Shown here: positions 1 to 64,000 of the stretch, in pieces
Layout: the number at the start of each line of letters is the position of its first letter
How positions within the stretch are numbered: position 1 is the first letter of the stretch
IMG/VR virus record: IMGVR_UViG_3300020448_000003
Coordinates: 35,009 to 99,008 of that record
DNA length: 64,000 nucleotides
DNA from: a virus
Reading direction: 5' to 3' (one strand)
Notes under the pieces: model-generated
What the model was told of the DNA's origin: nothing
Seen by the model: only the letters and a program-made list of their open reading frames with translations
Databases searched by the model: none
Made by a program: the position numbers and the translations under genes

Positions 1-3000
1 GCAGTTGCACCACTACCTCCACCACCTGATATAGAAACGTCAGGTTGTGATGTATATCCTTGACCTGGTGATTCAACAAGAACTCTTGATACAACACCAT
101 TTGTTATAACAGCAGTCGCAGTAGCACCAAATCCACCTCCACCAACAATAGAAACTAGAGGAGATGATGTATAACCAGTACCACCAGTGTCTACTTCAAT
201 TTCACTTAAAGCACCGTTAACAGTAACACTAGCAGCAGCACCTGTACCGCCACCACCAGTAATCTCAATAACAGGAGGATTTGCAGCGTCATATCCTTCA
301 CCAGCAGAACCAATTTCGACTGATGTTATACCACCAAACTTAATTTTACTTTCTGACTTATATGACCACGCAGATACACCGTTTACCCAAGCACCAATCG
401 GACCGAATGATGTATCATCACGTTTTGATACAGTTTCTATGATACGTGGTATACGTACAAGTTTACGTTGGTTTCCTGGTAATAGTGCTGATCCAACAAA
501 CGGACCTACCTCATAGTTTGGTATACCAGATGATGCGATGTAAGAATACTGTGAATTGAAGAATGTATTCTGTACGTTTGTTGTAAAGTCTTTGATAGCA
601 ACACTTATACCCTCTTCTGAAGATTTTCCTTTATTCAAGTCAACAGATAATAGAATATTACCTTGAGGAGAAGCATCAGATGGAGCTGGTATATTGTATT
701 CAAATATAGTCTGACTGATACGTGATGTAACGGTGAATGTACCATTATACACAGTTGGGTTTGCACCATAGATCGTTACAGAGTCACCAACCAATAGACC
801 GTGATTATTTGAACAAGTAACAGTAGCAGTCTGATTATTAAGACCACCTGGTACAATTCCAGTAACACTAATGAGTTTTTTAACGTTATACAACCAAGAA
901 GTAATTCTTTGGTCTATAGATGTAGATCCTAATGATGCAACATTTAGTTTGTCACCTGGTAAGTAATATGAACCAGTGTCATTCAATACCGTAGATTTTG
1001 CATCTGCAATACCTAAAACACGTAATTTGATCTCATTTGACGCACCCTGATTAACATATACGAAGATATCTGAGTAAATTGTTGTACCAGCATCCCAATC
1101 TTCCACCACTCCGTTCTTAGAACGTGTACATTCTATGAACTGGTTGAGTGTTTTTTCCTTATATTGCACTACCTCTTGATCATTGATGCGGATTGTACCG
1201 TTTCTTTCTGGCCAACCAATCGTAGAATCGACTGTAATAATCGATTCAGTTGTAGATAATGGTTCAACAAGCGTAGTTTTATACGGTATTGTAAACTGTC
1301 CTAATAGTGTTTCTTCAGATATTGCCAATTCATATACTGTACCTACACCAGTGTTGATGGCTATTACGTTTTCAATCAATGCTGACGCTGCTTGAACTGA
1401 TGAATCAACAGGGTCAATATACTGCATAAGTTGAGAATCTTGTAGATCAGCAGCAGAACCAGATATCAAATCAGCACGAAGTACGGTGTCTACGTTCCAA
1501 GTAGCCGCAGATGGTTTGATAACCTCATCTTTTGGATACGAAACATCAACATTTTCCGAGTACAGCATCTTGAAAAGATACTGAGTTGATATCTTCGTAC
1601 CTTTAGATGCGTAAAAATCACTAATAGTTTTTATTATCTGCGGAGCATTGACTGTTTCATAGTCGATCTCAGCGTTTGGTAGATATTGATTTACATAACG
1701 ATTGTATAATTCTTTAGCAAATAAAGTATCTAAGTTCTTAATTTCAGCAGATACATTATGTGAAGACTGTATAGTATCTGACTCTTTAGAGTATACTTGA
1801 TTTCCTTTTTGATCAAAACTGGTTACAGCAGAAACACCACGCTTACAATTAACAAAAGCAGATGGTTGATATCCACTTCCCTTACTATGAATAGTAAAAC
1901 CTGTAATTTCTCCAAAACCAACATCACAAGATGCTTCTGGAGCAGGAGGAGCAGCAATATAGACTTGAGGAGGTTCAGTATCTGAATATCCAGATCCAAA
2001 ACTGGTTATATTGATATCAGTGATCTCACCATTGAAGATGGTTGCAACAGCAGTAGCACCAGTTCCACCAATAGGTTGATCAGCAACATCTTTTCTATTA
2101 TCAACGATATACACAGATGGAGCATCAGTATATCCCTTACCACCTGTTAATAGTTCAATATTAGTAACTCTACCACCAGTTACACTAACATCAAGAATTT
2201 GTGCACCCACAGGATCGATGACACGTGCCCTTGGAACGGTCATATAACCTTGACCACCTGATACTACAGTAACACCATTTACTTGACCGTCAGAGTCGAT
2301 TGTAGCGACTACATTGGCAACAATAGCATTATCACCAGTAGGAGGATCCAAATAAATTAATGGAGGAGATGTATATCCTGAACCTTTAGCAGTAACAGTA
2401 AATGAATCTGCTTTGATGCTAGTATCGTTTAACAATGGAGAACTTACCTGTGCACCACCTGGATTGATAAATTTGATCGATGGAATACGATCATATCCAC
2501 TTCCTGAACTGTCAACTATAAGTTGTGATACACCTTCAAGTTCATCGTCAACGACTGCTCTAATTTGAGCAGTTTTACCTTCTGCATCAGCAGGAGGGTC
2601 TACAACAACTGTAGGAGGGTTATTTGCAGAGTAACCTTGTCCAGAAAATAGTAATCTAGTGTCCTTAATACCATTTACGAGTGCTTCCGCAGTTGCATTG
2701 CTTCCAGTTCCTAAAGTTGATGTAATACTGACTCTAGGAGAGAAACCTAACCTATATCCAGTACCACCATTTTTTACAAGGACTGCATTTACCTCATTAT
2801 CAACAATTTGTGATATAGCAGACGCACCAGAACCAAATTGAGGTGCAATTAACTCTACAGAACGTACAACTATCTCAGTTCCTTGTGCAATATCTTCTTT
2901 AAATATTAACTTGTCTTCAAATATTGTATATTCTTCAAATGGTCGTTTTTCAACTCTATTGACAACTACAACTGTAGAAACAGTAGATAGAGGTGAATAA

Positions 3001-3719
3001 CTGTTGCCAGCTTCAAAAAGATGGAACTCTTTACTATTACTTGCTGCTGTAATCGTATCTAGTGTCTTAACTGGTATACTTGTGTAACCAATTAGGTATC
3101 TAACAGTATTAATAGCACCTGTAAGTTCTCCTGTAGGGGCAAGAGGAGGCGTTACAAGACGTAGTTTATCTCCTTCTACAAAATAGTCTATATTAGGGAA
3201 TTTGAACTCGTTATTGACGATTACAAGCAAATGTTGTGCACTTGAAGGTGAAACTGGATCTCCAAGTAACTTTAATTCAAATTCTGTCTTTACTCCATCA
3301 AATTGGTTTGATATAGGTTCAAATTCTTGTATCTTTCTATCAAATTCCTGTTTATTAACACCTGGCGTAAAAATAATGTCTGGTGAGTGAGTTACACTCT
3401 CATAATATATGACTTCATTGTCAATTTGGATAGTTCCGTCTTTTTCTAAGAAATAATTGACATTTTCTGCTATAATTTCTTTCTGAGTAGGATTAACTGC
3501 CTCTAAAACAGCAGATTTTGATGAAAGGAAGTTTGGATCAAACTCTCCAGACCCAATATCAGCATAACGCAAAATATTCCCAAGAATATCATAGGGTTTA
3601 CCTGATTTTTCTTGAGATTTGTAGTATTGCTCTAAAAAAGCAACAAACTGTGTGTTATCATCTTTTATAAACTCAGGAATCTGATCCTGAATTCTATGTG
3701 AGACCGTTACTGCCTTCAT
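1..3719 (-). CDS. giant virion/baseplate protein with bead repeats (3' end outside window)
   Basis: The reading frame opens at an ATG on the minus strand and stays open for 1239 codons to the left edge, so the C-terminus is missing. The N-terminus (MKAVTVSHRIQ, then FLEQYYKSQEKSGKPYD) begins a globular region. From about 2840 down to 1860, and again below 340, the protein carries at least eleven short beads of the type GxGYxxxPxV(x)IxGGGGxGA, for example GGTGYTSSPLVSI and PGQGYTSQPDVSI. A bead-free segment of about 500 residues separates the two blocks. Such beads are typical of very large virion proteins of marine T4-like phages. It lies directly downstream of gp6, where T4 has gp7, so a baseplate wedge role is likely. 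That role is inferred from position only. Confidence 0.8.
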   Translation of the reverse strand, partial: MKAVTVSHRIQDQIPEFIKDDNTQFVAFLEQYYKSQEKSGKPYDILGNILRYADIGSGEFDPNFLSSKSAVLEAVNPTQKEIIAENVNYFLEKDGTIQIDNEVIYYESVTHSPDIIFTPGVNKQEFDRKIQEFEPISNQFDGVKTEFELKLLGDPVSPSSAQHLLVIVNNEFKFPNIDYFVEGDKLRLVTPPLAPTGELTGAINTVRYLIGYTSIPVKTLDTITAASNSKEFHLFEAGNSYSPLSTVSTVVVVNRVEKRPFEEYTIFEDKLIFKEDIAQGTEIVVRSVELIAPQFGSGASAISQIVDNEVNAVLVKNGGTGYRLGFSPRVSITSTLGTGSNATAEALVNGIKDTRLLFSGQGYSANNPPTVVVDPPADAEGKTAQIRAVVDDELEGVSQLIVDSSGSGYDRIPSIKFINPGGAQVSSPLLNDTSIKADSFTVTAKGSGYTSPPLIYLDPPTGDNAIVANVVATIDSDGQVNGVTVVSGGQGYMTVPRARVIDPVGAQILDVSVTGGRVTNIELLTGGKGYTDAPSVYIVDNRKDVADQPIGGTGATAVATIFNGEITDINITSFGSGYSDTEPPQVYIAAPPAPEASCDVGFGEITGFTIHSKGSGYQPSAFVNCKRGVSAVTSFDQKGNQVYSKESDTIQSSHNVSAEIKNLDTLFAKELYNRYVNQYLPNAEIDYETVNAPQIIKTISDFYASKGTKISTQYLFKMLYSENVDVSYPKDEVIKPSAATWNVDTVLRADLISGSAADLQDSQLMQYIDPVDSSVQAASALIENVIAINTGVGTVYELAISEETLLGQFTIPYKTTLVEPLSTTESIITVDSTIGWPERNGTIRINDQEVVQYKEKTLNQFIECTRSKNGVVEDWDAGTTIYSDIFVYVNQGASNEIKLRVLGIADAKSTVLNDTGSYYLPGDKLNVASLGSTSIDQRITSWLYNVKKLISVTGIVPGGLNNQTATVTCSNNHGLLVGDSVTIYGANPTVYNGTFTVTSRISQTIFEYNIPAPSDASPQGNILLSVDLNKGKSSEEGISVAIKDFTTNVQNTFFNSQYSYIASSGIPNYEVGPFVGSALLPGNQRKLVRIPRIIETVSKRDDTSFGPIGAWVNGVSAWSYKSESKIKFGGITSVEIGSAGEGYDAANPPVIEITGGGGTGAAASVTVNGALSEIEVDTGGTGYTSSPLVSIVGGGGFGATATAVITNGVVSRVLVESPGQGYTSQPDVSISGGGGSGAT

Positions 3720-3731
3720 CTACCTTATTAC

Positions 3732-5801
3732 CTAGAAGCAAGAGTTAAACTCTGGGAGTTCGTATACTGTAGTTGGATAATCAATGATATTTATCGGTGT
3801 TCCATCGAAGTTAATTGCAGTAAAGTCGAATGGATCAAAAGTAGGAACGTTTGTTCCGTCTATAGTGTAATCGATAGTTTGTACTGTAGGATTGAAAATG
3901 GTTGGATCCAAACCAGTTCCAATATTGATATTTCCAGAAGCAGGAATGATAGTAACTGGTATTCTAGTAGTACCATCAGGGGTGCTTGCAACGTCAACAG
4001 GTCCTACACATACCTGTCCAGTTTTATAATCGACAGTTCCGACATTTTTCATCAATGTGACTTCAGTTTCATCAACTTTAGTCACCATAATAAGTTTTCC
4101 GTAACCATCGTCACGAATATTTACTGGAAGTAGTGCAGATGTATCATTTTGTATCAAAGATGCTGATGAAATTTGACTTGCATTGACACCACCCGCTATC
4201 GCTAATAATGCTTCTGTATAACCAGTAGCATAGAATGTACCTGTCTTTACAGTAGAATATCTAGGAGTACAAGTGCCACTAGGATCACTACCACCAGACA
4301 AATCATTAGGATTTGCAATTTCATTATTGAAATTGACACATTTGGAGAACATTGATCCAAATGTAAATCCTTCTATGTTCATACCAAGTGACATATGTGT
4401 CACGTTACCACTGATCGAAGGATCAGAGGAATCTATCATCGATTGATACGCAGATTGGTCAATACGTCCGTTAAACCTTGTTGATTCCGCTTGACTATTG
4501 TATTGATCGATAGACCCCAAAACTCTAGACGCAACTTCATTATTAGATAATGCAGTTTTATTACCATCAAAGAACGCCCAAGTTTTAGGTCTAATGTAGA
4601 GTGTAATGGGATCGACAATAACAGGTTCGATTGCTGCAATGGAATATTTAAGTAAATCAGTCTTGATTCTTTTTTTCGTTGTTGTGTTAAGTAATGCTCC
4701 ACTTTGTGTACGAATTGATATGTATACTTTACCATAAACAGGTGGTTGTAACCTCTCTCCACCATATACAGTAACAGATCTAGCAGCAGGGTAGACTTTT
4801 TTAGTAATGTATTCGTAGTCTGACTCTGTAACTGCTCTGTTTTGACTGTTAAATGCCCTTGGAGCATTGAATTTAATACTCAAGGTAGATTCTATGTCCT
4901 CACCATCTTGAGCACCGTCTACAGTCACTAAAGATATGTTTGCTGCTGGTACAAATCTTTGCTCAGAGTCTTGAACTTTACCTATAAATGTAAATTTCTT
5001 ACAACCATTAGCAGCAGTACCTTCAGTTTTAACATACTCTAGTTTAATAACCTCACCAGATATTAGTTGACGACAGATAACACCATCACCAAATACAACA
5101 CTATAACGCATATCATCTCCTTCCTCAAGGAAAAATCCACGAGTTGTACCATCAACATCCACAATGTTCTGTACAAGGTTGTATGTGTCAATCTCTTCTG
5201 ACTGTGTATTGGGTGAAATTGATACTTTTAATAGATCAGTGTCAACTTGATCAGCAGGAATTAGATAACTTCTCTTTTTAACGTCATCAACAATGTATTG
5301 ATATGAGATTAAGTTACCTTGATATATCACAACTTTGCTAAAAGTAGCAACACCTGTAGACTGATCTACAGTTGCAACCAAATCAGATGGTAATGTAAAT
5401 GTATATCCTGCACCATTAGTACTAGAAATGAATACATCACCCTTTTTCAAGGTTACAGATGAAGGATATGTTGTCCCAGAACCAACAGTACCAGTTTGAA
5501 CACTAAATGCAATACACGCTTTTGGTGCTTTTATTGATCTTGGCGTATAATTTAACTGTTTTGCTATCTTAACTACGTTATCTCTTATTGTTGCTGACTC
5601 TAAAAACGCCTCATTCATTGCCATATTAGCATTGAAAGACGCATAGTATGTGTTATATGATAAAACGTCGAGTAAGTATGATGCAGCTGAGCCATCAAAA
5701 TCGTAGTCTGTAAACTCATCTCTTGTACGCAGGTACGATCTTATAGACTCACGGATCTCTGTAAAGTCTAATGATGTTAAATTTGACGGAATTGCTGCCA
5801 T
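3732..5801 (-). CDS. 6: baseplate wedge protein gp6 (baseplate J-like)
   Basis: This 689-residue protein is the T4 gp6 homologue that forms the ring of the baseplate wedges. The N-terminus shows the family pattern: an I-x2-SI-x-SYLR stretch, then DYDFDGSAASYLLDVLSYNT, then MNEAFLESATIRDNVVKIAK and LNYTPRS. A middle block (ALRRYSxT-type region read as RAVTESDYEYITKKVYPAARSV, about residues 325-345) matches the baseplate J fold. Length is close to T4 gp6 (660). The start ATG lies 1 base after the gp25 stop, so the two genes are probably co-translated. The gene belongs to the late operon starting at the CTAAATA motif near 6348. Confidence 0.93.
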   Translation of the reverse strand: MAAIPSNLTSLDFTEIRESIRSYLRTRDEFTDYDFDGSAASYLLDVLSYNTYYASFNANMAMNEAFLESATIRDNVVKIAKQLNYTPRSIKAPKACIAFSVQTGTVGSGTTYPSSVTLKKGDVFISSTNGAGYTFTLPSDLVATVDQSTGVATFSKVVIYQGNLISYQYIVDDVKKRSYLIPADQVDTDLLKVSISPNTQSEEIDTYNLVQNIVDVDGTTRGFFLEEGDDMRYSVVFGDGVICRQLISGEVIKLEYVKTEGTAANGCKKFTFIGKVQDSEQRFVPAANISLVTVDGAQDGEDIESTLSIKFNAPRAFNSQNRAVTESDYEYITKKVYPAARSVTVYGGERLQPPVYGKVYISIRTQSGALLNTTTKKRIKTDLLKYSIAAIEPVIVDPITLYIRPKTWAFFDGNKTALSNNEVASRVLGSIDQYNSQAESTRFNGRIDQSAYQSMIDSSDPSISGNVTHMSLGMNIEGFTFGSMFSKCVNFNNEIANPNDLSGGSDPSGTCTPRYSTVKTGTFYATGYTEALLAIAGGVNASQISSASLIQNDTSALLPVNIRDDGYGKLIMVTKVDETEVTLMKNVGTVDYKTGQVCVGPVDVASTPDGTTRIPVTIIPASGNINIGTGLDPTIFNPTVQTIDYTIDGTNVPTFDPFDFTAINFDGTPINIIDYPTTVYELPEFNSCF

Positions 5802-5802
5802 T

Positions 5803-6210
5803 TTAAGTACGTTCCAATAGGAAATCTACAGTTTGAGTTATTCTCTCACCAATAATTACATACTCAACTTCAACTTCTAAATTATTATCATCATCAATGT
5901 TAACATTTACCTGAGATACGGTAATGCGTGGTTCAAGTCTGCCAAGTGTATTGACAATTTCTTCTTTAAGTTCTTCTAGCATAAAAATGTCAAAGTTTTC
6001 AAATAACATTTGACGTAATCTAGATCCTTTTTCTGGTTGAAAGGGTCTCTCTCCAAACCCTGTCATAACAAGGTTTTTCATCGATTGTTTAATAGCGTTT
6101 TCGTTTTTAACTACAGAGAAATCTTCAGTATTAGGATTTGCCTTCATAGACATACTGAAATCACGAAATTGACGTGATAAATTTCTTTCTGCTTTAAAAC
6201 GATATGCCAT
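5803..6210 (-). CDS. 25: baseplate wedge protein gp25 (lysozyme-like fold)
   Basis: The 135-residue product matches the gp25/IraD-like family: N-terminal FRDFSMSMKANPNTEDF, central NAIKQSMKNLVMTGFGERPFQPEKG and a C-terminal beta-rich segment ending in VDFLLE. T4 gp25 is 132 residues. It joins baseplate wedges to the sheath with gp6 and gp53. The start ATG overlaps the stop of the small upstream gene (TAATG). It is the second gene of the late unit driven from about 6348. Confidence 0.93.
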   Translation of the reverse strand: MAYRFKAERNLSRQFRDFSMSMKANPNTEDFSVVKNENAIKQSMKNLVMTGFGERPFQPEKGSRLRQMLFENFDIFMLEELKEEIVNTLGRLEPRITVSQVNVNIDDDNNLEVEVEYVIIGERITQTVDFLLERT

Positions 6211-6323
6211 TATTTTTTAGAGTCTTCCTTTTTAGACCTTTTCTTAAGGTATTTATCATACCTAGGGTCGGTTATCAGAACATTTTTCCTGAGAAATTCT
6301 TCTGAACAATCAGCTGTCAACAT
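6210..6323 (-). CDS. 37-aa basic protein upstream of gp25, unknown
   Basis: A 37-codon ORF (MLTADCSEEFLRKNV... ending KKRSKKEDSKK) is preceded by a good Shine-Dalgarno (GGGAG, about 8 bases from the ATG) and by a late promoter motif 22 bases upstream. Its TAA overlaps the gp25 ATG (TAATG), a coupling seen throughout this genome. The C-terminus is Lys-rich. I do not recognise the protein. The translation signals and overlap argue that it is real. Confidence 0.65.
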   Translation of the reverse strand: MLTADCSEEFLRKNVLITDPRYDKYLKKRSKKEDSKK

Positions 6324-6344
6324 AAAATATACTCCCTGTAGTTA

Positions 6345-6351
6345 TATTTAG
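6345..6351 (-). promoter_or_regulatory. late promoter CTAAATA
   Basis: The minus strand reads GTGTCTAAATATAAC. CTAAATA resembles the T4 late element TATAAATA. It lies 22 bases before the 37-aa ORF that leads the gp25-gp6 unit. Confidence 0.65.
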
Positions 6352-6361
6352 ACACAAAATG

Positions 6362-6895
6362 TTACCCTGACAATACAGTGGGAGATCCATACGTTACTCT
6401 ACTACTACAAGGGTATCCAGAATATCCTCCTGATGGTGCACCAAGTCTATCAGTTACTCTTCCAATCGGAAGTTTAAAAGCTAATACAGTTTTAGTTGTT
6501 GCAAATAATATACGTGGATGTCCGACACCACCACAATCTTCTACAGTTAATAGACTACAGACTATTGGTGTAGGTATAATACACATTGCTTTTCCGCACG
6601 GGCACAAATAATTGATTATATTTGTCGTGGGTGACATATGGGGTGTGAACGTATCACCCATAATCATAATAGGCAATCTATTTACCTGTACCAATGCTCT
6701 AGCAGGATTCAACGCACTCAAAGGCACCAAAGGAGTGGGTGGCCATAAGCAAGTTTTATTCTTTACTTTGATTGACAGTAATATAGGTGGTGAGTTACAC
6801 GCTTGTGTACTATGAATGGTACTAGGAATCGGGAATCCGTGTCCTGAGTCAGGGAGTCCGTTATGATTCGCTACTGGTAGTACCTTAAATCCCAT
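6362..6895 (-). CDS. PAAR-type spike tip protein
   Basis: The 177-residue product starts MGFKVLPVANHNGLPDSGHG and contains GDTFTPHM after NPARALVQVN, the P-A-x-R and G-D-x-x-x-P-H features of PAAR proteins that cap the gp5 spike. Several Cys and His residues (CPCGKAMC, HM, GHG) could bind the tip metal ion. It is longer than a minimal PAAR protein (about 95 residues) and has a Pro/Gly-rich C-terminus. T4 encodes an equivalent, gp5.4. The ATG follows the stop of the upstream PsbN-like gene without a gap. Confidence 0.75.
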   Translation of the reverse strand: MGFKVLPVANHNGLPDSGHGFPIPSTIHSTQACNSPPILLSIKVKNKTCLWPPTPLVPLSALNPARALVQVNRLPIMIMGDTFTPHMSPTTNIINYLCPCGKAMCIIPTPIVCSLLTVEDCGGVGHPRILFATTKTVLAFKLPIGRVTDRLGAPSGGYSGYPCSSRVTYGSPTVLSG

Positions 6896-7126
6896 TTAAT
6901 CGTCGTGTTCGTCCCAAGGATCTGCCAATCCTTTGTTTGCAAAAAATCCTCTGTAAACTCCAAACCCTGCCAATATCACAGTAATAACTGCTACTGCTAT
7001 TGGGAAAGTGAAGTTAGGATCAAAGTCATAGTGAGGAATAATAGTGTGAGGGCACTCTGTCCAAGTACCAGGTAAGTGATATACTGGAGGACAGGATAAA
7101 AATAAATTAGTAACCATTGATTTCAT
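6896..7126 (-). CDS. small membrane protein with PsbN-like C-terminus
   Basis: The 76-residue protein has a short N-terminal part with two Cys, one transmembrane segment (FPIAVAVITVILAGFGVY, about residues 41-58) and the tail GFFANKGLADPWDEHDD. The TM plus tail parallels cyanobacterial PsbN, whose C-terminus reads GYxxYTAFG...LRDPFEEHED. PsbN is a small thylakoid protein needed for photosystem II assembly and repair. The gene sits among virion genes, overlapping the end of the 1136-aa protein by 20 bases. The PsbN match is based on about 25 residues, so identity is tentative. The N-terminal 40 residues are not PsbN-like. An internal start (MVTNLF at 7117) is possible. Confidence 0.55.
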   Translation of the reverse strand: MKSMVTNLFLSCPPVYHLPGTWTECPHTIIPHYDFDPNFTFPIAVAVITVILAGFGVYRGFFANKGLADPWDEHDD

Positions 7127-10100
7127 CAGTTAAGTCGCATTCTTCAAAATAAGGATTCCCATATCGGTTCAATGAATCATCCAAGAGTTTAGCGGATCCA
7201 CTTAGGTTATTAACCCAGTGCATCCTTCCAGTAATTGGTCCTAACTCTATGTATGGATCGAACTCAGATGTCTTTCCTGTATCGAACGCTACGGTGGAGT
7301 GAATAATACTTTTTAAAGCAGAACATCCTGATGCTCCTCTTGACCACGAAGTAGTAAACAGTTGACCAGAACATATATCATCAGATGTTAACCCAGTACC
7401 ATTATTGTCATAGCCAGAATAAACATCCAATACACCATCAGTAACGAAATTGTGCCAACAAGGATTCGGGAATTTGCCATTAGAACAACTCGACATCTGT
7501 ATTGTATTATAACCATAGTTATTGTTTTGACCCGAAACTGTAACAGAACTTGACCCATATGCTGAATAGTTACCAGATCCTAACCAAGTATCAAGTTTTT
7601 GTAACTCTGTTCCATAAAAATCAAAGGTATTTTCATCTCCCGCATCAGGTACAAAGGTGTATCCACCACTACCAGCAGAGAAACAACGTCCTTTTACGTT
7701 ACTTCCACGTGTACAAGAGTGTGATCTGTCATTAGGACCTGCTGGTCTTGGTCTTGTAAGTGACGGTTTTGGTAATGATTCTAACCAATCAATGAATTTT
7801 TGGTTAATTACTTCACCTTTTTGCGATACATCACCTTCAATAGTCATTGAAACAGTCACTAGAGCAGTCTCTTGCTGACTTGCACAGTATTTGTGTGGCA
7901 AATAACCATATGTTTTTAACACACCTTTCTGATCATATGCAACATAAGGACAAGGTATGTCAAAAAATCTACGAGTATGGTACATATTTGCTTGCATAAC
8001 CTCTACACAGTCACCACCAAGTATTCCATACATCCCATTATTGAATCTACTCTCTAATTCATCAGAACTATCGGCACTATGTACAGCAGTTTCCGATATA
8101 AAACTGTCATTTTGCTCCCATCTAGGGTCTCCATAACGTTTAATATTGGTTCCAAACTCAGATGGGTCAATATATGTACCTAAATTCATCCAATCTTCAC
8201 CAACTTCGGGTTGGAAACAGTTAATTGGCAGTTGATCACCACAAAATTTAGTTTTTTCTTCGGCATTTATATCATTCATCATAATATAACCATAATATCC
8301 TTCATCTTCACTAGCAGTATCGTAACCTGATATCGCTTCTCCAAGTGTTACACTTGCTTCTCCCATCACATCTGACACTTCTGTGTTACCAATACTGGTA
8401 TTATCAGAAGATTCCTCTGATTTTCTTGCTACTTCATTAACACTATCATCTCCACCAAATAAAATTACCTCATCTTTTTGTAAATTACGTTGTACAACAT
8501 CTATTTGTGGTTTCTCACCTGGTCTATATCCTGCACCTGGATCAATAATTGTTACTGCTGATACACTTCCCTGTGCATCTAATACTACACTTGCTCTTGC
8601 TTGCCTGATTGTCCCAGAATATCCAGCATCACTTTCAAATCTTTCCTTCTCAGCTGCTTTAAATGCCTTGTGAGTTGCTTGTCCTGCACCTGGTAATCCT
8701 TCTTCTGACTGATTATTGATTTGATTATTCGTGGTATAGTTATCAGCAAAGGTCTCGTTAGTTAAACTACCTGTATTTAGGAAACCTTCTTGACGCATTA
8801 TCTCTGGAATTGATATGTTTATGATAGGATCTACGTAATCTTTACCAGAATTGATGATTTCTATAGAACCAATCTCTCCTTTAGCGTTAACAGTTGCCTC
8901 TAAAATAGCAAGATCTATGTTTCTACCTGGTATAAGTGCTCCATTATCTACTTCTACCTTCACATATGCCACTTTTTTAGGAAATTCATAGACACCAAAG
9001 AACGCTGCTTTGTCTTCAATACCAAATCCTGCCAATATTTCTGCTACTCCACCATTATCAGAGGTATATGTGCTCTGATATGTGAACGCATTACCCTTTA
9101 CACCATTAACTGTCTGTAATCTGATGTAACCACACTTCAATTCATCACCAAAATACCTTACAGCTTGACATTTCCACCCATTTATTGTCTCTCCTATTGA
9201 AAAGAACCCAGTATTAGAGGTATATCTAAAGAATACCATAAGGTCATCTGTACCTACTGCCCAAAATGACTCTGCCATACCTGATCCAGGTGGTGCATCT
9301 ACTTTAAGATGTGTTTTTTTAGTTTTCCACGCATCTTGACGCATTTCATAGTAATAACTATGGTAAGTTATGGTCTCTTGCCAACTATTTGAGTTATTTG
9401 GAGCACAAGGAGCATCTGTAGTCAATAAATTGATGCCATATATCGGTCCTGAGAACGGAAATGACGTATCATAGAGATAATAGACGAATTGACCCTCAAA
9501 AGCGTCGTGAAAACCCAAAAATTTAGGTAAACTTGCCTTTACAGCACCATTTTTACCATAAAACCACTCAAAATTAGCTTGATCGGACAAAATATCGACA
9601 TTATCGGGATTACCCCACCCATTTATTGCTGCTGTGTTCGCTGTTTCTGACTCATAACTCTTTTTAGAGAAAGGACCTGTCGAATCAAAGGCATACCAAC
9701 CAGATCTATCTACCTCTCCAGTGTTAGTAGGTCTACCAGTTTCTACAACTTGCTTCTTTCTTCTAGGTGCTTTTGATCCAAATACGTATCCGTATATACC
9801 AATATAAGTATATGCTTGCTCCAAGGGATTTGTAGAGTCAGGCACGCCCGCCACCCCTATTTGCAAATTAGACTCATTAGCAGGATCTATAGTATAAAAA
9901 TCATCTGTACCTCTTGGATCACCTGTAACTCTATAGTGATAAAGAGGAATCATATTCTCACCAGGATTCAAAACACTACCATTTGAGTGATTAGCAGGGT
10001 CTGTGGTATTTGACCAGATATATCCTAATAGTGCTATAGAACCACTAGAACTAGAAGACAGATAAGAATTAAAGTTTGAAGAATCATAATGTAAGTATAC

Positions 10101-10517
10101 TGGTGTTGTGTTTGCTAAGTTTTCTTTTTGTAGGTAGAATACCTGTCTACCACTACGAGGTTCTTTATTATATCTTCTTGGGTTAAGGGGAAGGTTATCA
10201 GGTAGTTCTGAATCATAGTGATATACGTGATCCAGTCTTCTCCCAGAATAAAATCTATATACTTCTCTTCTTTCTGAATCACAGTTTGCTACACACGTTT
10301 CCTGTTGCGTTCCAATATAATAGACTTCATCTTTACCAAACGCTAGTGACCCAGGTCCAGAACCATCCACCCTGATCTGATATGCGTTATTCGTCATATT
10401 AGGATCAGTGATATTCCCGAAAGAGGGATGATCATCAGATGTATATGTTCTTTGGTAGTCGTGAGTATCTACAGGGTTCTCATAACTACGACCAGACTCA
10501 ATCAGGTACGCTGGCAC
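7107..10517 (-). CDS. large virion structural protein (1136 aa)
   Basis: The start is GTG, 18 bases after the expected start site of the CTAAATA late promoter at 10542, which supports this start. The N-terminal third has repeated segments such as VYRFYSGRRLDHVYHYD and YHYRVTGDPRGTDDFYTID, resembling the DUF5648-type aromatic repeats found in surface and peptidoglycan-associated proteins. The middle carries two bead-like elements (NSGKDYVDPIINI, PGAGYRPGEKPQI) like those of the giant protein at the left edge. The C-terminal part is Gly/Ser/Tyr-rich with paired Cys. It is probably a baseplate or tail-fibre-attachment component. The precise role is unknown. Confidence 0.7.
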   Translation of the reverse strand: MPAYLIESGRSYENPVDTHDYQRTYTSDDHPSFGNITDPNMTNNAYQIRVDGSGPGSLAFGKDEVYYIGTQQETCVANCDSERREVYRFYSGRRLDHVYHYDSELPDNLPLNPRRYNKEPRSGRQVFYLQKENLANTTPVYLHYDSSNFNSYLSSSSSGSIALLGYIWSNTTDPANHSNGSVLNPGENMIPLYHYRVTGDPRGTDDFYTIDPANESNLQIGVAGVPDSTNPLEQAYTYIGIYGYVFGSKAPRRKKQVVETGRPTNTGEVDRSGWYAFDSTGPFSKKSYESETANTAAINGWGNPDNVDILSDQANFEWFYGKNGAVKASLPKFLGFHDAFEGQFVYYLYDTSFPFSGPIYGINLLTTDAPCAPNNSNSWQETITYHSYYYEMRQDAWKTKKTHLKVDAPPGSGMAESFWAVGTDDLMVFFRYTSNTGFFSIGETINGWKCQAVRYFGDELKCGYIRLQTVNGVKGNAFTYQSTYTSDNGGVAEILAGFGIEDKAAFFGVYEFPKKVAYVKVEVDNGALIPGRNIDLAILEATVNAKGEIGSIEIINSGKDYVDPIINISIPEIMRQEGFLNTGSLTNETFADNYTTNNQINNQSEEGLPGAGQATHKAFKAAEKERFESDAGYSGTIRQARASVVLDAQGSVSAVTIIDPGAGYRPGEKPQIDVVQRNLQKDEVILFGGDDSVNEVARKSEESSDNTSIGNTEVSDVMGEASVTLGEAISGYDTASEDEGYYGYIMMNDINAEEKTKFCGDQLPINCFQPEVGEDWMNLGTYIDPSEFGTNIKRYGDPRWEQNDSFISETAVHSADSSDELESRFNNGMYGILGGDCVEVMQANMYHTRRFFDIPCPYVAYDQKGVLKTYGYLPHKYCASQQETALVTVSMTIEGDVSQKGEVINQKFIDWLESLPKPSLTRPRPAGPNDRSHSCTRGSNVKGRCFSAGSGGYTFVPDAGDENTFDFYGTELQKLDTWLGSGNYSAYGSSSVTVSGQNNNYGYNTIQMSSCSNGKFPNPCWHNFVTDGVLDVYSGYDNNGTGLTSDDICSGQLFTTSWSRGASGCSALKSIIHSTVAFDTGKTSEFDPYIELGPITGRMHWVNNLSGSAKLLDDSLNRYGNPYFEECDLTDEINGY

Positions 10518-10773
10518 TATTTTTTACAATCTCTTCAAGTTTATTTAGTCTGTAAAACAAAGCGTCAAAGACTTCTACCAGATTACTATAAGCTGATTCA
10601 CCAGGTATCTTATACTTGTACATATTGGCACCACGTGCTAGTAGGTTCTCGTGATTCTTCACTTGTGTGGCAAGATTCTTTATACTCTCAGCAATAATTA
10701 ACTTTTGCCACTCATCTTCTTCCTCCTTAGTCTTAAACTCAGGTATTGCGTTATAGTTGATGTTAGGATCCAT
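10498..10773 (-). CDS. 91-aa helical protein, unknown
   Basis: This small acidic, mostly helical product (MDPNINYNAIPEFKTKEEED..., C-terminal FYRLNKLEEIVKN) has a heptad-like pattern in its last 30 residues. It overlaps the 1136-aa gene by 20 bases, and a late promoter lies inside its 3' end. It is the likely structural or assembly partner of its neighbour by position only. Confidence 0.6.
   Translation of the reverse strand: MDPNINYNAIPEFKTKEEEDEWQKLIIAESIKNLATQVKNHENLLARGANMYKYKIPGESAYSNLVEVFDALFYRLNKLEEIVKNSASVPD
10542..10548 (-). promoter_or_regulatory. late promoter CTAAATA inside the 91-aa gene
   Basis: The minus strand reads GACTAAATAAAC, 25 bases upstream of the GTG start of the 1136-aa virion gene. 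The motif matches the other late elements in the window. Confidence 0.6.
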
Positions 10774-11327
10774 TAGAAGTAATTTAGATTTAGAACGACT
10801 CTATTTTGTGTATTCGTACAGGATGTACCGCTATGAGGTGTATTGACAGGAAAGGTAACTAAACGGTTCGCCTTTGATTCCACCTCTTCACCTGTACCAA
10901 AAAAGGTATAACCATCATTATCATTTAGATAGAATATACCAGTAGTAGCACCAGCAAATTCATTTTCTCCATAGTTACCGACATCAGTATGCAGTTCATA
11001 CCTTACCAGTTCCTTCGTACGAAAGTTTAGGTTTGCTTTAACTCTTATTATAGCACGAGGTTTAATAGTATTCAATAAAGGCAATACAGCATCGTATGCA
11101 CTACTCGTAGGTACACCATTCTCATATAACGTGTTAGTTAGTTGCCAGTTATCTAATTCATTCTCCTTTAGTTCTTCATATACAATACTCGCCACGTGAA
11201 ACACTTTAGTCGAGACATACCAAGGAATATCCCCAGATAACATATATTCACGTAGGTTACAGAACTCCTGCTCCTTCATAAAGTTATCGTATATTTGTAC
11301 TTTAGGTGTAAATTTCAGTAATTCCAT
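10773..11327 (-). CDS. 2OG-Fe(II) dioxygenase, prolyl-hydroxylase-like
   Basis: The 184-residue protein carries the facial triad and co-substrate site of the 2-oxoglutarate/Fe(II) family: HTDVG (H-x-D, about residue 113), a distal His in NTPHSGTS and an Arg in QNRVVLNLNYF. GIFYLNDNDGYTFF between them is the usual strand pair. It would couple oxidation of 2-oxoglutarate to hydroxylation of an unknown protein or small substrate. The gene sits among virion genes with ATG/TAA abutting the next gene, so it may act on structural proteins late in infection (inference). Confidence 0.85.
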   Translation of the reverse strand: MELLKFTPKVQIYDNFMKEQEFCNLREYMLSGDIPWYVSTKVFHVASIVYEELKENELDNWQLTNTLYENGVPTSSAYDAVLPLLNTIKPRAIIRVKANLNFRTKELVRYELHTDVGNYGENEFAGATTGIFYLNDNDGYTFFGTGEEVESKANRLVTFPVNTPHSGTSCTNTQNRVVLNLNYF

Positions 11328-11375
11328 TGAGTCGGGACGACGTTCGGGGGCACACGGTTATATAGGGTTTAATAC

Positions 11376-11573
11376 CTATTCTATAAAACCATCAGCATCT
11401 AGTTTATCACAGATACCCTGCCATATCTTTTGTACACGTGCCAGTGGAGCACCTCCACAGACCTCTGATTTGTAGATAAGGCACCATCTAGCACTGTTGC
11501 ATATAAGTTGCCTCTCTTCTGCTGTGAGAGTGATATTAAATGTCTGAGGAGTATTCTCTTTCGGTTCTGGCAT
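11376..11573 (-). CDS. 65-aa protein, unknown
   Basis: The product MPEPKENTPQTFNITLTAEERQLICNSARWCLIYKSEVCGG... has three Cys and an amphipathic C-terminus. Its start lies 38 bases inside the 54-aa gene upstream, in another frame. A GGGGC stretch 9-13 bases upstream could serve as a ribosome site. No function recognised. Confidence 0.55.
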   Translation of the reverse strand: MPEPKENTPQTFNITLTAEERQLICNSARWCLIYKSEVCGGAPLARVQKIWQGICDKLDADGFIE

Positions 11574-11700
11574 AAAAGTCTACTGCCCCTTGGAAGTAAC
11601 CAAGAACTCGTTCAATCTCCTTACTGTTTCCATTACTGTCACGATAACTCATAAGTGCATCATAGCACAATTTTTGCTCTGATAGGGTTAATTTGTTCAT
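11536..11700 (-). CDS. 54-aa protein, unknown
   Basis: The ORF MNKLTLSEQKLCYDALMSYR...SSDI begins at an ATG that overlaps the stop of the AbrB-like gene (ATGA), which supports coupled translation. It overlaps the following gene by 38 bases. No family recognised. Confidence 0.55.
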   Translation of the reverse strand: MNKLTLSEQKLCYDALMSYRDSNGNSKEIERVLGYFQGAVDFYARTEREYSSDI

Positions 11701-11855
11701 CTTGCTCTGTCTATTGTTATAGTATCCCCATCGATACCAAATTCGATCTCATCGCCTTCCATAAGGTCTGCCTCAGAGATTAACCAGTCTGGAATCTTTA
11801 CATATATCTCGCCAGTTTCTTCGTCCTCTAGGATTGTGGCGATGTTTCTACGCAT
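11697..11855 (-). CDS. 52-aa AbrB/SpoVT-like protein
   Basis: MRRNIATILEDEETGEIYVKIPDWLISEADLMEGDEIEFGIDGDTITIDRAR has the layout of the swapped-hairpin AbrB/MazE DNA-binding fold: beta strand, G-x-I-x-V-x-IP, a short helix, GDEIEF and a final strand. Such proteins bind DNA as dimers or act as antitoxins. No toxin gene is recognisable beside it. It overlaps the NlpC-like gene (4 codons) upstream and the 54-aa gene (ATGA) downstream. The fold call is from pattern only. Confidence 0.55.
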   Translation of the reverse strand: MRRNIATILEDEETGEIYVKIPDWLISEADLMEGDEIEFGIDGDTITIDRAR

Positions 11856-12264
11856 TCTTTCTGATAACATATAGTGTCGAAGGTATATAGGATTCTACAG
11901 CTTCTATACGTGATATGTCAAATGCTTTATGATGTAATAAGTAACCATCGCCAATATAAGCAGCACAGTGATTCATACGTTTATCAAATTTCATCAGTAG
12001 AAGGTCGTAAATCTGTAAATCGTCTATATCGAACACTTCGCCCATAGTGGATGTTTTTATCACAGACCATCCTTCATCCTCCCATAAGTCCTTTAAGAAC
12101 TCTTTTGCGGTAAATGAGTAATCTTCTTTACAGGTATGAATTCCTTTAGCAATTCCAAACTCATATAGAAGGGTAAAGCATCCCCCTCCACGTGTCTGCG
12201 ACCACTCTTTCCCAAGGAAATCAGAGTATTCCGCTTCTTTTTGTAATCGAACCTTTTTTGTCAT
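11848..12264 (-). CDS. NlpC/P60-like (C40) peptidase, probable tail-associated
   Basis: The 138-residue protein has a catalytic-type Cys in RGGGCFTLLYEFG (about residue 29) and a His in MNHCAAYIGDGYLLHHKAF (about residue 98), the Cys-His arrangement of NlpC/P60 amidases. The strand pattern H-x-A-x-YIGDGYLLHH matches the family. Phage members sit at tail tips and cut cell-wall peptide bonds or act in tail assembly. The gene is at the head of a small-gene run before the virion genes. A 120-base AT-rich leader precedes it (12265-12384) with an A-rich SD region but no promoter I am sure of. Confidence 0.7.
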   Translation of the reverse strand: MTKKVRLQKEAEYSDFLGKEWSQTRGGGCFTLLYEFGIAKGIHTCKEDYSFTAKEFLKDLWEDEGWSVIKTSTMGEVFDIDDLQIYDLLLMKFDKRMNHCAAYIGDGYLLHHKAFDISRIEAVESYIPSTLYVIRKNA

Positions 12265-12384
12265 TTTTTTCTGGGACCTTTTTTTTCTATATGGGGTACC
12301 TTAAAAGTCTTTTTCGATAATATATGTCGTCCTATACTTTTGTAGGTTACACTAAAAACAAAAATTATATGTTGAAAAATGTTA

Positions 12385-12624
12385 CTAACTGTCCGCTATT
12401 CCTACCTCATAAAGTAATCCTTCGAGAACATAATAATCTGCTAGTTGTTTATACTTAGTCAGGTTAATCTGTCCAGTATCTAACAAGAACTGTAGCAACT
12501 CTATTTGTTCATTAGGGGGTAAGGATTGCTCTTCTATAAGTGTATAGAATCCTCGCAACTTCTCAGTTAGGGTAATACTTTTGTCTGTGTAATCCTCCTG
12601 GAATTGTTTACTATTAGTAGGCAT
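12385..12624 (-). CDS. 79-aa protein, unknown
   Basis: A helical acidic protein (EKLRGFYTLIEEQSLPPNEQIELLQFLLDTGQINLTKYKQLADYY). It has its own perfect-consensus promoter 45 bases upstream, so it is probably expressed early. Not recognised. Confidence 0.6.
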   Translation of the reverse strand: MPTNSKQFQEDYTDKSITLTEKLRGFYTLIEEQSLPPNEQIELLQFLLDTGQINLTKYKQLADYYVLEGLLYEVGIADS

Positions 12625-12877
12625 AAGTTAGTGGGTAATTGTTATTACTTAGTGTCTACATTTAGTATTATAGAGTATAAACAAATAAATGTCAAATATG
12701 CCCCTGAGATATGTGGGAATCCTCGGATATACTTGCAAAGGTCTCTGTTCTGTGCTAATCTGCTAAGACTGCTATACCTCTGCATATTTCTGATTGTTAT
12801 ACAGATAAACAAAATACTTACCTATATTTATTTGTATATTTCCGATATGCTCCCATTTCTCTCTTATTGGTCTTATT
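12625..12877 (-). other. non-coding gap with promoter; otherwise nothing recognised
   Basis: This 253-base stretch between the 79-aa gene and the HNH gene contains the promoter at 12667-12695. I see no tRNA fold, no terminator and no conserved ORF. The plus-strand ORF crossing it has no ribosome site and no recognisable product. Confidence 0.5.
12667..12695 (-). promoter_or_regulatory. sigma70 promoter, perfect consensus
   Basis: The minus strand shows TTGACA, 17 bases, TATAAT, upstream of the 79-aa gene. It lacks the TGTCACA box found in the small-gene cassette promoters. Confidence 0.75.
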
Positions 12878-13207
12878 TCATTCCCATTTAAGATTAGTTG
12901 AAACATCGTTTAATTTATTTTTGTCTATATGGATAACGTTTAAATCTGGGTTATCCGTAAAAATAAATGCAAGTGCGGTAAGTCTAGCAGCACGTCTAAC
13001 AACTGTTTTATTTTGTTGTCTTAATGTGACCCTCCTGTATCCGTTTTCATTTAGATGGATTTTTAATTTCTTCCATTTCCCCCATTTAGTGCTGTAAATG
13101 TCCCCAAGGTTAGAAACATAATAATCTTCATAGTTCGGGATAGGTTTATACAAAATACCTTCCTCATCCTGATAGGTATTTTCATCGATCTTTTTAAATG
13201 GGTTCAT
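12878..13207 (-). CDS. HNH endonuclease with NUMOD4-like N-terminus, C-terminally short
   Basis: The 109-residue protein has a NUMOD4-type start (YKPIPNYEDYYVSNLGDIYST) and an HNH core (LTALAFIFTDNPDLNVIHIDKNKLNDVSTNLKWE). Homing endonucleases of this class usually continue after LEW with a C-terminal NUMOD region, but here a TGA follows LKWE. The second HNH-region His seen in many relatives (NNxxxNLEW) is Val/Ser here. It is probably a free-standing homing endonuclease or a remnant of one. It lies between two unrelated small genes. Confidence 0.75.
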   Translation of the reverse strand: MNPFKKIDENTYQDEEGILYKPIPNYEDYYVSNLGDIYSTKWGKWKKLKIHLNENGYRRVTLRQQNKTVVRRAARLTALAFIFTDNPDLNVIHIDKNKLNDVSTNLKWE

Positions 13208-13235
13208 AGTCTTTTAACAAATAGGCGGGCGAAAT

Positions 13236-13886
13236 TCAAAAACAGTTAAACGTCAAGGTTAATCGGTTCGGTGTACTGTTTAATTCAAAACCTCGTGATA
13301 GGTTACTAGGGAATATTAATATATCGCCTTCCGATGTTGGTATGTCCTGAGTAAGGTTATTAAAAGGCGTTATTTTTTCGTGTTTTCCCTGCATAATGGG
13401 ATAATGTGGGGAACCGATTGCCCGATTGAATTTAAGAGGACTATGTTTATCTGGTAAGAAATTTATAAAATAACAACCTGAGTATAAAACATTGCTCTGT
13501 TCGTGGGGTGCATACATCGATTCTGCTCCAGCAACCTCAATAATGCTATCCGCAAATTGGATTTCCTGGAAGTTTTTCCACTCATAGCAATATGATTGAG
13601 AATTAACCTCAAATACTGCTTTTTGTATGGTCTCCTTAATGGTAGCAAGTGCCTGATGTTCTAATATGGCATTATCCCCTAATTGCGTTATATTGTAGCA
13701 TATAGACGTTTTTGGGGATGGGATGCAAGTTTTAGGATCAATTTGATCCAAAAAGTCAACTAGGATTGCTTTATGTTCATTATGTTTTTTGTTTGTATAT
13801 TTTCCTATAGGAACCATAAACAACCCATAAACCGATGTATCCGTTACTGATTGCGTTAGATTATCCGATAGAATAGACTCATCCAT
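13236..13886 (-). CDS. 2OG-oxygenase-like protein lacking metal ligands
   Basis: The 216-residue product follows the fold of the putative 2OG-Fe(II) oxygenases: SGCYFINFLPDKHSPLKF, then EGDILIFPSNLSRGFE, then NRLTLTFN. Where relatives such as the 205-aa protein at 28304 have H-x-H and a distal His (FPGWLKHKT), this one has HEQ and FPSNLSRGF, so one or two iron ligands seem replaced. The co-substrate Arg (NRLTL) remains. It may be inactive, a scaffold, or use other ligands. It is transcribed from a perfect sigma70 promoter at 13930. Confidence 0.55.
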   Translation of the reverse strand: MDESILSDNLTQSVTDTSVYGLFMVPIGKYTNKKHNEHKAILVDFLDQIDPKTCIPSPKTSICYNITQLGDNAILEHQALATIKETIQKAVFEVNSQSYCYEWKNFQEIQFADSIIEVAGAESMYAPHEQSNVLYSGCYFINFLPDKHSPLKFNRAIGSPHYPIMQGKHEKITPFNNLTQDIPTSEGDILIFPSNLSRGFELNSTPNRLTLTFNCF

Positions 13887-13896
13887 AAATTAAACC

Positions 13897-13929
13897 ATAA
13901 AAAAATAGAGGTAAATTAATACCTCTATT
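13897..13929 (-). terminator. rho-independent terminator after the 111-aa gene
   Basis: On the minus strand AATAGAGGTA, a 6-base loop and TACCTCTATT form a perfect 10-bp stem followed by a run of T. The stem abuts the -10 box of the next promoter, so that promoter's start site falls inside the 5' arm. Confidence 0.8.
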
Positions 13930-13958
13930 ATTATATAGGTAGTTTTAAACCCTGTCAA
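13930..13958 (-). promoter_or_regulatory. sigma70 promoter, perfect consensus
   Basis: TTGACA-N17-TATAAT on the minus strand. The segment AAACTACCTATATAAT is identical to the -10 region at 63367. It drives the 216-aa gene. Confidence 0.75.
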
Positions 13959-13959
13959 A

Positions 13960-14295
13960 TTACCAAGTGGTCATAATGTGCATACCATTGTCAAAATCCC
14001 TTACGAGACCTCTACCACTCTGTAAAAACCAATTCCAGTTTTTCTGAAACACTCTAGCACCATTTAGAAATTCTGAGCATATTGCGTTAAGTCTGGATTT
14101 AGTTGTATTAGATTGCCAACCTCCATCGAATAGTGTAACCTCAACAACGTTGCCATCCCTGTAGATAGTTGCTATTAAATTGCTATGTAAGTAAACTCTG
14201 CTCTCGTTACCAGTAGTGAAAATTGCTGTATTACCTGATGTGAAATTTGTTTGATTGCGAAGTGCATTGTTCATTCTCATTTCAATTTTTCTCAT
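13960..14295 (-). CDS. 111-aa early protein, unknown
   Basis: MRKIEMRMNNALRNQTNFTSGNTAIF... with GGWQSNTTKSRLNAI in the second half. I recall proteins of this pattern in many marine T4-like phages, without known function. It has a strong SD (AAAGGAGAAA) and a cassette promoter upstream, and a terminator directly downstream, so it is a single-gene unit. Confidence 0.7.
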   Translation of the reverse strand: MRKIEMRMNNALRNQTNFTSGNTAIFTTGNESRVYLHSNLIATIYRDGNVVEVTLFDGGWQSNTTKSRLNAICSEFLNGARVFQKNWNWFLQSGRGLVRDFDNGMHIMTTW

Positions 14296-14326
14296 TTGGA
14301 TTTTCTCCTTTGTTGCTTATAGTACT

Positions 14327-14385
14327 ATTATAGAGGATTGACACCTGTATTCAATACAGAATGTGACACTAATAAAAGTGTCACA
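14327..14385 (-). promoter_or_regulatory. early promoter cassette A with perfect dyad
   Basis: Minus strand: TGTGACAC-N8-GTGTCACA, 7 bases, TTGAAT, 16 bases, TATAAT, then about 30 bases to the SD of the 111-aa gene. The dyad arms are perfect over 8 bp. Confidence 0.8.
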
Positions 14386-14400
14386 AGATCGATTGACTTT

Positions 14401-14793
14401 TTAGTATTTTATCATCTTATTATCCATTAAGATAACAGTATAGAATTTCTGTAAAAGATTTCTGTACTTTATAGTTTGCATATCGTAATTTGCATCTTTA
14501 ACAAATGCAATATAGGATACTTTAGAGAATTTTGTTTTATCAATATGGATTGCTCTGTAATCGTCTGCTGATATGTCATCCTGTGCAATGTCATATACAA
14601 CTTTTCCTACTACAGTACCGCCAATAAGGATATTTGCAAATGCTCCTCTCTGGTGATAGAGGTGATGTAATGATACATTATTTTTCCAACTTCCGTTACC
14701 ATATGAATCGATTGCTGTTAAAAGTAACCTCTGGTAGGTGTCTAACCTTACTGTCTTGTTAGAGTGCTTTGCAAGTACTTTTGTGAAACCCAT
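14401..14793 (-). CDS. 130-aa early protein, unknown
   Basis: A basic protein beginning MGFTKVLAKHSNKTVRLDTYQRLLLTAIDSYGNGSW with alternating helices and strands and no motif I recognise. It is a single gene between two cassette promoters. Confidence 0.65.
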   Translation of the reverse strand: MGFTKVLAKHSNKTVRLDTYQRLLLTAIDSYGNGSWKNNVSLHHLYHQRGAFANILIGGTVVGKVVYDIAQDDISADDYRAIHIDKTKFSKVSYIAFVKDANYDMQTIKYRNLLQKFYTVILMDNKMIKY

Positions 14794-14821
14794 AAATTTT
14801 TCCTTTGTTTGCTATACCTCT

Positions 14822-14880
14822 ATTATAGTGGGTTGACACCTGTATTCAACATTGAGTATGACACTAATTAAACTGTCATA
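14822..14880 (-). promoter_or_regulatory. early promoter cassette B with covarying dyad
   Basis: Minus strand: TATGACA-N10-TGTCATA, 7 bases, TTGAAT, 16 bases, TATAAT. Relative to the other copies one base has changed in each arm so that symmetry is kept. The upstream gene's stop codon lies in the loop. Confidence 0.8.
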
Positions 14881-15122
14881 GGGGTCATTGACTCTATTAA
14901 ATCTATCTGCTTATAGTCGTAAACAGGCATTTTATAATGTATATTATTTGTTAAATGTAACTGTGGACTTGTTTCCTCGTCATATCTAACAAATACCTGA
15001 TAATTGGAACCTCGAAATCTCACATAATCCCCAACTCCAATATCCTGGAATTTCTTATACTTTTGTAATTTAAGTTCACTCATAACGATTTGATTGTAAA
15101 GATTTTCTGATAATGGTTGCAT
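14868..15122 (-). CDS. 84-aa protein, unknown
   Basis: MQPLSENLYNQIV...; a central DIGVGDYVRFRGSNYQVFVRYDEE looks like a small beta-barrel of the KOW/SH3 type. Start overlaps the upstream stop (TAATG). Function unknown. Confidence 0.6.
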   Translation of the reverse strand: MQPLSENLYNQIVMSELKLQKYKKFQDIGVGDYVRFRGSNYQVFVRYDEETSPQLHLTNNIHYKMPVYDYKQIDLIESMTPMTV

Positions 15123-15322
15123 TATTCAATACCGCCATTTATGTAAGGTAAAAGCATCCATTGATATTTGTTGATTGCTTCATTCGGGTCGATGCCATCA
15201 ACAATATACTCATTAAAAACTGCTTTACTGTCTTCAATACGATTGTCTTCTACCAACTTACCTAGACGTTGAAAATAATGCTCTGTAAGTTGGTCGATGA
15301 TCTGCTCTCTGTCAATTTCCAT
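15122..15322 (-). CDS. 66-aa protein, unknown
   Basis: A helical acidic product (MEIDREQIIDQLTEHYFQRLGKLVEDNRI...). Coupled to the 84-aa gene by TAATG and preceded by the nuclease gene in the same unit. Not recognised. Confidence 0.6.
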   Translation of the reverse strand: MEIDREQIIDQLTEHYFQRLGKLVEDNRIEDSKAVFNEYIVDGIDPNEAINKYQWMLLPYINGGIE

Positions 15323-15340
15323 AATAATAAAATGAATGAA

Positions 15341-15859
15341 TTAAATAATTTGTAACCCAACTGAATAGATATACTTTTCAGATAGGGTATATCCTAATCT
15401 AGGGTCTTTTTTTACCTTTTTACTGTGAAATTGCCTTTCAAGGTTAGGTAATAGTTTATCATAGACTTGTTTCGCTGTGAGTCTCCACACTTCTACAATT
15501 TTACCATCCTCATATCTTGCGAAATAATGATGATGGTATTTTCCTATCTTTTCATTAAGGATATAATCAACTTGCTTTTCCCAAGTGTCTTGAACTGATA
15601 TACCATTGTAAGTTGCTGTTAATTTCTTACCAATAGTTGATTTATATTCTACTGGTAGGTCATACTTATCGTAAGCATCCGCACCAGAATAGTCATCCGC
15701 AACCCTATGACCTAATATCCCTGCCATATGAATTTCTCTTGATCTGGCATATGAAAATGGGTCTCCCCATCCTTCAGTATTACAGATTTCATACATTTCT
15801 TCAAAGAGTCTTGTATATCTCTGTTCTGCTGTTTCTTTTATCATCGGTAGCGAAATCAT
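15341..15859 (-). CDS. PD-(D/E)xK restriction-like endonuclease
   Basis: The 172-residue protein has the nuclease-like pattern GADAYDKYDLPVEYKST (D, then E-Y-K), preceded by HMAGILGHRVADDYSG and followed by a His-rich YHHHYFARY. This matches the metal-binding core of type II restriction-like nucleases found in some cyanophages. I take the ATG of MISLPMIKE as start, because the longer frame would begin upstream of the cassette -10 box. A cognate methylase is not adjacent; an orphan methylase lies at 23225. Specificity cannot be read from sequence. Confidence 0.65.
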   Translation of the reverse strand: MISLPMIKETAEQRYTRLFEEMYEICNTEGWGDPFSYARSREIHMAGILGHRVADDYSGADAYDKYDLPVEYKSTIGKKLTATYNGISVQDTWEKQVDYILNEKIGKYHHHYFARYEDGKIVEVWRLTAKQVYDKLLPNLERQFHSKKVKKDPRLGYTLSEKYIYSVGLQII

Positions 15860-15881
15860 TTTTTTTGTTTGAATTACTTTT

Positions 15882-15923
15882 ATTATAAGGGATTTTATAC
15901 CCAATTCTAGGTAGAGTGTGACA
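15882..15923 (-). promoter_or_regulatory. early promoter cassette C
   Basis: Minus strand: TGTCACA, 7 bases, TAGAAT, 16 bases, TATAAT. The distal dyad arm (15933-15939) is degenerate. Confidence 0.65.
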
Positions 15924-15928
15924 CATAA

Positions 15929-16117
15929 TTAACTGTCCTTCCAGAAGTTATAAAGTACATCATTTGTGTTAATGTCCTCAACATAACTAAATCCGTGGTC
16001 AAGTGCCATTTCTTCACAATATCTTTTAGCACTCTCGAAACAACCTGTTAAAACTTCAGATTGTCCGAGTGGTGTATCAGGTGTTACAATTTTGAACTCT
16101 AGGTCTCCGTATCTCAT
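15929..16117 (-). CDS. 62-aa protein, unknown
   Basis: MRYGDLEFKIVTPDTPLGQSEVLTGCFESAKRYCEEMA...: a strand-helix-strand layout with two Cys. It lies 2 bases from the preceding gene in the same cassette unit. Not recognised. Confidence 0.6.
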   Translation of the reverse strand: MRYGDLEFKIVTPDTPLGQSEVLTGCFESAKRYCEEMALDHGFSYVEDINTNDVLYNFWKDS

Positions 16118-16119
16118 TT

Positions 16120-16308
16120 TTAAATTCCTCTTACATTATTTGAAAGATTTGTTTCTGTCGCTTGACATACATTATCAACGAGATTGTCGAAAGTCTGCAT
16201 ATCCCAACCTTTTTGTGATGGAATATCTAACTCATATGCCATCATTACTAGGTCATATAAGAAATCATACTGTGATGATGTGACTTCGATGTTTAAACCT
16301 TTTTTCAT
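16120..16308 (-). CDS. 62-aa protein, unknown
   Basis: MKKGLNIEVTSSQYDFLYDLVMMAYELDIP... resembles the other 60-aa helical early products here in layout (strand, then two helices) but not obviously in sequence. First gene of the unit behind cassette D. Confidence 0.6.
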   Translation of the reverse strand: MKKGLNIEVTSSQYDFLYDLVMMAYELDIPSQKGWDMQTFDNLVDNVCQATETNLSNNVRGI

Positions 16309-16333
16309 AAATCTCCTTTGTTTCTATAGTTCT

Positions 16334-16392
16334 ATTATAAAGGATTGAATCCTGTATTCAACATTTAATGTGACACTAATATAACTGTCACA
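16334..16392 (-). promoter_or_regulatory. early promoter cassette D with perfect dyad
   Basis: Minus strand: TGTGACA-N10-TGTCACA, 7 bases, TTGAAT, 16 bases, TATAAT. Confidence 0.8.
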
Positions 16393-16394
16393 CA

Positions 16395-16556
16395 TCAACT
16401 TGACTTATGGTAAAATCGCTGATCTAATTCTAAGTCTCGGATGACATATTTACAGGCAACTCTTAAATCCTCGTCATCTATCTCATAATCAGCAAATTCA
16501 ACAAGTTCAAAAATCTTGTTATATAAATCGTACATCTGATTGTCGTTAGTTCTCAT
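16395..16556 (-). CDS. 53-aa acidic protein, unknown
   Basis: MRTNDNQMYDLYNKIFELVEFADYEIDDED...; all-helical, acidic. Last gene of a five-gene unit from cassette E. Its ATG overlaps the upstream stop (TAATG). Confidence 0.6.
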   Translation of the reverse strand: MRTNDNQMYDLYNKIFELVEFADYEIDDEDLRVACKYVIRDLELDQRFYHKSS

Positions 16557-16732
16557 TAATCTATCCTCTCGTCATAAATGCGAATTGATAACTCTGCATC
16601 CTGAGTTAATGTGATGCCTTCCTTATCAAGTGCTTCCCATATCAGGTTAGCAAGTTTTGAGTGCTTATCCTCTGGGATAACTTCCCATAAATTGATGTAT
16701 CCATCAAGTTCTAACGATTGTTTGTAGTTCAT
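16556..16732 (-). CDS. 58-aa acidic protein, unknown
   Basis: MNYKQSLELDGYINLWEVIPEDKHSKLANLIWEALDKEG... It abuts the 69-aa gene upstream and overlaps the 53-aa gene downstream by one base. Not recognised. Confidence 0.6.
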   Translation of the reverse strand: MNYKQSLELDGYINLWEVIPEDKHSKLANLIWEALDKEGITLTQDAELSIRIYDERID

Positions 16733-16942
16733 TTAAAAATCCTCAACTGTAAGATTGTTTACTGCATCAAAACATTTTTCTTGCATAGAGTCAAATGTTG
16801 ATTTATCATTAGTGATAACGTCTAACGTATCTTTAAAAATAGATGTAGAATTATTATCAAAGTCTTTTTTGTTTTTTAAAGTAGCACTTAATAAACGTGT
16901 TAATGATTGATGCTCCTCTAGTGTTAATTTAATTATTGGCAT
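16733..16942 (-). CDS. 69-aa protein, unknown
   Basis: MPIIKLTLEEHQSLTRLLSATLKNKKDFDNNST...; two predicted helices. TAATG overlap with the 51-aa gene upstream. Confidence 0.6.
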   Translation of the reverse strand: MPIIKLTLEEHQSLTRLLSATLKNKKDFDNNSTSIFKDTLDVITNDKSTFDSMQEKCFDAVNNLTVEDF

Positions 16943-17097
16943 TATCCCATATCCTCAAATCTTTTGTAAGCAAGTGCGGATGCTTCCTCTTCAATTTGTA
17001 ATCTTGAAATTACATCCCACTTATACTTTTCAAATAATTCTGCTAAACACTCCTCATAGAGTGATTCAAGTAACTGGTCATTTACTGGATGTGACAT
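16942..17097 (-). CDS. 51-aa acidic protein, unknown
   Basis: MSHPVNDQLLESLYEECLAELFEKYKWDVISRLQIEEEASALAYKRFEDMG. A helical small protein in the cassette E unit. Overlaps the next gene by TAATG. Confidence 0.6.
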   Translation of the reverse strand: MSHPVNDQLLESLYEECLAELFEKYKWDVISRLQIEEEASALAYKRFEDMG

Positions 17098-17099
17098 TT

Positions 17100-17255
17100 T
17101 TAACCCTCCACAACTATAAAGTGGTCATCGAAAAATGTGTTTTGAGTTGACTTTTTGTATAGGTCTTCAACTGTGCAACCCTTACGTCTAGCAACTTGTC
17201 TTGCTATCATTTTTTCCCATCTTAGGAATGATTCATAACGTTGTTTGTTAGTCAC
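17100..17255 (-). CDS. 51-aa basic protein with GTG start, unknown
   Basis: The GTG start is preceded by AAGGAGAAAAAC, a strong ribosome site, 17 bases after the conserved leader of cassette E. The product (VTNKQRYESFLRWEKMIARQVARRKGCTVEDLYKK...) is basic and helical, and could bind nucleic acid (inference). Confidence 0.6.
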   Translation of the reverse strand: MTNKQRYESFLRWEKMIARQVARRKGCTVEDLYKKSTQNTFFDDHFIVVEG

Positions 17256-17282
17256 GTTTTTCTCCTTTGTTTCTATACTATT

Positions 17283-17341
17283 ATTATAAGGGATGGATAC
17301 CAGTATTCAACATTTGATGTGACACTAATATAACTGTCACA
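17283..17341 (-). promoter_or_regulatory. early promoter cassette E with perfect dyad
   Basis: Minus strand: TGTGACA-N10-TGTCACA, 7 bases, TTGAAT, 16 bases, TATAAT. It serves a five-gene unit. Confidence 0.8.
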
Positions 17342-17349
17342 CATATTGT

Positions 17350-17517
17350 TTACTTATCATACAATGGATAATAAACTTCTTTATCAACTGCATCCTTCAT
17401 AACCTCATACATTGAAAATGCAGGGTCAGATAAGTCATCACAATATTTAAGTGTGTCAATAACCATATCCATAAGTTTAATAATGGTCTTTTCTCTTGTA
17501 GTTAATGTTTTTGGCAT
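17350..17517 (-). CDS. 55-aa protein, unknown
   Basis: MPKTLTTREKTIIKLMDMVIDTLKYCDDLSDPAFSMYEVMKDAVDKEVYYPLYDK. Helical. Adjacent to the next gene with a 1-base gap. Not recognised. Confidence 0.6.
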   Translation of the reverse strand: MPKTLTTREKTIIKLMDMVIDTLKYCDDLSDPAFSMYEVMKDAVDKEVYYPLYDK

Positions 17518-17518
17518 T

Positions 17519-17707
17519 TTAATTAGTGTAGAATTGTGAAGTTGTATCTGTGTAAGAATCTCTTAATTGTTTAGAAATTCCTGGAACTTTTACTCTAAAT
17601 TCCCAATATTTTGTTTTTGGGTTATAATCAAGTTTATTGGTTATATAATTCCCATAAGGGCAAGAATCTAACCACTCATTAAATTTTACAAAATTGTCCT
17701 GACTCAT
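17519..17707 (-). CDS. 62-aa protein, unknown
   Basis: I choose the ATG at MSQDNFVKF because AGAGG precedes it and it follows the upstream stop, whereas a longer frame (from 17728) would overlap the upstream gene. Contains NKLDYNPKTKYWEFRVKVPG, a beta hairpin. Function unknown. Confidence 0.55.
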   Translation of the reverse strand: MSQDNFVKFNEWLDSCPYGNYITNKLDYNPKTKYWEFRVKVPGISKQLRDSYTDTTSQFYTN

Positions 17708-17708
17708 T

Positions 17709-17921
17709 TTAAATACCTCTGTTTGCAATTTTTAATACTGTGGACTCTATTTCCTGTAATTTGATGTGGTCTTGAATCCTACTATTCTCATTACTTAGTA
17801 AGGGAATATAGTCCTCTAAAATATCATCTAAAAGTTGCTCTCTTAGTGATAGAGGGTAATCTGATAGAAGTATATCTTTAATATCTTCTATTAACAACTT
17901 ATCGTAGTTTTTAGTTGTCAT
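17709..17921 (-). CDS. 70-aa protein, paralogue of its neighbour, unknown
   Basis: MTTKNYDKLLIEDIKDILLSDYPLSLREQLLDDILEDYIPLL... shares the order DI-x-x-(I/F)-LLxD...RExxLxDILEDY with the 65-aa product of the next gene upstream, suggesting tandem duplication and divergence. Overlaps it by 11 bases. Confidence 0.6.
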   Translation of the reverse strand: MTTKNYDKLLIEDIKDILLSDYPLSLREQLLDDILEDYIPLLSNENSRIQDHIKLQEIESTVLKIANRGI

Positions 17922-18108
17922 TGTTCAATTTCTCCATAATAGGGAACATAAAATCATCGATTGCTTCGATCATATCATCATCTAGACCTTCAAAGTAATC
18001 CTCTAAAATATCATTTAAGATATTTTCTCTATGAACTCTAGTGATCTTATCATTCAGAATGAAATTTGCTATATCATTCTGTAGTTTTTCTTTTTCTTTA
18101 GTCATCAT
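17911..18108 (-). CDS. 65-aa protein, paralogue of its neighbour, unknown
   Basis: MMTKEKEKLQNDIANFILNDKITRVHRENILNDILEDYFEGL... See the 70-aa gene for the shared pattern. Overlaps the 56-aa gene upstream by 11 bases. Acidic C-terminus. Confidence 0.6.
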   Translation of the reverse strand: MMTKEKEKLQNDIANFILNDKITRVHRENILNDILEDYFEGLDDDMIEAIDDFMFPIMEKLNNDN

Positions 18109-18268
18109 CGTGATCTATCTCCAAAGAATCAATAAAAGAAACACAATATTGAGTAAATTTCTTAACATCAATAGGTGCAACTTTATCGTTTTCTTCTCCA
18201 ATATAATAAAATTGCTTATTGATACTAGAGATCAAATTAAGAAGTGCTGTTTCGTTTTTTGTGTACAT
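18098..18268 (-). CDS. 56-aa protein, unknown
   Basis: MYTKNETALLNLISSINKQFYYIGEENDKVAPIDVKKFTQYCVSF... ends in an acidic DHDDD. TAATG overlap with the 42-aa gene upstream. Confidence 0.55.
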   Translation of the reverse strand: MYTKNETALLNLISSINKQFYYIGEENDKVAPIDVKKFTQYCVSFIDSLEIDHDDD

Positions 18269-18396
18269 TATTCAGAATCCTCCTCAACTGTGAAGCGTAC
18301 ATATGTTAATCCTTCAGTTTGTTGTACAAATGAAGCATCGAGATTATGTTCAATAACAAAATCTGTAATTAATTTTTCGAGTTCTGATCGGGTCAT
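18268..18396 (-). CDS. 42-aa acidic protein, unknown
   Basis: MTRSELEKLITDFVIEHNLDASFVQQTEGLTYVRFTVEEDSE. It overlaps both neighbours by a single base (TAATG), the signature of real genes in this cluster. Confidence 0.55.
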   Translation of the reverse strand: MTRSELEKLITDFVIEHNLDASFVQQTEGLTYVRFTVEEDSE

Positions 18397-18587
18397 TACT
18401 TCTCCTCAACTGAATATTCAAAAGGTGTTGGTTCGCAAAGTTTTTCAACAACTGCATCGAGATCATTTTTTGATACATCGTTGCAATCTGTTGTTCTAAC
18501 ATAATGCAATGCCATTTTTACGAGAACTGACTCTTCTGCTTCGGTCAATTCAAGGTGGCGAGTCCAAATTGTTGTTTTTTGGGTCAT
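18396..18587 (-). CDS. 63-aa protein, unknown
   Basis: MTQKTTIWTRHLELTEAEESVLVKMALHYVRTTDCNDVSKNDLDAVVEKL. First gene of a seven-gene unit that follows cassette F. Confidence 0.6.
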   Translation of the reverse strand: MTQKTTIWTRHLELTEAEESVLVKMALHYVRTTDCNDVSKNDLDAVVEKLCEPTPFEYSVEEK

Positions 18588-18608
18588 TTTTTTTGTTTCG
18601 ATACCTCT

Positions 18609-18667
18609 ATTATAAGGTAGTATAGGTCGTTTTCAATATAGAATGTGCCACTATCTTAACTGTCTCA
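18609..18667 (-). promoter_or_regulatory. early promoter cassette F
   Basis: Minus strand: TGGCACA, 7 bases, TTGAAA, 16 bases, TATAAT. The box carries one change (TGTCACA to TGGCACA) and the distal arm is imperfect (TGAGACA). Confidence 0.65.
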
Positions 18668-18703
18668 TATTGCAATACAAACAGGGCAATGTATGATAAT
18701 GAT

Positions 18704-19006
18704 TTAATATACATCAGGCACTTCCCTATCGTGTACAATTTCCATAAAGTGCTGTGCCTTCACAACTTCATCATCAATTAATGAATTTTCAACTAACTCA
18801 TCATACAAATTTTCATCCTGAGAAGTTTCGATTTCCTCTTTTAATTCTGCTTCGGTCATTTTTTCGATGTCTTGCCATAAATGTTCCCTAGCGAAATCCA
18901 CTAAATCATCCAAAGTCATTTGCTCTAACTGAATCTCAACATAAGACGCTTTAATCTCATTAAATTGATTCATTTGTTTGATGTACTCATCAGTAGTTTT
19001 TGACAT
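18704..19006 (-). CDS. 100-aa acidic protein, unknown
   Basis: MSKTTDEYIKQMNQFNEIKASYVEIQLEQMTLDDLVDFAREHLWQDIEKMTEAELKEEIE. Very acidic and helical. ATG overlaps the 98-aa gene's stop. It resembles helical early proteins of cyanophages in layout, without a known role. Confidence 0.6.
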   Translation of the reverse strand: MSKTTDEYIKQMNQFNEIKASYVEIQLEQMTLDDLVDFAREHLWQDIEKMTEAELKEEIETSQDENLYDELVENSLIDDEVVKAQHFMEIVHDREVPDVY

Positions 19007-19302
19007 TAATCTGTCCTCCTATCATTTTTGAAATCGCAATTAGCATACTCTTCAACTTCCTCGACTACTTCGTCAAAATGGTCTTCCCAATAGTTTTGTG
19101 CTTCATCAATAAATTGAGTATCTGACATTTTTTCATAATATCTGTCAAGATCATCCATAACATATGCAACTAAATCTTTAGTTGACATATTATCAACGTA
19201 TCTTTCAACTAAAAATGATTTTAATTCACTAATAAGTTCGGGTGTAAAATCTTTTTTTACTTGACTCATTTTATTATGAGAGTAATATTCAAATTGTGTC
19301 AT
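19006..19302 (-). CDS. 98-aa acidic protein, unknown
   Basis: MTQFEYYSHNKMSQVKKDFTPELISELKSFLVERYVDNMSTKDLVAYVMDDLDRYYEK... An internal start at MSQVKK is possible. Predicted helical; its central LVxYVMDDLDxxYEKMSDxxFIDE echoes the LVDFAREHLxxDIEKMTEAEL of the gene downstream, so the two may be distant paralogues. Confidence 0.55.
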   Translation of the reverse strand: MTQFEYYSHNKMSQVKKDFTPELISELKSFLVERYVDNMSTKDLVAYVMDDLDRYYEKMSDTQFIDEAQNYWEDHFDEVVEEVEEYANCDFKNDRRTD

Positions 19303-19457
19303 TAGATTGAATCCTCTAGTAATTGAATTGCATTTTCTAGGACTTCATCAATAGTAAATGATGTTCCATCGTTGTCTTTAGGTAAACTACCAAAACCGCA
19401 TAGTTTACCCATTTCTCTAATATCGTAGAGATCACATAATAAATCTGAAGTGTTCAT
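19302..19457 (-). CDS. 51-aa protein, unknown
   Basis: MNTSDLLCDLYDIREMGKLCGFGSLPKDNDGTSFTIDEVLENAIQLLEDSI. TAATG overlaps on both sides. Not recognised. Confidence 0.55.
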   Translation of the reverse strand: MNTSDLLCDLYDIREMGKLCGFGSLPKDNDGTSFTIDEVLENAIQLLEDSI

Positions 19458-19717
19458 TAGATTGTTAACCCCTCTTTTCTAATAAGATCTTCAAAAACTT
19501 GATTGTGAGATCTTGTTTCGATAAGAATGTCTCTAACTCTTTCCCTATCAAGTGAATCGCCATCGCCCCACTCAATATCAGTACACGCTACTAGGTCAAG
19601 ATAGTTGAGTGTTGCAAGTGCAACTTCTGCTCTAGTTAATCCGTCTATTGGATATAAACCACTTGTAGGATTGTAGAAATCCATACAGTAGTCAAGAAAT
19701 TCTTTAAAGTTGGTCAT
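19457..19717 (-). CDS. 86-aa protein, unknown
   Basis: MTNFKEFLDYCMDFYNPTSGLYPIDGLTRAEVALATLNYLDLVACTDIEWGDGDSLDRERVRDIL. Helical. The unit leader behind cassette G. Confidence 0.6.
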   Translation of the reverse strand: MTNFKEFLDYCMDFYNPTSGLYPIDGLTRAEVALATLNYLDLVACTDIEWGDGDSLDRERVRDILIETRSHNQVFEDLIRKEGLTI

Positions 19718-19739
19718 AATCTTTGTTTGCTATACATCT

Positions 19740-19798
19740 ATTATAAAGGATGGGATGCTGTATTCAATACTTGATGTGACACTAATCTAAGTGGCACT
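19740..19798 (-). promoter_or_regulatory. early promoter cassette G
   Basis: Minus strand: TGTCACA, 7 bases, TTGAAT, 16 bases, TATAAT. The distal arm reads AGTGCCA and is imperfect because it also encodes the last codons of the 52-aa gene. Confidence 0.75.
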
Positions 19799-19945
19799 CA
19801 ACTCATCTATAAGACTCATTATTATGTTAGTTCTATTGATAAGTGCTTGTCTGCACTCTACTAACTCAAAATCAGTTAGTTCTCTTAAACTTGTGTTTAA
19901 CTCTTCGGTCTCATCAAAGAGTTCAGCAATAACAACTTTTTTCAT
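19787..19945 (-). CDS. 52-aa protein, unknown
   Basis: MKKVVIAELFDETEELNTSLRELTDFELVECRQALINRTNIIMSLIDELSAT. Its 3' end runs into the dyad of cassette G. ATG shares a base with the upstream stop. Confidence 0.55.
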   Translation of the reverse strand: MKKVVIAELFDETEELNTSLRELTDFELVECRQALINRTNIIMSLIDELSAT

Positions 19946-20187
19946 TATGCTAACACCCTATCATAGTTTTTCATCATATCATAATCGTTATTCTTGTCTT
20001 TATCTGCTTTATAGCAAGTATCAAAGACTTTACAATAAACTAGATTAAGTAAAACTTCTCTTCTATCTGGGTTAACATTGCCAGTAGTATTGAGTCTAGA
20101 CTCTACCATTATCTCACTTTCCCCTTCTAATAGGATATTGAGTGCTGTTAGTTCTAAATCGTCAAGTGTGATTGTGTGAAGTGCCAT
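19945..20187 (-). CDS. 80-aa protein, unknown
   Basis: MALHTITLDDLELTALNILLEGESEIMVESRLNTTGNVNPDRREVLLNLVYCKVFDTC. Helical with a charged C-terminus. One base from the 64-aa gene. Confidence 0.55.
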   Translation of the reverse strand: MALHTITLDDLELTALNILLEGESEIMVESRLNTTGNVNPDRREVLLNLVYCKVFDTCYKADKDKNNDYDMMKNYDRVLA

Positions 20188-20188
20188 T

Positions 20189-20383
20189 TTAGTCTTGTCC
20201 TCTAAGGTGTTGATTTGCTTGAAAAATTTTAGTTGTCCAGTATTCTATCTGATAATTAAATACATCATCATCAAGAAACTTTCTTTTATGCTCCATCATA
20301 CGATATGCTTGATCGGTGCATAATTCCCATAAACCCTCTTCATATTGAATAGGTGTATCAGGTGGTAATCTTAACTCATTCAT
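20189..20383 (-). CDS. 64-aa protein, unknown
   Basis: MNELRLPPDTPIQYEEGLWELCTDQAYRMMEHKRKFLDDDVFNYQIEYWTTKIFQANQ. It overlaps the 77-aa gene by 4 bases. Not recognised. Confidence 0.55.
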   Translation of the reverse strand: MNELRLPPDTPIQYEEGLWELCTDQAYRMMEHKRKFLDDDVFNYQIEYWTTKIFQANQHLRGQD

Positions 20384-20613
20384 TTTAATTGAATCTCGTA
20401 ATTAATTGATTTGATGCACCAACCACTTGATGCTGTAATTTCTTCGATGAGATCATCCTCGTCATCCGCTTCCCACACACCTAAGTGTTCATCAATTACT
20501 TCTTTTCTTGATGTGTTTGAAGCAATGAAAAATGTATCTAAATCTGAATTACATACTGTGTTTGCTTCATCATCATCAAAATCAAATTCGATGTCACTAA
20601 CGTAGAATTGCAT
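20380..20613 (-). CDS. 77-aa highly acidic protein, unknown
   Basis: MQFYVSDIEFDFDDDEANTVCNSDLDTFFIASNTSRKEVIDEHLG...DDEDDLIEEITASSGWCI. The strong negative charge suggests a DNA mimic or partner-binding protein, but this is inference only. Confidence 0.55.
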   Translation of the reverse strand: MQFYVSDIEFDFDDDEANTVCNSDLDTFFIASNTSRKEVIDEHLGVWEADDEDDLIEEITASSGWCIKSINYEIQLK

Positions 20614-20873
20614 TATGCCCCCTGATAGTAATGTGAGTTTTCAATAGCATTGTCCTCGACAAGACGCTTATGGATTTTAAAAAGTGAATCTAAGTTGACA
20701 CCTTCTAAATCTGTCCACTCACTAACATAATCTGCTTGAGACCAATCGGTGTCTCCATTTTTGAATGTTGGTGCTGAACAGAAGTTACCATCCTCATCTA
20801 ACCAAAAGGTTCTGCCAAAGTTTAGTGATAAGATAGTTTTGAACATTTGTTCATAAAGATTTGGTGTTGACAT
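20613..20873 (-). CDS. 86-aa protein, unknown
   Basis: MSTPNLYEQMFKTILSLNFGRTFWLDEDGNFCSAPTFKNGDTDWSQADYVSEWTDLEGVN. Leader gene behind cassette H. Not recognised. Confidence 0.55.
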   Translation of the reverse strand: MSTPNLYEQMFKTILSLNFGRTFWLDEDGNFCSAPTFKNGDTDWSQADYVSEWTDLEGVNLDSLFKIHKRLVEDNAIENSHYYQGA

Positions 20874-20897
20874 AATCTCTTAGTTGCTTATAGTATC

Positions 20898-20939
20898 ATT
20901 ATAAAGCATAGTTTATTGTATTCTATGCTTTATGTGACA
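20898..20939 (-). promoter_or_regulatory. early promoter cassette H with second dyad in the spacer
   Basis: Minus strand: TGTCACA, 7 bases, TAGAAT, 16 bases, TATAAT. In addition AAAGCATAG (20923-20931 complement) and CTATGCTTT (20903-20911 complement) form a perfect 9-bp inverted repeat with an 11-base centre, covering the -35/-10 spacer. This could be an operator. Confidence 0.65.
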
Positions 20940-20952
20940 CTTTCTCAACTGG

Positions 20953-21360
20953 TTATCTCTTGTATAGATAACCACCCGCCCAACTTGCCCTGTTTAAACA
21001 GTATGCTTTATTGATCTCATCGCTAAGATCATATCTCACACCTTTAGCAGGACTTTTCCAAGATGCAGGTTTGTACACCTTACCAGATTTTTTATCAACA
21101 AATGCGTTTACTGATTGATCTTGATAACCTTTTCCGTTATCTTCGCATTGAACTATTTTGTAATACTTTCTACCTTCTCTGATTTCAAATTTCATAAGGT
21201 TTGCTGTTCCATCTTCAATAGATGCTAGTCTATCCTTAGAGTAGTCTGAAGTTAGATGTGTGAGTGATCTGATTGTATAAGTTCTATAGTCTTCAGTTAA
21301 TGCTTCACATAAATCTTGAGTTGACTCTTTGATTGTATGTAAGTAATGAGGTTTGTTCAT
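20953..21360 (-). CDS. 135-aa conserved cyanophage-type protein, unknown
   Basis: The C-terminal half has the pattern NAFVDKKSGKVYKPASWKSPAKGVRYDL...RASWAGGYLY, which I know from hypothetical proteins of many marine cyanomyoviruses. It has no known function. It is a single-gene unit behind cassette I, with a terminator-like hairpin in between. Confidence 0.65.
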   Translation of the reverse strand: MNKPHYLHTIKESTQDLCEALTEDYRTYTIRSLTHLTSDYSKDRLASIEDGTANLMKFEIREGRKYYKIVQCEDNGKGYQDQSVNAFVDKKSGKVYKPASWKSPAKGVRYDLSDEINKAYCLNRASWAGGYLYKR

Positions 21361-21364
21361 TATA

Positions 21365-21399
21365 ATAAAAAAAGGGTGGTATTTCTACCTGACCCTTTT
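21365..21399 (-). terminator. terminator hairpin overlapping the start site of cassette I
   Basis: Minus strand: AAAGGGTCAGGTA, GAAA loop, TACCACCCTTT, then T-rich. The stem has one interior mismatch region. The expected start site of the cassette I promoter (about 21393) lies in the 5' arm. Confidence 0.6.
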
Positions 21400-21441
21400 A
21401 TTATAATTGTATTAGTTTTAAATTCTATAAGTTGTGTGACA
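21400..21441 (-). promoter_or_regulatory. early promoter cassette I
   Basis: Minus strand: TGTCACA, 7 bases, TAGAAT, 16 bases, TATAAT. Distal dyad arm absent. Confidence 0.65.
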
Positions 21442-21446
21442 CTATT

Positions 21447-21860
21447 CTAACTGTACCCGAACTGGTTGCATTTTGCGATAAATGCTGTTCTATGGTCATC
21501 ATCGAGTGCATTATTAATGTTATCGTATGAATCGGTTGCTGACTTCTTAACTTTACCAGAAGTACCCTCAACATATCCCCATATTTTAGTATGACCACCT
21601 CGATCAGCAGGGGCGGTTGCTTCGATAACCAGATCATCAGTATTTACTGTATCTGCTTTTTTACTAAAAGACCAAGTGACGCTAGAATCGTCAGCATCTA
21701 TTTTTGCTTTCTTTCTTGCAATTCTATCATCAGCGATTGCTGTTGATTGCTTCATTTCTGATTGTCTTTTAGTTATGTTGGCAAGTCTATATGCCTTTGC
21801 GTTGGTTGTTAAACCACTCAAAAGTTCATCTGCCCATCCATTTACTTGACTTGTTGCCAT
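21447..21860 (-). CDS. 137-aa protein, unknown
   Basis: MATSQVNGWADELLSGLTTNAKAYRLANITKRQSEMKQSTAIADDRIARKKAKID then DDSSVTWSFSKKADTVNTDDLVIEATAPADRGGHTKIWGYVEGTSG. N-terminal basic helix and C-terminal beta part. It resembles no family I can name. It follows the helicase gene. Confidence 0.6.
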   Translation of the reverse strand: MATSQVNGWADELLSGLTTNAKAYRLANITKRQSEMKQSTAIADDRIARKKAKIDADDSSVTWSFSKKADTVNTDDLVIEATAPADRGGHTKIWGYVEGTSGKVKKSATDSYDNINNALDDDHRTAFIAKCNQFGYS

Positions 21861-21892
21861 CTTTTTAATATACTAATACTTCATTATTTATA

Positions 21893-23146
21893 CTAGAAAA
21901 TTGGTTGACCTTCAACAAATACAGTATGAACTACCTTTTCTAATCTCCTTCTTATCTCTTTACGAGTAGTCGGAACTGTAACATAACCAGTTGACTTTCT
22001 ATAGAAATTTAACTGACCTGACTTGATAGTCTTATTCTTTAGTTTAACTTTATCATCGTTATGTAATCTAATTACTCTACCGATTGTTTGAGTCATTTCG
22101 ATATAGTTTAGATTTCTTAATAGTATGCAATGAGTTAAACCTGATATGTTGATACCTTCAGATAATATAGAGTAATGAAACACTATAAACTTCTTAGCGT
22201 CATCGTTGCCCCACTCTGAAAGTGTAGTCATAAACTCTTGTCTTGATACTTTCTTGTTATTAACATAGGCACCAAATTTGCTAGTAACGTGTAAAACATC
22301 ATAACCTAATTCTTTACACCTTGATAGCATATCTGTCTGACCTAACATATTACCAAGAATACGAGAACTACCAACTGCAACTAACACTTTTCTTTGAATA
22401 CAGTAGTCACTTGATCTTTTTTCAATATGCTCTAGTGATTTAATAACAGCGTGAGCATCAGCGTTATGTTCATCCCTTTTTGTTCTCTTGATTGTATCGT
22501 CAACGTGAAATGGTACTATTGTAGGTGGTATGATAGAACCATTATCAATTAAGTCAGGTGCAGGGATGTTGCATATTATGTTACCATAAGTATCTGACCA
22601 GTTCATACCTACCTTACCTCGATAGTTATGTTTAGGTGTTGCTGTAAAGAAATAACACTTAGATGCGTTGCGAGAGAAGTGATCTGTAGCAGGGAAAAAA
22701 CTTTTTGTAGTGCTATTGTGTGCTTCATCGAAATATATTGTATCAACTTCTATCTCACTATCCATCAATTTATGTAAACTATGATAGGTTGTAAATATAA
22801 CTTGATGCTTGATACTATTGTGATACCAGTTGTTTATCTCGTTTATCTTAGTTGTATTAAGGTGCTTACCCTTACCACTATGAACGTGTAACACATCGAT
22901 GCCAACATTATAGTTACCATCTAGGTTTTGACCTAAAAAGTCATCACATAACTGTTGAGCAAGTAGTATTCTAGGTGCAACTACAACCATAGTCTTTGCT
23001 ACGCTATTAACATTGAATCTCTGAATAGCGTGACGTATCATAATAAATGTCTTACCACCACCAGTAGGAACTACAACCTGACCCTTATCAAATTGGGTCA
23101 TAGTCTGCAATGCTTCAACTTGATGTGGTCTCAAAATAACTGTCAT
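21893..23146 (-). CDS. SF2 DEAD/DEAH-box helicase
   Basis: The 417-residue protein has the helicase motifs in order: I PTGGGKT (residues 27-33), Ia APRILLAQQL, II DEAH (140-143), III TAT (168-170) and VI QTIGRVIRL near the C-terminus. The R-P-H-Q motif near residue 6 is the Q-type motif of UvsW-like and Rad25-like enzymes. T4 UvsW is longer (about 500 residues) and its N-terminal accessory domain is absent here. It probably unwinds recombination or replication intermediates in the host cell. Start ATG is preceded by TATACTATCTAA. Confidence 0.88.
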   Translation of the reverse strand: MTVILRPHQVEALQTMTQFDKGQVVVPTGGGKTFIMIRHAIQRFNVNSVAKTMVVVAPRILLAQQLCDDFLGQNLDGNYNVGIDVLHVHSGKGKHLNTTKINEINNWYHNSIKHQVIFTTYHSLHKLMDSEIEVDTIYFDEAHNSTTKSFFPATDHFSRNASKCYFFTATPKHNYRGKVGMNWSDTYGNIICNIPAPDLIDNGSIIPPTIVPFHVDDTIKRTKRDEHNADAHAVIKSLEHIEKRSSDYCIQRKVLVAVGSSRILGNMLGQTDMLSRCKELGYDVLHVTSKFGAYVNNKKVSRQEFMTTLSEWGNDDAKKFIVFHYSILSEGINISGLTHCILLRNLNYIEMTQTIGRVIRLHNDDKVKLKNKTIKSGQLNFYRKSTGYVTVPTTRKEIRRRLEKVVHTVFVEGQPIF

Positions 23147-23165
23147 TTAGATAGTATAACATAAT

Positions 23166-23188
23166 AAAAATGGTGATGTGTAATCACC
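23166..23188 (-). terminator. rho-independent terminator before the helicase gene
   Basis: Minus strand: GGTGAT, 5-base loop, ATCACC, then ATTTTTATT. It would end transcripts arriving from the methyltransferase. Confidence 0.7.
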
Positions 23189-23199
23189 TGATAGAATCA

Positions 23200-23241
23200 A
23201 TATAATCGAGTTTGCCTCGTAACGCTAGTTACTTTGTGACA
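23200..23241 (-). promoter_or_regulatory. possible tenth cassette (weak)
   Basis: TGTCACA lies in the last codons of the methyltransferase. TAGCGT follows after 7 bases and TTATAT after 16 more. The spacing fits the cassette but both boxes are poor. Confidence 0.35.
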
Positions 23242-24055
23242 CTTTCAGAATTGGTTTGTAGTCAACGTTGAGTTCACATCCTATGTAATGTCTATTAAGT
23301 TTCTTAGCAACTCTTCCAGTAGTTCCTGATCCTATAAATGGATCGAGGATTATATCATTCTCTTTACTACCAGATAATATACAGGGTTGTATCAACTCAT
23401 CAGGAAATACTGCACTATGTCCAGATTTATTTTTCTGTAGTTTTATATCCCATACGCTTTTCCTTCTCTTGAGACTTTTACCATCTACAGTTGGTACTTT
23501 AATAGACTCAACATCAAAATAATAATTCTGTTTTTTTGAAAATAAAAAAATGTACTCGTGAGACCTTGAACACCTATCTTTTACACTTTCTGGCATCGGG
23601 TTAGGTTTATTCCATATAATATCTTGCCTTAAATACCATCCATCCTGACGTAATGCAAATGCTAACATCCAAGGGATGCCGATTAAATCTTTTTCTTTAT
23701 ATCCTTCTAACTTGTTACCTCTACGAGGGCAATCGTCAGGTAAATCTTGTTTGCTTGATGATAATGTTTGTTTAACTAATGCCTGACCTTTTCCTGGTCT
23801 ATAGTTATAGTAACTATCCCCTATATTTACAAACAATACACCATCATCCGTCAGGGTATCTCTAACTAATCTGAATACCTCTACCAGTTCCTTAATGTAA
23901 TCATCAGGTGTCTGTTCTAATCCTATTTGTTTATCATTGTTTGTATAATCCCTGAGTCCATAATAGGGTGGGGATGTTACACACATTTGACAAGTTTGTT
24001 CATCAATTTGGGATAATGTTTCTCTGCAATCCCCGAATAATATAATATCTTTCAT
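23225..24055 (-). CDS. orphan beta-class DNA methyltransferase (N4-cytosine or N6-adenine)
   Basis: The 276-residue enzyme has the catalytic motif TSPPYYGLRDY (about residues 27-37) before the AdoMet motif DPFIGSGTTG (about 238-247), the order of the beta class. WNKPNPMPESVKDR and HEYIFLFSKK are other conserved blocks. The TSPPY form is common in N4-cytosine enzymes, but base specificity cannot be decided. An upstream GTG (24058) is in frame; I prefer the ATG. No cognate restriction gene is adjacent, so it may shield phage DNA from host enzymes. Confidence 0.87.
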   Translation of the reverse strand: MKDIILFGDCRETLSQIDEQTCQMCVTSPPYYGLRDYTNNDKQIGLEQTPDDYIKELVEVFRLVRDTLTDDGVLFVNIGDSYYNYRPGKGQALVKQTLSSSKQDLPDDCPRRGNKLEGYKEKDLIGIPWMLAFALRQDGWYLRQDIIWNKPNPMPESVKDRCSRSHEYIFLFSKKQNYYFDVESIKVPTVDGKSLKRRKSVWDIKLQKNKSGHSAVFPDELIQPCILSGSKENDIILDPFIGSGTTGRVAKKLNRHYIGCELNVDYKPILKVSQSN

Positions 24056-24061
24056 CACATA

Positions 24062-24283
24062 TTATAGTGAATCCAAATCTTTACCTACTCTATTTCTAAA
24101 CTTATCTCTTTGGTCTCCTGACTCACTAGCAATGGCAAGTGTAATGAACTCTTGTAACTCTTCATCACTACACTTTGCTAACCATCCCCAATGTGGGTCG
24201 TTTTTATCATAAGACAATTCAATTTTGCCTTCATCAGATACTAATACTTGTAGGGAATCCCCCGCTTTTGCTTCTACTGTCAT
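24062..24283 (-). CDS. 73-aa protein, unknown
   Basis: MTVEAKAGDSLQVLVSDEGKIELSYDKNDPHWGWLAKCSDEELQEFITLAIASESG. The NDPHW and later helix are echoed by DDPHWRYEEI in the next gene upstream. Unknown function. Confidence 0.55.
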   Translation of the reverse strand: MTVEAKAGDSLQVLVSDEGKIELSYDKNDPHWGWLAKCSDEELQEFITLAIASESGDQRDKFRNRVGKDLDSL

Positions 24284-24310
24284 TTTGATAAAAATTTGAT
24301 ACGTTAATAG

Positions 24311-24520
24311 TTATATAATTTCCTCATATCTCCAATGCGGGTCGTCAGCACCATCTGACCAAAACCAGAAGTCAGGATTATTTTTGGAACTGAAAAACCA
24401 TCTTCCATCTGATCTCTTGTCTTCAATATATGCGATAGGGTCATTGTTCATACATTCTGCGAATTGTAATCTTGCCTTATCACTTATAGGTCTGACCTTA
24501 TAGATGTTTCGCAATGCCAT
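24311..24520 (-). CDS. 69-aa protein, unknown
   Basis: I choose the ATG of MALRNIYKVRPISDKARLQFAECMNNDPIAYIED, because a longer frame would start at a non-ATG codon deep in the upstream gene. The C-terminus is Trp-rich (FWFWSDGADDPHW). It overlaps the upstream gene by 23 bases. Confidence 0.55.
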   Translation of the reverse strand: MALRNIYKVRPISDKARLQFAECMNNDPIAYIEDKRSDGRWFFSSKNNPDFWFWSDGADDPHWRYEEII

Positions 24521-24656
24521 TTTCAAGTCTGTTGTAAATGTCTGAGTATGAGATTTTGTACTGTTGTTCAAATGCCAACTGTTCCTCAAGTGGTAGATGT
24601 TGCATTGAGTTCATCAACGCAAATACCTCCAAATTAGTAAAATTATACTCTCCCAT
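24498..24656 (-). CDS. 52-aa protein (start uncertain), unknown
   Basis: MGEYNFTNLEVFALMNSMQHLPLEEQLAFEQQYKISYSDIYNRLENGIAKHL. I use the ATG that directly follows the upstream stop (TAATATG). An alternative ATG at 24716, with AGGT upstream, would add 20 residues and overlap the upstream gene. Confidence 0.5.
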   Translation of the reverse strand: MGEYNFTNLEVFALMNSMQHLPLEEQLAFEQQYKISYSDIYNRLENGIAKHL

Positions 24657-24657
24657 A

Positions 24658-24963
24658 TTATCTTTTGTCAATGGGTGGGAGTAAGTCATTTCCTGGATGG
24701 TCGTCTGCTCTGCCATTTTTGTACCTGTAGTTACGTTTACTTTGAAATACAGATGGGTCAATCTCAAGATTATCCCAATCCTTTTGATATACTAACACAT
24801 TTACAAATCTTTTGCCATACATTGCTTCTTTCTCTTCTATCTCTCTAACACAAATAGTAATGTAGTCATCACAAATATATGTGATGAAACCTTCATCATT
24901 TTTGTGTTTAACTGGCATCCCAATTTCGAGTGCCTTAAGTATGTTTCTTAATTCTAATCGCAC
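24658..24963 (-). CDS. 101-aa protein, unknown
   Basis: Apparent GTG start (MRLELRNILKALEIGMPVKHKNDEGFITYICDDYITICVRE). GMPVKHKNDEGFITYICDDYITICV is a five-strand small-barrel pattern seen in cyanophage hypothetical proteins. The C-terminus is basic and Pro-rich. Confidence 0.55.
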   Translation of the reverse strand: MRLELRNILKALEIGMPVKHKNDEGFITYICDDYITICVREIEEKEAMYGKRFVNVLVYQKDWDNLEIDPSVFQSKRNYRYKNGRADDHPGNDLLPPIDKR

Positions 24964-24996
24964 TGCGTTTGAGAGTAAGATAGGTGTTGTAATGAG

Positions 24997-25194
24997 TTAT
25001 TCCTCAACGTGTTTTAAGTATAACAGATCACACATATTATTGATAATCTCCATTGAGTGATTAAACTTATCATCATCAATAATATTATTGTGATGTTTCT
25101 CGTGAAGTTTACCTATAAACATCCCAAGTGATTTCTTGAGTATCTGTTTACCTTCTTCATCTATTATTTGTGTCTTTAGTCCTATCATTGTCAT
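24997..25194 (-). CDS. 65-aa protein, unknown
   Basis: MTMIGLKTQIIDEEGKQILKKSLGMFIGKLHEKHHNNIIDDDKFNHSMEIINN. Start overlaps the stop of the oxygenase upstream (ATGA), so it is part of the oxygenase operon. Helical, unknown function. Confidence 0.6.
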   Translation of the reverse strand: MTMIGLKTQIIDEEGKQILKKSLGMFIGKLHEKHHNNIIDDDKFNHSMEIINNMCDLLYLKHVEE

Positions 25195-25865
25195 AATAGA
25201 GGTATGAGAGAAAACTGATCGTCAGGTAGATCAGGTTGCGTATGTATATCATAACCTAAAGTAATTCGATTTCCAGAATAGTTTTCATTTACACATACTT
25301 TATGTTTCCTATCCCAACCAGGTCCAAAATAGATGTTACCTACCTCGTTCTTGATTTCATATCTTACATTTGTATTAGGGTCGTGAAACTTAGTAATTGA
25401 ATCTTTTGGGTCAATACTTACATATCCGTGGTAATCAAATTTATGATCGTGCCAGTTCAATACTTGATCTGGTTTGTGCATATTCATCCAACATTGAAAC
25501 CATAATGGTTCATCAGTATTTAGAGTTGTCCTTACTACTGTCCGAATATCACGATACAATAACCAAAATAGTGGGGATGGACTTGTTAATGCAAATAGAT
25601 TATAGAACCGATAACCACTAAATCCTTCACTCATATTATTTAAAAACTCTTTATCCTTCTCGTGCTGTTCTTCTACATTGAATATGTCAGGTAGAGAACC
25701 AACTGTTAACTCTCTACTTGTTAGTGATGAATCAAAACCTGTAAATGTCTGTTTAAATTGTCTATATGATCTACCTAGTTGGGCGATCATCTCTTGACTC
25801 TCGTGTTCGACTGCTGGTGATCTGTAGAGAACCCAATCATCACCTTCGGTTACTTTGTATGTCAT
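25191..25865 (-). CDS. 2OG-Fe(II) oxygenase-like protein 1 (H-x-H type)
   Basis: The 224-residue protein has WHDHKFDYHGYVSID, the H-x-H variant seen in the putative 2OG oxygenase families of marine phages, then a distal His in DRKHKVCV and an Arg in NRITLGYDI. The intervening NIYFGPGW is the usual strand before the distal His. The substrate is unknown. It overlaps its neighbours at both ends (ATGA and 4 bases), placing it in the halogenase/heme oxygenase operon. Confidence 0.7.
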   Translation of the reverse strand: MTYKVTEGDDWVLYRSPAVEHESQEMIAQLGRSYRQFKQTFTGFDSSLTSRELTVGSLPDIFNVEEQHEKDKEFLNNMSEGFSGYRFYNLFALTSPSPLFWLLYRDIRTVVRTTLNTDEPLWFQCWMNMHKPDQVLNWHDHKFDYHGYVSIDPKDSITKFHDPNTNVRYEIKNEVGNIYFGPGWDRKHKVCVNENYSGNRITLGYDIHTQPDLPDDQFSLIPLL

Positions 25866-26518
25866 TGTGGTTTGTATGCTGTAGAGGGGTCGTCAGGTCG
25901 CTTTGAAGCGATGTTTAAATTTACTACTGGTCGGTAGGTTCCAACTGGTAGCGTGGAACTGTGAAACAGGTCGCCCTTAAAGGCAACTGCTCTGCCTTTC
26001 TTGGGTGGTATCTGCATCTTTACTGACCACTTATCATCCTTAACTTGTTTTATATAATCATCAGGGTCTTGTGTCCTCTGATTGTAGATAACTGTGTCGC
26101 CATTTGAGTCATCCATATAATATATGACATTCCAACTGTCATCAACATAACTGTCAACGTGTGGTAATTGTACTTGATTTTTATACCAAGCGGGAGTGCA
26201 ATTCACTCTCATTCTTAACAAACATTCTGCTTTTAATTTTTCTCTAAATTGTAATGCAAGTGGCATAAAAGCGTTACATAAGGTTGATAATTCTCCCTGT
26301 TCTATTTCATACAAATAATGGAAATTACAAAATCCATTGCGAGGGTCATTTTCAAATAAATCTGATATTGCTCTATCTTTTCTATGCCATCTTAAATCTG
26401 GATTATTGATGCAATCTAACAACCAGTTTTGATATACTTCTGGTATTACATCTTCAAAAATAATAACATCCTGATCTAGTGAATGTTGTTTAAAAGGATT
26501 GTTAACTGTTAGTTTCAT
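25862..26518 (-). CDS. 2OG-Fe(II) oxygenase 2 (prolyl-hydroxylase-like)
   Basis: The 218-residue product has LPHVDSYVDDSWNVIYYMD (H-x-D about residue 118), distal His in FKGDLFHSSTLP and Arg in YRPVVNLNIAS. The order and spacing match P4H-like oxygenases. Its start shares a base with the stop of oxygenase 3. Confidence 0.85.
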   Translation of the reverse strand: MKLTVNNPFKQHSLDQDVIIFEDVIPEVYQNWLLDCINNPDLRWHRKDRAISDLFENDPRNGFCNFHYLYEIEQGELSTLCNAFMPLALQFREKLKAECLLRMRVNCTPAWYKNQVQLPHVDSYVDDSWNVIYYMDDSNGDTVIYNQRTQDPDDYIKQVKDDKWSVKMQIPPKKGRAVAFKGDLFHSSTLPVGTYRPVVNLNIASKRPDDPSTAYKPQ

Positions 26519-27147
26519 TATGTATAGTAAGGGGATGAGTTTATCATTGATTGTTCATATTGTATTTCTTTAGATGCTGCTTCCCAAGGTGCTGCTAACA
26601 TCGGTCTTCCATCCCATTTGTTTTGTTTATATTTTCCTTCTTGATCTACATAAGAAACAAATGCTTGGATCTGTAGATCCCCTGTATATTTGGGTCTCCA
26701 ATGAAAATCTTTATGTCCCCTAAAGATAATCATATCGCCCTGTTCCAACAATATTTGATGTGATTTACCTTCTAGTTCGATATAAAATGGCCAATCAACA
26801 TTGTCTCTGGTGATACACACATTTGCAACCCATTCACCGCTTGTTCTGTCTCTGTGTCGTACTAAATTTGTTCCCTTAACATATACTCTAGCGTAACTAA
26901 ATGTCTGCCATAATTTACATTTAACAGTATCCTCTACCATCGGTTTGATTGTTTGACCCATTGCTTCAAAACATACTGGCGAATACATTGCAAAGGCACC
27001 TGGCATTATAGGGTCGCTAGTAGGTCCTTGTGATGAGTATTCAACAACATCTTTAATCATCATATATTCTATTTTAAGTTGTTCACAAGTCTCTTGTGAG
27101 AGTGCATTGCGAATAACATATAATTTATTTTCAGATAATACTTCCAT
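26518..27147 (-). CDS. 2OG-Fe(II) oxygenase 3
   Basis: 209 residues with LVRHRDRTSGEW (H-x-D) and a distal His in FRGHKDFHWR, followed by QIQAFVSYVD. The ligands are clear but the overall sequence diverges from its neighbours, so a separate substrate is likely. Overlaps both neighbours by one base. Confidence 0.75.
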   Translation of the reverse strand: MEVLSENKLYVIRNALSQETCEQLKIEYMMIKDVVEYSSQGPTSDPIMPGAFAMYSPVCFEAMGQTIKPMVEDTVKCKLWQTFSYARVYVKGTNLVRHRDRTSGEWVANVCITRDNVDWPFYIELEGKSHQILLEQGDMIIFRGHKDFHWRPKYTGDLQIQAFVSYVDQEGKYKQNKWDGRPMLAAPWEAASKEIQYEQSMINSSPYYT

Positions 27148-27776
27148 TAATGTCCTTGACCAAAGAATACTATAGTTAATCGTGCATCAGATGAGTTTGT
27201 ACCATAGAAGTTTTGACCTCCGTGATATTTTCTACCATCAAATATGATACACCTATTATAGCGTGCCTGTACCTTAATTGATTCATTAAAGTAACTGTTG
27301 CACTGCTCTTTATATTTATCAAATACTCTAATACCCTCTGTACCTTGTGCTTCCATTGCCTTATGGAACTCTTCTTCATAATCTTCCATTTGAGGACCTT
27401 TAGGTACATCATATATTGTTGTTCCTGTGTCTTGTTTGTATTCTTTATTCAAGTAAATAACTGCACCTATTCCTAGGTGGTCGTCATCAGTATGAATCCA
27501 TCCACTATTACATTCTCCTGTACTAATATGAAAAGCTGCGTCTGCTATATGTAAATGAGTAAATGCTGGAATATACTTAATAATTTTACTACATATTATT
27601 TCGTGAAATATAGGGTCAGTATCATTAATTAATCTACTGCGTTTACCTGGCCAGTACCCTCTGTTAGGGTGTTCAGTACAAGTAAAATATTCCTGTTGCT
27701 GTGCGTTAGCATACACAAGACTAGGTGTCTCAAAGAAATTATCTACTACTATAGTTGGTACTATTTCTTCAAACAT
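27147..27776 (-). CDS. DUF6445-like 2OG-Fe(II) oxygenase 4
   Basis: 209 residues: IVVDNFFETPSLVYANAQ at the N-terminus, GWIHTDDDHLGIGAVIYLN (H-x-D about residue 94), GTTIYD and a C-terminal YNRCIIFDGRKYHGG with distal His. This layout matches the DUF6445 group of 2OG oxygenases, named from memory. It is one of six consecutive oxygenase genes and overlaps the next by 8 bases. Confidence 0.75.
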   Translation of the reverse strand: MFEEIVPTIVVDNFFETPSLVYANAQQQEYFTCTEHPNRGYWPGKRSRLINDTDPIFHEIICSKIIKYIPAFTHLHIADAAFHISTGECNSGWIHTDDDHLGIGAVIYLNKEYKQDTGTTIYDVPKGPQMEDYEEEFHKAMEAQGTEGIRVFDKYKEQCNSYFNESIKVQARYNRCIIFDGRKYHGGQNFYGTNSSDARLTIVFFGQGH

Positions 27777-28317
27777 AATTAAAATTAATTACCACTCTCT
27801 TGTTATGGTATAAAGGGCAAGAACTAGCGTGATAGGTAGAACCATCAAAGATAACAACACTACCTTTCTTTGGTTGTACTCTCTTCTCGACCTGATTATT
27901 CTTGTTAAAGAATACAGTATCGCCATCAGATTCATTGACATAATATAATCCTACTTTATGTGGTACATCTGCATCGATATGTGGTTGATTATAACCTATA
28001 CCAGTAGGTAAAAGCAACCCACCCTTAATCCTCAGTAACTCAAAATTATCTTCCTCTACAAATGATAATAGCAATGGTAATATAAACAAATAATGCTTTG
28101 ACATTATGTCCACACCATCAGGTTTATGATAAAACATATGAGCAAATCCTGGTGATCCTTTGGCATCAGGGAACTCTACTCTTTTTGGATCGTCATTCTC
28201 TCCATTGAGAGCATAAGTTATGTCATCAAGAAAATGCCAATCAAATTCAAGAGATAGCATCATCTTCTCTATTTGATCTTGATACTTTTTAGGAATAACG
28301 TTGTTAATGACTTTCAT
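27769..28317 (-). CDS. 2OG-Fe(II) oxygenase 5
   Basis: 182 residues with QPHIDADVPHKVGLYYVNESDGDTVFF (H-x-D about residue 112), IFDGSTYHASSCP (distal His) and KRVVINFNYV (Arg). It is similar in plan to the 184-aa enzyme at 10773, whose C-terminus also ends RVVLNLNYF. Overlaps both neighbours. Confidence 0.85.
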   Translation of the reverse strand: MKVINNVIPKKYQDQIEKMMLSLEFDWHFLDDITYALNGENDDPKRVEFPDAKGSPGFAHMFYHKPDGVDIMSKHYLFILPLLLSFVEEDNFELLRIKGGLLLPTGIGYNQPHIDADVPHKVGLYYVNESDGDTVFFNKNNQVEKRVQPKKGSVVIFDGSTYHASSCPLYHNKRVVINFNYV

Positions 28318-28921
28318 AATTAACCGATAGAACTATTCTATCCTCGTTGGTTTTGTTAGGTTGAGTTTTATGTTTTAACCAACCAGGAAATACCAATACA
28401 TCATTTGTTTGTACTGGTATCTCTTTCCAAATATTCTGTGCTGGTTCTTGGGGTGTACCAAACCTGTGGTATTCAAGTGGGTCTCTAACTAAGAAATTAC
28501 CTGACCCCTTCGGTGCTTTCAAGTAACAAGAAATTACCAAGGGTGATGGTGAATGTAAATGTTCACCTGTGTAACCACCACGTTTGTGTATATTTACCCA
28601 ACTCTCACGTGGATATATTCTCATATTATCGAAGTATCCCCAAGATGTCCAGATGGGTACAATTTGTTGATGAATAATATAAAAAAACTTCTCTAAACAT
28701 TCCCAGTTATGTGGTGCATAACTCTCTAATGAATGTGATGCTGTAGAGAAAGCATTACCATTTTCTATTCTTGAGTTTGTCCCTGCCTTATCTAATATAG
28801 AACCCACATCAAACTGTAGCGAACCCTCACTCTCATATTCAAAATTATAATTTAATTTATAGAGATAATTAGGTGTAATCGCTAATGGTTTTGGTGGGTC
28901 AGGAGTGACAACAACTTTCAT
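28304..28921 (-). CDS. 2OG-Fe(II) oxygenase 6 (H-x-H type)
   Basis: 205 residues: ESWVNIHKRGGYTGEHLHSPSPLVISCYL (H-x-H), then NDVLVFPGWLKHKTQPN (distal His) and EDRIVLSVNYES (Arg). This arrangement is that of the putative 2OG-Fe(II)_Oxy_5 family, common in marine phages. Starts with ATGA coupling to the 47-aa gene. Confidence 0.8.
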   Translation of the reverse strand: MKVVVTPDPPKPLAITPNYLYKLNYNFEYESEGSLQFDVGSILDKAGTNSRIENGNAFSTASHSLESYAPHNWECLEKFFYIIHQQIVPIWTSWGYFDNMRIYPRESWVNIHKRGGYTGEHLHSPSPLVISCYLKAPKGSGNFLVRDPLEYHRFGTPQEPAQNIWKEIPVQTNDVLVFPGWLKHKTQPNKTNEDRIVLSVNYESH

Positions 28922-29064
28922 CAGTTATCAAATCGTTTCTTATACTCTTTAGTTAGTTTCTCTTCAATACGTTTCATATATTTCTTCATCTTCTTTGACA
29001 CTTCAGAGGGTAGATTTTTGATAACTGGTGGTTGAAAATTATAATCTAATCTGGGTAGTTTCAT
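28921..29064 (-). CDS. 47-aa basic protein, unknown
   Basis: MKLPRLDYNFQPPVIKNLPSEVSKKMKKYMKRIEEKLTKEYKKRFDN. Highly basic, helical. Linked by ATGA overlaps to heme oxygenase upstream and oxygenase 6 downstream. May bridge or bind nucleic acid (inference). Confidence 0.6.
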   Translation of the reverse strand: MKLPRLDYNFQPPVIKNLPSEVSKKMKKYMKRIEEKLTKEYKKRFDN

Positions 29065-29606
29065 AGGGTCAGCATTTCCTCGAATGTCTTGGTAGCAAAC
29101 TCGTATGCAACTTTAACTTCATCTACAATTTTTTCACTGCCCATACACTCCCCAATTTCTTCTCTGATCCTCATTTTTAATGTATCTGGATCATCAAATG
29201 TGTGCCATTGTGATGAACCTGGTGTACATTTCTTTAACATCTGTCCACCCATCAAATCTCCCATATGTCTTGTATAGATGTGTGCCATCAATCTACATTT
29301 GTCTCCATTTAAACCATAAATGTAATCAACAAATTCTTTTGTAACATTTAAAACAGGTGGTGGGGTATCTGCATCCCACAGTTCATAATAATCTTTGTTT
29401 ATTCGTTGATGCCTTATAATATCAGGCATATCTCTTATTACTCCGTGCGTATCTGCTGTAACTTCTAATGCTTGATATTGAAGTATTTGGTTATAGCAAA
29501 ATGTAGCATACTCTTTGTCTGATAGTTCACCTTTAAACATCTTAGAAACAAATTCTTGTCTCTCTGCTGCTTTATGATGTTCCCAAGTTGCTTCCTTTAA
29601 TCCCAT
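29061..29606 (-). CDS. ho1: heme oxygenase
   Basis: The 181-residue enzyme opens heme to biliverdin, Fe(II) and CO using O2 and ferredoxin. The proximal His is in TWEHHKAAE (residue 10 or 11) and the distal-helix motif is HMGDLMGGQML (residues 114-124). Cyanobacterial HO1 is about 240 residues, so this phage form is short at the C-terminus. In cyanophages ho1 usually accompanies bilin reductases (pebS, pcyA), but none is visible in this window. It sits instead among Fe(II)-dependent oxygenases, so released iron may matter here (inference). Confidence 0.9.
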   Translation of the reverse strand: MGLKEATWEHHKAAERQEFVSKMFKGELSDKEYATFCYNQILQYQALEVTADTHGVIRDMPDIIRHQRINKDYYELWDADTPPPVLNVTKEFVDYIYGLNGDKCRLMAHIYTRHMGDLMGGQMLKKCTPGSSQWHTFDDPDTLKMRIREEIGECMGSEKIVDEVKVAYEFATKTFEEMLTL

Positions 29607-29914
29607 TACGAATCTCCTGATGTTTTTCCGATTGTTTCGATCTCGTCATCGTCATCATTTGCTAGTTCAAAAGATGGCATCCCGACATCTGAATCGTCTT
29701 TCATAATATCACGTTTTACCAAAAATAGTGCATCAATGGCACCTTCTAACCTGGAACGCTGACTATAAGCATCAGATCTTTTTTGAAACTCAATGGTAGT
29801 GACACCATAAGGGTTGAGTTTCTTGTTACTGAAATCCTTATCAAAGGTTTCTATTTGTTTTTCTAATTCCTCTTTTTGTAAGTGGAAATTTTGTATAAGT
29901 TCGTTAATGGTCAT
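29606..29914 (-). CDS. 102-aa coiled-coil protein, unknown
   Basis: MTINELIQNFHLQKEELEKQIETFDKDFSNKK... is a predicted coiled coil with a very acidic C-terminus (NDDDDEIE). TAATG overlap with heme oxygenase and 4-base overlap with the DUF6065-like gene. No function known. Confidence 0.6.
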   Translation of the reverse strand: MTINELIQNFHLQKEELEKQIETFDKDFSNKKLNPYGVTTIEFQKRSDAYSQRSRLEGAIDALFLVKRDIMKDDSDVGMPSFELANDDDDEIETIGKTSGDS

Positions 29915-30720
29915 CGGTTTACTCCGTCAGTATGTGCTTTGATGGCACGTTTGGCACGTTTAATTTTTCTACTCACAGTGTCCTCTGTTGAGTATTCTGC
30001 ACGTAACGAATAGTTAAATGCGTTTTCGAGATCCCAATCTTCTTGGGTTGCTGTTTCGATTTTCATATCATACCAGTTGTTGTCAAGTTCTTTCCTACGA
30101 ATTGGTATGAATTGTGCTAGGGGTGTTCCTGCTTTGATGAGGGTTCCGTCTTCTCCTGAGTCCAACACCTTCCACAACAGTTGTACGTTGACCTGCATCG
30201 CATATCGTGGGTCATATAAGCCAGCAACTGCCTCGAATCTAGTTTCGTTATTCCAATAGACTGGGAGTTGGAAAAACACAATGTCATCACTTGCTCTAAC
30301 CCTCCAAGGTGTTTCTAATTTGATAATGTGTGCTAAATGTCCATCTAAACTTTCATCAAATTTTGATCTAGTTAATGGAACTACTTGATCAGGTGGGTGA
30401 TCACTAATAAAATTACTATGCCTTGCAAACGTAGTAACCTGTTCATATCTATAAGAGATACCATCACCCTCTGTCCAAATTCTAAAATCCATAGGACTTG
30501 TAACACAATATCCTGTTCTTGTAAACAATTTCAAACCAGGACAATTAGCAACGTTTTGAGTTCCCATAAAAGGGCAATGTGTGTTTCTTTGTTCTTTGGT
30601 CATCCACTTACGTGGAATAGATGCTGTTGGTATTAATGGATAGTTTTCTGCTAAACCTGGTTCTAATGAAAAGAATCTTATCCAAGGTTTTTGTTCTTTC
30701 TTTTTAAGGAAGTTGAACAT
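29911..30720 (-). CDS. DUF6065-like protein
   Basis: 269 residues from the ATG with a strong SD (GGAGGT, 7 bases). IRFFSLEPGLAENYPLIPTASIPRKW near the start and GTPLAQFIPIRRKEL near residue 225 recall the DUF6065 family, proteins of unknown function found beside halogenases and oxygenases; I recall this rather than prove it. It overlaps the halogenase by 17 bases. No catalytic triad is apparent. It might be a cupin-like or substrate-carrier protein. Confidence 0.55.
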   Translation of the reverse strand: MFNFLKKKEQKPWIRFFSLEPGLAENYPLIPTASIPRKWMTKEQRNTHCPFMGTQNVANCPGLKLFTRTGYCVTSPMDFRIWTEGDGISYRYEQVTTFARHSNFISDHPPDQVVPLTRSKFDESLDGHLAHIIKLETPWRVRASDDIVFFQLPVYWNNETRFEAVAGLYDPRYAMQVNVQLLWKVLDSGEDGTLIKAGTPLAQFIPIRRKELDNNWYDMKIETATQEDWDLENAFNYSLRAEYSTEDTVSRKIKRAKRAIKAHTDGVNR

Positions 30721-32356
30721 CATCCACACCTCCATAAACGTTATCAAGTAGATACTGATAATGTGAGGGGCATCCCTCTACATATTTTTCTACTTCAGCA
30801 AACCACTCTTTACGATCTGCTTTAACCTGATCTAAAATATCAAAAGGTTCCTGATTATTAAGTTGTATTCTATTTCCTAAATTTAATCCCATCCCTGCTG
30901 CAACATAATTCATACCATTCATATTAGATGATAATGGTTCAACTAAATCAAGAATTGATCCCATTCTTTCAAAGTTATCATTTACTTTTATGTTGCCATC
31001 AAATTCATCAAACATATAATCATTACGTTGTGTACACCACCTCCAATATGGATTGTCTGTTCTTGTAGATAGAGCATAGTGCATAGCAACAAACTTACTG
31101 AATCCAATAACCTCACGTTGTACATTATAATTGAACCACTGTCTTTCGATGTTGGTTATATATCCTCGTCTTCTGTTTAAAATGTCAACCAGACGTAATA
31201 CATTTTCGTGTGTGGTTAATAATCCTGTTGACTCTAATGGTTCAACAAATCCATATGATAAACCAATAGCAACACAATTAAGTTCCCACGCTTTTTCTCT
31301 ATATCCGTGCTTGATATCAATAAGTTTTATCTCTACTTCTTCTAAGTCAGCACCAAACTCTTCTTCAATATATCTTTCAAACTCTGCTCTTGTCTCTGTC
31401 TCTAATGCAAATCTACTTGACCAACAATACCCAACTCCGATCCTATTCCATAATGGAATATTCCAGAACCATCCGTTCTGTGCTGCTGTGCAATCTGTGA
31501 CATTGTGCATTAACTTTACACGTTCTTCCTGATTGTTATATGGAACTCTTGCGAAAAATGCTTTGTCGTTAGCAAGTATATCTTTAAATGGTTTGAAATT
31601 TATATTGTGTATTCCTTCAATTAATGCTGCCTTGAAACCTGTGCAATCAATGAATAGATCACCCTGTACACCAACTGTTTTCTTATCCTCTGATAATCTT
31701 ACTGCTAATTGTTTAATTTCTCTATTTGATGCTGCGGGTGAACCTCCTCTTTTTACATCTTTCACCATTCCTCGTACATCACCTATGACGTGAGTAAACC
31801 GATCTACTTCTGCCCAAGGTTCACATATATTAATTCTTAACCACTCACCAAACTTCTCTGCATCTAAATGATATGCTCTATCAGAACCAGGATTAAAATC
31901 ACCAAAGGCATCTGACTCTTTATTTTTTAATGCTAATTCTGTGTTGACAGTATTCCAATACTTTGCAAATGATATACCTTCATCATCGTTTGTAAATTCT
32001 TCTGGATATTTCTTTTTTAAATCAAACCAATCTTCAATACCATTTATATTTCCGTGATTAAAATTATATTCACCAAATGGATATTGAAATGTCTTTCCTA
32101 TATCAGCAAAATCTGTAAACTGAATACTATTTTTATATGTTGCATTACAATAGGGCATCCAATCTGAATCTTCCAAATCCAATGCCCTTAAATACTTGTT
32201 AAAATGTCCTAGAGTTGATTCTCCAACTCCTACTGGTTTGCTTTTTGCACTCTCAACTAATACTACATTAACCCAAGGGCATAGTTTTAAAAGAGCAGCA
32301 CAGGTCATCCAACCAGAGGTACCGCCCCCAACTATCACTACATTATTTACTTGCAT
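30704..32356 (-). CDS. FAD-dependent (tryptophan-type) halogenase
   Basis: The 550-residue enzyme has the FAD motif GGGTSGW (residues 10-16), the halogenase signature W-x-W-x-I-P as WFWNIP (296-301), the catalytic-type Lys in CNATYKNSIQF (K75, equivalent to K79 of PrnA/RebH), and the C-terminal EPLESTG (372-378). It should use FADH2, O2 and chloride or bromide to make a Lys-chloramine and halogenate an aromatic substrate. A partner flavin reductase is not visible. It is the first gene of an operon with DUF6065, heme oxygenase and six 2OG oxygenases. Confidence 0.9.
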   Translation of the reverse strand: MQVNNVVIVGGGTSGWMTCAALLKLCPWVNVVLVESAKSKPVGVGESTLGHFNKYLRALDLEDSDWMPYCNATYKNSIQFTDFADIGKTFQYPFGEYNFNHGNINGIEDWFDLKKKYPEEFTNDDEGISFAKYWNTVNTELALKNKESDAFGDFNPGSDRAYHLDAEKFGEWLRINICEPWAEVDRFTHVIGDVRGMVKDVKRGGSPAASNREIKQLAVRLSEDKKTVGVQGDLFIDCTGFKAALIEGIHNINFKPFKDILANDKAFFARVPYNNQEERVKLMHNVTDCTAAQNGWFWNIPLWNRIGVGYCWSSRFALETETRAEFERYIEEEFGADLEEVEIKLIDIKHGYREKAWELNCVAIGLSYGFVEPLESTGLLTTHENVLRLVDILNRRRGYITNIERQWFNYNVQREVIGFSKFVAMHYALSTRTDNPYWRWCTQRNDYMFDEFDGNIKVNDNFERMGSILDLVEPLSSNMNGMNYVAAGMGLNLGNRIQLNNQEPFDILDQVKADRKEWFAEVEKYVEGCPSHYQYLLDNVYGGVDDVQLP

Positions 32357-32376
32357 AATTAATTAATACCGTCACT

Positions 32377-32405
32377 ATTATATAGCAACTTTAACCAATC
32401 GTCAA
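32377..32405 (-). promoter_or_regulatory. sigma70 promoter of the halogenase/oxygenase operon
   Basis: Minus strand: TTGACG, 17 bases, TATAAT. It lies just downstream of the tail-fibre gene's stop and has no TGTCACA box. Confidence 0.75.
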
Positions 32406-32406
32406 T

Positions 32407-32925
32407 CTATAATTCTTCGTATGTACCACCCCAATTTGAGTATCTTTCCCAACAAGGATTATCTTGTGAACTCAATTTATTTGGTCTTGATGTGCTTGGT
32501 TCTACTGCATCAGACATAAACTCTGCTACTTCTTCCTCTGTCATTGTTGGGTCCATTGGTTCCTCAACATCACCAGGTCTTGTAGTGTTCTCTTTAACTG
32601 TCTTTACGTGCTGAAACCACTCTGCATCAGAAGCATTTAGGTTTTTACCAGCAGCGATATCTCTGTAGAGCATATCTAATTGCTGACCGATTTCACCATA
32701 TGCAACTTTACGAGTTGTAAGTGGATCTGCATAAGAGTCATCTCTCTCCACCCAGATCATATCGTTTGCTGCTGGACTCCATTCTAGTGTCCAACTATTT
32801 TTGATGTCATCAGGTGCATTTACCCACATCTGTGAACAACCACGACCAAGGAATAACTGATATTCCTCACCTGGTTCTACGATGTCAGCAACGTAACCTG
32901 TAAAATCTACTAACGCTTTTTTCAT
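32407..32925 (-). CDS. tail-fibre-associated protein, cyanophage type
   Basis: 172 residues. VAYGEIGQQLDMLYRDIAAGKNLNASDAEWFQHVKTVK (about residues 73-111) matches the helical DUF/chaperone-like domain found in many phage tail-fibre accessory proteins. The C-terminus is Pro/Ser/Glu-rich. It follows the adhesin in the same late unit. Confidence 0.6.
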   Translation of the reverse strand: MKKALVDFTGYVADIVEPGEEYQLFLGRGCSQMWVNAPDDIKNSWTLEWSPAANDMIWVERDDSYADPLTTRKVAYGEIGQQLDMLYRDIAAGKNLNASDAEWFQHVKTVKENTTRPGDVEEPMDPTMTEEEVAEFMSDAVEPSTSRPNKLSSQDNPCWERYSNWGGTYEEL

Positions 32926-32934
32926 AATAACCTC

Positions 32935-33735
32935 CTACTTGTAGTTGATGACTGTAACAACACCGTACTTACCGTTTGAACCACGGAAAGAACTGAAGTG
33001 ACCACCTGAACCACCAGAACCATATGCTGAGTGATCTTGATGGTTATGACTGAAGTTTCCTCCATTTGGCCAACCAGCAGCTACTGATCCACCAAAGTGT
33101 GAAGGTCCTCCTGTTCCTCCACCGTGAGCAGCGTGTGATTGTCCACCACCACCCCAGATGTTGATGTCTCCACCAGAACCATTTCTTCCGAGACCACCTG
33201 AGTGAGAGTTATTTCTAGCAGCACCGTGTCCACCACCAGCTGACATATATGGACCGAATGAAGATGATCCTCCATCTCCACCTCTATTGAAGTACCAAGT
33301 ACCTCCTCCACCACCACCAATAGTGATACCAACTGAAGAAATGTTGGCAACTGACATTACTCGTTCTGAATATCCTCCTGCTCCTCCAGATTCTCCGTGA
33401 CCAGCACCACCACCACCTCCACCATTAAGGCGAACGTGTATGTATGTAACGCCACTTGGTCTGTTCCAAGTTCCGTTACCTGTCCAAACTTGCATAGATT
33501 GGATATTTTCTGATGAAACCGATGTCCAAGACATTGAACTACCGTTGGTAGTTAAGAATTTGCCTGACTGTCCAGATACACTTGGTACAATCTGACCAGA
33601 TGAACCTGACATTGTTCCATTTACAGTCAAGTTACTAACAGTCAGGGTACCATTAGCAGTGATATTACCTGATGCTAGGGTAAAACCACCAATTCCAGAC
33701 AGGTCTCTAATAGATGCAACTTTGAGTGTACTCAT
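32935..33735 (-). CDS. glycine-rich tail-fibre adhesin
   Basis: 266 residues. The N-terminus (MSTLKVASIRDLSGIGGFTLASGNITANG) is the usual cyanophage tail-fibre start. From about residue 100 the protein is Gly-rich with blocks such as GGGGGGAGHGESGGAGG and GGHGAARNNSHSGGLG, which suits a polyglycine-II-sandwich tip like T4/T2 gp38 adhesins. It probably contacts the host surface. Late promoter TATAAATA lies 37 bases upstream. Confidence 0.7.
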   Translation of the reverse strand: MSTLKVASIRDLSGIGGFTLASGNITANGTLTVSNLTVNGTMSGSSGQIVPSVSGQSGKFLTTNGSSMSWTSVSSENIQSMQVWTGNGTWNRPSGVTYIHVRLNGGGGGGAGHGESGGAGGYSERVMSVANISSVGITIGGGGGGTWYFNRGGDGGSSSFGPYMSAGGGHGAARNNSHSGGLGRNGSGGDINIWGGGGQSHAAHGGGTGGPSHFGGSVAAGWPNGGNFSHNHQDHSAYGSGGSGGHFSSFRGSNGKYGVVTVINYK

Positions 33736-33771
33736 TTTTTACCTGATTATCAAAAATAATTTCCTAAAAAG

Positions 33772-33779
33772 TATTTATA
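33772..33779 (-). promoter_or_regulatory. late promoter TATAAATA
   Basis: Exact T4 late consensus on the minus strand, upstream of the adhesin gene. Confidence 0.75.
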
Positions 33780-33782
33780 ACC

Positions 33783-34640
33783 TTAAGGACCGAAGTCCCT
33801 CTCGTATCCAAATACTGTCCAAGAGTTGTTGTTAGCCGACACTGCTCTTACTATTTGGAACTCTATCTCTCCATATCCATTACCCATACCAGGTGTGCTA
33901 TTGTTCAACCAATATATCGTATGACCTTCTCCGTTTATATTAATGCCAGTTGGATAACCACTACCACCTTCGTTTCTTATCATTACTCTACAGTGTGACA
34001 TCTGCCCTGAGTCAGCAGGAACGTTATTTAAACTTAATGTGAAGTTACCACCACCATTCTTAGATACCCAAATATTACTACTTACTTGATAATCGTGTGT
34101 TATATTTCCGTTTGACGTATAGAATGTGACTGTTTCTTTTACAGCACCATAATGTAATTGTCCTGTAAATGTACCGTGACCAGAACTGATGTCAACAAAC
34201 TGTGCATAAGATAGGTCGTCGTCACCGATGATCATCCAAGAAGCATCTTGCTCAATAGTAACTGTATAACCTGAGTTAATCTGAATTGGACCTGCTGAAA
34301 AACCATTAGTGAATTGTACTCCACCATTTGCTGTAGGACCTACTGTTAAATTCTCTGCTATTGTTGTACCGTTTGTTCTAATTATAGATTTCTCACCAAT
34401 GGCAGGACCTCCACCACCTACGTCAGACCAACCTGGATTACCCTGTGCAGCATCTTGTTTGTATATCTGTGCCATATCTTCCGTAGTGTTATACACTACA
34501 GTTCCAAATGCAGGGGTACCCAACGCATTTACCTGTGACTGATTAAGTGGGGGTAAATTGATTTGTTCGGTTACAGACCACGCTTCAACTAAACCTCTAG
34601 TCGTAGCATTAATATTATTACCATTAATTAGGGTTGACAT
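33783..34640 (-). CDS. tail-fibre protein, 285 aa
   Basis: MSTLINGNNINATTRGLVEAWSVTEQINLPPLNQSQVNALGTPAFGTVVYNTTEDMAQIY is a typical fibre N-terminal region. The rest is beta-rich with short repeats. Role in host attachment is inferred from neighbours. Own late promoter upstream. Confidence 0.6.
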   Translation of the reverse strand: MSTLINGNNINATTRGLVEAWSVTEQINLPPLNQSQVNALGTPAFGTVVYNTTEDMAQIYKQDAAQGNPGWSDVGGGGPAIGEKSIIRTNGTTIAENLTVGPTANGGVQFTNGFSAGPIQINSGYTVTIEQDASWMIIGDDDLSYAQFVDISSGHGTFTGQLHYGAVKETVTFYTSNGNITHDYQVSSNIWVSKNGGGNFTLSLNNVPADSGQMSHCRVMIRNEGGSGYPTGININGEGHTIYWLNNSTPGMGNGYGEIEFQIVRAVSANNNSWTVFGYERDFGP

Positions 34641-34664
34641 AAGCCCTCAATTCTTCTATGTGAC

Positions 34665-34671
34665 TATTTAG
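34665..34671 (-). promoter_or_regulatory. late promoter CTAAATA
   Basis: Upstream of the 285-aa fibre gene. Its TAA is the stop codon of the 1191-aa gene. Confidence 0.65.
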
Positions 34672-37600
34672 ATAACTAACTCTCTAATGTGGATCACTGA
34701 TCCTGTTGCAGGGATCGTTCCAACTGAGAAATCAACAGCATTACCACTAACTGTGTAGTCTACACCTGGTATTTGAGCAACACCGTTTAAGAATACAAGA
34801 ATAGAATAGTGATTATGACCAGGTGATATAGCAAATGATGTAGTAGAACCGTTACCGTTATATACAACACCATTGTTGTTGTTAACAATACCAGTAGCAA
34901 GACTGTATTTATCAGCAGCACCATACTTACCAGTAACATCTAAGTCACCATCAATGAAAGTATTACCACTGATCTTCATTCTATTGGAAGCATCAGGTGC
35001 CATACCAATACCATAATGTGTTATACCTGAGAACCTTTGTGCTGTAATAGGTCCTGTATCAGTCAGTCCAAACTTATACCAGATACCAGTCTGATATATC
35101 CAACCAAGTGACTGACCATAACTCCAATCAATGTTATAGATAATATCACCATCGTTAAATGCCAATGCAGCATCAATATCTGGTTGACCTGTACCGTCAT
35201 CTTCTGCTAGGAACGTTTGCTTTAGTACGGTTCCATCATCGTTCGCATACGTCAACTTAATTGTTTGTATATTTTCTTGTGCAGTAATTCTCTTCTGGAA
35301 TGTAACTGGACCTGAGAATACAGATTCTAATTGGTTGGATGCTCCACCAATTACAGTCAGTTTATCAGTCAGAACAACTTCACTAAATGTTTGGATCGTG
35401 GTTCCCTCTTCACCGACAACGTTTAACTGTGCAATATCCTCGTTGGTAATCTGACCAGTAATCGGGTTAATAACCTGGTTACCAACGTATAGTTCACCGT
35501 CAGAGTTAACACCAGAGTAATATGCAACACCAGCAGATTCTTTCAACGACTGTGATAGTCTGACCTGTTCAGCACTTAGAACTTCAACCTGTGTAGATGG
35601 GAACGCTGTTGAGTAGTTTCCAGGTCCAAATCCAAGATATTCAAACGTATGACCTGATGCTCTAAGAATAGAGTAACGTCTAAGTTCACATAATATAGGT
35701 GCAACTGAGTTATCTACGTTTAATTTTAGTGCAATCTTTCTTTCTTCTTCATCACCTAATCTTGCTGTAACAACAATACTGTTAAGGGTATTAGATGTAG
35801 TATTATATCCTAAATTATTTTCTTGTTCTAATAAGAAGAACTGTGCAGTCTCTTTACTAATTGATAGTTTTGTATCTTCATTAGGTGTAGGTGATGCACC
35901 GTCAGTCGTTGTAACTTTACCAAGAACATCATTGTCAGCGACTGATACTGCTGGTGCAGGGTCAGCAACTGGATTGTCTCTATCAAATGTAGGATAAACA
36001 TCCACTGCATACTGTGAAAACGCAAAGTCATCAAAGTTAGATGTAGATGGTGATACTGAAGCATTAAGTATAGTTAGATAATAGATACCATCTGCTGTAC
36101 CACGTTCAAATGCTTGATATACTTCTACTTCATAGATGTAATATGTTTTATCAAATGCTGGTGAGTTTGTTTCTGATGATCTAGGTTGTACAACGAAACC
36201 AGTGATAGGTTCTCTAGGTATAGGGAAAGCATCCTTATCAAGAACATATCTAAATCTATAAATTCTATCCTTAAGGTCTCTTGCGTCGGGTACTCTTCGG
36301 ATGAATGTAGTAGGTGTAAATCCTAGGTTTTGATATTGACTGTTTGCAATCAAAGTTGTATATATGTCGTTGTTTGCACTATCAACCTGTATATACCAGT
36401 TTGATTGGTTTGTATCATACTTCAATGGTGATTCATCGTCACCAGGTGATGTACCTGTGACTGTAGCACCTGATGGATCTATTTTTGCAGAGTGTGTTGT
36501 AGGTGCACTTGCTCCTGCTGCTATTAACAATACGTTAACTTTATCTGGTAACGTGGGTGAGTCTCTTCTTGCTCCAACAGTATAACCCTGTATCTTTGAG
36601 GGTGGTTTTGCATTTTGATTTGTATATCCATACAAGAATAGTTTTGTTGGGTCTGCTGCTGCTCTTATCTTAGAAATATCTAAAGTAACCCAGTTAATAG
36701 AGATCTCTGGTACGTCTGAAATATCTTTTGGTGGTATTATATGTGTTATCTGTCCTGCTTTGTCTTTTGTAAATGATGCAGACTTAAATCCTGTACTTCT
36801 AAGTGAGGTGTTACCAAAGTTTGAGTTAGAGTTGGTAATTGATAAGTCACCACCACTCTTACTAAAGAAGTGATCACCAAATCCAACAGCGAACACAGAA
36901 ACGACCTGAATGAAAGCATCGTTTGATGCGAATATATGTCTATGTCTCCAACCTTTTCTATATTTACATAGTCCATTGATATGTGCACCTGACCCTGCTG
37001 CTTGTGCTTCATAGTTACCTGTTGATGGGTTATATAAAACGAAAGCACGGTCATCTTTTTGCAGTGATATACCAGTAAACTGTGCCACAACCATTGATTT
37101 GAAACCAGTGGCAAGTGCTCCATCTGCGTGCATACCGTTGATTCCCCATACAGAACGGAGTGAACAGTTGAACACATATGGTGATGCTGAGTCAACAGTG
37201 TCGATCTCAACTTTAACTAAGACGTTAGAACCTATGGCATTACCACTAGGTTCCGAACTCATTTGATACGTAAACTGGTTTCCCTGTGCAGAGGTAACGA
37301 GGAATGATCCATTATATAAATTGGAATCTGCCTCTGTTGGACCTGTTACACCAGAGATATTAACAGCAACACCCACAGAGAAACCGTGGTTAACAGGATT
37401 ATCCTGGATATCCACAGTAAACGCTGTTGCTGTCTGTCCATTACGTATGATTTGGGATACTCTAAATTCATCTGAAATAGGACCTACAATACGGTTTTCT
37501 TCAACTCTTGCTTGTAATTGGTCTTGTGCTATAGTTCCAGAGGAATCTGGGATTGTAGCGTATGCTTTTGAAATCTTCTGGTAATAAAGATCCAAGTCAG

Positions 37601-38243
37601 CACTATTTGCATATTCAAAGCAAGTTATTTTATGGTGAGAGAAGTTTGGTGCAACTGTATCTACAACGTCAGGACGATAGTAAACACCGTTGTTATCTCC
37701 ATCAAAGAATGACATCTGCCAAAAATAACAACCACCAGTCAATCTGAAGATTGCAGACGTAGTAGGTTCGTTAGCTGATGTGATACCAAGTGATGCTTGT
37801 AGTGTAGGATATGGTACATACTTTGGTATGATCTTAGTTCTTCTAAGGTCAGATCCAACAACAGAAACACCCCTTGGGCAGATAATACCACCGTTAACAG
37901 AGTTGAATTTGTATAGGATATTGTTAGGTGAAGTTAAATCAAAGTTTGTATTCTCATCAAATGGTGTGATGTCACCATATAATGCACTACCTGGTCTGTT
38001 ATCTAAAACGTATTCTGATGGATATAGGTATATACTAAATGCGTCAAATTCGTCATTAGAAAGACCAACACGATAAGAGAATCTAGCCACTTCAAGAAAT
38101 GCTCGTTGCAATGTCTTGAATGGTCTTAATGCCGAGTTACCTCGGTTATCATAAGCATCGGATGCGTCAAAGTCATCAGGGTTGACGTATATAATACGAC
38201 CTGTCCTTGATGTAATAATATTCTTTAGACGGGTTAATGCCAT
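34668..38243 (-). CDS. large virion/tail-fibre protein, 1191 aa
   Basis: The N-terminus (LTRLKNIITSRTGRIIYVNPDDFDASDAYDNRG) and PFKTLQRAFLEVARFSY match the start of the large pectin-lyase-like structural proteins of cyanophages. VNGGIICPRGVSVVGSDLRRTKIIPKY continues the parallel beta-helix pattern. The C-terminus ends in a compact domain (NGVAQIPGVDYTVSGNAVDF...) resembling the T4 gp12/gp37-type knob repeats. It is probably a long fibre or baseplate appendage. Confidence 0.75.
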   Translation of the reverse strand: MALTRLKNIITSRTGRIIYVNPDDFDASDAYDNRGNSALRPFKTLQRAFLEVARFSYRVGLSNDEFDAFSIYLYPSEYVLDNRPGSALYGDITPFDENTNFDLTSPNNILYKFNSVNGGIICPRGVSVVGSDLRRTKIIPKYVPYPTLQASLGITSANEPTTSAIFRLTGGCYFWQMSFFDGDNNGVYYRPDVVDTVAPNFSHHKITCFEYANSADLDLYYQKISKAYATIPDSSGTIAQDQLQARVEENRIVGPISDEFRVSQIIRNGQTATAFTVDIQDNPVNHGFSVGVAVNISGVTGPTEADSNLYNGSFLVTSAQGNQFTYQMSSEPSGNAIGSNVLVKVEIDTVDSASPYVFNCSLRSVWGINGMHADGALATGFKSMVVAQFTGISLQKDDRAFVLYNPSTGNYEAQAAGSGAHINGLCKYRKGWRHRHIFASNDAFIQVVSVFAVGFGDHFFSKSGGDLSITNSNSNFGNTSLRSTGFKSASFTKDKAGQITHIIPPKDISDVPEISINWVTLDISKIRAAADPTKLFLYGYTNQNAKPPSKIQGYTVGARRDSPTLPDKVNVLLIAAGASAPTTHSAKIDPSGATVTGTSPGDDESPLKYDTNQSNWYIQVDSANNDIYTTLIANSQYQNLGFTPTTFIRRVPDARDLKDRIYRFRYVLDKDAFPIPREPITGFVVQPRSSETNSPAFDKTYYIYEVEVYQAFERGTADGIYYLTILNASVSPSTSNFDDFAFSQYAVDVYPTFDRDNPVADPAPAVSVADNDVLGKVTTTDGASPTPNEDTKLSISKETAQFFLLEQENNLGYNTTSNTLNSIVVTARLGDEEERKIALKLNVDNSVAPILCELRRYSILRASGHTFEYLGFGPGNYSTAFPSTQVEVLSAEQVRLSQSLKESAGVAYYSGVNSDGELYVGNQVINPITGQITNEDIAQLNVVGEEGTTIQTFSEVVLTDKLTVIGGASNQLESVFSGPVTFQKRITAQENIQTIKLTYANDDGTVLKQTFLAEDDGTGQPDIDAALAFNDGDIIYNIDWSYGQSLGWIYQTGIWYKFGLTDTGPITAQRFSGITHYGIGMAPDASNRMKISGNTFIDGDLDVTGKYGAADKYSLATGIVNNNNGVVYNGNGSTTSFAISPGHNHYSILVFLNGVAQIPGVDYTVSGNAVDFSVGTIPATGSVIHIRELVI

Positions 38244-38264
38244 TCTCTAGTATCCTCTTGTTTC

Positions 38265-38271
38265 TATTTAG
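38265..38271 (-). promoter_or_regulatory. late promoter CTAAATA
   Basis: 22 bases upstream of the 1191-aa gene, minus strand CATCTAAATAGA. Confidence 0.65.
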
Positions 38272-38277
38272 ATGTCG

Positions 38278-40191
38278 TTATGGGTTGGGGTTTTGAGCAC
38301 CACCTTGTCCACCAGCAGCAGATGCGTCAGTCTGATTATAGTGTACTGTGTCGTAGTCACTTACAGTATTTTCAAAACCATTAACTTGGAATGATAAGTT
38401 TGCAGATCCAGCATATACAATTAAATGTGAGTTAGGACCTATCACAACACCTTTATGCTCATTAGTACCATTGGCACCTAAAGCATAATCATAGTAAATG
38501 TAATCCTCAGTAAGAAGATCGGTTGCACCAGTAACAGAAGAAACTGTTGCAGTTGTTCTATCTGCTCCTTGTGCAGTTGGTGTATCAACAAATGTGTCCG
38601 ACCCTGCAAATGCAGCAGAACCAGCACCTAATGTTACATAGAGTTTCGTGTCACTATACTTTGCAACATAACCATACTTACCACCTGTGACTGTACCAAC
38701 AGTCAGTGTAGATGTACCAATTAAGAATGTATCACCAGTGACCCAAGTACCTTTTGGATCGTAAACAAGTATCTCTGTAAATAATGGATCTTGAACAACA
38801 GTGATTGACTGTGAATAGTTAGTAACTGATGCTGTAGATGCAGTACCTTCAGCATAATAATATAGAGGGTTTGGTGTGGTAGATGTTGGAACTATTTGAA
38901 TCGTTCCGTTTGAACCAGCAGTACCAGTTTTAGTAACACCTGTTGTATATTCAGTACCAGCAGTAGGTGTTGCACCTGTACCTTCCTGTATATCAGAGAA
39001 TCTTAATGGTAAACCTGTGTTAGTTGAGTCAGACTGATCAAAGAGATAGGTACGATCAACATCCATTGAGAAACCAGAGGGATCAAGTTCTCTTCCAGCG
39101 ACTGTACCCCACGCAAAACCTGTGATGTACAATGCACTTGATGTAGGACTGAATTGTGTATCTACAGTTGCGTTTGTTGTACCACCTGTAAGTTGCTCTG
39201 CACCATCAAACCACTGAATCTGAACCTGTTGTCCTTGTGTCAATGGTGTGACTGTTGAACCATCAGCGTGTTGTGCATCTGTAGTTCCCCACTGTGCTCT
39301 TGTAACTGTAAGGTCATTACCAGTAACGTTAGTTACCTGTAAAACCTCGTTGTTAACACGGATCAATGATCCAGATACAACAGCAGTTCCATCTGTGACT
39401 GATAATGTTGTGTCACCAGCAGCGAATGGTGCACCTTCGTTTATAGTTGTAGTTGTAGTTGCTTCTGTAAATAAACTTACGTATTGACCTGGTTTGTGAG
39501 CAGCAGCACTTGTACCCCATTGTGCTCTTGTCACAGGAACGTTTGCTCCACCTGTTGTACCACTATAGAAAACTGGTGTACCACTGAGCAGGACTTCAGC
39601 GTTAGCAGTTCCATCTGATAAAACAAAGTATGATGCGTTAGCAGCACTAACTCCATCAGAAAACTTAAGGTTGGTTACACCTGTGCCAATGTCTGCTGCT
39701 TCTATTGTCATAGATGCAGTACCAAGACCTCTAAATGTTGCAGAAAAACTAGATGTTCCACCAGTAACAGTTTCACCACCTTGGAAAGTTCCAACTGCAC
39801 CAGCAACGTTACATTGAACTGATGTGGTTGTTAGAACCTTAACGTAGTTTGTGATAGTTGCAGTAGATATAACTGCGTCAAATAACTTTGCACTCTTTGC
39901 TTTGTCTGAACTGACAATTTCTAAACCAGGTGTGACTGTTCCTCTACTTACACCAGGTGCAATTTCTATTTTATATGATGATACTGGATTACCACGTGCA
40001 AACTTGTACGTGTTAGCATCCATTGTTAATTCTTGTGTATAGTCTTTGTGACCAATACGATATGTTGTAGCACTGTTACCTCTATCTGCGACTTGTAACA
40101 CCGTAGTTGCTGTAGTGTCAACGTCTGTAGAATAAAGGACTGATGCTGTAGTTGCTGCGGGGGCTAAAGCAGCTAGTTTTCCTGCTGTCAT
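38278..40191 (-). CDS. virion protein with internal duplication, 637 aa
   Basis: A beta-rich Ala/Thr-rich protein with a Gly/Ala N-terminus. Two copies of the block TRAQWGT-x-A-x-H (about residues 227 and 297) frame AAGDTTLSVTDGTAVVSGSLIRVNNEVLQV, so a module of about 70 residues seems duplicated. It lies between two fibre genes and probably belongs to the tail-fibre or neck apparatus. Confidence 0.65.
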   Translation of the reverse strand: MTAGKLAALAPAATTASVLYSTDVDTTATTVLQVADRGNSATTYRIGHKDYTQELTMDANTYKFARGNPVSSYKIEIAPGVSRGTVTPGLEIVSSDKAKSAKLFDAVISTATITNYVKVLTTTSVQCNVAGAVGTFQGGETVTGGTSSFSATFRGLGTASMTIEAADIGTGVTNLKFSDGVSAANASYFVLSDGTANAEVLLSGTPVFYSGTTGGANVPVTRAQWGTSAAAHKPGQYVSLFTEATTTTTINEGAPFAAGDTTLSVTDGTAVVSGSLIRVNNEVLQVTNVTGNDLTVTRAQWGTTDAQHADGSTVTPLTQGQQVQIQWFDGAEQLTGGTTNATVDTQFSPTSSALYITGFAWGTVAGRELDPSGFSMDVDRTYLFDQSDSTNTGLPLRFSDIQEGTGATPTAGTEYTTGVTKTGTAGSNGTIQIVPTSTTPNPLYYYAEGTASTASVTNYSQSITVVQDPLFTEILVYDPKGTWVTGDTFLIGTSTLTVGTVTGGKYGYVAKYSDTKLYVTLGAGSAAFAGSDTFVDTPTAQGADRTTATVSSVTGATDLLTEDYIYYDYALGANGTNEHKGVVIGPNSHLIVYAGSANLSFQVNGFENTVSDYDTVHYNQTDASAAGGQGGAQNPNP

Positions 40192-40197
40192 TTTGTT

Positions 40198-41523
40198 TTA
40201 CCAGAGTCCTGCGAAATGATTTTGTAGTCTGAGTCTGCCACCAAAGTCAGGAGCAGCGATGGAACCACCGAAACTAATCGCTAATGTTCCAACGTTATCA
40301 GTTGATAAGAGAGTTGCGTCTGAGTTGGGGAATCTAATGGTTTTAGTTCCTGTTATATTATCTAGGGCGAAATTAACCTTGTTTTGATCATTCGTACTAT
40401 CAATTAACTGGAATTCAACAGCAGACTTATTCTCAAAGACTTGTTGTGCTTTTTCTGTTACAACTTTATTAATGTCATTAAGTTCAACATTAAGGTTAGT
40501 TGCTGGAAAAGCGAACTTTAATAATGTAGTAGCACTAATGTCCGACAAATCGAACTGAATACGTTTAGTAACGTCAGTGCCATCTGCAAATCTAGGATCT
40601 GCATACTCTTTGTTCTTAAATACCTGTGTTGCTTCAGTTCCTGCAACAGTCAGAGACTGGTCAGGGAAAGTAACAATACGGTTTGAAGTAACATCTCCAG
40701 ATTGGAAAGTGACCTTTGGTGTAGGATTATCTGGATCACCCGATTCAATATTAGATATTGAGGGATTAATTAAGTTCTTATTAGTTATATTCTGTTCTGT
40801 TATCGTATCAATCAGCGTTGACTGTCCTGCTGAAGTACCATAGTCAGGCAATCTATAGATATGCGTAACAGGTGCTTCCCAAGAGTCAGTTTCAAACAGT
40901 GCTATCTTACCAGCATTTGATGATCCGACAATTTGTAAGTTACCATCTTGTATGATGATAGTCTTGTTACTTAACGTTTGTGAAGTGTCATTACCCACAA
41001 GAGTTGTAGATGTGAAACTTCCTGTACTTGGTAGAGCAAAAGATCTAATTCCAGCACCAGTAGATACACCAGATATTTCAAACTTTGCTTTCTTATCAGG
41101 GTTCTGATCGTCTGCTAAGAAGAAACTGACATCCTGAAATTCAGCAGGTCCGTTGACAAGGAACTTTCCAGATCCCTGTGGTCTCATATCTATGTTTACG
41201 TTAGATGACGTTGTGTCACCCGCAATCATTCGTATCGTAGCAGATCCGTCAGCGTTATTTTGCTTCTTATAGTACATACTAGATGTACCGAAAGCAATAC
41301 CTAACTCATTATATGCGTCTTGATATAAACCTGTGTCCCTATCCAAATCGAAACATAATCCTGGTTGTGACTGGGATCCTGCTCCAACTCCTTTGAAAAT
41401 CTGATTGATCTTCGCTTTCCTGTTAGGAATCAGTGGGTCTGATATAACGACTGGAAGAATTGCTTCTCCTGTCAATACAGCATCTGCTAGAGTATCTAAT
41501 TGTGAAATTCTTTTTGTTCCCAC
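40198..41523 (-). CDS. tail-fibre protein with repeats, 441 aa (GTG start)
   Basis: GTG start supported by the late promoter 28 bases upstream. N-terminal GTKRISQLDTLADAVLTGEAILPVV is typical. The repeat (Q/V)F(E/K)NK, TLSNKT and ITNKNLINPSISNI recurs four times, as in the fibre repeats of T4-like cyanophages. Only 6 bases separate it from the 637-aa gene. Confidence 0.65.
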   Translation of the reverse strand: MGTKRISQLDTLADAVLTGEAILPVVISDPLIPNRKAKINQIFKGVGAGSQSQPGLCFDLDRDTGLYQDAYNELGIAFGTSSMYYKKQNNADGSATIRMIAGDTTSSNVNIDMRPQGSGKFLVNGPAEFQDVSFFLADDQNPDKKAKFEISGVSTGAGIRSFALPSTGSFTSTTLVGNDTSQTLSNKTIIIQDGNLQIVGSSNAGKIALFETDSWEAPVTHIYRLPDYGTSAGQSTLIDTITEQNITNKNLINPSISNIESGDPDNPTPKVTFQSGDVTSNRIVTFPDQSLTVAGTEATQVFKNKEYADPRFADGTDVTKRIQFDLSDISATTLLKFAFPATNLNVELNDINKVVTEKAQQVFENKSAVEFQLIDSTNDQNKVNFALDNITGTKTIRFPNSDATLLSTDNVGTLAISFGGSIAAPDFGGRLRLQNHFAGLW

Positions 41524-41550
41524 GTACTCAAGCGTTATTTAATACAGTTT

Positions 41551-41558
41551 TATTTATA
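41551..41558 (-). promoter_or_regulatory. late promoter TATAAATA
   Basis: Exact T4 late consensus on the minus strand, overlapping the end of the 71-aa gene. Confidence 0.7.
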
Positions 41559-41769
41559 TCACTTCTTTCTTGGTAAAATATTTTTTGATGACTTCGATCT
41601 GATCGTGGTACTTTGCAATCATATCTAATTCACCTTCTATCGCTTCTACAACGTTAGAATGTTCTCCAATACCAGCAGAATTGTTCAAATATACTTCCAC
41701 GTTAGCAATATGTTTTTGCATATCACCATTAGCGTGTGCCAGTAATGCTTTAATAAGTGTGTCTCTCAT
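41554..41769 (-). CDS. 71-aa helical protein, conserved in cyanophages, unknown
   Basis: The chosen start is the ATG of MRDTLIKALLAHANGDMQKHIANVEVYLNNSAGIGEHSN; a TTG nine bases earlier is the only longer option. A similar protein (ALxAHAxGxxxKHxANVEVYLxNxxGIGEHSD) is frequent in marine T4-like phages. Function not known. Start of the accessory block. Confidence 0.65.
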   Translation of the reverse strand: MRDTLIKALLAHANGDMQKHIANVEVYLNNSAGIGEHSNVVEAIEGELDMIAKYHDQIEVIKKYFTKKEVI

Positions 41770-41801
41770 AGTGTTCAAATAACTTATATATCATAACATA
41801 T

Positions 41802-42065
41802 TTAATATGGAATGTCTTCATCTTGTACACCTTCTAACAGGTCATTTATCTCAAACACAAGAGGATGACATTCTTCCATAATAAGATACTGACTTATGTG
41901 ATAAAGTTCTTCTAACGTGTATTCGTGAACTTCCTGACACGCTTCTATAAGATCTATATCTGGATTATCAATTTCCTCAAAAGTAAATGGTAGTCCATTA
42001 ATGAACCACATTTGTACACATCCTACATTCTTTAGAATGTGATAGTCTGATGTTACCTTATACAT
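41802..42065 (-). CDS. 87-aa acidic protein, unknown
   Basis: MYKVTSDYHILKNVGCVQMWFINGLPFTFEEIDNPD... Overlaps the CpeT-like gene by 13 bases. Not recognised. Confidence 0.55.
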   Translation of the reverse strand: MYKVTSDYHILKNVGCVQMWFINGLPFTFEEIDNPDIDLIEACQEVHEYTLEELYHISQYLIMEECHPLVFEINDLLEGVQDEDIPY

Positions 42066-42493
42066 TTTGTAAACCTAAAAGGACCTTTTTCAGAACCCCA
42101 GAGCAACTGTCCATCTTTACGTCCTTTATCTGACGTAATAAACTCATCTTTAGTAAGTTTTGCTTGCGTATCTATTTCAACACCCTCTTTGCTTATCCAT
42201 CCCTTTTCAGTTTGACCTACCCAACCATCAGGTGTTTGTGTCCAGATAGTGTCTGCTGACTTCTCATCACCGTTATATGTTTCTAAGATGATAGAAGTTT
42301 CTGTTTCTATTAGTTTATGTGTTCTTGCTCTGTAGGGTTGTGATTGACCTTGATAGTCATACCATTGCTTTGTATGTAGAACACCGTTTTCCCAATACCA
42401 TAGGTAATGTACATATGCAAAACTAGCGGGTGCTAATTGTGCTTGCTTCAAATTATGCCAGTGATGTACCAGCATATTGGAAAATTGATCCAT
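42053..42493 (-). CDS. cpeT: CpeT/CpcT-type bilin lyase-like protein, copy 1
   Basis: 146 residues. HHWHNLKQAQLAPASFAYVHYLWYWENGVLHTKQWYDYQG and PYRARTHKLIETETSIILETY match T-type phycobiliprotein lyases, which attach bilins to Cys of phycobiliprotein beta subunits. It retains the DGWVGQTEKGW and LWGSEKGPFRFTK blocks. Cyanobacterial CpeT is near 200 residues; phage forms are about 150. It has a close paralogue immediately upstream. Confidence 0.78.
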   Translation of the reverse strand: MDQFSNMLVHHWHNLKQAQLAPASFAYVHYLWYWENGVLHTKQWYDYQGQSQPYRARTHKLIETETSIILETYNGDEKSADTIWTQTPDGWVGQTEKGWISKEGVEIDTQAKLTKDEFITSDKGRKDGQLLWGSEKGPFRFTKCIR

Positions 42494-42502
42494 TGATCTG
42501 AA

Positions 42503-42943
42503 TTATGTATGCTTAAAAATAAATGGAGAAGGTACAACACCCCATTTGACTTTACCACTTCCATCTACTCCTTTGTCCAAAGAAGTAAATGTTTCTGAGT
42601 CTAATGAAATTCTAGACTCAACCTTTATACCGTTATGATCTACCTGACCATCTGTCTTACCAACATATACTCCTGCTTCAGATTCAGTAAATTCTATTGT
42701 AATATTACTTTCAACAATTAAAAGTTGAAGTTTATCTTCACCAGGATATTGAGACAACCAATGAGTTCTTTCTCTATATGTTTCACCGTTCCAATGATAC
42801 CACTGTTTAGATGATAAAATACCATCGTGATTTAAAAACCAATCATAATGTACGTGTGCAAACTGATTTGGTTGACACTGTGCTTGGTGTAGGTTATCCC
42901 ACTTATGAAGTAAACATTTTATAAAATGATTTTTGTCTATCAT
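42503..42943 (-). CDS. cpeT: CpeT/CpcT-type bilin lyase-like protein, copy 2
   Basis: 146 residues with HKWDNLHQAQCQPNQFAHVHYDWFLNHDGILSSKQWYHWNG and YRERTHWLSQYP, the same pattern as copy 1 at about 35-40 % identity by eye. Ends EFTESEAGVYVGKTDGQVDHNGI and SPFIFKHT. The two genes are separated by 9 bases. The start overlaps the upstream stop (ATGA). Confidence 0.78.
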   Translation of the reverse strand: MIDKNHFIKCLLHKWDNLHQAQCQPNQFAHVHYDWFLNHDGILSSKQWYHWNGETYRERTHWLSQYPGEDKLQLLIVESNITIEFTESEAGVYVGKTDGQVDHNGIKVESRISLDSETFTSLDKGVDGSGKVKWGVVPSPFIFKHT

Positions 42944-43227
42944 AGATCATTCATTGCCTCTCTTGTTAAATCTGACGCAAAGTTTGCGACATCAGTTTGT
43001 GGTGGTAGACCTCCAATACCAGATGTAGGTAAAGGTCCTTGATGATACATTGCTGCTTTCTCTTTTTCTCGTAATGCTTCATCAACTTCTGCTGCCTGTG
43101 TATTTGCTACAGGTGTGATAAGAACATTTCCATCGGGAGTTTCTACAACAAAAGGTGTACCCCTTGCTGCTAATTTTAATGTGAAAGCAATATTCTCTAT
43201 TGCTTCTTGTGATGATAATCTATTCAT
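42940..43227 (-). CDS. 95-aa protein, unknown
   Basis: I start at MNRLSSQEAIENIAFTLKLAARGTPFVVETPDGNVLITPV, whose ATG overlaps the upstream stop (ATGA). The C-terminal QTDVANFASDLTREAMNDL is helical. Not recognised. Confidence 0.6.
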   Translation of the reverse strand: MNRLSSQEAIENIAFTLKLAARGTPFVVETPDGNVLITPVANTQAAEVDEALREKEKAAMYHQGPLPTSGIGGLPPQTDVANFASDLTREAMNDL

Positions 43228-43493
43228 AAAACAAAACACCTCATATCTTCGGGCATAATTTCTTTAATCACTGATACTACCTCTGCAAATCCTTTTGCTC
43301 CATCTTCGTCCCAACTAAACCTAACTTTTTCAATATTCCCATCATCGGTCTGAAGGGAAAGTGTTCTGGTTCTAATGTTGATCCAAACATATGTTAACCA
43401 CTCATTGTGTATGTTGTATGTAGTTTCCATAAGAAAAATAAATGATTCAGCGTTAAGACAATGTAAAATCTCACCGCCTTCTGGTTCTTTCAT
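43224..43493 (-). CDS. 89-aa protein, unknown
   Basis: MKEPEGGEILHCLNAESFIFLMETTYNIHNEWLTYVWINIRTRTLSLQTDDGNIEKVRFSWDEDG. Strand-rich start followed by helices. Coupled to the 95-aa gene. Confidence 0.55.
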   Translation of the reverse strand: MKEPEGGEILHCLNAESFIFLMETTYNIHNEWLTYVWINIRTRTLSLQTDDGNIEKVRFSWDEDGAKGFAEVVSVIKEIMPEDMRCFVL

Positions 43494-43494
43494 T

Positions 43495-43653
43495 CTATCG
43501 TCCCATTAAAGGTACACAAGATATTGCTGTAAAACCTGTTGAGTTTTCAGCAATTTGAATTGCTTCGTTTTTGTCAGCAGCGTTGTCCACCACCCATTCC
43601 AAAGGTGAACTGGCACGAGGTCTACGAAGTCTAACGAGATAGTTGTTTTTCAT
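43495..43653 (-). CDS. 52-aa basic protein, unknown
   Basis: MKNNYLVRLRRPRASSPLEWVVDNAADKNEAIQIAENSTGFTAISCVPLMGR. Compact small ORF lying in the gap upstream of the 89-aa gene. A TATACT -10-like box is upstream. Not recognised. Confidence 0.5.
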   Translation of the reverse strand: MKNNYLVRLRRPRASSPLEWVVDNAADKNEAIQIAENSTGFTAISCVPLMGR

Positions 43654-43668
43654 AAACTAAGTATAACA

Positions 43669-46134
43669 TCAATTTAAGAAAATGGGTAGTCCTATTATTT
43701 GAGTTGGTCCTCCTGCACACCCTACAACCATTTTTCCTGCTCCAACGTTATATCTTGCTTGTCCTACTGGAACTACGTTTACAATACCACCACCAGGTCC
43801 AGCTGCTAGTTCTCCGATAACTCCTTTTGCAGCAGTAACCACTGTCATATGTCCACCTTTTGCACCTACTACTGTATCTAACATACCACCACCTTTTGCA
43901 CCTGTTTCTGCAATACGAATATGTGCTGCTGGCATTGGTGATAGACCAATACCTGTTCCACATATGGTGATATCAGGTCCTTTTATAATAGAAAGTCTAC
44001 CTGTGATTGCTGGTAATGGATTCATTGTTGCAATCATAACAAAGTGTGCATTAGCAATAAATTCTGTCTTCCATTGACATTCGTTAATAATCTCACCAGA
44101 GATTGAATTCATTAATGATGCGGACTTAACTGTTGTTGCAGTAGCATTGAGATCTAAGTTGTTTACAGCATTTACTGTTGTGTTTGCTGTTTGTGTTTTC
44201 CAATCACCTTCTATTGCTAAGTCATAATCAGAGGAGTATGTTGTTGACGCTTTCTGTTGTTGTGAATTTGGATTGCCACTATCATCAGTTCCAACACCTT
44301 GTGATATATGTTCTGTTCTAGTTCCTAATACTTCAACGTTGAAGTTACCCATAACTTTAAGAGTGTAATCACCCTCAATAGTTACAGTCTTATTACCTTT
44401 AACAGCACAACAGTCATCACCACCAATAATTGCAGTATTATTACCAGGCATATTAAGATGTTGATCACCCATCGCAGTAGCAATCGTAGTCTGACCACCA
44501 GCGTGTGTAACAATAGTTTTTTCTTTTCCTTTTGTATTATCCTGTATGACAGCAGCACCATTTAAAAATGTTGTTACCTGTGTTGCATACGAATCAATAC
44601 CCTGCATCAAATCAGAGAAATAATCTCCTTTAGTTTTTGATCCAGTGTATCCACCATCAGTACCATATGTACCTGTGTTAATTTCTATTTCTTGTTGTAA
44701 ATATTCTGGAACTGAAGCACACTCACTTGTACCAAACAAAGGCAACCAGAACTTTTGTTTCGGTGGCGATAAACTTCGTCCACAATCTTTATTACCAAAC
44801 AGTGATGTGATAATACCGATGATGATGCTTATTAATGAACCCCAGTTAATCTTAGAGAAATCAAATGCAAAGAGTGATTTTAATGCACCAACAACTTTTC
44901 TTGCTACTCCTGCAATATTTTTAGCAACTGCGATAGCAGCACTTACCTTCTGTGCTACTCCTGCTACTTTTCCAATAGCACCTTGAATCTTTCCTATAAC
45001 AGCGTTTACTGTATCGTTTACTTTATCAGCGATACCACCGATAACTTTATCTACTATATTACTTGCGATTGAATCAGCAAATGAATCTATATTATTGATA
45101 GCACCGTTAATAGCACCTAGAATATAACTTGCTTCAAAGTTACAGAACAGTGCTGTTATCTTACTTGCAAGTGATAACAACTTACTAATGATACCAAGTG
45201 GAGCAATACTAGAGAGTGCAGATGTTACACCACCTATCAATGCAGAGATTTGTTCTGCTAGTAACTGCTTCAAAGATGACATTACACCAGTGATGGAGTT
45301 AGCAACAAACTGTTTGACTTTTGCCAAACTGGTTACTATGATGTCGTTCTTAACTTTTTTACCTGTAATGAGAGAAACGAGATTACCATCTCTACCTTGT
45401 GCTAGTGAACCACTGAGATTACCTAATTCGGTAAGCATTCTATCAAGGTCTTTATCAAACCCTTCTCCTGTAGGACCTCCAATACCATCAGCAATACCAA
45501 ATGCTTCTGCTGGTATTTTTAGTGGGTTGGTAGCATAATGACCTGGTGACATTTGTTCAAGAATCGAAATGACACCACGTGATTTTTCTTCACCACCTTG
45601 TTCATCGCCAGGTGTATCTCCACCAATGACAGTAAACTGATTACCACTATGAACTGTCTCTCCTGTAATTGCTTTAGATTGAGGATTCATTTCCTCATCT
45701 GTTAGTGCTTCTTTACTATCAGCAACTACTGTAGCAGATATTTGTTCACCTGTTTCTGGATCTCCATCAGAACTCTTTGAGTCACTGAGGTTTCTCATAC
45801 CGTGTATCGACCCCATAACAACAGGTAACTGTGCTTCTTCACCATCAAGGAAGAAACCAAGAACCGTAGCACCTACTTGTAACTGAGTCGAAGTACCAGT
45901 ATTCTTGATACCCGCTTGGTCTGTAGGTAATAAAACAGATGACCACGGTAGTGCATCTGTTGGGATGTCATCTTTATATGCTACTTCTCCGTGACCTGTA
46001 TACCAACCGACAATACGAACTTTGACCCTACCAATCTTTTGGGGATCTTTAATGGATTCGACTTCACCCACCCACCAGGTGAATCCGTCCCTACCCATTA
46101 CGTCAGTTTTTCCGATTACATCAATACGTGCCAC
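43669..46134 (-). CDS. 5: baseplate hub / spike protein gp5-like, 821 aa
   Basis: GTG start, 2 bases after the upstream oxygenase stop. The N-terminus (FTWWVGEVESIKDPQKIGRVKVRIVGWYTGH) is the OB-fold of gp5/VgrG. GTSTQLQVGATVLGFFLDGEEAQLPVVMGSIHG follows. A hydrophobic Gly/Ala/Val-rich helical insert of about 250 residues separates it from a beta-helix-like C-terminus (VTIEGDYTLKVMGNFNVEVLGTRTEH...). No T4-lysozyme motif is visible, so the catalytic domain of T4 gp5 seems missing or replaced. Confidence 0.8.
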   Translation of the reverse strand: MARIDVIGKTDVMGRDGFTWWVGEVESIKDPQKIGRVKVRIVGWYTGHGEVAYKDDIPTDALPWSSVLLPTDQAGIKNTGTSTQLQVGATVLGFFLDGEEAQLPVVMGSIHGMRNLSDSKSSDGDPETGEQISATVVADSKEALTDEEMNPQSKAITGETVHSGNQFTVIGGDTPGDEQGGEEKSRGVISILEQMSPGHYATNPLKIPAEAFGIADGIGGPTGEGFDKDLDRMLTELGNLSGSLAQGRDGNLVSLITGKKVKNDIIVTSLAKVKQFVANSITGVMSSLKQLLAEQISALIGGVTSALSSIAPLGIISKLLSLASKITALFCNFEASYILGAINGAINNIDSFADSIASNIVDKVIGGIADKVNDTVNAVIGKIQGAIGKVAGVAQKVSAAIAVAKNIAGVARKVVGALKSLFAFDFSKINWGSLISIIIGIITSLFGNKDCGRSLSPPKQKFWLPLFGTSECASVPEYLQQEIEINTGTYGTDGGYTGSKTKGDYFSDLMQGIDSYATQVTTFLNGAAVIQDNTKGKEKTIVTHAGGQTTIATAMGDQHLNMPGNNTAIIGGDDCCAVKGNKTVTIEGDYTLKVMGNFNVEVLGTRTEHISQGVGTDDSGNPNSQQQKASTTYSSDYDLAIEGDWKTQTANTTVNAVNNLDLNATATTVKSASLMNSISGEIINECQWKTEFIANAHFVMIATMNPLPAITGRLSIIKGPDITICGTGIGLSPMPAAHIRIAETGAKGGGMLDTVVGAKGGHMTVVTAAKGVIGELAAGPGGGIVNVVPVGQARYNVGAGKMVVGCAGGPTQIIGLPIFLN

Positions 46135-46136
46135 GA

Positions 46137-46700
46137 TTAACTATAAGAAATCCATCCTGTTACTATGTATTTATCCTCTTTAGGAGCAGGAACTCCGTGA
46201 TGAACGTGAGTCCAATCACACGGCCATAACAAAGTCAACCCTTTTTCAGGTTTCATTGACAGGTCTTGGTGTACCCACTGGGTTTCTCCACCCTCTTCTA
46301 CATTGTTTAGATACGTCATCCAGACTAAGTGTCTAAAGGATGTAGTTTTATTTGATCCTACTCTCTCAGTATGAGGTTGAGAGAATGCTTCACCAGGTTT
46401 GTAATGTTGAATATTAAATGGTTCTATTACTTCCAAATCTGCCATCGATGCCCAAGGATACTGATCAATGTATAGTGTGATAGCACCTTGAATAGCATCA
46501 AGATATTTGACGATACGTGGATCCTTTATGAATGAAGGAACCGCCATATCTGTTGAGTTTTTAATTATAGGATCTACTCCACCAGAGTACTCACCTTTTA
46601 CTTTATCTAAGTAGGTACAGTCATTGTAGAATTCCATAACTCCATCAACGATGTCCTCATCTATGTGTCCTCCAGCAATGAAGGATTGTACTGCACTCAT
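46137..46700 (-). CDS. 2OG-Fe(II) dioxygenase in the gp5 unit
   Basis: 187 residues with QHYKPGEAFSQPHTERVG (H-x-E, about residue 113), YLNNVEEGGETQWVH, a distal His in LWPCDWTHVHHGV and a Lys in KYIVTGWISYS where Arg is usual. The H-x-E ligand pair and Lys recall prolyl 4-hydroxylases. It sits directly behind a late promoter and 2 bases before gp5, so it is made with virion proteins. Confidence 0.83.
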   Translation of the reverse strand: MSAVQSFIAGGHIDEDIVDGVMEFYNDCTYLDKVKGEYSGGVDPIIKNSTDMAVPSFIKDPRIVKYLDAIQGAITLYIDQYPWASMADLEVIEPFNIQHYKPGEAFSQPHTERVGSNKTTSFRHLVWMTYLNNVEEGGETQWVHQDLSMKPEKGLTLLWPCDWTHVHHGVPAPKEDKYIVTGWISYS

Positions 46701-46721
46701 AATATAAGTTTAAGTTATTAT

Positions 46722-46728
46722 TATTTAG
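46722..46728 (-). promoter_or_regulatory. late promoter CTAAATA
   Basis: Upstream of the oxygenase-gp5 pair. Its TAA is also the stop codon of the CP12 gene. Confidence 0.65.
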
Positions 46729-46952
46729 TCGTCATAAACCAAACATTCTGGTTCATCTGGGTGCATATCGCAGAATAATTCTAAAGCATTAGGGTCGTGA
46801 TGATCTCCTGCTTCAATCTCATCTTTGTGATGCTGTGCATAGACTTCTAACTCGTGTAACTCTTCCTTATAGTGTCTGCGTGCAGCAGGACTTGTAGTGG
46901 GGTCGTCAACGATCTTTTGATCTTTTTTGATGTGATCTTCTATTGTTTTCAT
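46725..46952 (-). CDS. cp12: CP12-type Calvin-cycle inhibitor (C-terminal Cys pair only)
   Basis: 75 residues ending LFCDMHPDEPECLVYDD, the C-terminal C-x8-C loop of CP12 (Cys 61 and 70), which binds GAPDH and helps lock GAPDH and PRK in an inactive complex. The N-terminal Cys pair of canonical CP12 is absent and a helical RRHYKEELHELEVYAQHH replaces the AWDxVEEL segment. Cyanophages carry cp12 to block the host Calvin cycle and favour the pentose phosphate route (established for this family). It sits between the gp27-like hub gene and the gp5 unit. Confidence 0.85.
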   Translation of the reverse strand: MKTIEDHIKKDQKIVDDPTTSPAARRHYKEELHELEVYAQHHKDEIEAGDHHDPNALELFCDMHPDEPECLVYDD

Positions 46953-46953
46953 A

Positions 46954-48336
46954 TTAGTTAGGTGTTTGAACTGAGTCTTTAGATAGCTTCAAAAACGTGG
47001 TTATTCCTTCACGTGTGTAAGAATGTTCTAAACCTGTTACTAGATAGAGACCAGAATAAATTGGATCTGGTACAGTTCTATTTTCTTCTTTAGAAGAAGA
47101 TGGAATCAAACATTCAATAATCATTCCTACATACAATCCTACATTACCAGGTACAGTAATGTCAAGTGAAATAGCATTTAATAGTTGCCAACGAGAGTAA
47201 CTATATGCTGACGCACTAATAGTATCATAGTCCATATTACCAGCAGACCCTGTAGAATCTTTGTCATTCTTAGAATCTTTCATACCTGGTAAGGCACGAA
47301 TCTTAGTACGTGTAGGATTACTATCCTCAAAGTATTTAGGCTTTATCTTAGGATAAGGAAACTGATCGTTTAAAATAGCACCCGCTTCTTTAGCAATCCC
47401 AAACACAGAATTGAGACCCATATGTAACGGTGGATTGATAGATCCAGCACTTTTACTTTCATCTTCACTAGAAGATGATGGTAAATTTCCTGATGTTAGT
47501 GCTGGTAATTTTATACCAATCACAGTATTACTATAGGCACCTGTTCTCATTTTTTCAAGATGGTTAGCCCTGTCGGGAAAGTTTATACTTTCAATCTTAT
47601 ATGTGTTATCTGTGCTATCACCCACGTTTGCTTGTTCGTATGTGTATACTGGGTGATTTTCTTTTGTAGGATTTTTATCAGAGCAGTGCCAATCTAATGT
47701 ATGAAAATAATAACCGTGTTTGTTTTCATAAAAAGTATATCCAGCTGTCTGTGTCTCTTCACTTACGATCTTATCTTGAATGTATGATATAGCATCAAAT
47801 GGTCTCCAACTGGGTGAAATAAAATTAAAGTTACCCTTAGATGGCTCAAAAGAATATGTTTTACCACTTGATTTAAGATGATCTTTTAATATACTTTTAA
47901 CGTGTGATGATCCACTATTCTCTCTGAATACTTTAAACACCTTGTTACTTTCATTGTTCATCATCTCTGGTGATACAGTGAAGAGAACATATGCTTGTGC
48001 TCTTTCAGATTTAGTTACGGCACCTATTTTAAAAATTCTTTGACTGATGGAAAGTGGTAAACCAGGTGAGCAATCACTTTCTATTTCTATCTCAATAAGT
48101 TCATTACCAGTCATACCACTGATAATATCTTTAGTATCTAATATAGCAAATTCCATTCTAAGAGAAGGAACATCAATAGATTCAAAGTATCTCCAACCAG
48201 AACATATATTACGAATATCTAGAACACTACCTTTCTCTGGTGATATATCATCAGTCATAGTAGTATTGTCCCCATCATCTAGCATAATGAGGTTAAACTT
48301 AGTTAATTTATATCCTTTGGGTTGTGCGTCAGACAT
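46954..48336 (-). CDS. baseplate hub protein, gp27-like position
   Basis: 460 residues, beta-rich: SVLDIRNICSGWRYFESIDVPSLRMEFAILD near the N-terminus and GNVGLYVGMIIECLIPSSS and PIYSGLYLVTGLEHSYTREGITTFLKLSKDS at the end. The latter resembles the hub domain that pairs with gp5. The position, next to gp5 and the tape-measure-like genes, supports a gp27 role. Direct homology to T4 gp27 is not evident. Confidence 0.6.
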   Translation of the reverse strand: MSDAQPKGYKLTKFNLIMLDDGDNTTMTDDISPEKGSVLDIRNICSGWRYFESIDVPSLRMEFAILDTKDIISGMTGNELIEIEIESDCSPGLPLSISQRIFKIGAVTKSERAQAYVLFTVSPEMMNNESNKVFKVFRENSGSSHVKSILKDHLKSSGKTYSFEPSKGNFNFISPSWRPFDAISYIQDKIVSEETQTAGYTFYENKHGYYFHTLDWHCSDKNPTKENHPVYTYEQANVGDSTDNTYKIESINFPDRANHLEKMRTGAYSNTVIGIKLPALTSGNLPSSSSEDESKSAGSINPPLHMGLNSVFGIAKEAGAILNDQFPYPKIKPKYFEDSNPTRTKIRALPGMKDSKNDKDSTGSAGNMDYDTISASAYSYSRWQLLNAISLDITVPGNVGLYVGMIIECLIPSSSKEENRTVPDPIYSGLYLVTGLEHSYTREGITTFLKLSKDSVQTPN

Positions 48337-50219
48337 TATAAACTACTGAGTGGTGCAGATCCTTCAGCACTTCGACCAAATCTACTGAATAGGTAATCCG
48401 TAGCAGGATTACGTGGACTTTCTTGTACTATTGGCATTGATGGTGCACCATCATCAATAATTGTCTTAGAGTCAGGCAATACCATAGCATCTGCAACGAT
48501 TGTTTGTATAGAATCTTTCATATTTGCACCTGATGCTTTAGATGCTGCTGTTTTTACTTTACCATATGCTGCTTGTAATAGTTTGCCAACTTCTTTAGGA
48601 TCTGGGCTGACTGCTTGGAATATAGGTGCAACTGCATTGATCACTGGATGTGACATAATGACAGGTTCTACCTTGTCAGCAACACGTCCAACGAGACTCT
48701 TCATTGCTTTGAACATACCACCTGTAGAGAGCTCAGGAATATTTCCAAGATGAACAGTCCTTGCCATAGTAGGTGCTATCTGCCCACCATCACTAAATTG
48801 TGGCATCTTAAATCCCATAGATGATGCTTGTTGCATACGTGATGCAGTCAAACCAGGATTCATACGGGTGTGTGGCGTATCAAACGGGATAACAAATCCA
48901 CCAGATGAACGTTTTGCAACATACTCTACACCGTGACCTATGAAATCAACCTGTGTTCCATTGAGTGATACAGGATAACCACTCATCGGACCTGATATCC
49001 ATCCCCCAGCTGACATTTGTTTTACATTATCACCATCACCTGTTGGTGTAACGTCAGTGCTTGGCACCATCTTAAGTAATGCTGTAATACCTTTGAATAA
49101 CAATATCAAAGGTCCGAGAACAATTTTACCCATCTGTTCTGCTATGTTCATTAACACTGGTAGATGTGGTTTTATAAATTTTGTAATGTTATCAATCACA
49201 GGTCCCATTGCCACAAACATATCCTTAAATGCTTTCATTACTGGATCAAATATCTTCTTAACAAACGCCATTATCTTACCAAATACTTCTTTTACAGTAT
49301 TGAAGAAATCTTTTGCTATAGGTCCTAAAAACTTACCTACGTTTTTACCAAGGAAACCACCTAAAGCACCACCGATAGCACCACCTATAGGACCTGCTAT
49401 CTGATTACCTATCATAGCTCCACCAGTTGCACCAACTCCTGCTCCGACTCCCCCACCTATCGCTGCTGACTGTCTATCTTCTTCATCTATAGATTCATCA
49501 CTCATTATATCGTTATACGAAGCAACACCAGCTATTGCACCAAGACCCAACTGTCCTACAATATTACCACCTAAGAACTTCGCCATATTCATTATACCCT
49601 TTCCTACAAGGGATAACATTGACGAGAACGCTTTGACAGTTGCTATTGGACTTGTTAAGAAACTTAGTCCTAACAATGCTGCTGATGCAGCACCCATTAA
49701 TTTAGCAGCACCTTTCAGTCGATCCCACCAATTACTTTTTTCACCAAATGTTTGATCCCACGTTTTTCCTATCCAATCAACAAGTCTTGTAAATGTTGTA
49801 AACATCCACTTAAAAAATTTACCAACACGATCAAATGTTCTCTGGAGATTTGCTTGATTCTTAGGATCACTCAACCATTGCAAAGCACTGAATACAATTA
49901 AATTCTTAAAGAGTTTCCATAGATGACCAAGGAAACCAATACTAGCTTTAGCAATATTACCAACTATCTTCTGTGCGTTACTTGTTATTGCTTCTATTCT
50001 ATTCTCTCTTGCTTTATCTCTTGCTAATGCTGCTGCTTTTCTAGCATCCTCCATCTCTGCGACCATACCATCTCGTAGAGATTTTACAACAACACCAAGA
50101 CTATTGACAGTAGCACCCAAAGAGTTAACTGCCTTTACAGTTACTTTAAAGCTCTTTGCATTTATCCTACCTGTCGGTGGAGTTACATTTTTATAAAACC
50201 TAATCTTAGATACTGCCAT
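48336..50219 (-). CDS. large hydrophobic virion protein, 627 aa
   Basis: N-terminal coiled coil (AEMEDARKAAALARDKARENR...), then TM-like helices (SIGFLGHLWKLFKNLIVFSALQWL) and Gly/Ala-rich membrane-like segments (IAGPIGGAIGGALGGFLG, about residues 275-295). It shares the plan (helix, basic region, GAIGGALGGFLGDK) with the 777-aa neighbour. Both are probably tail-interior or tape-measure-related proteins. Overlaps the hub gene by one base. Confidence 0.6.
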   Translation of the reverse strand: MAVSKIRFYKNVTPPTGRINAKSFKVTVKAVNSLGATVNSLGVVVKSLRDGMVAEMEDARKAAALARDKARENRIEAITSNAQKIVGNIAKASIGFLGHLWKLFKNLIVFSALQWLSDPKNQANLQRTFDRVGKFFKWMFTTFTRLVDWIGKTWDQTFGEKSNWWDRLKGAAKLMGAASAALLGLSFLTSPIATVKAFSSMLSLVGKGIMNMAKFLGGNIVGQLGLGAIAGVASYNDIMSDESIDEEDRQSAAIGGGVGAGVGATGGAMIGNQIAGPIGGAIGGALGGFLGKNVGKFLGPIAKDFFNTVKEVFGKIMAFVKKIFDPVMKAFKDMFVAMGPVIDNITKFIKPHLPVLMNIAEQMGKIVLGPLILLFKGITALLKMVPSTDVTPTGDGDNVKQMSAGGWISGPMSGYPVSLNGTQVDFIGHGVEYVAKRSSGGFVIPFDTPHTRMNPGLTASRMQQASSMGFKMPQFSDGGQIAPTMARTVHLGNIPELSTGGMFKAMKSLVGRVADKVEPVIMSHPVINAVAPIFQAVSPDPKEVGKLLQAAYGKVKTAASKASGANMKDSIQTIVADAMVLPDSKTIIDDGAPSMPIVQESPRNPATDYLFSRFGRSAEGSAPLSSL

Positions 50220-52553
50220 TTATACAAGACCTACTGAGGATGTTTTAGAAAGAACTGGAGTACCTTCACGTATGACCTGTACTTCTTTCTTAGATTTAAC
50301 CAAAGGTTGCATAACAACTATCGTTTGTACACCACTTGTCAACTCTTCACCAGCGAGTGCTTCGGATCTATTTTTCATTTCAGCACTGGTGTTATTTAGT
50401 TTATCGGGTGGCAATGTTTCAATAGGTGCGTTAGGTGTACCAAATAGACCAGGATATATCTTTGTAGGATCTAAATGCTCACTGGTACCCATCTTATAAA
50501 CATCAAAATGTAAATGTGTATCGTTGATATCTCTACCAATTTTACTCATATCAACAAGGTTTCCTATCTTCTGTCCTGCTTTGATATGATCACCAACTGC
50601 GACTGATGGTAACATATGCAAATATCTGTGATCAAATCCATCTGCACTTCTTATCATTAACCCTGCCATATAATTTAAAGTGTTATCATATTTCTCTTTC
50701 AATACTTGACCACCAGTTAGAGCAACAACATCAATAGCAGGGTCAGCACCAAATGGAGGTTTCTCTGTTAAGTCAATACCTGTATGTGCACCATAACTAC
50801 GTGGTGCACCATAACGTTGACCTGGTTGTCCTGCGTATCTTCCCATAGGTAATGGGAAAATCTTTGTATTGGAAACAGTTACATTCTTCTCTAGCGGTCC
50901 TCCACCATCTTCAAGACTATTAACTAATTCTTGTGCATCTTTTGCTTTCTGTTCAGCATAAGGAATAAGAACATTTGTCCAGTGATCTATCTTTTCATCA
51001 ATAGTAGAACCAAATGGATGTCTGTGACCGTTCATTATATTCATACCTGGTGCACCATTACTGGTTTTAATAACACCATCAACTCCTGTCCATATACTTC
51101 TCTTACTACCACCTTCCTCAGCTTTCTTTTTCTTAAGGTCAGCAACTTGTTTACGTAAACGTTTTACATCCTCGGTTTCATTAACTAATTGTGCAGATGC
51201 CTTAGATTCTTCTGATCCAAATGTTCTTTGGAAGTAATTAACTGTACCTCCTACAACATTTTGACCAAGATTAATAAGATACATTAGTTTCTCAAATACT
51301 GCCTTTAGACCTGGTGAATTTAAAAACTCATTTACTTTCTTAACTGCTGCTTCTGCTACTGGTTTCAACATATTCCACACAGTTTTTAACGCTGGAACGA
51401 GTGCATCTATCATATCTCTAACAGAGTCAATCAAAGGTGTAAGATATGCCTTCCATAAAGGCATCATAATCTCACCTATGAATTTCTTTATAGGTTTTAT
51501 GATAGGTGTTATAGCATCACCTACAAATGCACCAATCTTATCTCCTAGAAATCCACCTAACAAGTTACCAACAATAGGACCAAAAGGACCTAGTATCGGT
51601 GTTAACAATGCAGTCAACGCTGCACCACCCACAGCAGCACCAATACCACCACCAATCGCTTTCTGAGCTGAGTCTCCTGATTGCAATCTTGTAATTGTAG
51701 CAGTAGCACCCGCTAAGAATGGCATACCTTTAGAAAGGAAACCAGTTGCTTTACCCTGCATAAACCTACCCGCCTTGACTCTAGTAAGACGTTTAAGTCG
51801 TAACATTCTTGTTCTTCTTGCTCTTATTCTATTTCTCATATTACCGAATCTTTTGACTCGTTTCATTCTCTCATTTCTAAGTTTCTTGATATTTTGTGCT
51901 CTCTTTAATTTTTTACCCCAAGAAGTTTTTCCTACAGTGTTCTTGTAAAACTTAACTAAACTTTGATAATCACCTATTAATTTCCAAGGTTGCAATACTC
52001 TAGTCGCAACAAAAAAGGCACCAAGACCACCAATGATCTTAAGTGCACCCATTATTAAACTCTTTTCACCAAATGCCTCCATTATCCAGTTGACACCTGT
52101 ATTCAATATCTTATAAACACTACCCAACCATTTACCTATTAAAGGTAAACTAAAATCAAGAATACCTTTAAATTTAGGATTTGATAGTAAATCTAGTAGA
52201 AACCACGTTCCTACCTTCATAGCAATCCATTTAAAAGGTTGCAACAATTTATTCAACCATTTAGTTGCATTTTTAGCAACTCCACTTTTTTTAGATTCTG
52301 ACTCTACTGCTTTTTCTGTGTCTGATTCTAACTTATTCTCAGTATCTTTATCTTTCTGTAAATTTGCTTCGTCATTCTGATCTTTCCAATATGCCAACCT
52401 CTGATTGTGCATATCAGCAAATATTGCTCCAATATCTTCCACGACAAAACCCATCCTGTTGATGGCAAATGTAAATCCTTGTACAGGATTTTTTGCAGTG
52501 CCTACTTTCTCAGGAATAAACTTTCGTATGTTTAGCGGTCTTGCCCCTTCCAT
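50220..52553 (-). CDS. tape-measure-like virion protein with M23 peptidase domain, 777 aa
   Basis: N-terminal globular region and TM-like helices, a very basic stretch at about residues 215-265 (ARRTRMLRLKRLTRVKAG) and a hydrophobic Gly-rich segment near 285-330. The C-terminal third carries a complete M23 metallopeptidase pattern: H-x3-D in GAHTGID (H590, D594), YLHML (H646) and the HLHFD (680-684) motif. M23 enzymes cut peptidoglycan cross-links. It probably exposes the cell wall during injection. Overlaps the gp51-like gene. Confidence 0.75.
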   Translation of the reverse strand: MEGARPLNIRKFIPEKVGTAKNPVQGFTFAINRMGFVVEDIGAIFADMHNQRLAYWKDQNDEANLQKDKDTENKLESDTEKAVESESKKSGVAKNATKWLNKLLQPFKWIAMKVGTWFLLDLLSNPKFKGILDFSLPLIGKWLGSVYKILNTGVNWIMEAFGEKSLIMGALKIIGGLGAFFVATRVLQPWKLIGDYQSLVKFYKNTVGKTSWGKKLKRAQNIKKLRNERMKRVKRFGNMRNRIRARRTRMLRLKRLTRVKAGRFMQGKATGFLSKGMPFLAGATATITRLQSGDSAQKAIGGGIGAAVGGAALTALLTPILGPFGPIVGNLLGGFLGDKIGAFVGDAITPIIKPIKKFIGEIMMPLWKAYLTPLIDSVRDMIDALVPALKTVWNMLKPVAEAAVKKVNEFLNSPGLKAVFEKLMYLINLGQNVVGGTVNYFQRTFGSEESKASAQLVNETEDVKRLRKQVADLKKKKAEEGGSKRSIWTGVDGVIKTSNGAPGMNIMNGHRHPFGSTIDEKIDHWTNVLIPYAEQKAKDAQELVNSLEDGGGPLEKNVTVSNTKIFPLPMGRYAGQPGQRYGAPRSYGAHTGIDLTEKPPFGADPAIDVVALTGGQVLKEKYDNTLNYMAGLMIRSADGFDHRYLHMLPSVAVGDHIKAGQKIGNLVDMSKIGRDINDTHLHFDVYKMGTSEHLDPTKIYPGLFGTPNAPIETLPPDKLNNTSAEMKNRSEALAGEELTSGVQTIVVMQPLVKSKKEVQVIREGTPVLSKTSSVGLV

Positions 52554-52741
52554 TAGAGTTGTTGTCCAGGAGGTGAGTTTTGAAAGTCTTGTTGTTTTTG
52601 TCGTCTTTCTTCTTCACGAAGATAACGTATCAACAAATTCACATAAACATCTCTTTCCCACGGAATCATATTCTCAAGTTCTGTAAGACTATACTTATGA
52701 TGTTGCATCAAAGCAAAATTAGTCTCATACAGATTCATCAT
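52553..52741 (-). CDS. 62-aa baseplate assembly protein, gp51-like position
   Basis: MNLYETNFALMQHHKYSLTELENMIPWERDVYVNLLIRYLREEERRQKQQDFQ. Such short helical products follow gp26 in T4-like phages and act in baseplate hub assembly; in tailed phages this pattern also resembles tail-assembly chaperones. Assigned by position and layout. Either of two adjacent ATGs may be used. Confidence 0.55.
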   Translation of the reverse strand: MMNLYETNFALMQHHKYSLTELENMIPWERDVYVNLLIRYLREEERRQKQQDFQNSPPGQQL

Positions 52742-52758
52742 CGAATCGTGGGATAGGG

Positions 52759-53463
52759 CTACTCGAAAAAAGCTGCTAGTCCCTCTAGTGTAACTGTACT
52801 TTTTACTTCAGTCTTTGGATTGAATACCTCGATCTCGTGAGATAACTTTGGCATCGTTTCAAAGAATTTTTGAACTGATGTAAACTGCTGTGAATTCATA
52901 CTTTCAAAGAACTCTACTAACTCTGCCTTTTTATAAGACTTTGCTTCGTGAAGTTCCTCACCGTCAGCAATAGTATCAGTACAATCTGCTGCTAGTTTGA
53001 ATACATCTTCAAGACCAGGATTATCTGATAGATTATTTTTCACAAAACTATCCAAAGATGGATATTTCATAGTTAAGGTGATCTGATCAGTTAATTTAAT
53101 CACATTAGTATGATCTTTTGGGATTTCAACTTTAACTTCATCCAAGTTGACTTCTACTTCAACTTGTGTTTTTTCATCATCAGGGCAAGTTAGTTTAAAT
53201 TCACTAACTTCACCTACAGATTTACCACGAATTTTTAAGAATAGATATTCAATATCAAATGTAGCAAGTTCACTTAGATTCTTGACATTTGTACAATTCT
53301 TGATAATCTCTTTAACTGCCTTGATCATCTCTTTGTTATTTTGAGTTTCCATTGCCATATAAAGCAATTTCTCTTCTCTAACTAGAAATGGTCGATAGGT
53401 GACTTTCTGACCTCTTGGCAGGGTGCATTCATAGTCTGGAATGCTCAGTTTTGGTAAAGGCAT
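52759..53463 (-). CDS. 26: baseplate hub protein gp26-like (T4_baseplate family)
   Basis: 234 residues. LSIPDYECTLPRGQKVTYRPFLVREEKLLYMAMET and DIEYLFLKIRGKSVGE are the conserved start and SIDxLFxxIR-type block of the T4 gp26 family. The middle is LxCPxDE-like (FKLTCPDDEKTQVEVEV). It helps assemble the baseplate hub. A CTAAATA late promoter lies 29 bases upstream. Confidence 0.85.
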   Translation of the reverse strand: MPLPKLSIPDYECTLPRGQKVTYRPFLVREEKLLYMAMETQNNKEMIKAVKEIIKNCTNVKNLSELATFDIEYLFLKIRGKSVGEVSEFKLTCPDDEKTQVEVEVNLDEVKVEIPKDHTNVIKLTDQITLTMKYPSLDSFVKNNLSDNPGLEDVFKLAADCTDTIADGEELHEAKSYKKAELVEFFESMNSQQFTSVQKFFETMPKLSHEIEVFNPKTEVKSTVTLEGLAAFFE

Positions 53464-53491
53464 ATTTAAGGGGAGTACAACTCAGTAGAAT

Positions 53492-53498
53492 TATTTAG
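53492..53498 (-). promoter_or_regulatory. late promoter CTAAATA
   Basis: Drives gp26 and the large tail genes downstream. Its TAA ends the 237-aa tail-tube-fold gene. Confidence 0.65.
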
Positions 53499-54208
53499 AC
53501 ACCAAAGGCAGAACCTATTTTGATGTCATCCATAGTTTTTAAAACATCTTCAGTTAAAACAGTGTCATTTGTCCACTCATTAGGTTTCTTTATCTTGGCA
53601 GAGAACCTATATCTTTCAAATTTAAAGACAACATCCATCTTAACTAAACCGTTTTGTTCATTGGTAAATGTTAATTGACCCATATTCGTCGGAAAACAAC
53701 CAACGAACTGGAAAACACCTACCGATCTATTCATTCTTGTTTCAAACTTCTTACCATTAACAACTTTTTGTGCTAAAACATTAGATCCTCTTTCCCATTT
53801 CTCTACAAATATATCTGCTGTATAATCGTCATAGAAACCAACTCTATTTTCTGAGTCTGGTGCCATTGCTTGCATCCATTTCTCAAAGAAGTTTCTATGC
53901 CACATATTTTTAGTGGTTATGAACGAAATAGTAAGTTCGTTAGGAATTTGTCCAGTTGCATAAGTACGCTGAACACCAACATTTTTAATATCTCCCGTGG
54001 TGACTCCACGAGAAGGTATAGTAACATTATCTGCAAAATAGTTAACCGCTTTGTATATTTCTTGACTTTGGGCTTGACTCCAACCTTCCATTGCAGCGAA
54101 TACTAAAGGGAAACCAATCCACGCAGCATAAAGATTACCTAAAGTCGGTTCATAGGCACCTGTACTTACAATATCTTGAAAATTAATAAACGAATTAGGT
54201 ACTTTCAA
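53495..54208 (-). CDS. tail-tube-fold protein, gp54/gp19-like (TTG start)
   Basis: TTG start with a strong SD (AAAAAGGAGAG, 8 bases), overlapping the upstream stop (TTGA). The pattern TNMWHRNFFEKWMQAM(A)PD-like block (about residues 101-118) and beta-rich ends match phage tail tube proteins; a baseplate tube initiator (gp54) is likely from its place near gp48 and gp4. The exact T4 counterpart is not certain. Confidence 0.55.
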   Translation of the reverse strand: MKVPNSFINFQDIVSTGAYEPTLGNLYAAWIGFPLVFAAMEGWSQAQSQEIYKAVNYFADNVTIPSRGVTTGDIKNVGVQRTYATGQIPNELTISFITTKNMWHRNFFEKWMQAMAPDSENRVGFYDDYTADIFVEKWERGSNVLAQKVVNGKKFETRMNRSVGVFQFVGCFPTNMGQLTFTNEQNGLVKMDVVFKFERYRFSAKIKKPNEWTNDTVLTEDVLKTMDDIKIGSAFGV

Positions 54209-54681
54209 ACTAACTCTCCTTTTTTAAGTAAAACACTTGTTGGAACTGCTGTATCTCGACCAAATGTTGTAATGTGAAACTGTTCAGATGGTATTTGACC
54301 AATATCATCCCATTCAGAGTCTGGAACGACTAACATACTACTTCTTACATTACTCCTTAAGTATTTATGTATAGTTTGTGGTGGTGCTGCTGGAGTAAAT
54401 CCATATTTACGAAGTTCTGGTCTCATATAATGAACATTAGCACCCCAGAAATGTTCATCAGATTCACCATATATGTAAACCATAGGATATTTATCCCAAA
54501 ATTTCATAAGTTCTTTATTATCATCCTCTGGGTCATATGCAAAAGTAATTGCTGTACCAGGCGTTACACCGTCAGCACCTAAACCCATATCAAATAGTGC
54601 TTGAAAAAGTTGTGTTCTCCACCAATTTGATGATTGTGCTTTTCCTTGTGATTTAGTTTGTATGTCTGTGAAAACACTCAT
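54205..54681 (-). CDS. 158-aa tail/virion protein, unknown
   Basis: MSVFTDIQTKSQGKAQSSNWWRTQLFQALFDMGLGADG with a mid-region TFAYDPEDDNKELMKFWDKYPMVYIYGESDEHFWGANVHYM. It lies between gp4 and the tail-tube-fold gene and is probably structural. Not recognised more closely. Confidence 0.55.
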   Translation of the reverse strand: MSVFTDIQTKSQGKAQSSNWWRTQLFQALFDMGLGADGVTPGTAITFAYDPEDDNKELMKFWDKYPMVYIYGESDEHFWGANVHYMRPELRKYGFTPAAPPQTIHKYLRSNVRSSMLVVPDSEWDDIGQIPSEQFHITTFGRDTAVPTSVLLKKGELV

Positions 54682-55121
54682 ACTCTTAATTCGTTTTCTG
54701 TTAATATAACAAACTGCATTCTACGATCCTTACAGTATTCTTTTGCTGCTTTCCATTTTGCTTGATTTACACCATATGTAGCAACTTCCTTTAAAAACTT
54801 CTGAGTTTTACGTTTTTGATTTGCTGGTGCCTGTGTTTGTGCAAATGGTTTAATTTCGATAATTCTTTTTGCGAGTCCTCCACTTTTGGTGCGAGACTTG
54901 ACATAAAAATCAGGAAAGTAACGATGAAACCTACCATCGATAGGACTTCTATAAGGAATGATAATCTCTTCACTGCCCCACTCTATAACGTTTTCATTTA
55001 GGTCACACCACCCCATAAACTTTCTTTCCCACAAACTTCTATAAATAATGTTTGTAGGATCCCCTTTGTACTTGCCAGGATATCTTGGTTTGAATCTTCC
55101 AGAATAAGTTTTATAGGTCAT
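54678..55121 (-). CDS. 4: head completion protein gp4 (TnsA-like nuclease fold)
   Basis: 147 residues: YKGDPTNIIYRSLWERKFMGWCD, IEWGSEEIIIPYRSPIDGRFHRYFPDFYV and RIIEIKPFAQ. The E/D-x-K type core (PDFYVK...EIKP) is the TnsA-like nuclease pattern known in T4 gp4 (gene 50), needed to complete heads. The start is separated from the plus-strand gp48 ATG by one base. Confidence 0.9.
   Translation of the reverse strand: MTYKTYSGRFKPRYPGKYKGDPTNIIYRSLWERKFMGWCDLNENVIEWGSEEIIIPYRSPIDGRFHRYFPDFYVKSRTKSGGLAKRIIEIKPFAQTQAPANQKRKTQKFLKEVATYGVNQAKWKAAKEYCKDRRMQFVILTENELRV
55040..55047 (+). promoter_or_regulatory. late promoter TATAAATA inside gp4
   Basis: Exact T4 late consensus on the plus strand, 75 bases before the gp48 ATG. 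Expression of gp48-gp53 would have to use this or another site inside gp4. Confidence 0.7.
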
Positions 55122-55122
55122 A

Positions 55123-56175
55123 ATGTCAGCACCGCTAGTATATCCAAGACAGTTACCTCGTCAAGTTCCATCCTCAGATAAGTATATTGACCAAGGTGAT
55201 AATGTCGAAACAAAGGTGATAGATTATCTGAAAATTCAGATATACAACACCCAAGGGGAGAATGGTGCAAACCCATATAACTGGGCTGCTGGTGGAGGTG
55301 GGTTTAAAGAACCCTTTAAAGGATTAGATAATAAATCACTTTATAAGACTATTTATCTATATCTACCAACAGGTATAAAAGAGAATTATCAAGCACAATA
55401 TAACGAAGCATCACTTGGTGCTATTGGTGCAGGAGCATTGCAAGGATTACAAGGTGATATGAATCCTGTTGAAGCTTTACAAAAAACAGCAGGAACTGTA
55501 AAACCAGAATTTGTTATGAATACTGCTGCATCAGCACTTGGTACAGTTAATAGTGCACTTGGAATTAATAATAGTATGGATGCGGGGGGTTTAACTGCTA
55601 TTGCTACCAAGAAGATTTTTAACCCCTATGCAGAGGTAACATTCAAGGGTGTCAACTACAGAGAACACCTTTTCAATTTTAAAATGGCACCTCGTAATAT
55701 ACAGGAAGCAAAAGAGTGTAGAGAGATAATTGAATGTTTAAGACGTGCTATGTTACCAGCATCAGAGGCAGGAGATGATGCAAAAGATTTTCAACTGTTC
55801 AATAGTGAAGGTGATAAGGAAGGCGAACCAAATGCTGTACAACAGGCATTGACATCAGAATCTGGAACTATTAGTGGTGCTAGATGGTTGACAATACCTG
55901 ATATTTTCAGATTATCACTTGTTAGAGTCAGAGCAGACGATGCTGGTGATGATACTGTCAAATTACAAACTTTGAGACCAAAAGCATTGTCAGAGATAGT
56001 CAAATTTCCTACAAAATGTGTTTTAACACAAATGGACGTTGATGTTACACCTGACGGTCAATATAACTCATTAAAAGGTCTTGGTGCTGGAAATGAAGAA
56101 GATTATGGACCTGCTGCTATGAATTTACAGTTGAGTTTCAAAGAAACATCATTTATTACGAGGGATATGATCTAA
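55123..56175 (+). CDS. 48: baseplate tail tube cap gp48
   Basis: 350 residues. EVTFKGVNYREHLFNFKMAPRNIQEAKECREIIECLRRAMLP (about residues 170-210) is the tail-tube-like domain of gp48. The N-terminus YPRQLPRQVPSSDKYIDQGDNVETKVIDYLKIQIY and C-terminal PTKCVLTQMDVDVTPDGQYNSL are also typical of cyanophage gp48. It terminates the tail tube at the baseplate. One of only two plus-strand genes here, and its stop overlaps gp53's ATG (TAATG). Confidence 0.88.
   Translation: MSAPLVYPRQLPRQVPSSDKYIDQGDNVETKVIDYLKIQIYNTQGENGANPYNWAAGGGGFKEPFKGLDNKSLYKTIYLYLPTGIKENYQAQYNEASLGAIGAGALQGLQGDMNPVEALQKTAGTVKPEFVMNTAASALGTVNSALGINNSMDAGGLTAIATKKIFNPYAEVTFKGVNYREHLFNFKMAPRNIQEAKECREIIECLRRAMLPASEAGDDAKDFQLFNSEGDKEGEPNAVQQALTSESGTISGARWLTIPDIFRLSLVRVRADDAGDDTVKLQTLRPKALSEIVKFPTKCVLTQMDVDVTPDGQYNSLKGLGAGNEEDYGPAAMNLQLSFKETSFITRDMI
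55350..55357 (-). promoter_or_regulatory. possible late promoter GATAAATA for gp4
   Basis: Minus strand GATAAATAG, inside gp48, 230 bases upstream of gp4. Weaker than the other late elements. Confidence 0.35.
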
Positions 56176-57143
56176 TGAGTTATTTTAGGTATCTACCAAA
56201 AGTATATGTTCGTAATAGGACGATTCAAAATGGAGTTCATCCATATGAGTTAACTGTTAACATATTTCGTCGCATAAAAATAAGAGATGAACTACAAGGT
56301 GGTCTATTAGGTTTCACACAATATGAAATAGGAACTGGTGAAAGACCTGATCAAGTTGCATCACGAGTATATGGTGATTCTGGTTTAGATTGGATAGTAT
56401 TGCTTGTTAACAACATAATCAATGTATATGAGGACTGGCCACTAAATCGTGTTGATCTATACAAGTACATAGAGGAAAGATGGGGTGATCCTGATCAAAT
56501 TGTACATTATGAGTCATTAGAAATTAAAGTTGGTAATGATGTAGTATTCCCAGAAGGTGAGATAGTAAACGAAGACTTTAGTTATATTAAAACAGATGGA
56601 AGTGTAATACCTAAGTCACAGTGCAGAAGAGCAGTGACATTTTATGAGAGAGAAGAAAGAAAGAATGAAGAGAAAAGAAATATCTATTTACTACGATCTG
56701 AATATGTAACTGACTTTATTAATGAATTTAAGAAACTTTCCAAATACTTACCACACGCTGAAATTGATGATGATGGTAATAAGAAGACCGAAACAACTAT
56801 TGCTGAAGAATTCATAGGTATAAGTACTTATAGAAAACCATCTCAATCAACAGCATCTACTGGATCTGCGTCAGGTGGTGGTTCAAGTACAGCATTGATT
56901 TCATCAGGAGCATCAGGAGGAAGCACAAATGGTACTACAACGTCAACAGCAACCACAACGACAACAACGACCTCTACCACAGGAAGTGAAAGTTCGTATA
57001 CCGCACCCGCAGCAAACGAGTCAACAGAATCTTCATCATCCAGTTCCTCGTCAAGTAGTAGTTCGTCTTCATCGTCTTCCTCTTCGAGTTCATCTAGTTC
57101 TAGCAGTGGTTCATCTGGTGGTTACTACGGTGGAGGGTATTAA
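56175..57143 (+). CDS. 53: baseplate wedge protein gp53 with poly-Ser tail
   Basis: The first 200 residues match gp53: MSYFRYLPKVYVRN, LGFTQYEIGTGERPDQVASRVYGDSGLDWIVLLVNNI and DWPLNRVDLYKYIEERWG. T4 gp53 is 196 residues; this protein is 322. From about residue 215 there is an extra Ser/Thr/Gly-rich extension with 26 consecutive Ser (57030-57107), encoded by both TCN and AGY codons, ending GGYYGGGY. The tail is presumably disordered and may be exposed on the baseplate. The gene ends opposite the 82-aa minus-strand gene with a 4-base overlap. Confidence 0.88.
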   Translation: MSYFRYLPKVYVRNRTIQNGVHPYELTVNIFRRIKIRDELQGGLLGFTQYEIGTGERPDQVASRVYGDSGLDWIVLLVNNIINVYEDWPLNRVDLYKYIEERWGDPDQIVHYESLEIKVGNDVVFPEGEIVNEDFSYIKTDGSVIPKSQCRRAVTFYEREERKNEEKRNIYLLRSEYVTDFINEFKKLSKYLPHAEIDDDGNKKTETTIAEEFIGISTYRKPSQSTASTGSASGGGSSTALISSGASGGSTNGTTTSTATTTTTTTSTTGSESSYTAPAANESTESSSSSSSSSSSSSSSSSSSSSSSSSSGSSGGYYGGGY

Positions 57144-57388
57144 AGACCTAGTGAAAAGTCCAAAGCTTTCTTAGCAGTATTGAATAATCTAACCCTGCGT
57201 TTGTCTTTCACATAAGGTATATGCACAGAAAATCCCAGAAGATCTCCTTTGAGTTCATCTGGGATTCCTATTGGTTGAACAAAAAATATTCCTGCGTGTG
57301 CTACAACACGGTATCCGATCTGCACGAAACCTAACTCTCTAAGAGCACACTCTAATCTGAGTGAATCATTTCCGTCTTGTAAGAGCAT
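57140..57388 (-). CDS. 82-aa protein, unknown
   Basis: MLLQDGNDSLRLECALRELGFVQIGYRVVAHAGIFFVQPIGIPDELKGDLLGFSVHIPYVKDKRR. Alternating strands and one helix. Convergent with gp53, last gene of the rightward-to-leftward block. Not recognised. Confidence 0.55.
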   Translation of the reverse strand: MLLQDGNDSLRLECALRELGFVQIGYRVVAHAGIFFVQPIGIPDELKGDLLGFSVHIPYVKDKRRVRLFNTAKKALDFSLGL

Positions 57389-57408
57389 ACGGTAAACCGA
57401 ACTATACT

Positions 57409-57666
57409 CTATGTATACGGAGAGGTCACTACATTACCTTTTGTCTTTCTGTAAGATGCAACATCAGGGTCAGGGTCTAACCACTTGACGTATTCTCTAT
57501 CTTCTAGTGCCATATCAAGTTGTATCGCACTGTCGAGATAAAACATATCTCTATACCTGTCTGTTAATTCGTTCCATTTTTGGATACGATAGTCAGGTTG
57601 TCCATTTGTTTCAAGTAAACCGTTCTCAGTGAAACGGTATGGAAATCTTTCGTGAATTACTTTCAT
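57409..57666 (-). CDS. 85-aa conserved cyanophage-type protein, unknown
   Basis: I start at MKVIHERFPYRFTENGLLETNGQPDYRIQKWNELTDRYRDMFYLDS, whose ATG overlaps the upstream stop (TAATG). This small conserved protein often accompanies gp32 in marine T4-like phages, as I recall. Function unknown. Confidence 0.6.
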   Translation of the reverse strand: MKVIHERFPYRFTENGLLETNGQPDYRIQKWNELTDRYRDMFYLDSAIQLDMALEDREYVKWLDPDPDVASYRKTKGNVVTSPYT

Positions 57667-57956
57667 TAGAAGCACCAGTTGTCGTCTTTATAGAAGTAGC
57701 AAGGAACACCGTGTTCGTTATGTTCATTGGGTCTAAAGAGTGGTTTTCTATGGTAATGGTGGTTGTGGTGATACCAGTATCCAGATTCCCAAGGTCGTGT
57801 CGGAACTGGAGCATACCAACAATTAAGTTTACCAGTGAAACCATCTCGGACACAGTGAGTTGGTTCCACCTCGAAACCATCAGAAGTCCTAACGCTATGT
57901 GCCCCCGCAGGAGCAGTAATTAGTGCTACAACAGCGAGGGCAAATAGTTTTTTCAT
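57666..57956 (-). CDS. secreted His/Tyr/Trp-rich 96-aa protein
   Basis: The N-terminus MKKLFALAVVALITAPAGA is a standard signal peptide with likely cleavage after AGA. The mature part has four Cys and a His-rich YWYHHNHHYHRKP segment, which may bind metal. It would be exported to the periplasm, an unusual location for a phage product. Coupled to the 85-aa gene by TAATG. Confidence 0.6.
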   Translation of the reverse strand: MKKLFALAVVALITAPAGAHSVRTSDGFEVEPTHCVRDGFTGKLNCWYAPVPTRPWESGYWYHHNHHYHRKPLFRPNEHNEHGVPCYFYKDDNWCF

Positions 57957-57968
57957 TAGGTCTTTCCT

Positions 57969-58871
57969 TTAGTCTTCATTTGCTAGTTTAGCAAAATAAG
58001 ACAGTGCTTCGTCCTCTTGGGGGACACTTTCTGAACTGGCATCCTCTGTCCAATCAGTTGTAACTGGAGCAGATGCAGTTATAGTTGCAGGAGCAAGTTC
58101 TTCATCAATAGTATCAGTATCGATACGAGGAGCAGACTTAAGAACAGTGTTTAAACGTTCTTGTAGTTCTTCGTATGTTTTGAACTGATCAGGTGCAGTA
58201 AACTCACTTAAGTCGTGTGCTGCATTGAAGATCTCTTCGAGTTTTGTATCATCGAAGTTTCCAAGAGTAGCAGGAGTTGTAAATGATGAGTCATCATAGT
58301 TCCAGAATCCTGCAACTTGTTTTATCTTCAATTTGAAGTCAGCACCTTTCCATAAATCGAAAGGACTAAAAGCGGGTTCTGGATCGTAATCGTTCTCAGT
58401 GGGTTGCATCTTTGCCATTATCTTGTCAAAGATTCTCTTCCCATATTTGTATAGAAATACTTTACCCTCATTCTCAGGGTTCAATGGGTCTTTTACAACA
58501 TAGATGTTACTGTAGTAAGAGAGTTTTCTCTTTTGTCTACGTGCAGTATCTTTATCTGACTCAAGACCTGTATTCCATAAGGAACTGTTGAGTGCTGATA
58601 CTGGGTCTTTCTTACCTATTGTTGTAAGAGAGTTTTCAATATACCAACCTCCAGATCCTTGGAAAGCGTGACTCCAAACTTGTGCCCAAGGGAGTTCGCA
58701 TCCTTCTGGTTCTGGTAGGAATCTGATAACAGCAAAACCGTTACCTGATTTATCTACTTGTGGTTTCCAGAAGCGTTCATCAACCTTCTTTCCTCCACTG
58801 TTCATCTTCTCAATCTCTTTTGTTAGATTGGAAAATTTACCAGACTTTTTCTTTAAATTTGCGAATGACAT
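57969..58871 (-). CDS. 32: single-stranded DNA-binding protein gp32
   Basis: 300 residues. FWKPQVDKSGNGFAVIRFLPEPEGCELPWAQVWSHAFQG (about residues 33-72) and YSNIYVVKDPLNPENEGKVFLYKYGKRIFDKI are the core of T4 gp32. The C-terminus is acidic (ESVPQEDEALSYFAKLANED), the usual protein-interaction tail. The 57-base leader contains a small inverted repeat (TACCT...AGGTA) that could take part in autogenous control, as T4 gp32 mRNA folds its leader; this is inference. Confidence 0.92.
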   Translation of the reverse strand: MSFANLKKKSGKFSNLTKEIEKMNSGGKKVDERFWKPQVDKSGNGFAVIRFLPEPEGCELPWAQVWSHAFQGSGGWYIENSLTTIGKKDPVSALNSSLWNTGLESDKDTARRQKRKLSYYSNIYVVKDPLNPENEGKVFLYKYGKRIFDKIMAKMQPTENDYDPEPAFSPFDLWKGADFKLKIKQVAGFWNYDDSSFTTPATLGNFDDTKLEEIFNAAHDLSEFTAPDQFKTYEELQERLNTVLKSAPRIDTDTIDEELAPATITASAPVTTDWTEDASSESVPQEDEALSYFAKLANED

Positions 58872-58925
58872 TTGTACGTATTTAATAGTATTTTTTGAAT
58901 GTACTACCTATAAAAGGTAACATAT

Positions 58926-58932
58926 TATTTAG
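58926..58932 (-). promoter_or_regulatory. CTAAATA promoter before gp32
   Basis: Minus strand CCTAAATAATATG, 55 bases upstream of gp32. Its TAA is the stop codon of the DUF1825-like gene. Confidence 0.55.
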
Positions 58933-59267
58933 GCTTTGTCAAGTTCTTTTTTAAAATCTCTTAACTTATCTTCCATTGAACAAAGTAAGTCGTTGAGTGA
59001 CTTTCCATTACCATAAATTTTAGACATCTCATCTATGTGATGTTTTATTTCTGCTGCTTCTTTATCTTCAGAAGCTAGTAAACCAAGTCTTGCATAGAAA
59101 ACTCTTTGTTTAGCAATAAGAGTCATAGTTGCATCAATATGCTCTCGTTTACCATCATCATCCATTTTAGGATAGTCTATAGATAATCTTGCGAGATCCA
59201 TATAAAGTTTTTCCATTTCTCTAATCTCTTGCCCTATAATAGGAGACTTATAGAATGGGTCGGTCAT
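58929..59267 (-). CDS. DUF1825-like protein
   Basis: 112 residues: MTDPFYKSPIIGQEIREMEKLYMDLARLSIDYPKMDDDGKREHIDATMTLIAKQRVFYARL. The block EMEKLYMDL...IAKQxVFYARL is that of small DUF1825 proteins found in cyanobacteria and their phages, as I recall. Its location next to gp32 and gp33-like genes suggests a replication or transcription role. Mostly helical. Confidence 0.6.
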   Translation of the reverse strand: MTDPFYKSPIIGQEIREMEKLYMDLARLSIDYPKMDDDGKREHIDATMTLIAKQRVFYARLGLLASEDKEAAEIKHHIDEMSKIYGNGKSLNDLLCSMEDKLRDFKKELDKA

Positions 59268-59509
59268 ATTGGGAGAACTCCTCTACTTGTACGTTTAACA
59301 TAGTTTAGTTGTTGGGCATTAAACTTAATTTTGTCCTTCAGAGGTTTTGAGATGAGTTTGTTGACAGTTTCAACTTCAATGTCCAAGTCATCACAGACAA
59401 CTATGACAGCATCGATATAGTTTACAAGTCCATCGCTATTTTTTACAACTTCCTCAACCATACCTGAGAATTTTGCTTGCGTCATAAATTTGTCTTTGTA
59501 TTCTTTCAT
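59264..59509 (-). CDS. 33: gp33-like late transcription accessory protein
   Basis: 81 residues. FMTQAKFSGMVEEVVKNSDGLVNYIDAVIVVCDDLDIEVETVNKLISKPLKDKIKFNAQQLNYVKR matches cyanophage gp33-like proteins by general pattern, including the IDAVxxxCxxxDIExExVxKLI core. In T4, gp33 links RNA polymerase to the sliding clamp for late transcription. Matching late promoters exist in this window. Identity is inferred and moderate. Confidence 0.6.
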   Translation of the reverse strand: MKEYKDKFMTQAKFSGMVEEVVKNSDGLVNYIDAVIVVCDDLDIEVETVNKLISKPLKDKIKFNAQQLNYVKRTSRGVLPI

Positions 59510-60171
59510 TTAATTGTTTTGAAGTAATCGGTTACGTATGTTTTTAATAGTTGATAATAATAATTAAGATCATCTTTTATAATGACTTGCATAGAACCAT
59601 CTTCTATTGCAATTAAAGTAACTATCTTGTCTACCTTAACACCACATCTCTCGTAATACATTACAGCGTATGCAGTTTCTTGTACAAAATAGTTTTCAAT
59701 CCACGCTTCCTTCTTTACTTTAGTAGATGTTTTAAAGTCAATGACCGATAGAGTGTTGTCAAACTCTGCTATGCAATCAACTCGTCCTGCTAACATTAAC
59801 TTATCAGAATAGAGAGGTGACTCTAGAAGATGAATGTTATTGATACGATTTAAAGTCTCTTTAGCGGTTTTAAACATAAAATATGCTAGTGGAGATTTTT
59901 CATCGTACTTTACTTCTTCGTTCTTCAAATAACATTCTACCATAGAATGAAATTTATTGCCACGTGCTGTTGCTCTACCTGATATCTTGTTTGCTTCTTC
60001 CTCACCTACTCTCTTCCTCCAACGGACGATATCCTTAACTTTTTTATGACCTGTAACAGTAGTAACAGATGGGTACCATTTACCTTCACCAACCTCATAG
60101 AGTCGGTGTTTTTCCTTAGTAACCGCTTTCATTTCAGTCAAAGGGACAGGAGGTCCCACCATATTAAACAT
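59506..60171 (-). CDS. PD-(D/E)xK nuclease, RecB/Cas4-like
   Basis: 221 residues. GRVDCIAEFDNTLSVIDFKTST (about residues 131-152) has the D-x(10)-D-x-K core, and KFHSMVECYL and YFVQETAYAVMYYE give the His and Gln/Tyr of motifs I and the QxxxY box. Such nucleases often accompany phoH in cyanophages. Likely role in DNA processing. Overlaps gp33-like by 4 bases. Confidence 0.8.
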   Translation of the reverse strand: MFNMVGPPVPLTEMKAVTKEKHRLYEVGEGKWYPSVTTVTGHKKVKDIVRWRKRVGEEEANKISGRATARGNKFHSMVECYLKNEEVKYDEKSPLAYFMFKTAKETLNRINNIHLLESPLYSDKLMLAGRVDCIAEFDNTLSVIDFKTSTKVKKEAWIENYFVQETAYAVMYYERCGVKVDKIVTLIAIEDGSMQVIIKDDLNYYYQLLKTYVTDYFKTIK

Positions 60172-60923
60172 TAACCAAATCCTAGTTGTATTTTGGAAAT
60201 TAGATACTCTTTTACAAGACCTGATCTAACGATATCATCGAGACCAAACTCAACGATGTCAAAAGAATCTAATGCTTGTAGGATTTGCATAAAATCTAAG
60301 ATACCTGTTCTTTCATTCTGTTTTATCAAGTCAGTTTGTGCAACATCTCCTGAGAAAATAATCCTACAGTTTGTACCAACTCTAGTGATGATTGAATCTA
60401 ATTCGTGGAAGTTCAAGTTACTGAACTCATCTACTATTATAACAGCATTGTCAAAGGTTGTACCTCTAATAAAACTTGTAGACCAGAAGGAAATAGTTTC
60501 TTGAGTCTTCAAGTTATCATACAACATTTCAAAGTCATTATCTGTAGGCATTTCAAACATATATCTGACCATATTTTTGTATGGTATCTGATATAAGTTT
60601 GACTTGTCTTCGTGATCACCTGGTAAGAAACCAATCTCTCTTGTAGGTACAAGAGAACGAACCATATAAACTTTTTCATATGGATTACCTTCATCAAGAA
60701 CCTGTTGTAATGCTAGGTACAAACTGATAAATGTTTTACCTGTACCCGCAGCACCGTGTAAAACCAAATGCTTTCCTTTAGCATATGATTTAAAAACTTT
60801 TTCTTGATTGGTTGTTAATGGTTCAATCGTTTTTAAATGATCGATACCAATAGGTTTCCTTCTCTTCATCTGCTTCGCACTCATCCCCGATGGAACTGGG
60901 GTCTTGCGTTTACGTTGTGGCAT
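60171..60923 (-). CDS. phoH: PhoH-like ATPase
   Basis: 250 residues with Walker A HGAAGTGKTF (residues 56-65), Walker B AVIIVDEFSN (about 162-171), and RIIFSGDVAQTDL (about 184-196). Widespread in marine phages and used as a marker. ATP-driven function uncertain; often called phosphate-starvation related. Overlaps the nuclease by one base, and the 76-aa gene by one base. Confidence 0.92.
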   Translation of the reverse strand: MPQRKRKTPVPSGMSAKQMKRRKPIGIDHLKTIEPLTTNQEKVFKSYAKGKHLVLHGAAGTGKTFISLYLALQQVLDEGNPYEKVYMVRSLVPTREIGFLPGDHEDKSNLYQIPYKNMVRYMFEMPTDNDFEMLYDNLKTQETISFWSTSFIRGTTFDNAVIIVDEFSNLNFHELDSIITRVGTNCRIIFSGDVAQTDLIKQNERTGILDFMQILQALDSFDIVEFGLDDIVRSGLVKEYLISKIQLGFG

Positions 60924-61153
60924 TATGTATAGTTAGAGAGGTTTGCTCTTGGATGATCTTGTTGGATTTTAGACATTACTTCTTTAAATCCATCTGATTG
61001 CTTTGGTTTACCATACATCGTAGCTGGTGCTTGATTACCAAAATACCTCTCCATATCAGGATTGTCTTCCTTATATTTATCTAGGTCGTTCATAGACATT
61101 CTAACTTCTATGATCTCTCCTGTTTTTTTGTTTTTAAAATCGTATGATGGCAT
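60923..61153 (-). CDS. 76-aa FmdB-like protein without Cys, unknown
   Basis: MPSYDFKNKKTGEIIEVRMSMNDLDKYKEDNPDMERYFGNQAPATMYGK has the MPxYDFxxxxTGE start of FmdB-type zinc ribbons but lacks the zinc Cys pairs. ATG at the end of a possible -10 TATACT region (61170). Unknown function. Confidence 0.6.
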   Translation of the reverse strand: MPSYDFKNKKTGEIIEVRMSMNDLDKYKEDNPDMERYFGNQAPATMYGKPKQSDGFKEVMSKIQQDHPRANLSNYT

Positions 61154-61186
61154 TGGTTTTGTATAGTGGTGATAGTATAGCAGATG

Positions 61187-61888
61187 TTAATCGATTCGTA
61201 AACAAGGTTGAATGTCATTCCAGTAATCGTCATCACATTCATCACATCCTACCTCTGGACACCATCCTAATGCCTTAGAAGTTATAGGGAAATTACATAT
61301 GAAATGGTCACGACATAGACTTGCGATGTCCATATGCTCCTTCTGTGTACCATTTGCAGTACGTAAATTAATATAGTGTATCCAAGACCTGACACTACCT
61401 GTCATATAAAGTCTGGTTGGAGTTGCTAGAGGAAGTACAAATCTTGCACACTCTTTAGCAATACCTTCACGTAATAGTTCATTGTATAAGTCAACTCCTT
61501 CTGCAAAGTAGGCAGCGATTGCCTTGTGGAGTCTTCTTGCATCCTCCTCTGCAATATCATCAATACTGTTCTGTCTGTTCTTTGTATCTTGTCTTCTTAA
61601 TTCTGGTAATGGAATGTTACCTAACAAATTTGTGTCAGCATATCTCTGACTAAATTCTTGGAATGTAAATGATCTATGCCTTAGTATCTGTGCAGCAATT
61701 CCTCGTGAGGTTTCTATCTGCAAAGTCATTGTTGCTTGTTCAAAGATAGACCAGTGTTGATGCTTGATACAATACTCTAATAACTTTTCTACCTTTGGAT
61801 TGTCTTGATTGTTAGGGTTGGATACTCTAGCGATGTATCCTATAGTTTTTTCTGCGTCAGGTGTAACTGACACTAAACATACTTTCAT
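61187..61888 (-). CDS. thyX: flavin-dependent thymidylate synthase
   Basis: 233 residues. The ThyX motif RHRSFTFQEFSQR is at residues 70-82 (R-H-R-x7-S), and ISFRL-type SRGIAAQILRHR precedes it. It makes dTMP from dUMP using FAD, NADPH and methylene-THF, supplying dTMP for phage DNA. It overlaps the 84-aa gene upstream by 4 bases. Confidence 0.93.
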   Translation of the reverse strand: MKVCLVSVTPDAEKTIGYIARVSNPNNQDNPKVEKLLEYCIKHQHWSIFEQATMTLQIETSRGIAAQILRHRSFTFQEFSQRYADTNLLGNIPLPELRRQDTKNRQNSIDDIAEEDARRLHKAIAAYFAEGVDLYNELLREGIAKECARFVLPLATPTRLYMTGSVRSWIHYINLRTANGTQKEHMDIASLCRDHFICNFPITSKALGWCPEVGCDECDDDYWNDIQPCLRID

Positions 61889-62139
61889 ATATCTCCCTGA
61901 TCAAGACCATAATAATATGCCCCTTTAGTCTCAATGAGTTTCTGTGTTTCAAGTTCATCACTCTCATCTGCATTTGTATGATGTGTGACTTCCTTAAGTG
62001 TCTTGAGATACTCTATAACGTGTTGTCTGATCTCCATCAGTTCATCATAACACCCCTGATTATGAGCACGAGCACGCAAATCGTGATCTGGTTTGTAAAC
62101 TGATTCAGTAAAGAGATCTAATGCTCTTTGATACTTCAT
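61885..62139 (-). CDS. 84-aa protein, unknown
   Basis: MKYQRALDLFTESVYKPDHDLRARAHNQGCYDELMEIRQHVIEYLKTLKEVTHHTNADESDELETQKL. Helical and acidic; shares 4 bases with thyX, so co-translated. Not recognised. Confidence 0.55.
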   Translation of the reverse strand: MKYQRALDLFTESVYKPDHDLRARAHNQGCYDELMEIRQHVIEYLKTLKEVTHHTNADESDELETQKLIETKGAYYYGLDQGDI

Positions 62140-62144
62140 AGGTT

Positions 62145-62360
62145 TTATTTAAGTGTAATAAATCTAGAGATAATAAGAAGTGCTGCTGCGTGTAGGTAAT
62201 TGATTGCTTTCAATCCAAAGATGTAAGGCATAACAAAGTTCCAACATAACATAACAACTAAAGGACCTAAGAGATAGATCCCAATAAACTTACCGACTTG
62301 TTCTTCGGTAACTGTTTCTTTAGGTTTCTTATCCTTAAAATTATATATGGGGTTGTTCAT
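62145..62360 (-). CDS. 71-aa membrane protein, unknown
   Basis: I start at MNNPIYNFKDKKPKETVTEEQVGKFIGIYLLGPLVVMLCW, because the longer frame (from 62426) overlaps the upstream gene. Two hydrophobic stretches (FIGIYLLGPLVVMLCWNFV and AINYLHAAALLIISRF) predict two TM helices. Unknown function. Confidence 0.55.
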   Translation of the reverse strand: MNNPIYNFKDKKPKETVTEEQVGKFIGIYLLGPLVVMLCWNFVMPYIFGLKAINYLHAAALLIISRFITLK

Positions 62361-62362
62361 AG

Positions 62363-62644
62363 TCAACCTTGTCTTCTTCTTCTCTTTCTGGGTTCTTCTT
62401 TCGGTTTGTCTGCTGGATTGTTCCATAATTTTGGATTCGCCCTCCCTTCTGATTGGAATAGTCTTACAAAGTCTTTCTTAAATTTGTCATAGTAGTGGTC
62501 AAATATATCCACTGTGCTATCAGATATACTGATGTCATAATGCAATCCACCATCTTTATCCTTATACTCTACAACATATGCAGTATAAGGCAAAGATCTA
62601 TCATTACCTTCTTCTTTAGGGCAATCTTCTTTTAAAATTTGCAT
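62363..62644 (-). CDS. 93-aa protein, unknown
   Basis: MQILKEDCPKEEGNDRSLPYTAYVVEYKDKDGGLHYDISISDSTVDIFDHYYDKFKKDFVRLFQSEGRANPKLWN, ending in a basic RKRRRRQG. Similar proteins are known from cyanophage genomes as hypothetical, from memory. Follows the DUF6433-like gene. Confidence 0.6.
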   Translation of the reverse strand: MQILKEDCPKEEGNDRSLPYTAYVVEYKDKDGGLHYDISISDSTVDIFDHYYDKFKKDFVRLFQSEGRANPKLWNNPADKPKEEPRKRRRRQG

Positions 62645-62647
62645 TGA

Positions 62648-63088
62648 TTATGACCTCGAACCCCAGTTAATTTCTGGGAATGCTTCTTGCACTGTTGCTT
62701 TAGTGATACGATATTTTTTATTCAATGCTTTGTCTTTAACAGCACAAAGAACTTCTGCTTCGTCTTTGTGTAGACCCTCTATCATTTGAATAAACATATT
62801 CTCTCTCTGCATTCTGGAGAGATTATCTGCACCACCTTTTACAAAGTAATAAAGTTTACGTGCCTCTAGTTCTAAACGTGTATGTTCAGTACCAATAGGT
62901 GCTTCGTTAGGTGTATAAGGCACCTCACCCTCTGGAATAACAGAGATAACACTATCATCATAGTTCCATATGAATAATGATCTTAATGCCTGACTATTAT
63001 TCTCTTTTAATATTTTAATCTTCTCTGCTTTCGTCTTAGCATTGTGTGCTTTCTGAAGAACCTCAGAGATTAAAAGTTTCATTGCCAT
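62648..63088 (-). CDS. DUF6433-like protein
   Basis: 146 residues. ALRSLFIWNYDDSVISVIPEGEVPYTPNEAPIGTEHTRLELEARKLYYFVKGG and NMFIQMIEGLHKDEAEVLCAVKDKAL match small conserved phage proteins, DUF6433 by memory, found in T4-like marine phages. Role unknown. The first AMK may also serve as start. Confidence 0.65.
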   Translation of the reverse strand: MAMKLLISEVLQKAHNAKTKAEKIKILKENNSQALRSLFIWNYDDSVISVIPEGEVPYTPNEAPIGTEHTRLELEARKLYYFVKGGADNLSRMQRENMFIQMIEGLHKDEAEVLCAVKDKALNKKYRITKATVQEAFPEINWGSRS

Positions 63089-63103
63089 AATAATTAATGA
63101 AAA

Positions 63104-63343
63104 TTAGTCTTCATCCTCATCTAGTGTAACATCAATGTTGTCAGTTCGCAAGTATAATAGTTCTGTTTCCAAATCTATTTTACCTTTTTCATCTAACATC
63201 TCAGGATGAACCATTTGTTTAGCGTATGCTGCGTTCTCAATGTACTCATCTAAGTATCCTTTGAATACAAAGGCAACAACACAACCTAGGAGGAATGCTC
63301 CGAATAGTGAGTAAGTGTACAAAATGTTTAGTATGTCCTGCAT
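63104..63343 (-). CDS. 79-aa single-TM protein, unknown
   Basis: MQDILNILYTYSLFGAFLLGCVVAFVFKGYLDEYIENAAYAKQMVHPEMLDEKGKIDLETE. One TM helix near the N-terminus and a cytoplasmic acidic tail (DVTLDEDED). Strong SD (AGGAGAGAAAG) upstream. Unknown role. Confidence 0.55.
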   Translation of the reverse strand: MQDILNILYTYSLFGAFLLGCVVAFVFKGYLDEYIENAAYAKQMVHPEMLDEKGKIDLETELLYLRTDNIDVTLDEDED

Positions 63344-63366
63344 ACTTTCTCTCCTATTTTAGTTAC

Positions 63367-63382
63367 ATTATATAGGTAGTTT
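63367..63382 (-). promoter_or_regulatory. sigma70-like promoter sharing 16 bases with the 13930 promoter
   Basis: Minus strand AAACTACCTATATAAT, identical to the -10 region at 13930-13945. No good -35 is visible here. It may drive the 79-aa gene. Confidence 0.5.
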
Positions 63383-63389
63383 ATAAAAA

Positions 63390-63638
63390 TTATAATATAC
63401 CCCTTGTGCGGAATAAATTAATAGTTTCATTGCAACCTCCAGTTTTCTCTCCATCAACTACAAGTTGTGGAAACGTTGCTCTCCTTCCAAACTCTCCCCA
63501 GAACTGGTCTCTTGTAAAGTTCTCATCGAGTTTGTGCTCAGTATAGTTCCATCCTTTTTCATTCCAAACTGCTTTTATTTTGGTGCAAAAAGGACAACCT
63601 TCTCTCGTGTAAATTGTTGTTGCTTTAGGTGATGCCAT
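63390..63638 (-). CDS. nrdC: glutaredoxin
   Basis: 82 residues with the CPFC redox motif (Cys 15 and 18), TFPQLVVDGEKTGG (cis-Pro region) and GGCNET at the glutathione-binding end. T4 NrdC supplies electrons for ribonucleotide reductase, so a role in dNTP synthesis is likely. Confidence 0.9.
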   Translation of the reverse strand: MASPKATTIYTREGCPFCTKIKAVWNEKGWNYTEHKLDENFTRDQFWGEFGRRATFPQLVVDGEKTGGCNETINLFRTRGIL

Positions 63639-63652
63639 AGGTATTAAACCAA

Positions 63653-63681
63653 TAAAAAGGGTAGAGATTTTTTCTCTACCC
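63653..63681 (-). terminator. rho-independent terminator before nrdC
   Basis: Minus strand: GGGTAGAGA, 5-base loop, TCTCTACCC (9-bp perfect stem), then TTTTTATT. The CTAAATA motif just upstream puts its start site inside the 5' arm. Confidence 0.85.
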
Positions 63682-63684
63682 AGA

Positions 63685-63691
63685 TATTTAG
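63685..63691 (-). promoter_or_regulatory. late promoter CTAAATA before nrdC
   Basis: Minus strand AATCTAAATATC, between the terminator and the barrel-like gene's stop. Confidence 0.6.
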
Positions 63692-63708
63692 ATTGTTATA
63701 GTTTTCCT

Positions 63709-64000
63709 TTAGAAAACAAACTTAACTCCTGCTTTTGCAGACCAATCGATGTCATCTTCTGCTGTTACACCAGAGATTTCTCCGTAGAACTTATCATAAG
63801 AACCACCAAGGTATCCTATTAGTTCAACGTCACCGAAGTCATCAGTTGTTTCTGTGTGAGTCACTGTAGGACCACCAGATACATACCAACCAATACCGCT
63901 TGCTGTCTCTCCTTCGTATCCAACTACTGCTTCAAGAGCACCAGATGTATATGCACCGTCAGGATATGAACCACTTGCTTCTAAATTAACATATGGACCT
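63709..64000 (-). CDS. outer-membrane beta-barrel-like protein (5' end outside window)
   Basis: Only the C-terminal 97 residues lie in the window. They read GPYVNLEASGSYPDG..., GWYVSGGPTVTHTETTDDF, GGSYDKFYGEISGVTAEDDIDWSAKAGVKFVF. The alternating hydrophobic/polar strands and terminal Phe (KFVF*) are typical of outer-membrane barrel proteins. Why a phage encodes it is unclear; a porin-like or membrane-surface role is inferred. Confidence 0.5.
   Translation of the reverse strand, partial: GPYVNLEASGSYPDGAYTSGALEAVVGYEGETASGIGWYVSGGPTVTHTETTDDFGDVELIGYLGGSYDKFYGEISGVTAEDDIDWSAKAGVKFVF

Follow-up and report, generated by a model that had tools for sequence, protein, structure and literature searches.

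Whilst a single cpeT gene is already known from phages, uncultured marine cyanophages of one lineage have two diverged T-type phycobiliprotein lyase-like paralogues in tandem, which suggests that the virus splits the loading of antenna pigment between two proteins. The pair, CpeT-A and CpeT-B, was analysed in a window of 64,000 nucleotides (positions 35009-99008 of a 99 kb IMG/VR fragment). In our preferred reading, to which we assign a probability of about 0.55, A and B would be two specialised T-type lyases or bilin chaperones that differ in bilin or in client: two divergent, intact genes, unusual for phages and long kept together, make a division of labour likely. Hosts carry cpeT within the phycoerythrin operon, and the role of the phage gene 'remains unresolved' according to a 2010 comparison (PMC3037559); a tandem of diverged copies is a natural comparison, in that the differences between A and B point to what CpeT is for.

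Both genes lie on the minus strand, with CpeT-B (42503..42943) upstream of, and transcribed before, CpeT-A (42053..42493); each starts with ATG, 9 nt separate them, and the two adjacent reading frames of 146 aa that had been picked out in a sequence-only reading of this DNA are confirmed. Directly upstream of B, and overlapping it by 4 nt, is a Phd-like antitoxin-family ORF (42940..43239, minus strand; phrog_375, 2.4e-4, with synteny at pair and single loci), followed further upstream by a DUF7294 ORF (43224..43493, minus strand; PF23966, 9.5e-16, with synteny); at the other end, the start of a phrog_4134 ORF (41802..42065, minus strand; 3.2e-19, with synteny) overlaps the 3' end of A. All three are conserved flanks, and on spacing the block from the Phd-like ORF to the phrog_4134 ORF reads as one operon. 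The T4-type late promoter TATAAATA showed no excess within the window and did not occur directly upstream of B. Beyond this block lie gp5, encoding the baseplate hub/tail lysozyme (43669..46134, minus strand; identified by tblastn to cyanophage gp5 and by its tree, and used as the marker for the phage backbone), and, on the far side of gp5, cp12, a Calvin cycle regulator (46725..46952, minus strand; PF02672, 9e-13). As fibre and structural genes run from 41523 downward, the earlier placement of the pair between these and gp5 was correct. With further T4-like genes in the window (baseplate wedge and hub, single-strand DNA binding protein, PhoH and thymidylate synthase), the surroundings are, on gene content, those of a T4-like cyanomyovirus. 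The nearest isolates by gp5 (P-RSM6, S-WAM1, S-SZBM1 and P-TIM40) share only 36-41% identity with it by tblastn, so the pair lineage is without a close isolate in that collection, and by megablast the region had no match among phage records.

Two features of the wider window deserve mention in their own right. Genes resembling 2OG-Fe(II) oxygenases are numerous (46137-46700, 27769-28317, 28304-28921, 13236-13886 and 25191-25865), and several of their neighbours are given unexpected PHROG names (endonuclease V, ferrochelatase, minor coat protein), which may be wrong labels for members of related families. An ORF with a NUMOD4 motif (12878-13207, minus strand) probably encodes, or is what remains of, a homing endonuclease.

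Profile and structural comparisons place A and B as true members of the CpeT/CpcT family, and not as chance matches. Against PF06206, with a curated cut-off of 21 bits, A scores 48.1 bits (E=1.6e-12) and B 33 bits (E=6.9e-08), and both match phrog_488, 'CpeT-like antenna protein' (4.7e-31 and 1.5e-17, respectively), so that the CpeT/CpcT-like assignment of the sequence-only reading holds for each; both also have the compact form of 140-150 aa of phage CpeT (phrog_488) and sit in a T4-like cyanophage genome. A profile search matched the solved structures 5hi8 (1e-13) and 4o4o (4.4e-12). AlphaFold models of high pLDDT (A 94.6, B 93.8) were compared with the PDB using Foldseek: the best matches of A were CpcT (4o4s/4o4o) and phage CpeT (5hi8), and those of B were 5hi8 and 4o4s/4o4o, all with a probability of 1.00. 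The only matches at E < 0.001 were CpcT with or without phycocyanobilin, CpeT of phage P-HM1 and plant CRL, with nitrobindin and FABP among the weaker ones; both proteins are thus predicted to adopt a calyx-shaped antiparallel beta-barrel as in CpcT. A and B are only 32% identical over 154 columns (E=3e-23), bearing out the earlier remark that they diverge outside their shared motifs. The motif KQWYxxxG is common to the two; the longer one, given as HNxxQAxxxPxxFAxVHYxW, is shared from its second residue onward (NxxQAxxxPxxFAxVHYxW), but HN occurs in A only, B having DN.

That phages ordinarily carry one cpeT, as had been supposed, was verified in several ways. Matches by tblastn in 245 phage records with A, and in 115 with B, always fell at one place per record, and no isolate record was seen with more than one cpeT in these searches; a 38-row profile search of ten complete isolate genomes found exactly one in each; and Table 3 of Sullivan et al. 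2010 gives cpeT once per genome in 12 of 16 genomes (PMC3037559). The four nearest isolates have their single cpeT just upstream of gp5. Yet the B-A tandem occurs at the same place in 33 IMG/VR contigs, with a shared neighbour order of cp12, 2OG oxygenase, gp5, DUF7294, Phd-like ORF, B, A, phrog_4134 and a structural gene. Two IMG/VR genomes of 182 and 187 kb have exactly two copies, namely the B-A pair, with no third, and A and B are the sole family members found in the present 99 kb record. The tandem is thus not peculiar to one contig and belongs to a lineage of uncultured marine cyanophages. In another 24 contigs the slot of the tandem holds a lone A-type gene, and six short contigs have a B-type gene alone, upstream of NifU-like and plastocyanin (petE) genes. 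This second locus, with B-type CpeT by itself beside the NifU-like and plastocyanin genes, was observed in L238-L242 and L074/L229, which come from other uncultured cyanophages.

Each copy is intact and under purifying selection. Across eight comparisons of close relatives, dN/dS was 0.06-0.23 for B and 0.05-0.27 for A, save for one value of 0.55 in A that rests on very few changes. A recent duplication with one copy decayed, which the sequence-only reading had named as one outcome that would undo it, was checked and is ruled out by the age of the split and by purifying selection on both genes. Across phages and hosts, A and B retain N14/N17, Q17/Q20, P22/P25 and Y45/Y49 (A/B numbering), together with Y54-R55-x-R57-x-H59 (Y56-R57-x-R59-x-H61 in B), G93/G95, D122-x-G124 (D123-x-G125 in B), W132-G133 (W134-G135 in B) and F141/F143, with some of these positions varying in single outgroup rows; the YRxR, DxG and WG core does not vary within either the A set or the B set. 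The YRxR arginines of CpcT reportedly bind bilin propionates. Other positions are specific to each group (Y27/H30, T41/S45 and K136/P138), and the Asp of the 'cDmiF' strand (D81 of A), present in every other phage CpeT sampled, is lost in B.

The sequence-only reading had raised the idea that the two copies might fall in different CpeT/CpcT clades; the trees do not support it. The phage proteins all group together in a single clade, apart from 16 cyanobacterial CpeT and CpcT/RpcT proteins (100/100). The CpcT side of the host tree was recognised by the match of Calothrix L175 to CpcT 4o4o (2.4e-96), Synechococcus WH7803 L180 on the opposite side matching that structure at 3e-40. Approximately unbiased (AU) tests rejected trees that placed A with host CpeT (p-AU 3e-76), B with host CpcT/RpcT (p-AU 1.6e-4) and, likewise, the swapped joins (all AU p<=5e-4), so that neither protein belongs to a host CpeT or CpcT/RpcT clade. 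On these trees A and B are old paralogues that originated within the phage clade, and the duplication of T-type genes in phages is independent of the CpeT versus CpcT/RpcT split of their hosts.

Within the phage clade, single copies at this locus group with A (96/98). In the gp5 tree all pair carriers group together (100), with one single carrier, L029, nested among them, and eight single carriers form their sister clade (100). L029 appears to have lost B cleanly: the gap (5677-5986 of that contig) is filled by an ORF of some 100 aa unrelated to B, and no remnant of a decayed B was found in it. The sub-lineages of A match those of B in the CpeT trees, indicating that the pair was inherited together. 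How the pair arose is less sharply drawn. A tree in which A and B (with L074) were joined to the exclusion of the single-copy sisters was 15.9 log units worse but was not rejected (p-AU 0.08); B-type genes of the petE locus nest with B, and B alone as a clade was rejected (p-AU 0.005). Adding these petE-locus rows blurs the branching of A and the single copies. Taken together, the nesting and the p-AU of 0.08 make it possible that B is older or has moved between loci. By its placement, B is a wider type and more than a local copy; it may have been born in tandem and then moved, or may have joined A from elsewhere.

Genes for bilin supply accompany the pair. The window encodes a heme oxygenase (ho1, 29061..29606, minus strand; PF01126, 5.4e-19, and phmmer matches to solved heme oxygenases), the enzyme that makes biliverdin, precursor of all phycobilins. 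The closest match to this protein among phage records is from Pelagibacter phage Mosig (37%), with cyanophage ho1 of the P-HM1 type at 25%. No bilin reductase was found in this 99 kb record; ferredoxin-dependent bilin reductases are present in three other pair-bearing records (G013, G014 and G016), and in G016 the reductase is accompanied by a heme oxygenase. The reductase of G013 most resembles PcyA, which makes PCB. A PEB-making relative of PcyA, PcyX, is also known from phages (PMC11480375). That phages with the pair carry heme oxygenase or reductase genes indicates that such phages handle bilins and lends support to bilin binding by A and B. Separately, in another record (L079/G032) a divergent bilin reductase gene (51960-53077; PF05996, 5e-11) is followed directly by cpeT, forming a cassette for bilin synthesis and handling.

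Under the reading of two specialists, each protein would, during infection, bind within its barrel a phycobilin made by phage or host, the propionates of which would be held by the YRxR arginines, and the bilin would then be passed to, or stored for, a lyase or a phycobiliprotein beta subunit of the host. The simplest split between A and B would be by bilin (PCB versus PEB) and/or by client site, such that together they might cover the work of the pair of T-type lyases in hosts (CpeT together with CpcT or RpcT) by an independently reached route. A would be nearest to the ordinary single copy at the locus and B the more derived, having lost the cDmiF Asp and changed at further positions. CpeT of P-HM1 is said to bind PEB tightly, to make no transfer of its own to a host beta subunit and perhaps to assist host CpeS; 'lyase', which in this family stands for covalent attachment of bilin at the Cys-153/155/165 site of a phycobiliprotein beta subunit, may hence be the wrong word for A and B, and a role as bilin chaperone appears no less likely than true lyase activity. 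Further observations count against this reading: single-copy sister phages lack the tandem at the locus, the present 99 kb fragment yielded no bilin reductase, and the loss of the Asp in B could signify an altered ligand. We can entertain only tentatively the more ambitious proposal that B and A form a dedicated two-protein system for bilin loading, whether as bilin or client specialists or as a heterodimeric T-type lyase, supplied with bilin through ho1 and pcyA. If true, the pair and phage-made bilin would give the phage control of a complete heme-to-antenna route during infection. We know of no heterodimeric T-type lyase.

The main rival to two specialists is an obligate heterodimer, in which B would be the structural or client-binding partner and A the bilin carrier. 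The 9-nt gap, an order that is always B-A, joint retention throughout the pair clade and the loss of the family Asp in B all fit such an arrangement, but CpcT is described as a homodimer, both A and B keep the complete core, and the occurrence of A-type genes without B in 24 contigs, and of B-type genes without adjacent A at petE, shows that neither needs a neighbouring partner gene. Even with the precedent of CpcS-I/CpcU (PMC7242693), we consider an obligate heterodimer unlikely. Were the two instead doing the same job, with two copies simply supplying more bilin-binding protein, their likeness in fold and core residues would follow; identity of about 32%, group-specific positions (including D81, lost in B) and long separate conservation point to different roles, leaving dosage improbable.

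Similar barrels take varied ligands, as the weaker matches to nitrobindin and FABP illustrate, and A and/or B might thus bind heme, biliverdin or a chlorophyll intermediate, or sequester bilin, in the service of tetrapyrrole or iron management. The ho1 gene of the window phage, and B-type genes lying elsewhere beside NifU-like and petE genes, would suit such a function; fold matches at E < 0.001 to CpcT, phage CpeT and CRL only, and the retained YRxR arginines, argue against it, and we rate it as quite improbable. Marine Synechococcus carries cpeT along with either cpcT or rpcT (PMC2246261), from which separate captures of a host cpeT and a host cpcT might be imagined, but this is scarcely credible given a single phage clade against all host rows (100/100) and AU tests that reject the joins.

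Amongst known systems, the heterodimeric S-type lyase CpcS/CpcU, which belongs to a different lyase family, shows that two related proteins can act together in attaching bilin. The cyanobacterial CpcT/RpcT/CpeT proteins (4o4o, 4o4s) share the fold and core residues of A and B, and hosts likewise carry two T-type genes; these lyases are, however, about 50 aa longer than the phage proteins and form a separate clade, and the duplication in each is independent. PhiCpeT of P-HM1 (5hi8; phrog_488) is like A and B in family, length (~140-150 aa), fold (TM 0.79-0.85) and the conserved N, Q, P, YR and DxG positions, yet only 19-25% identical to them. As at the present locus, many cyanomyoviruses keep cpeT near gp5 and cp12; in the nearest isolates it lies between cp12 and gp5, whereas the A/B tandem lies downstream of gp5 instead, and where those phages have one copy, this lineage has two divergent types in tandem.
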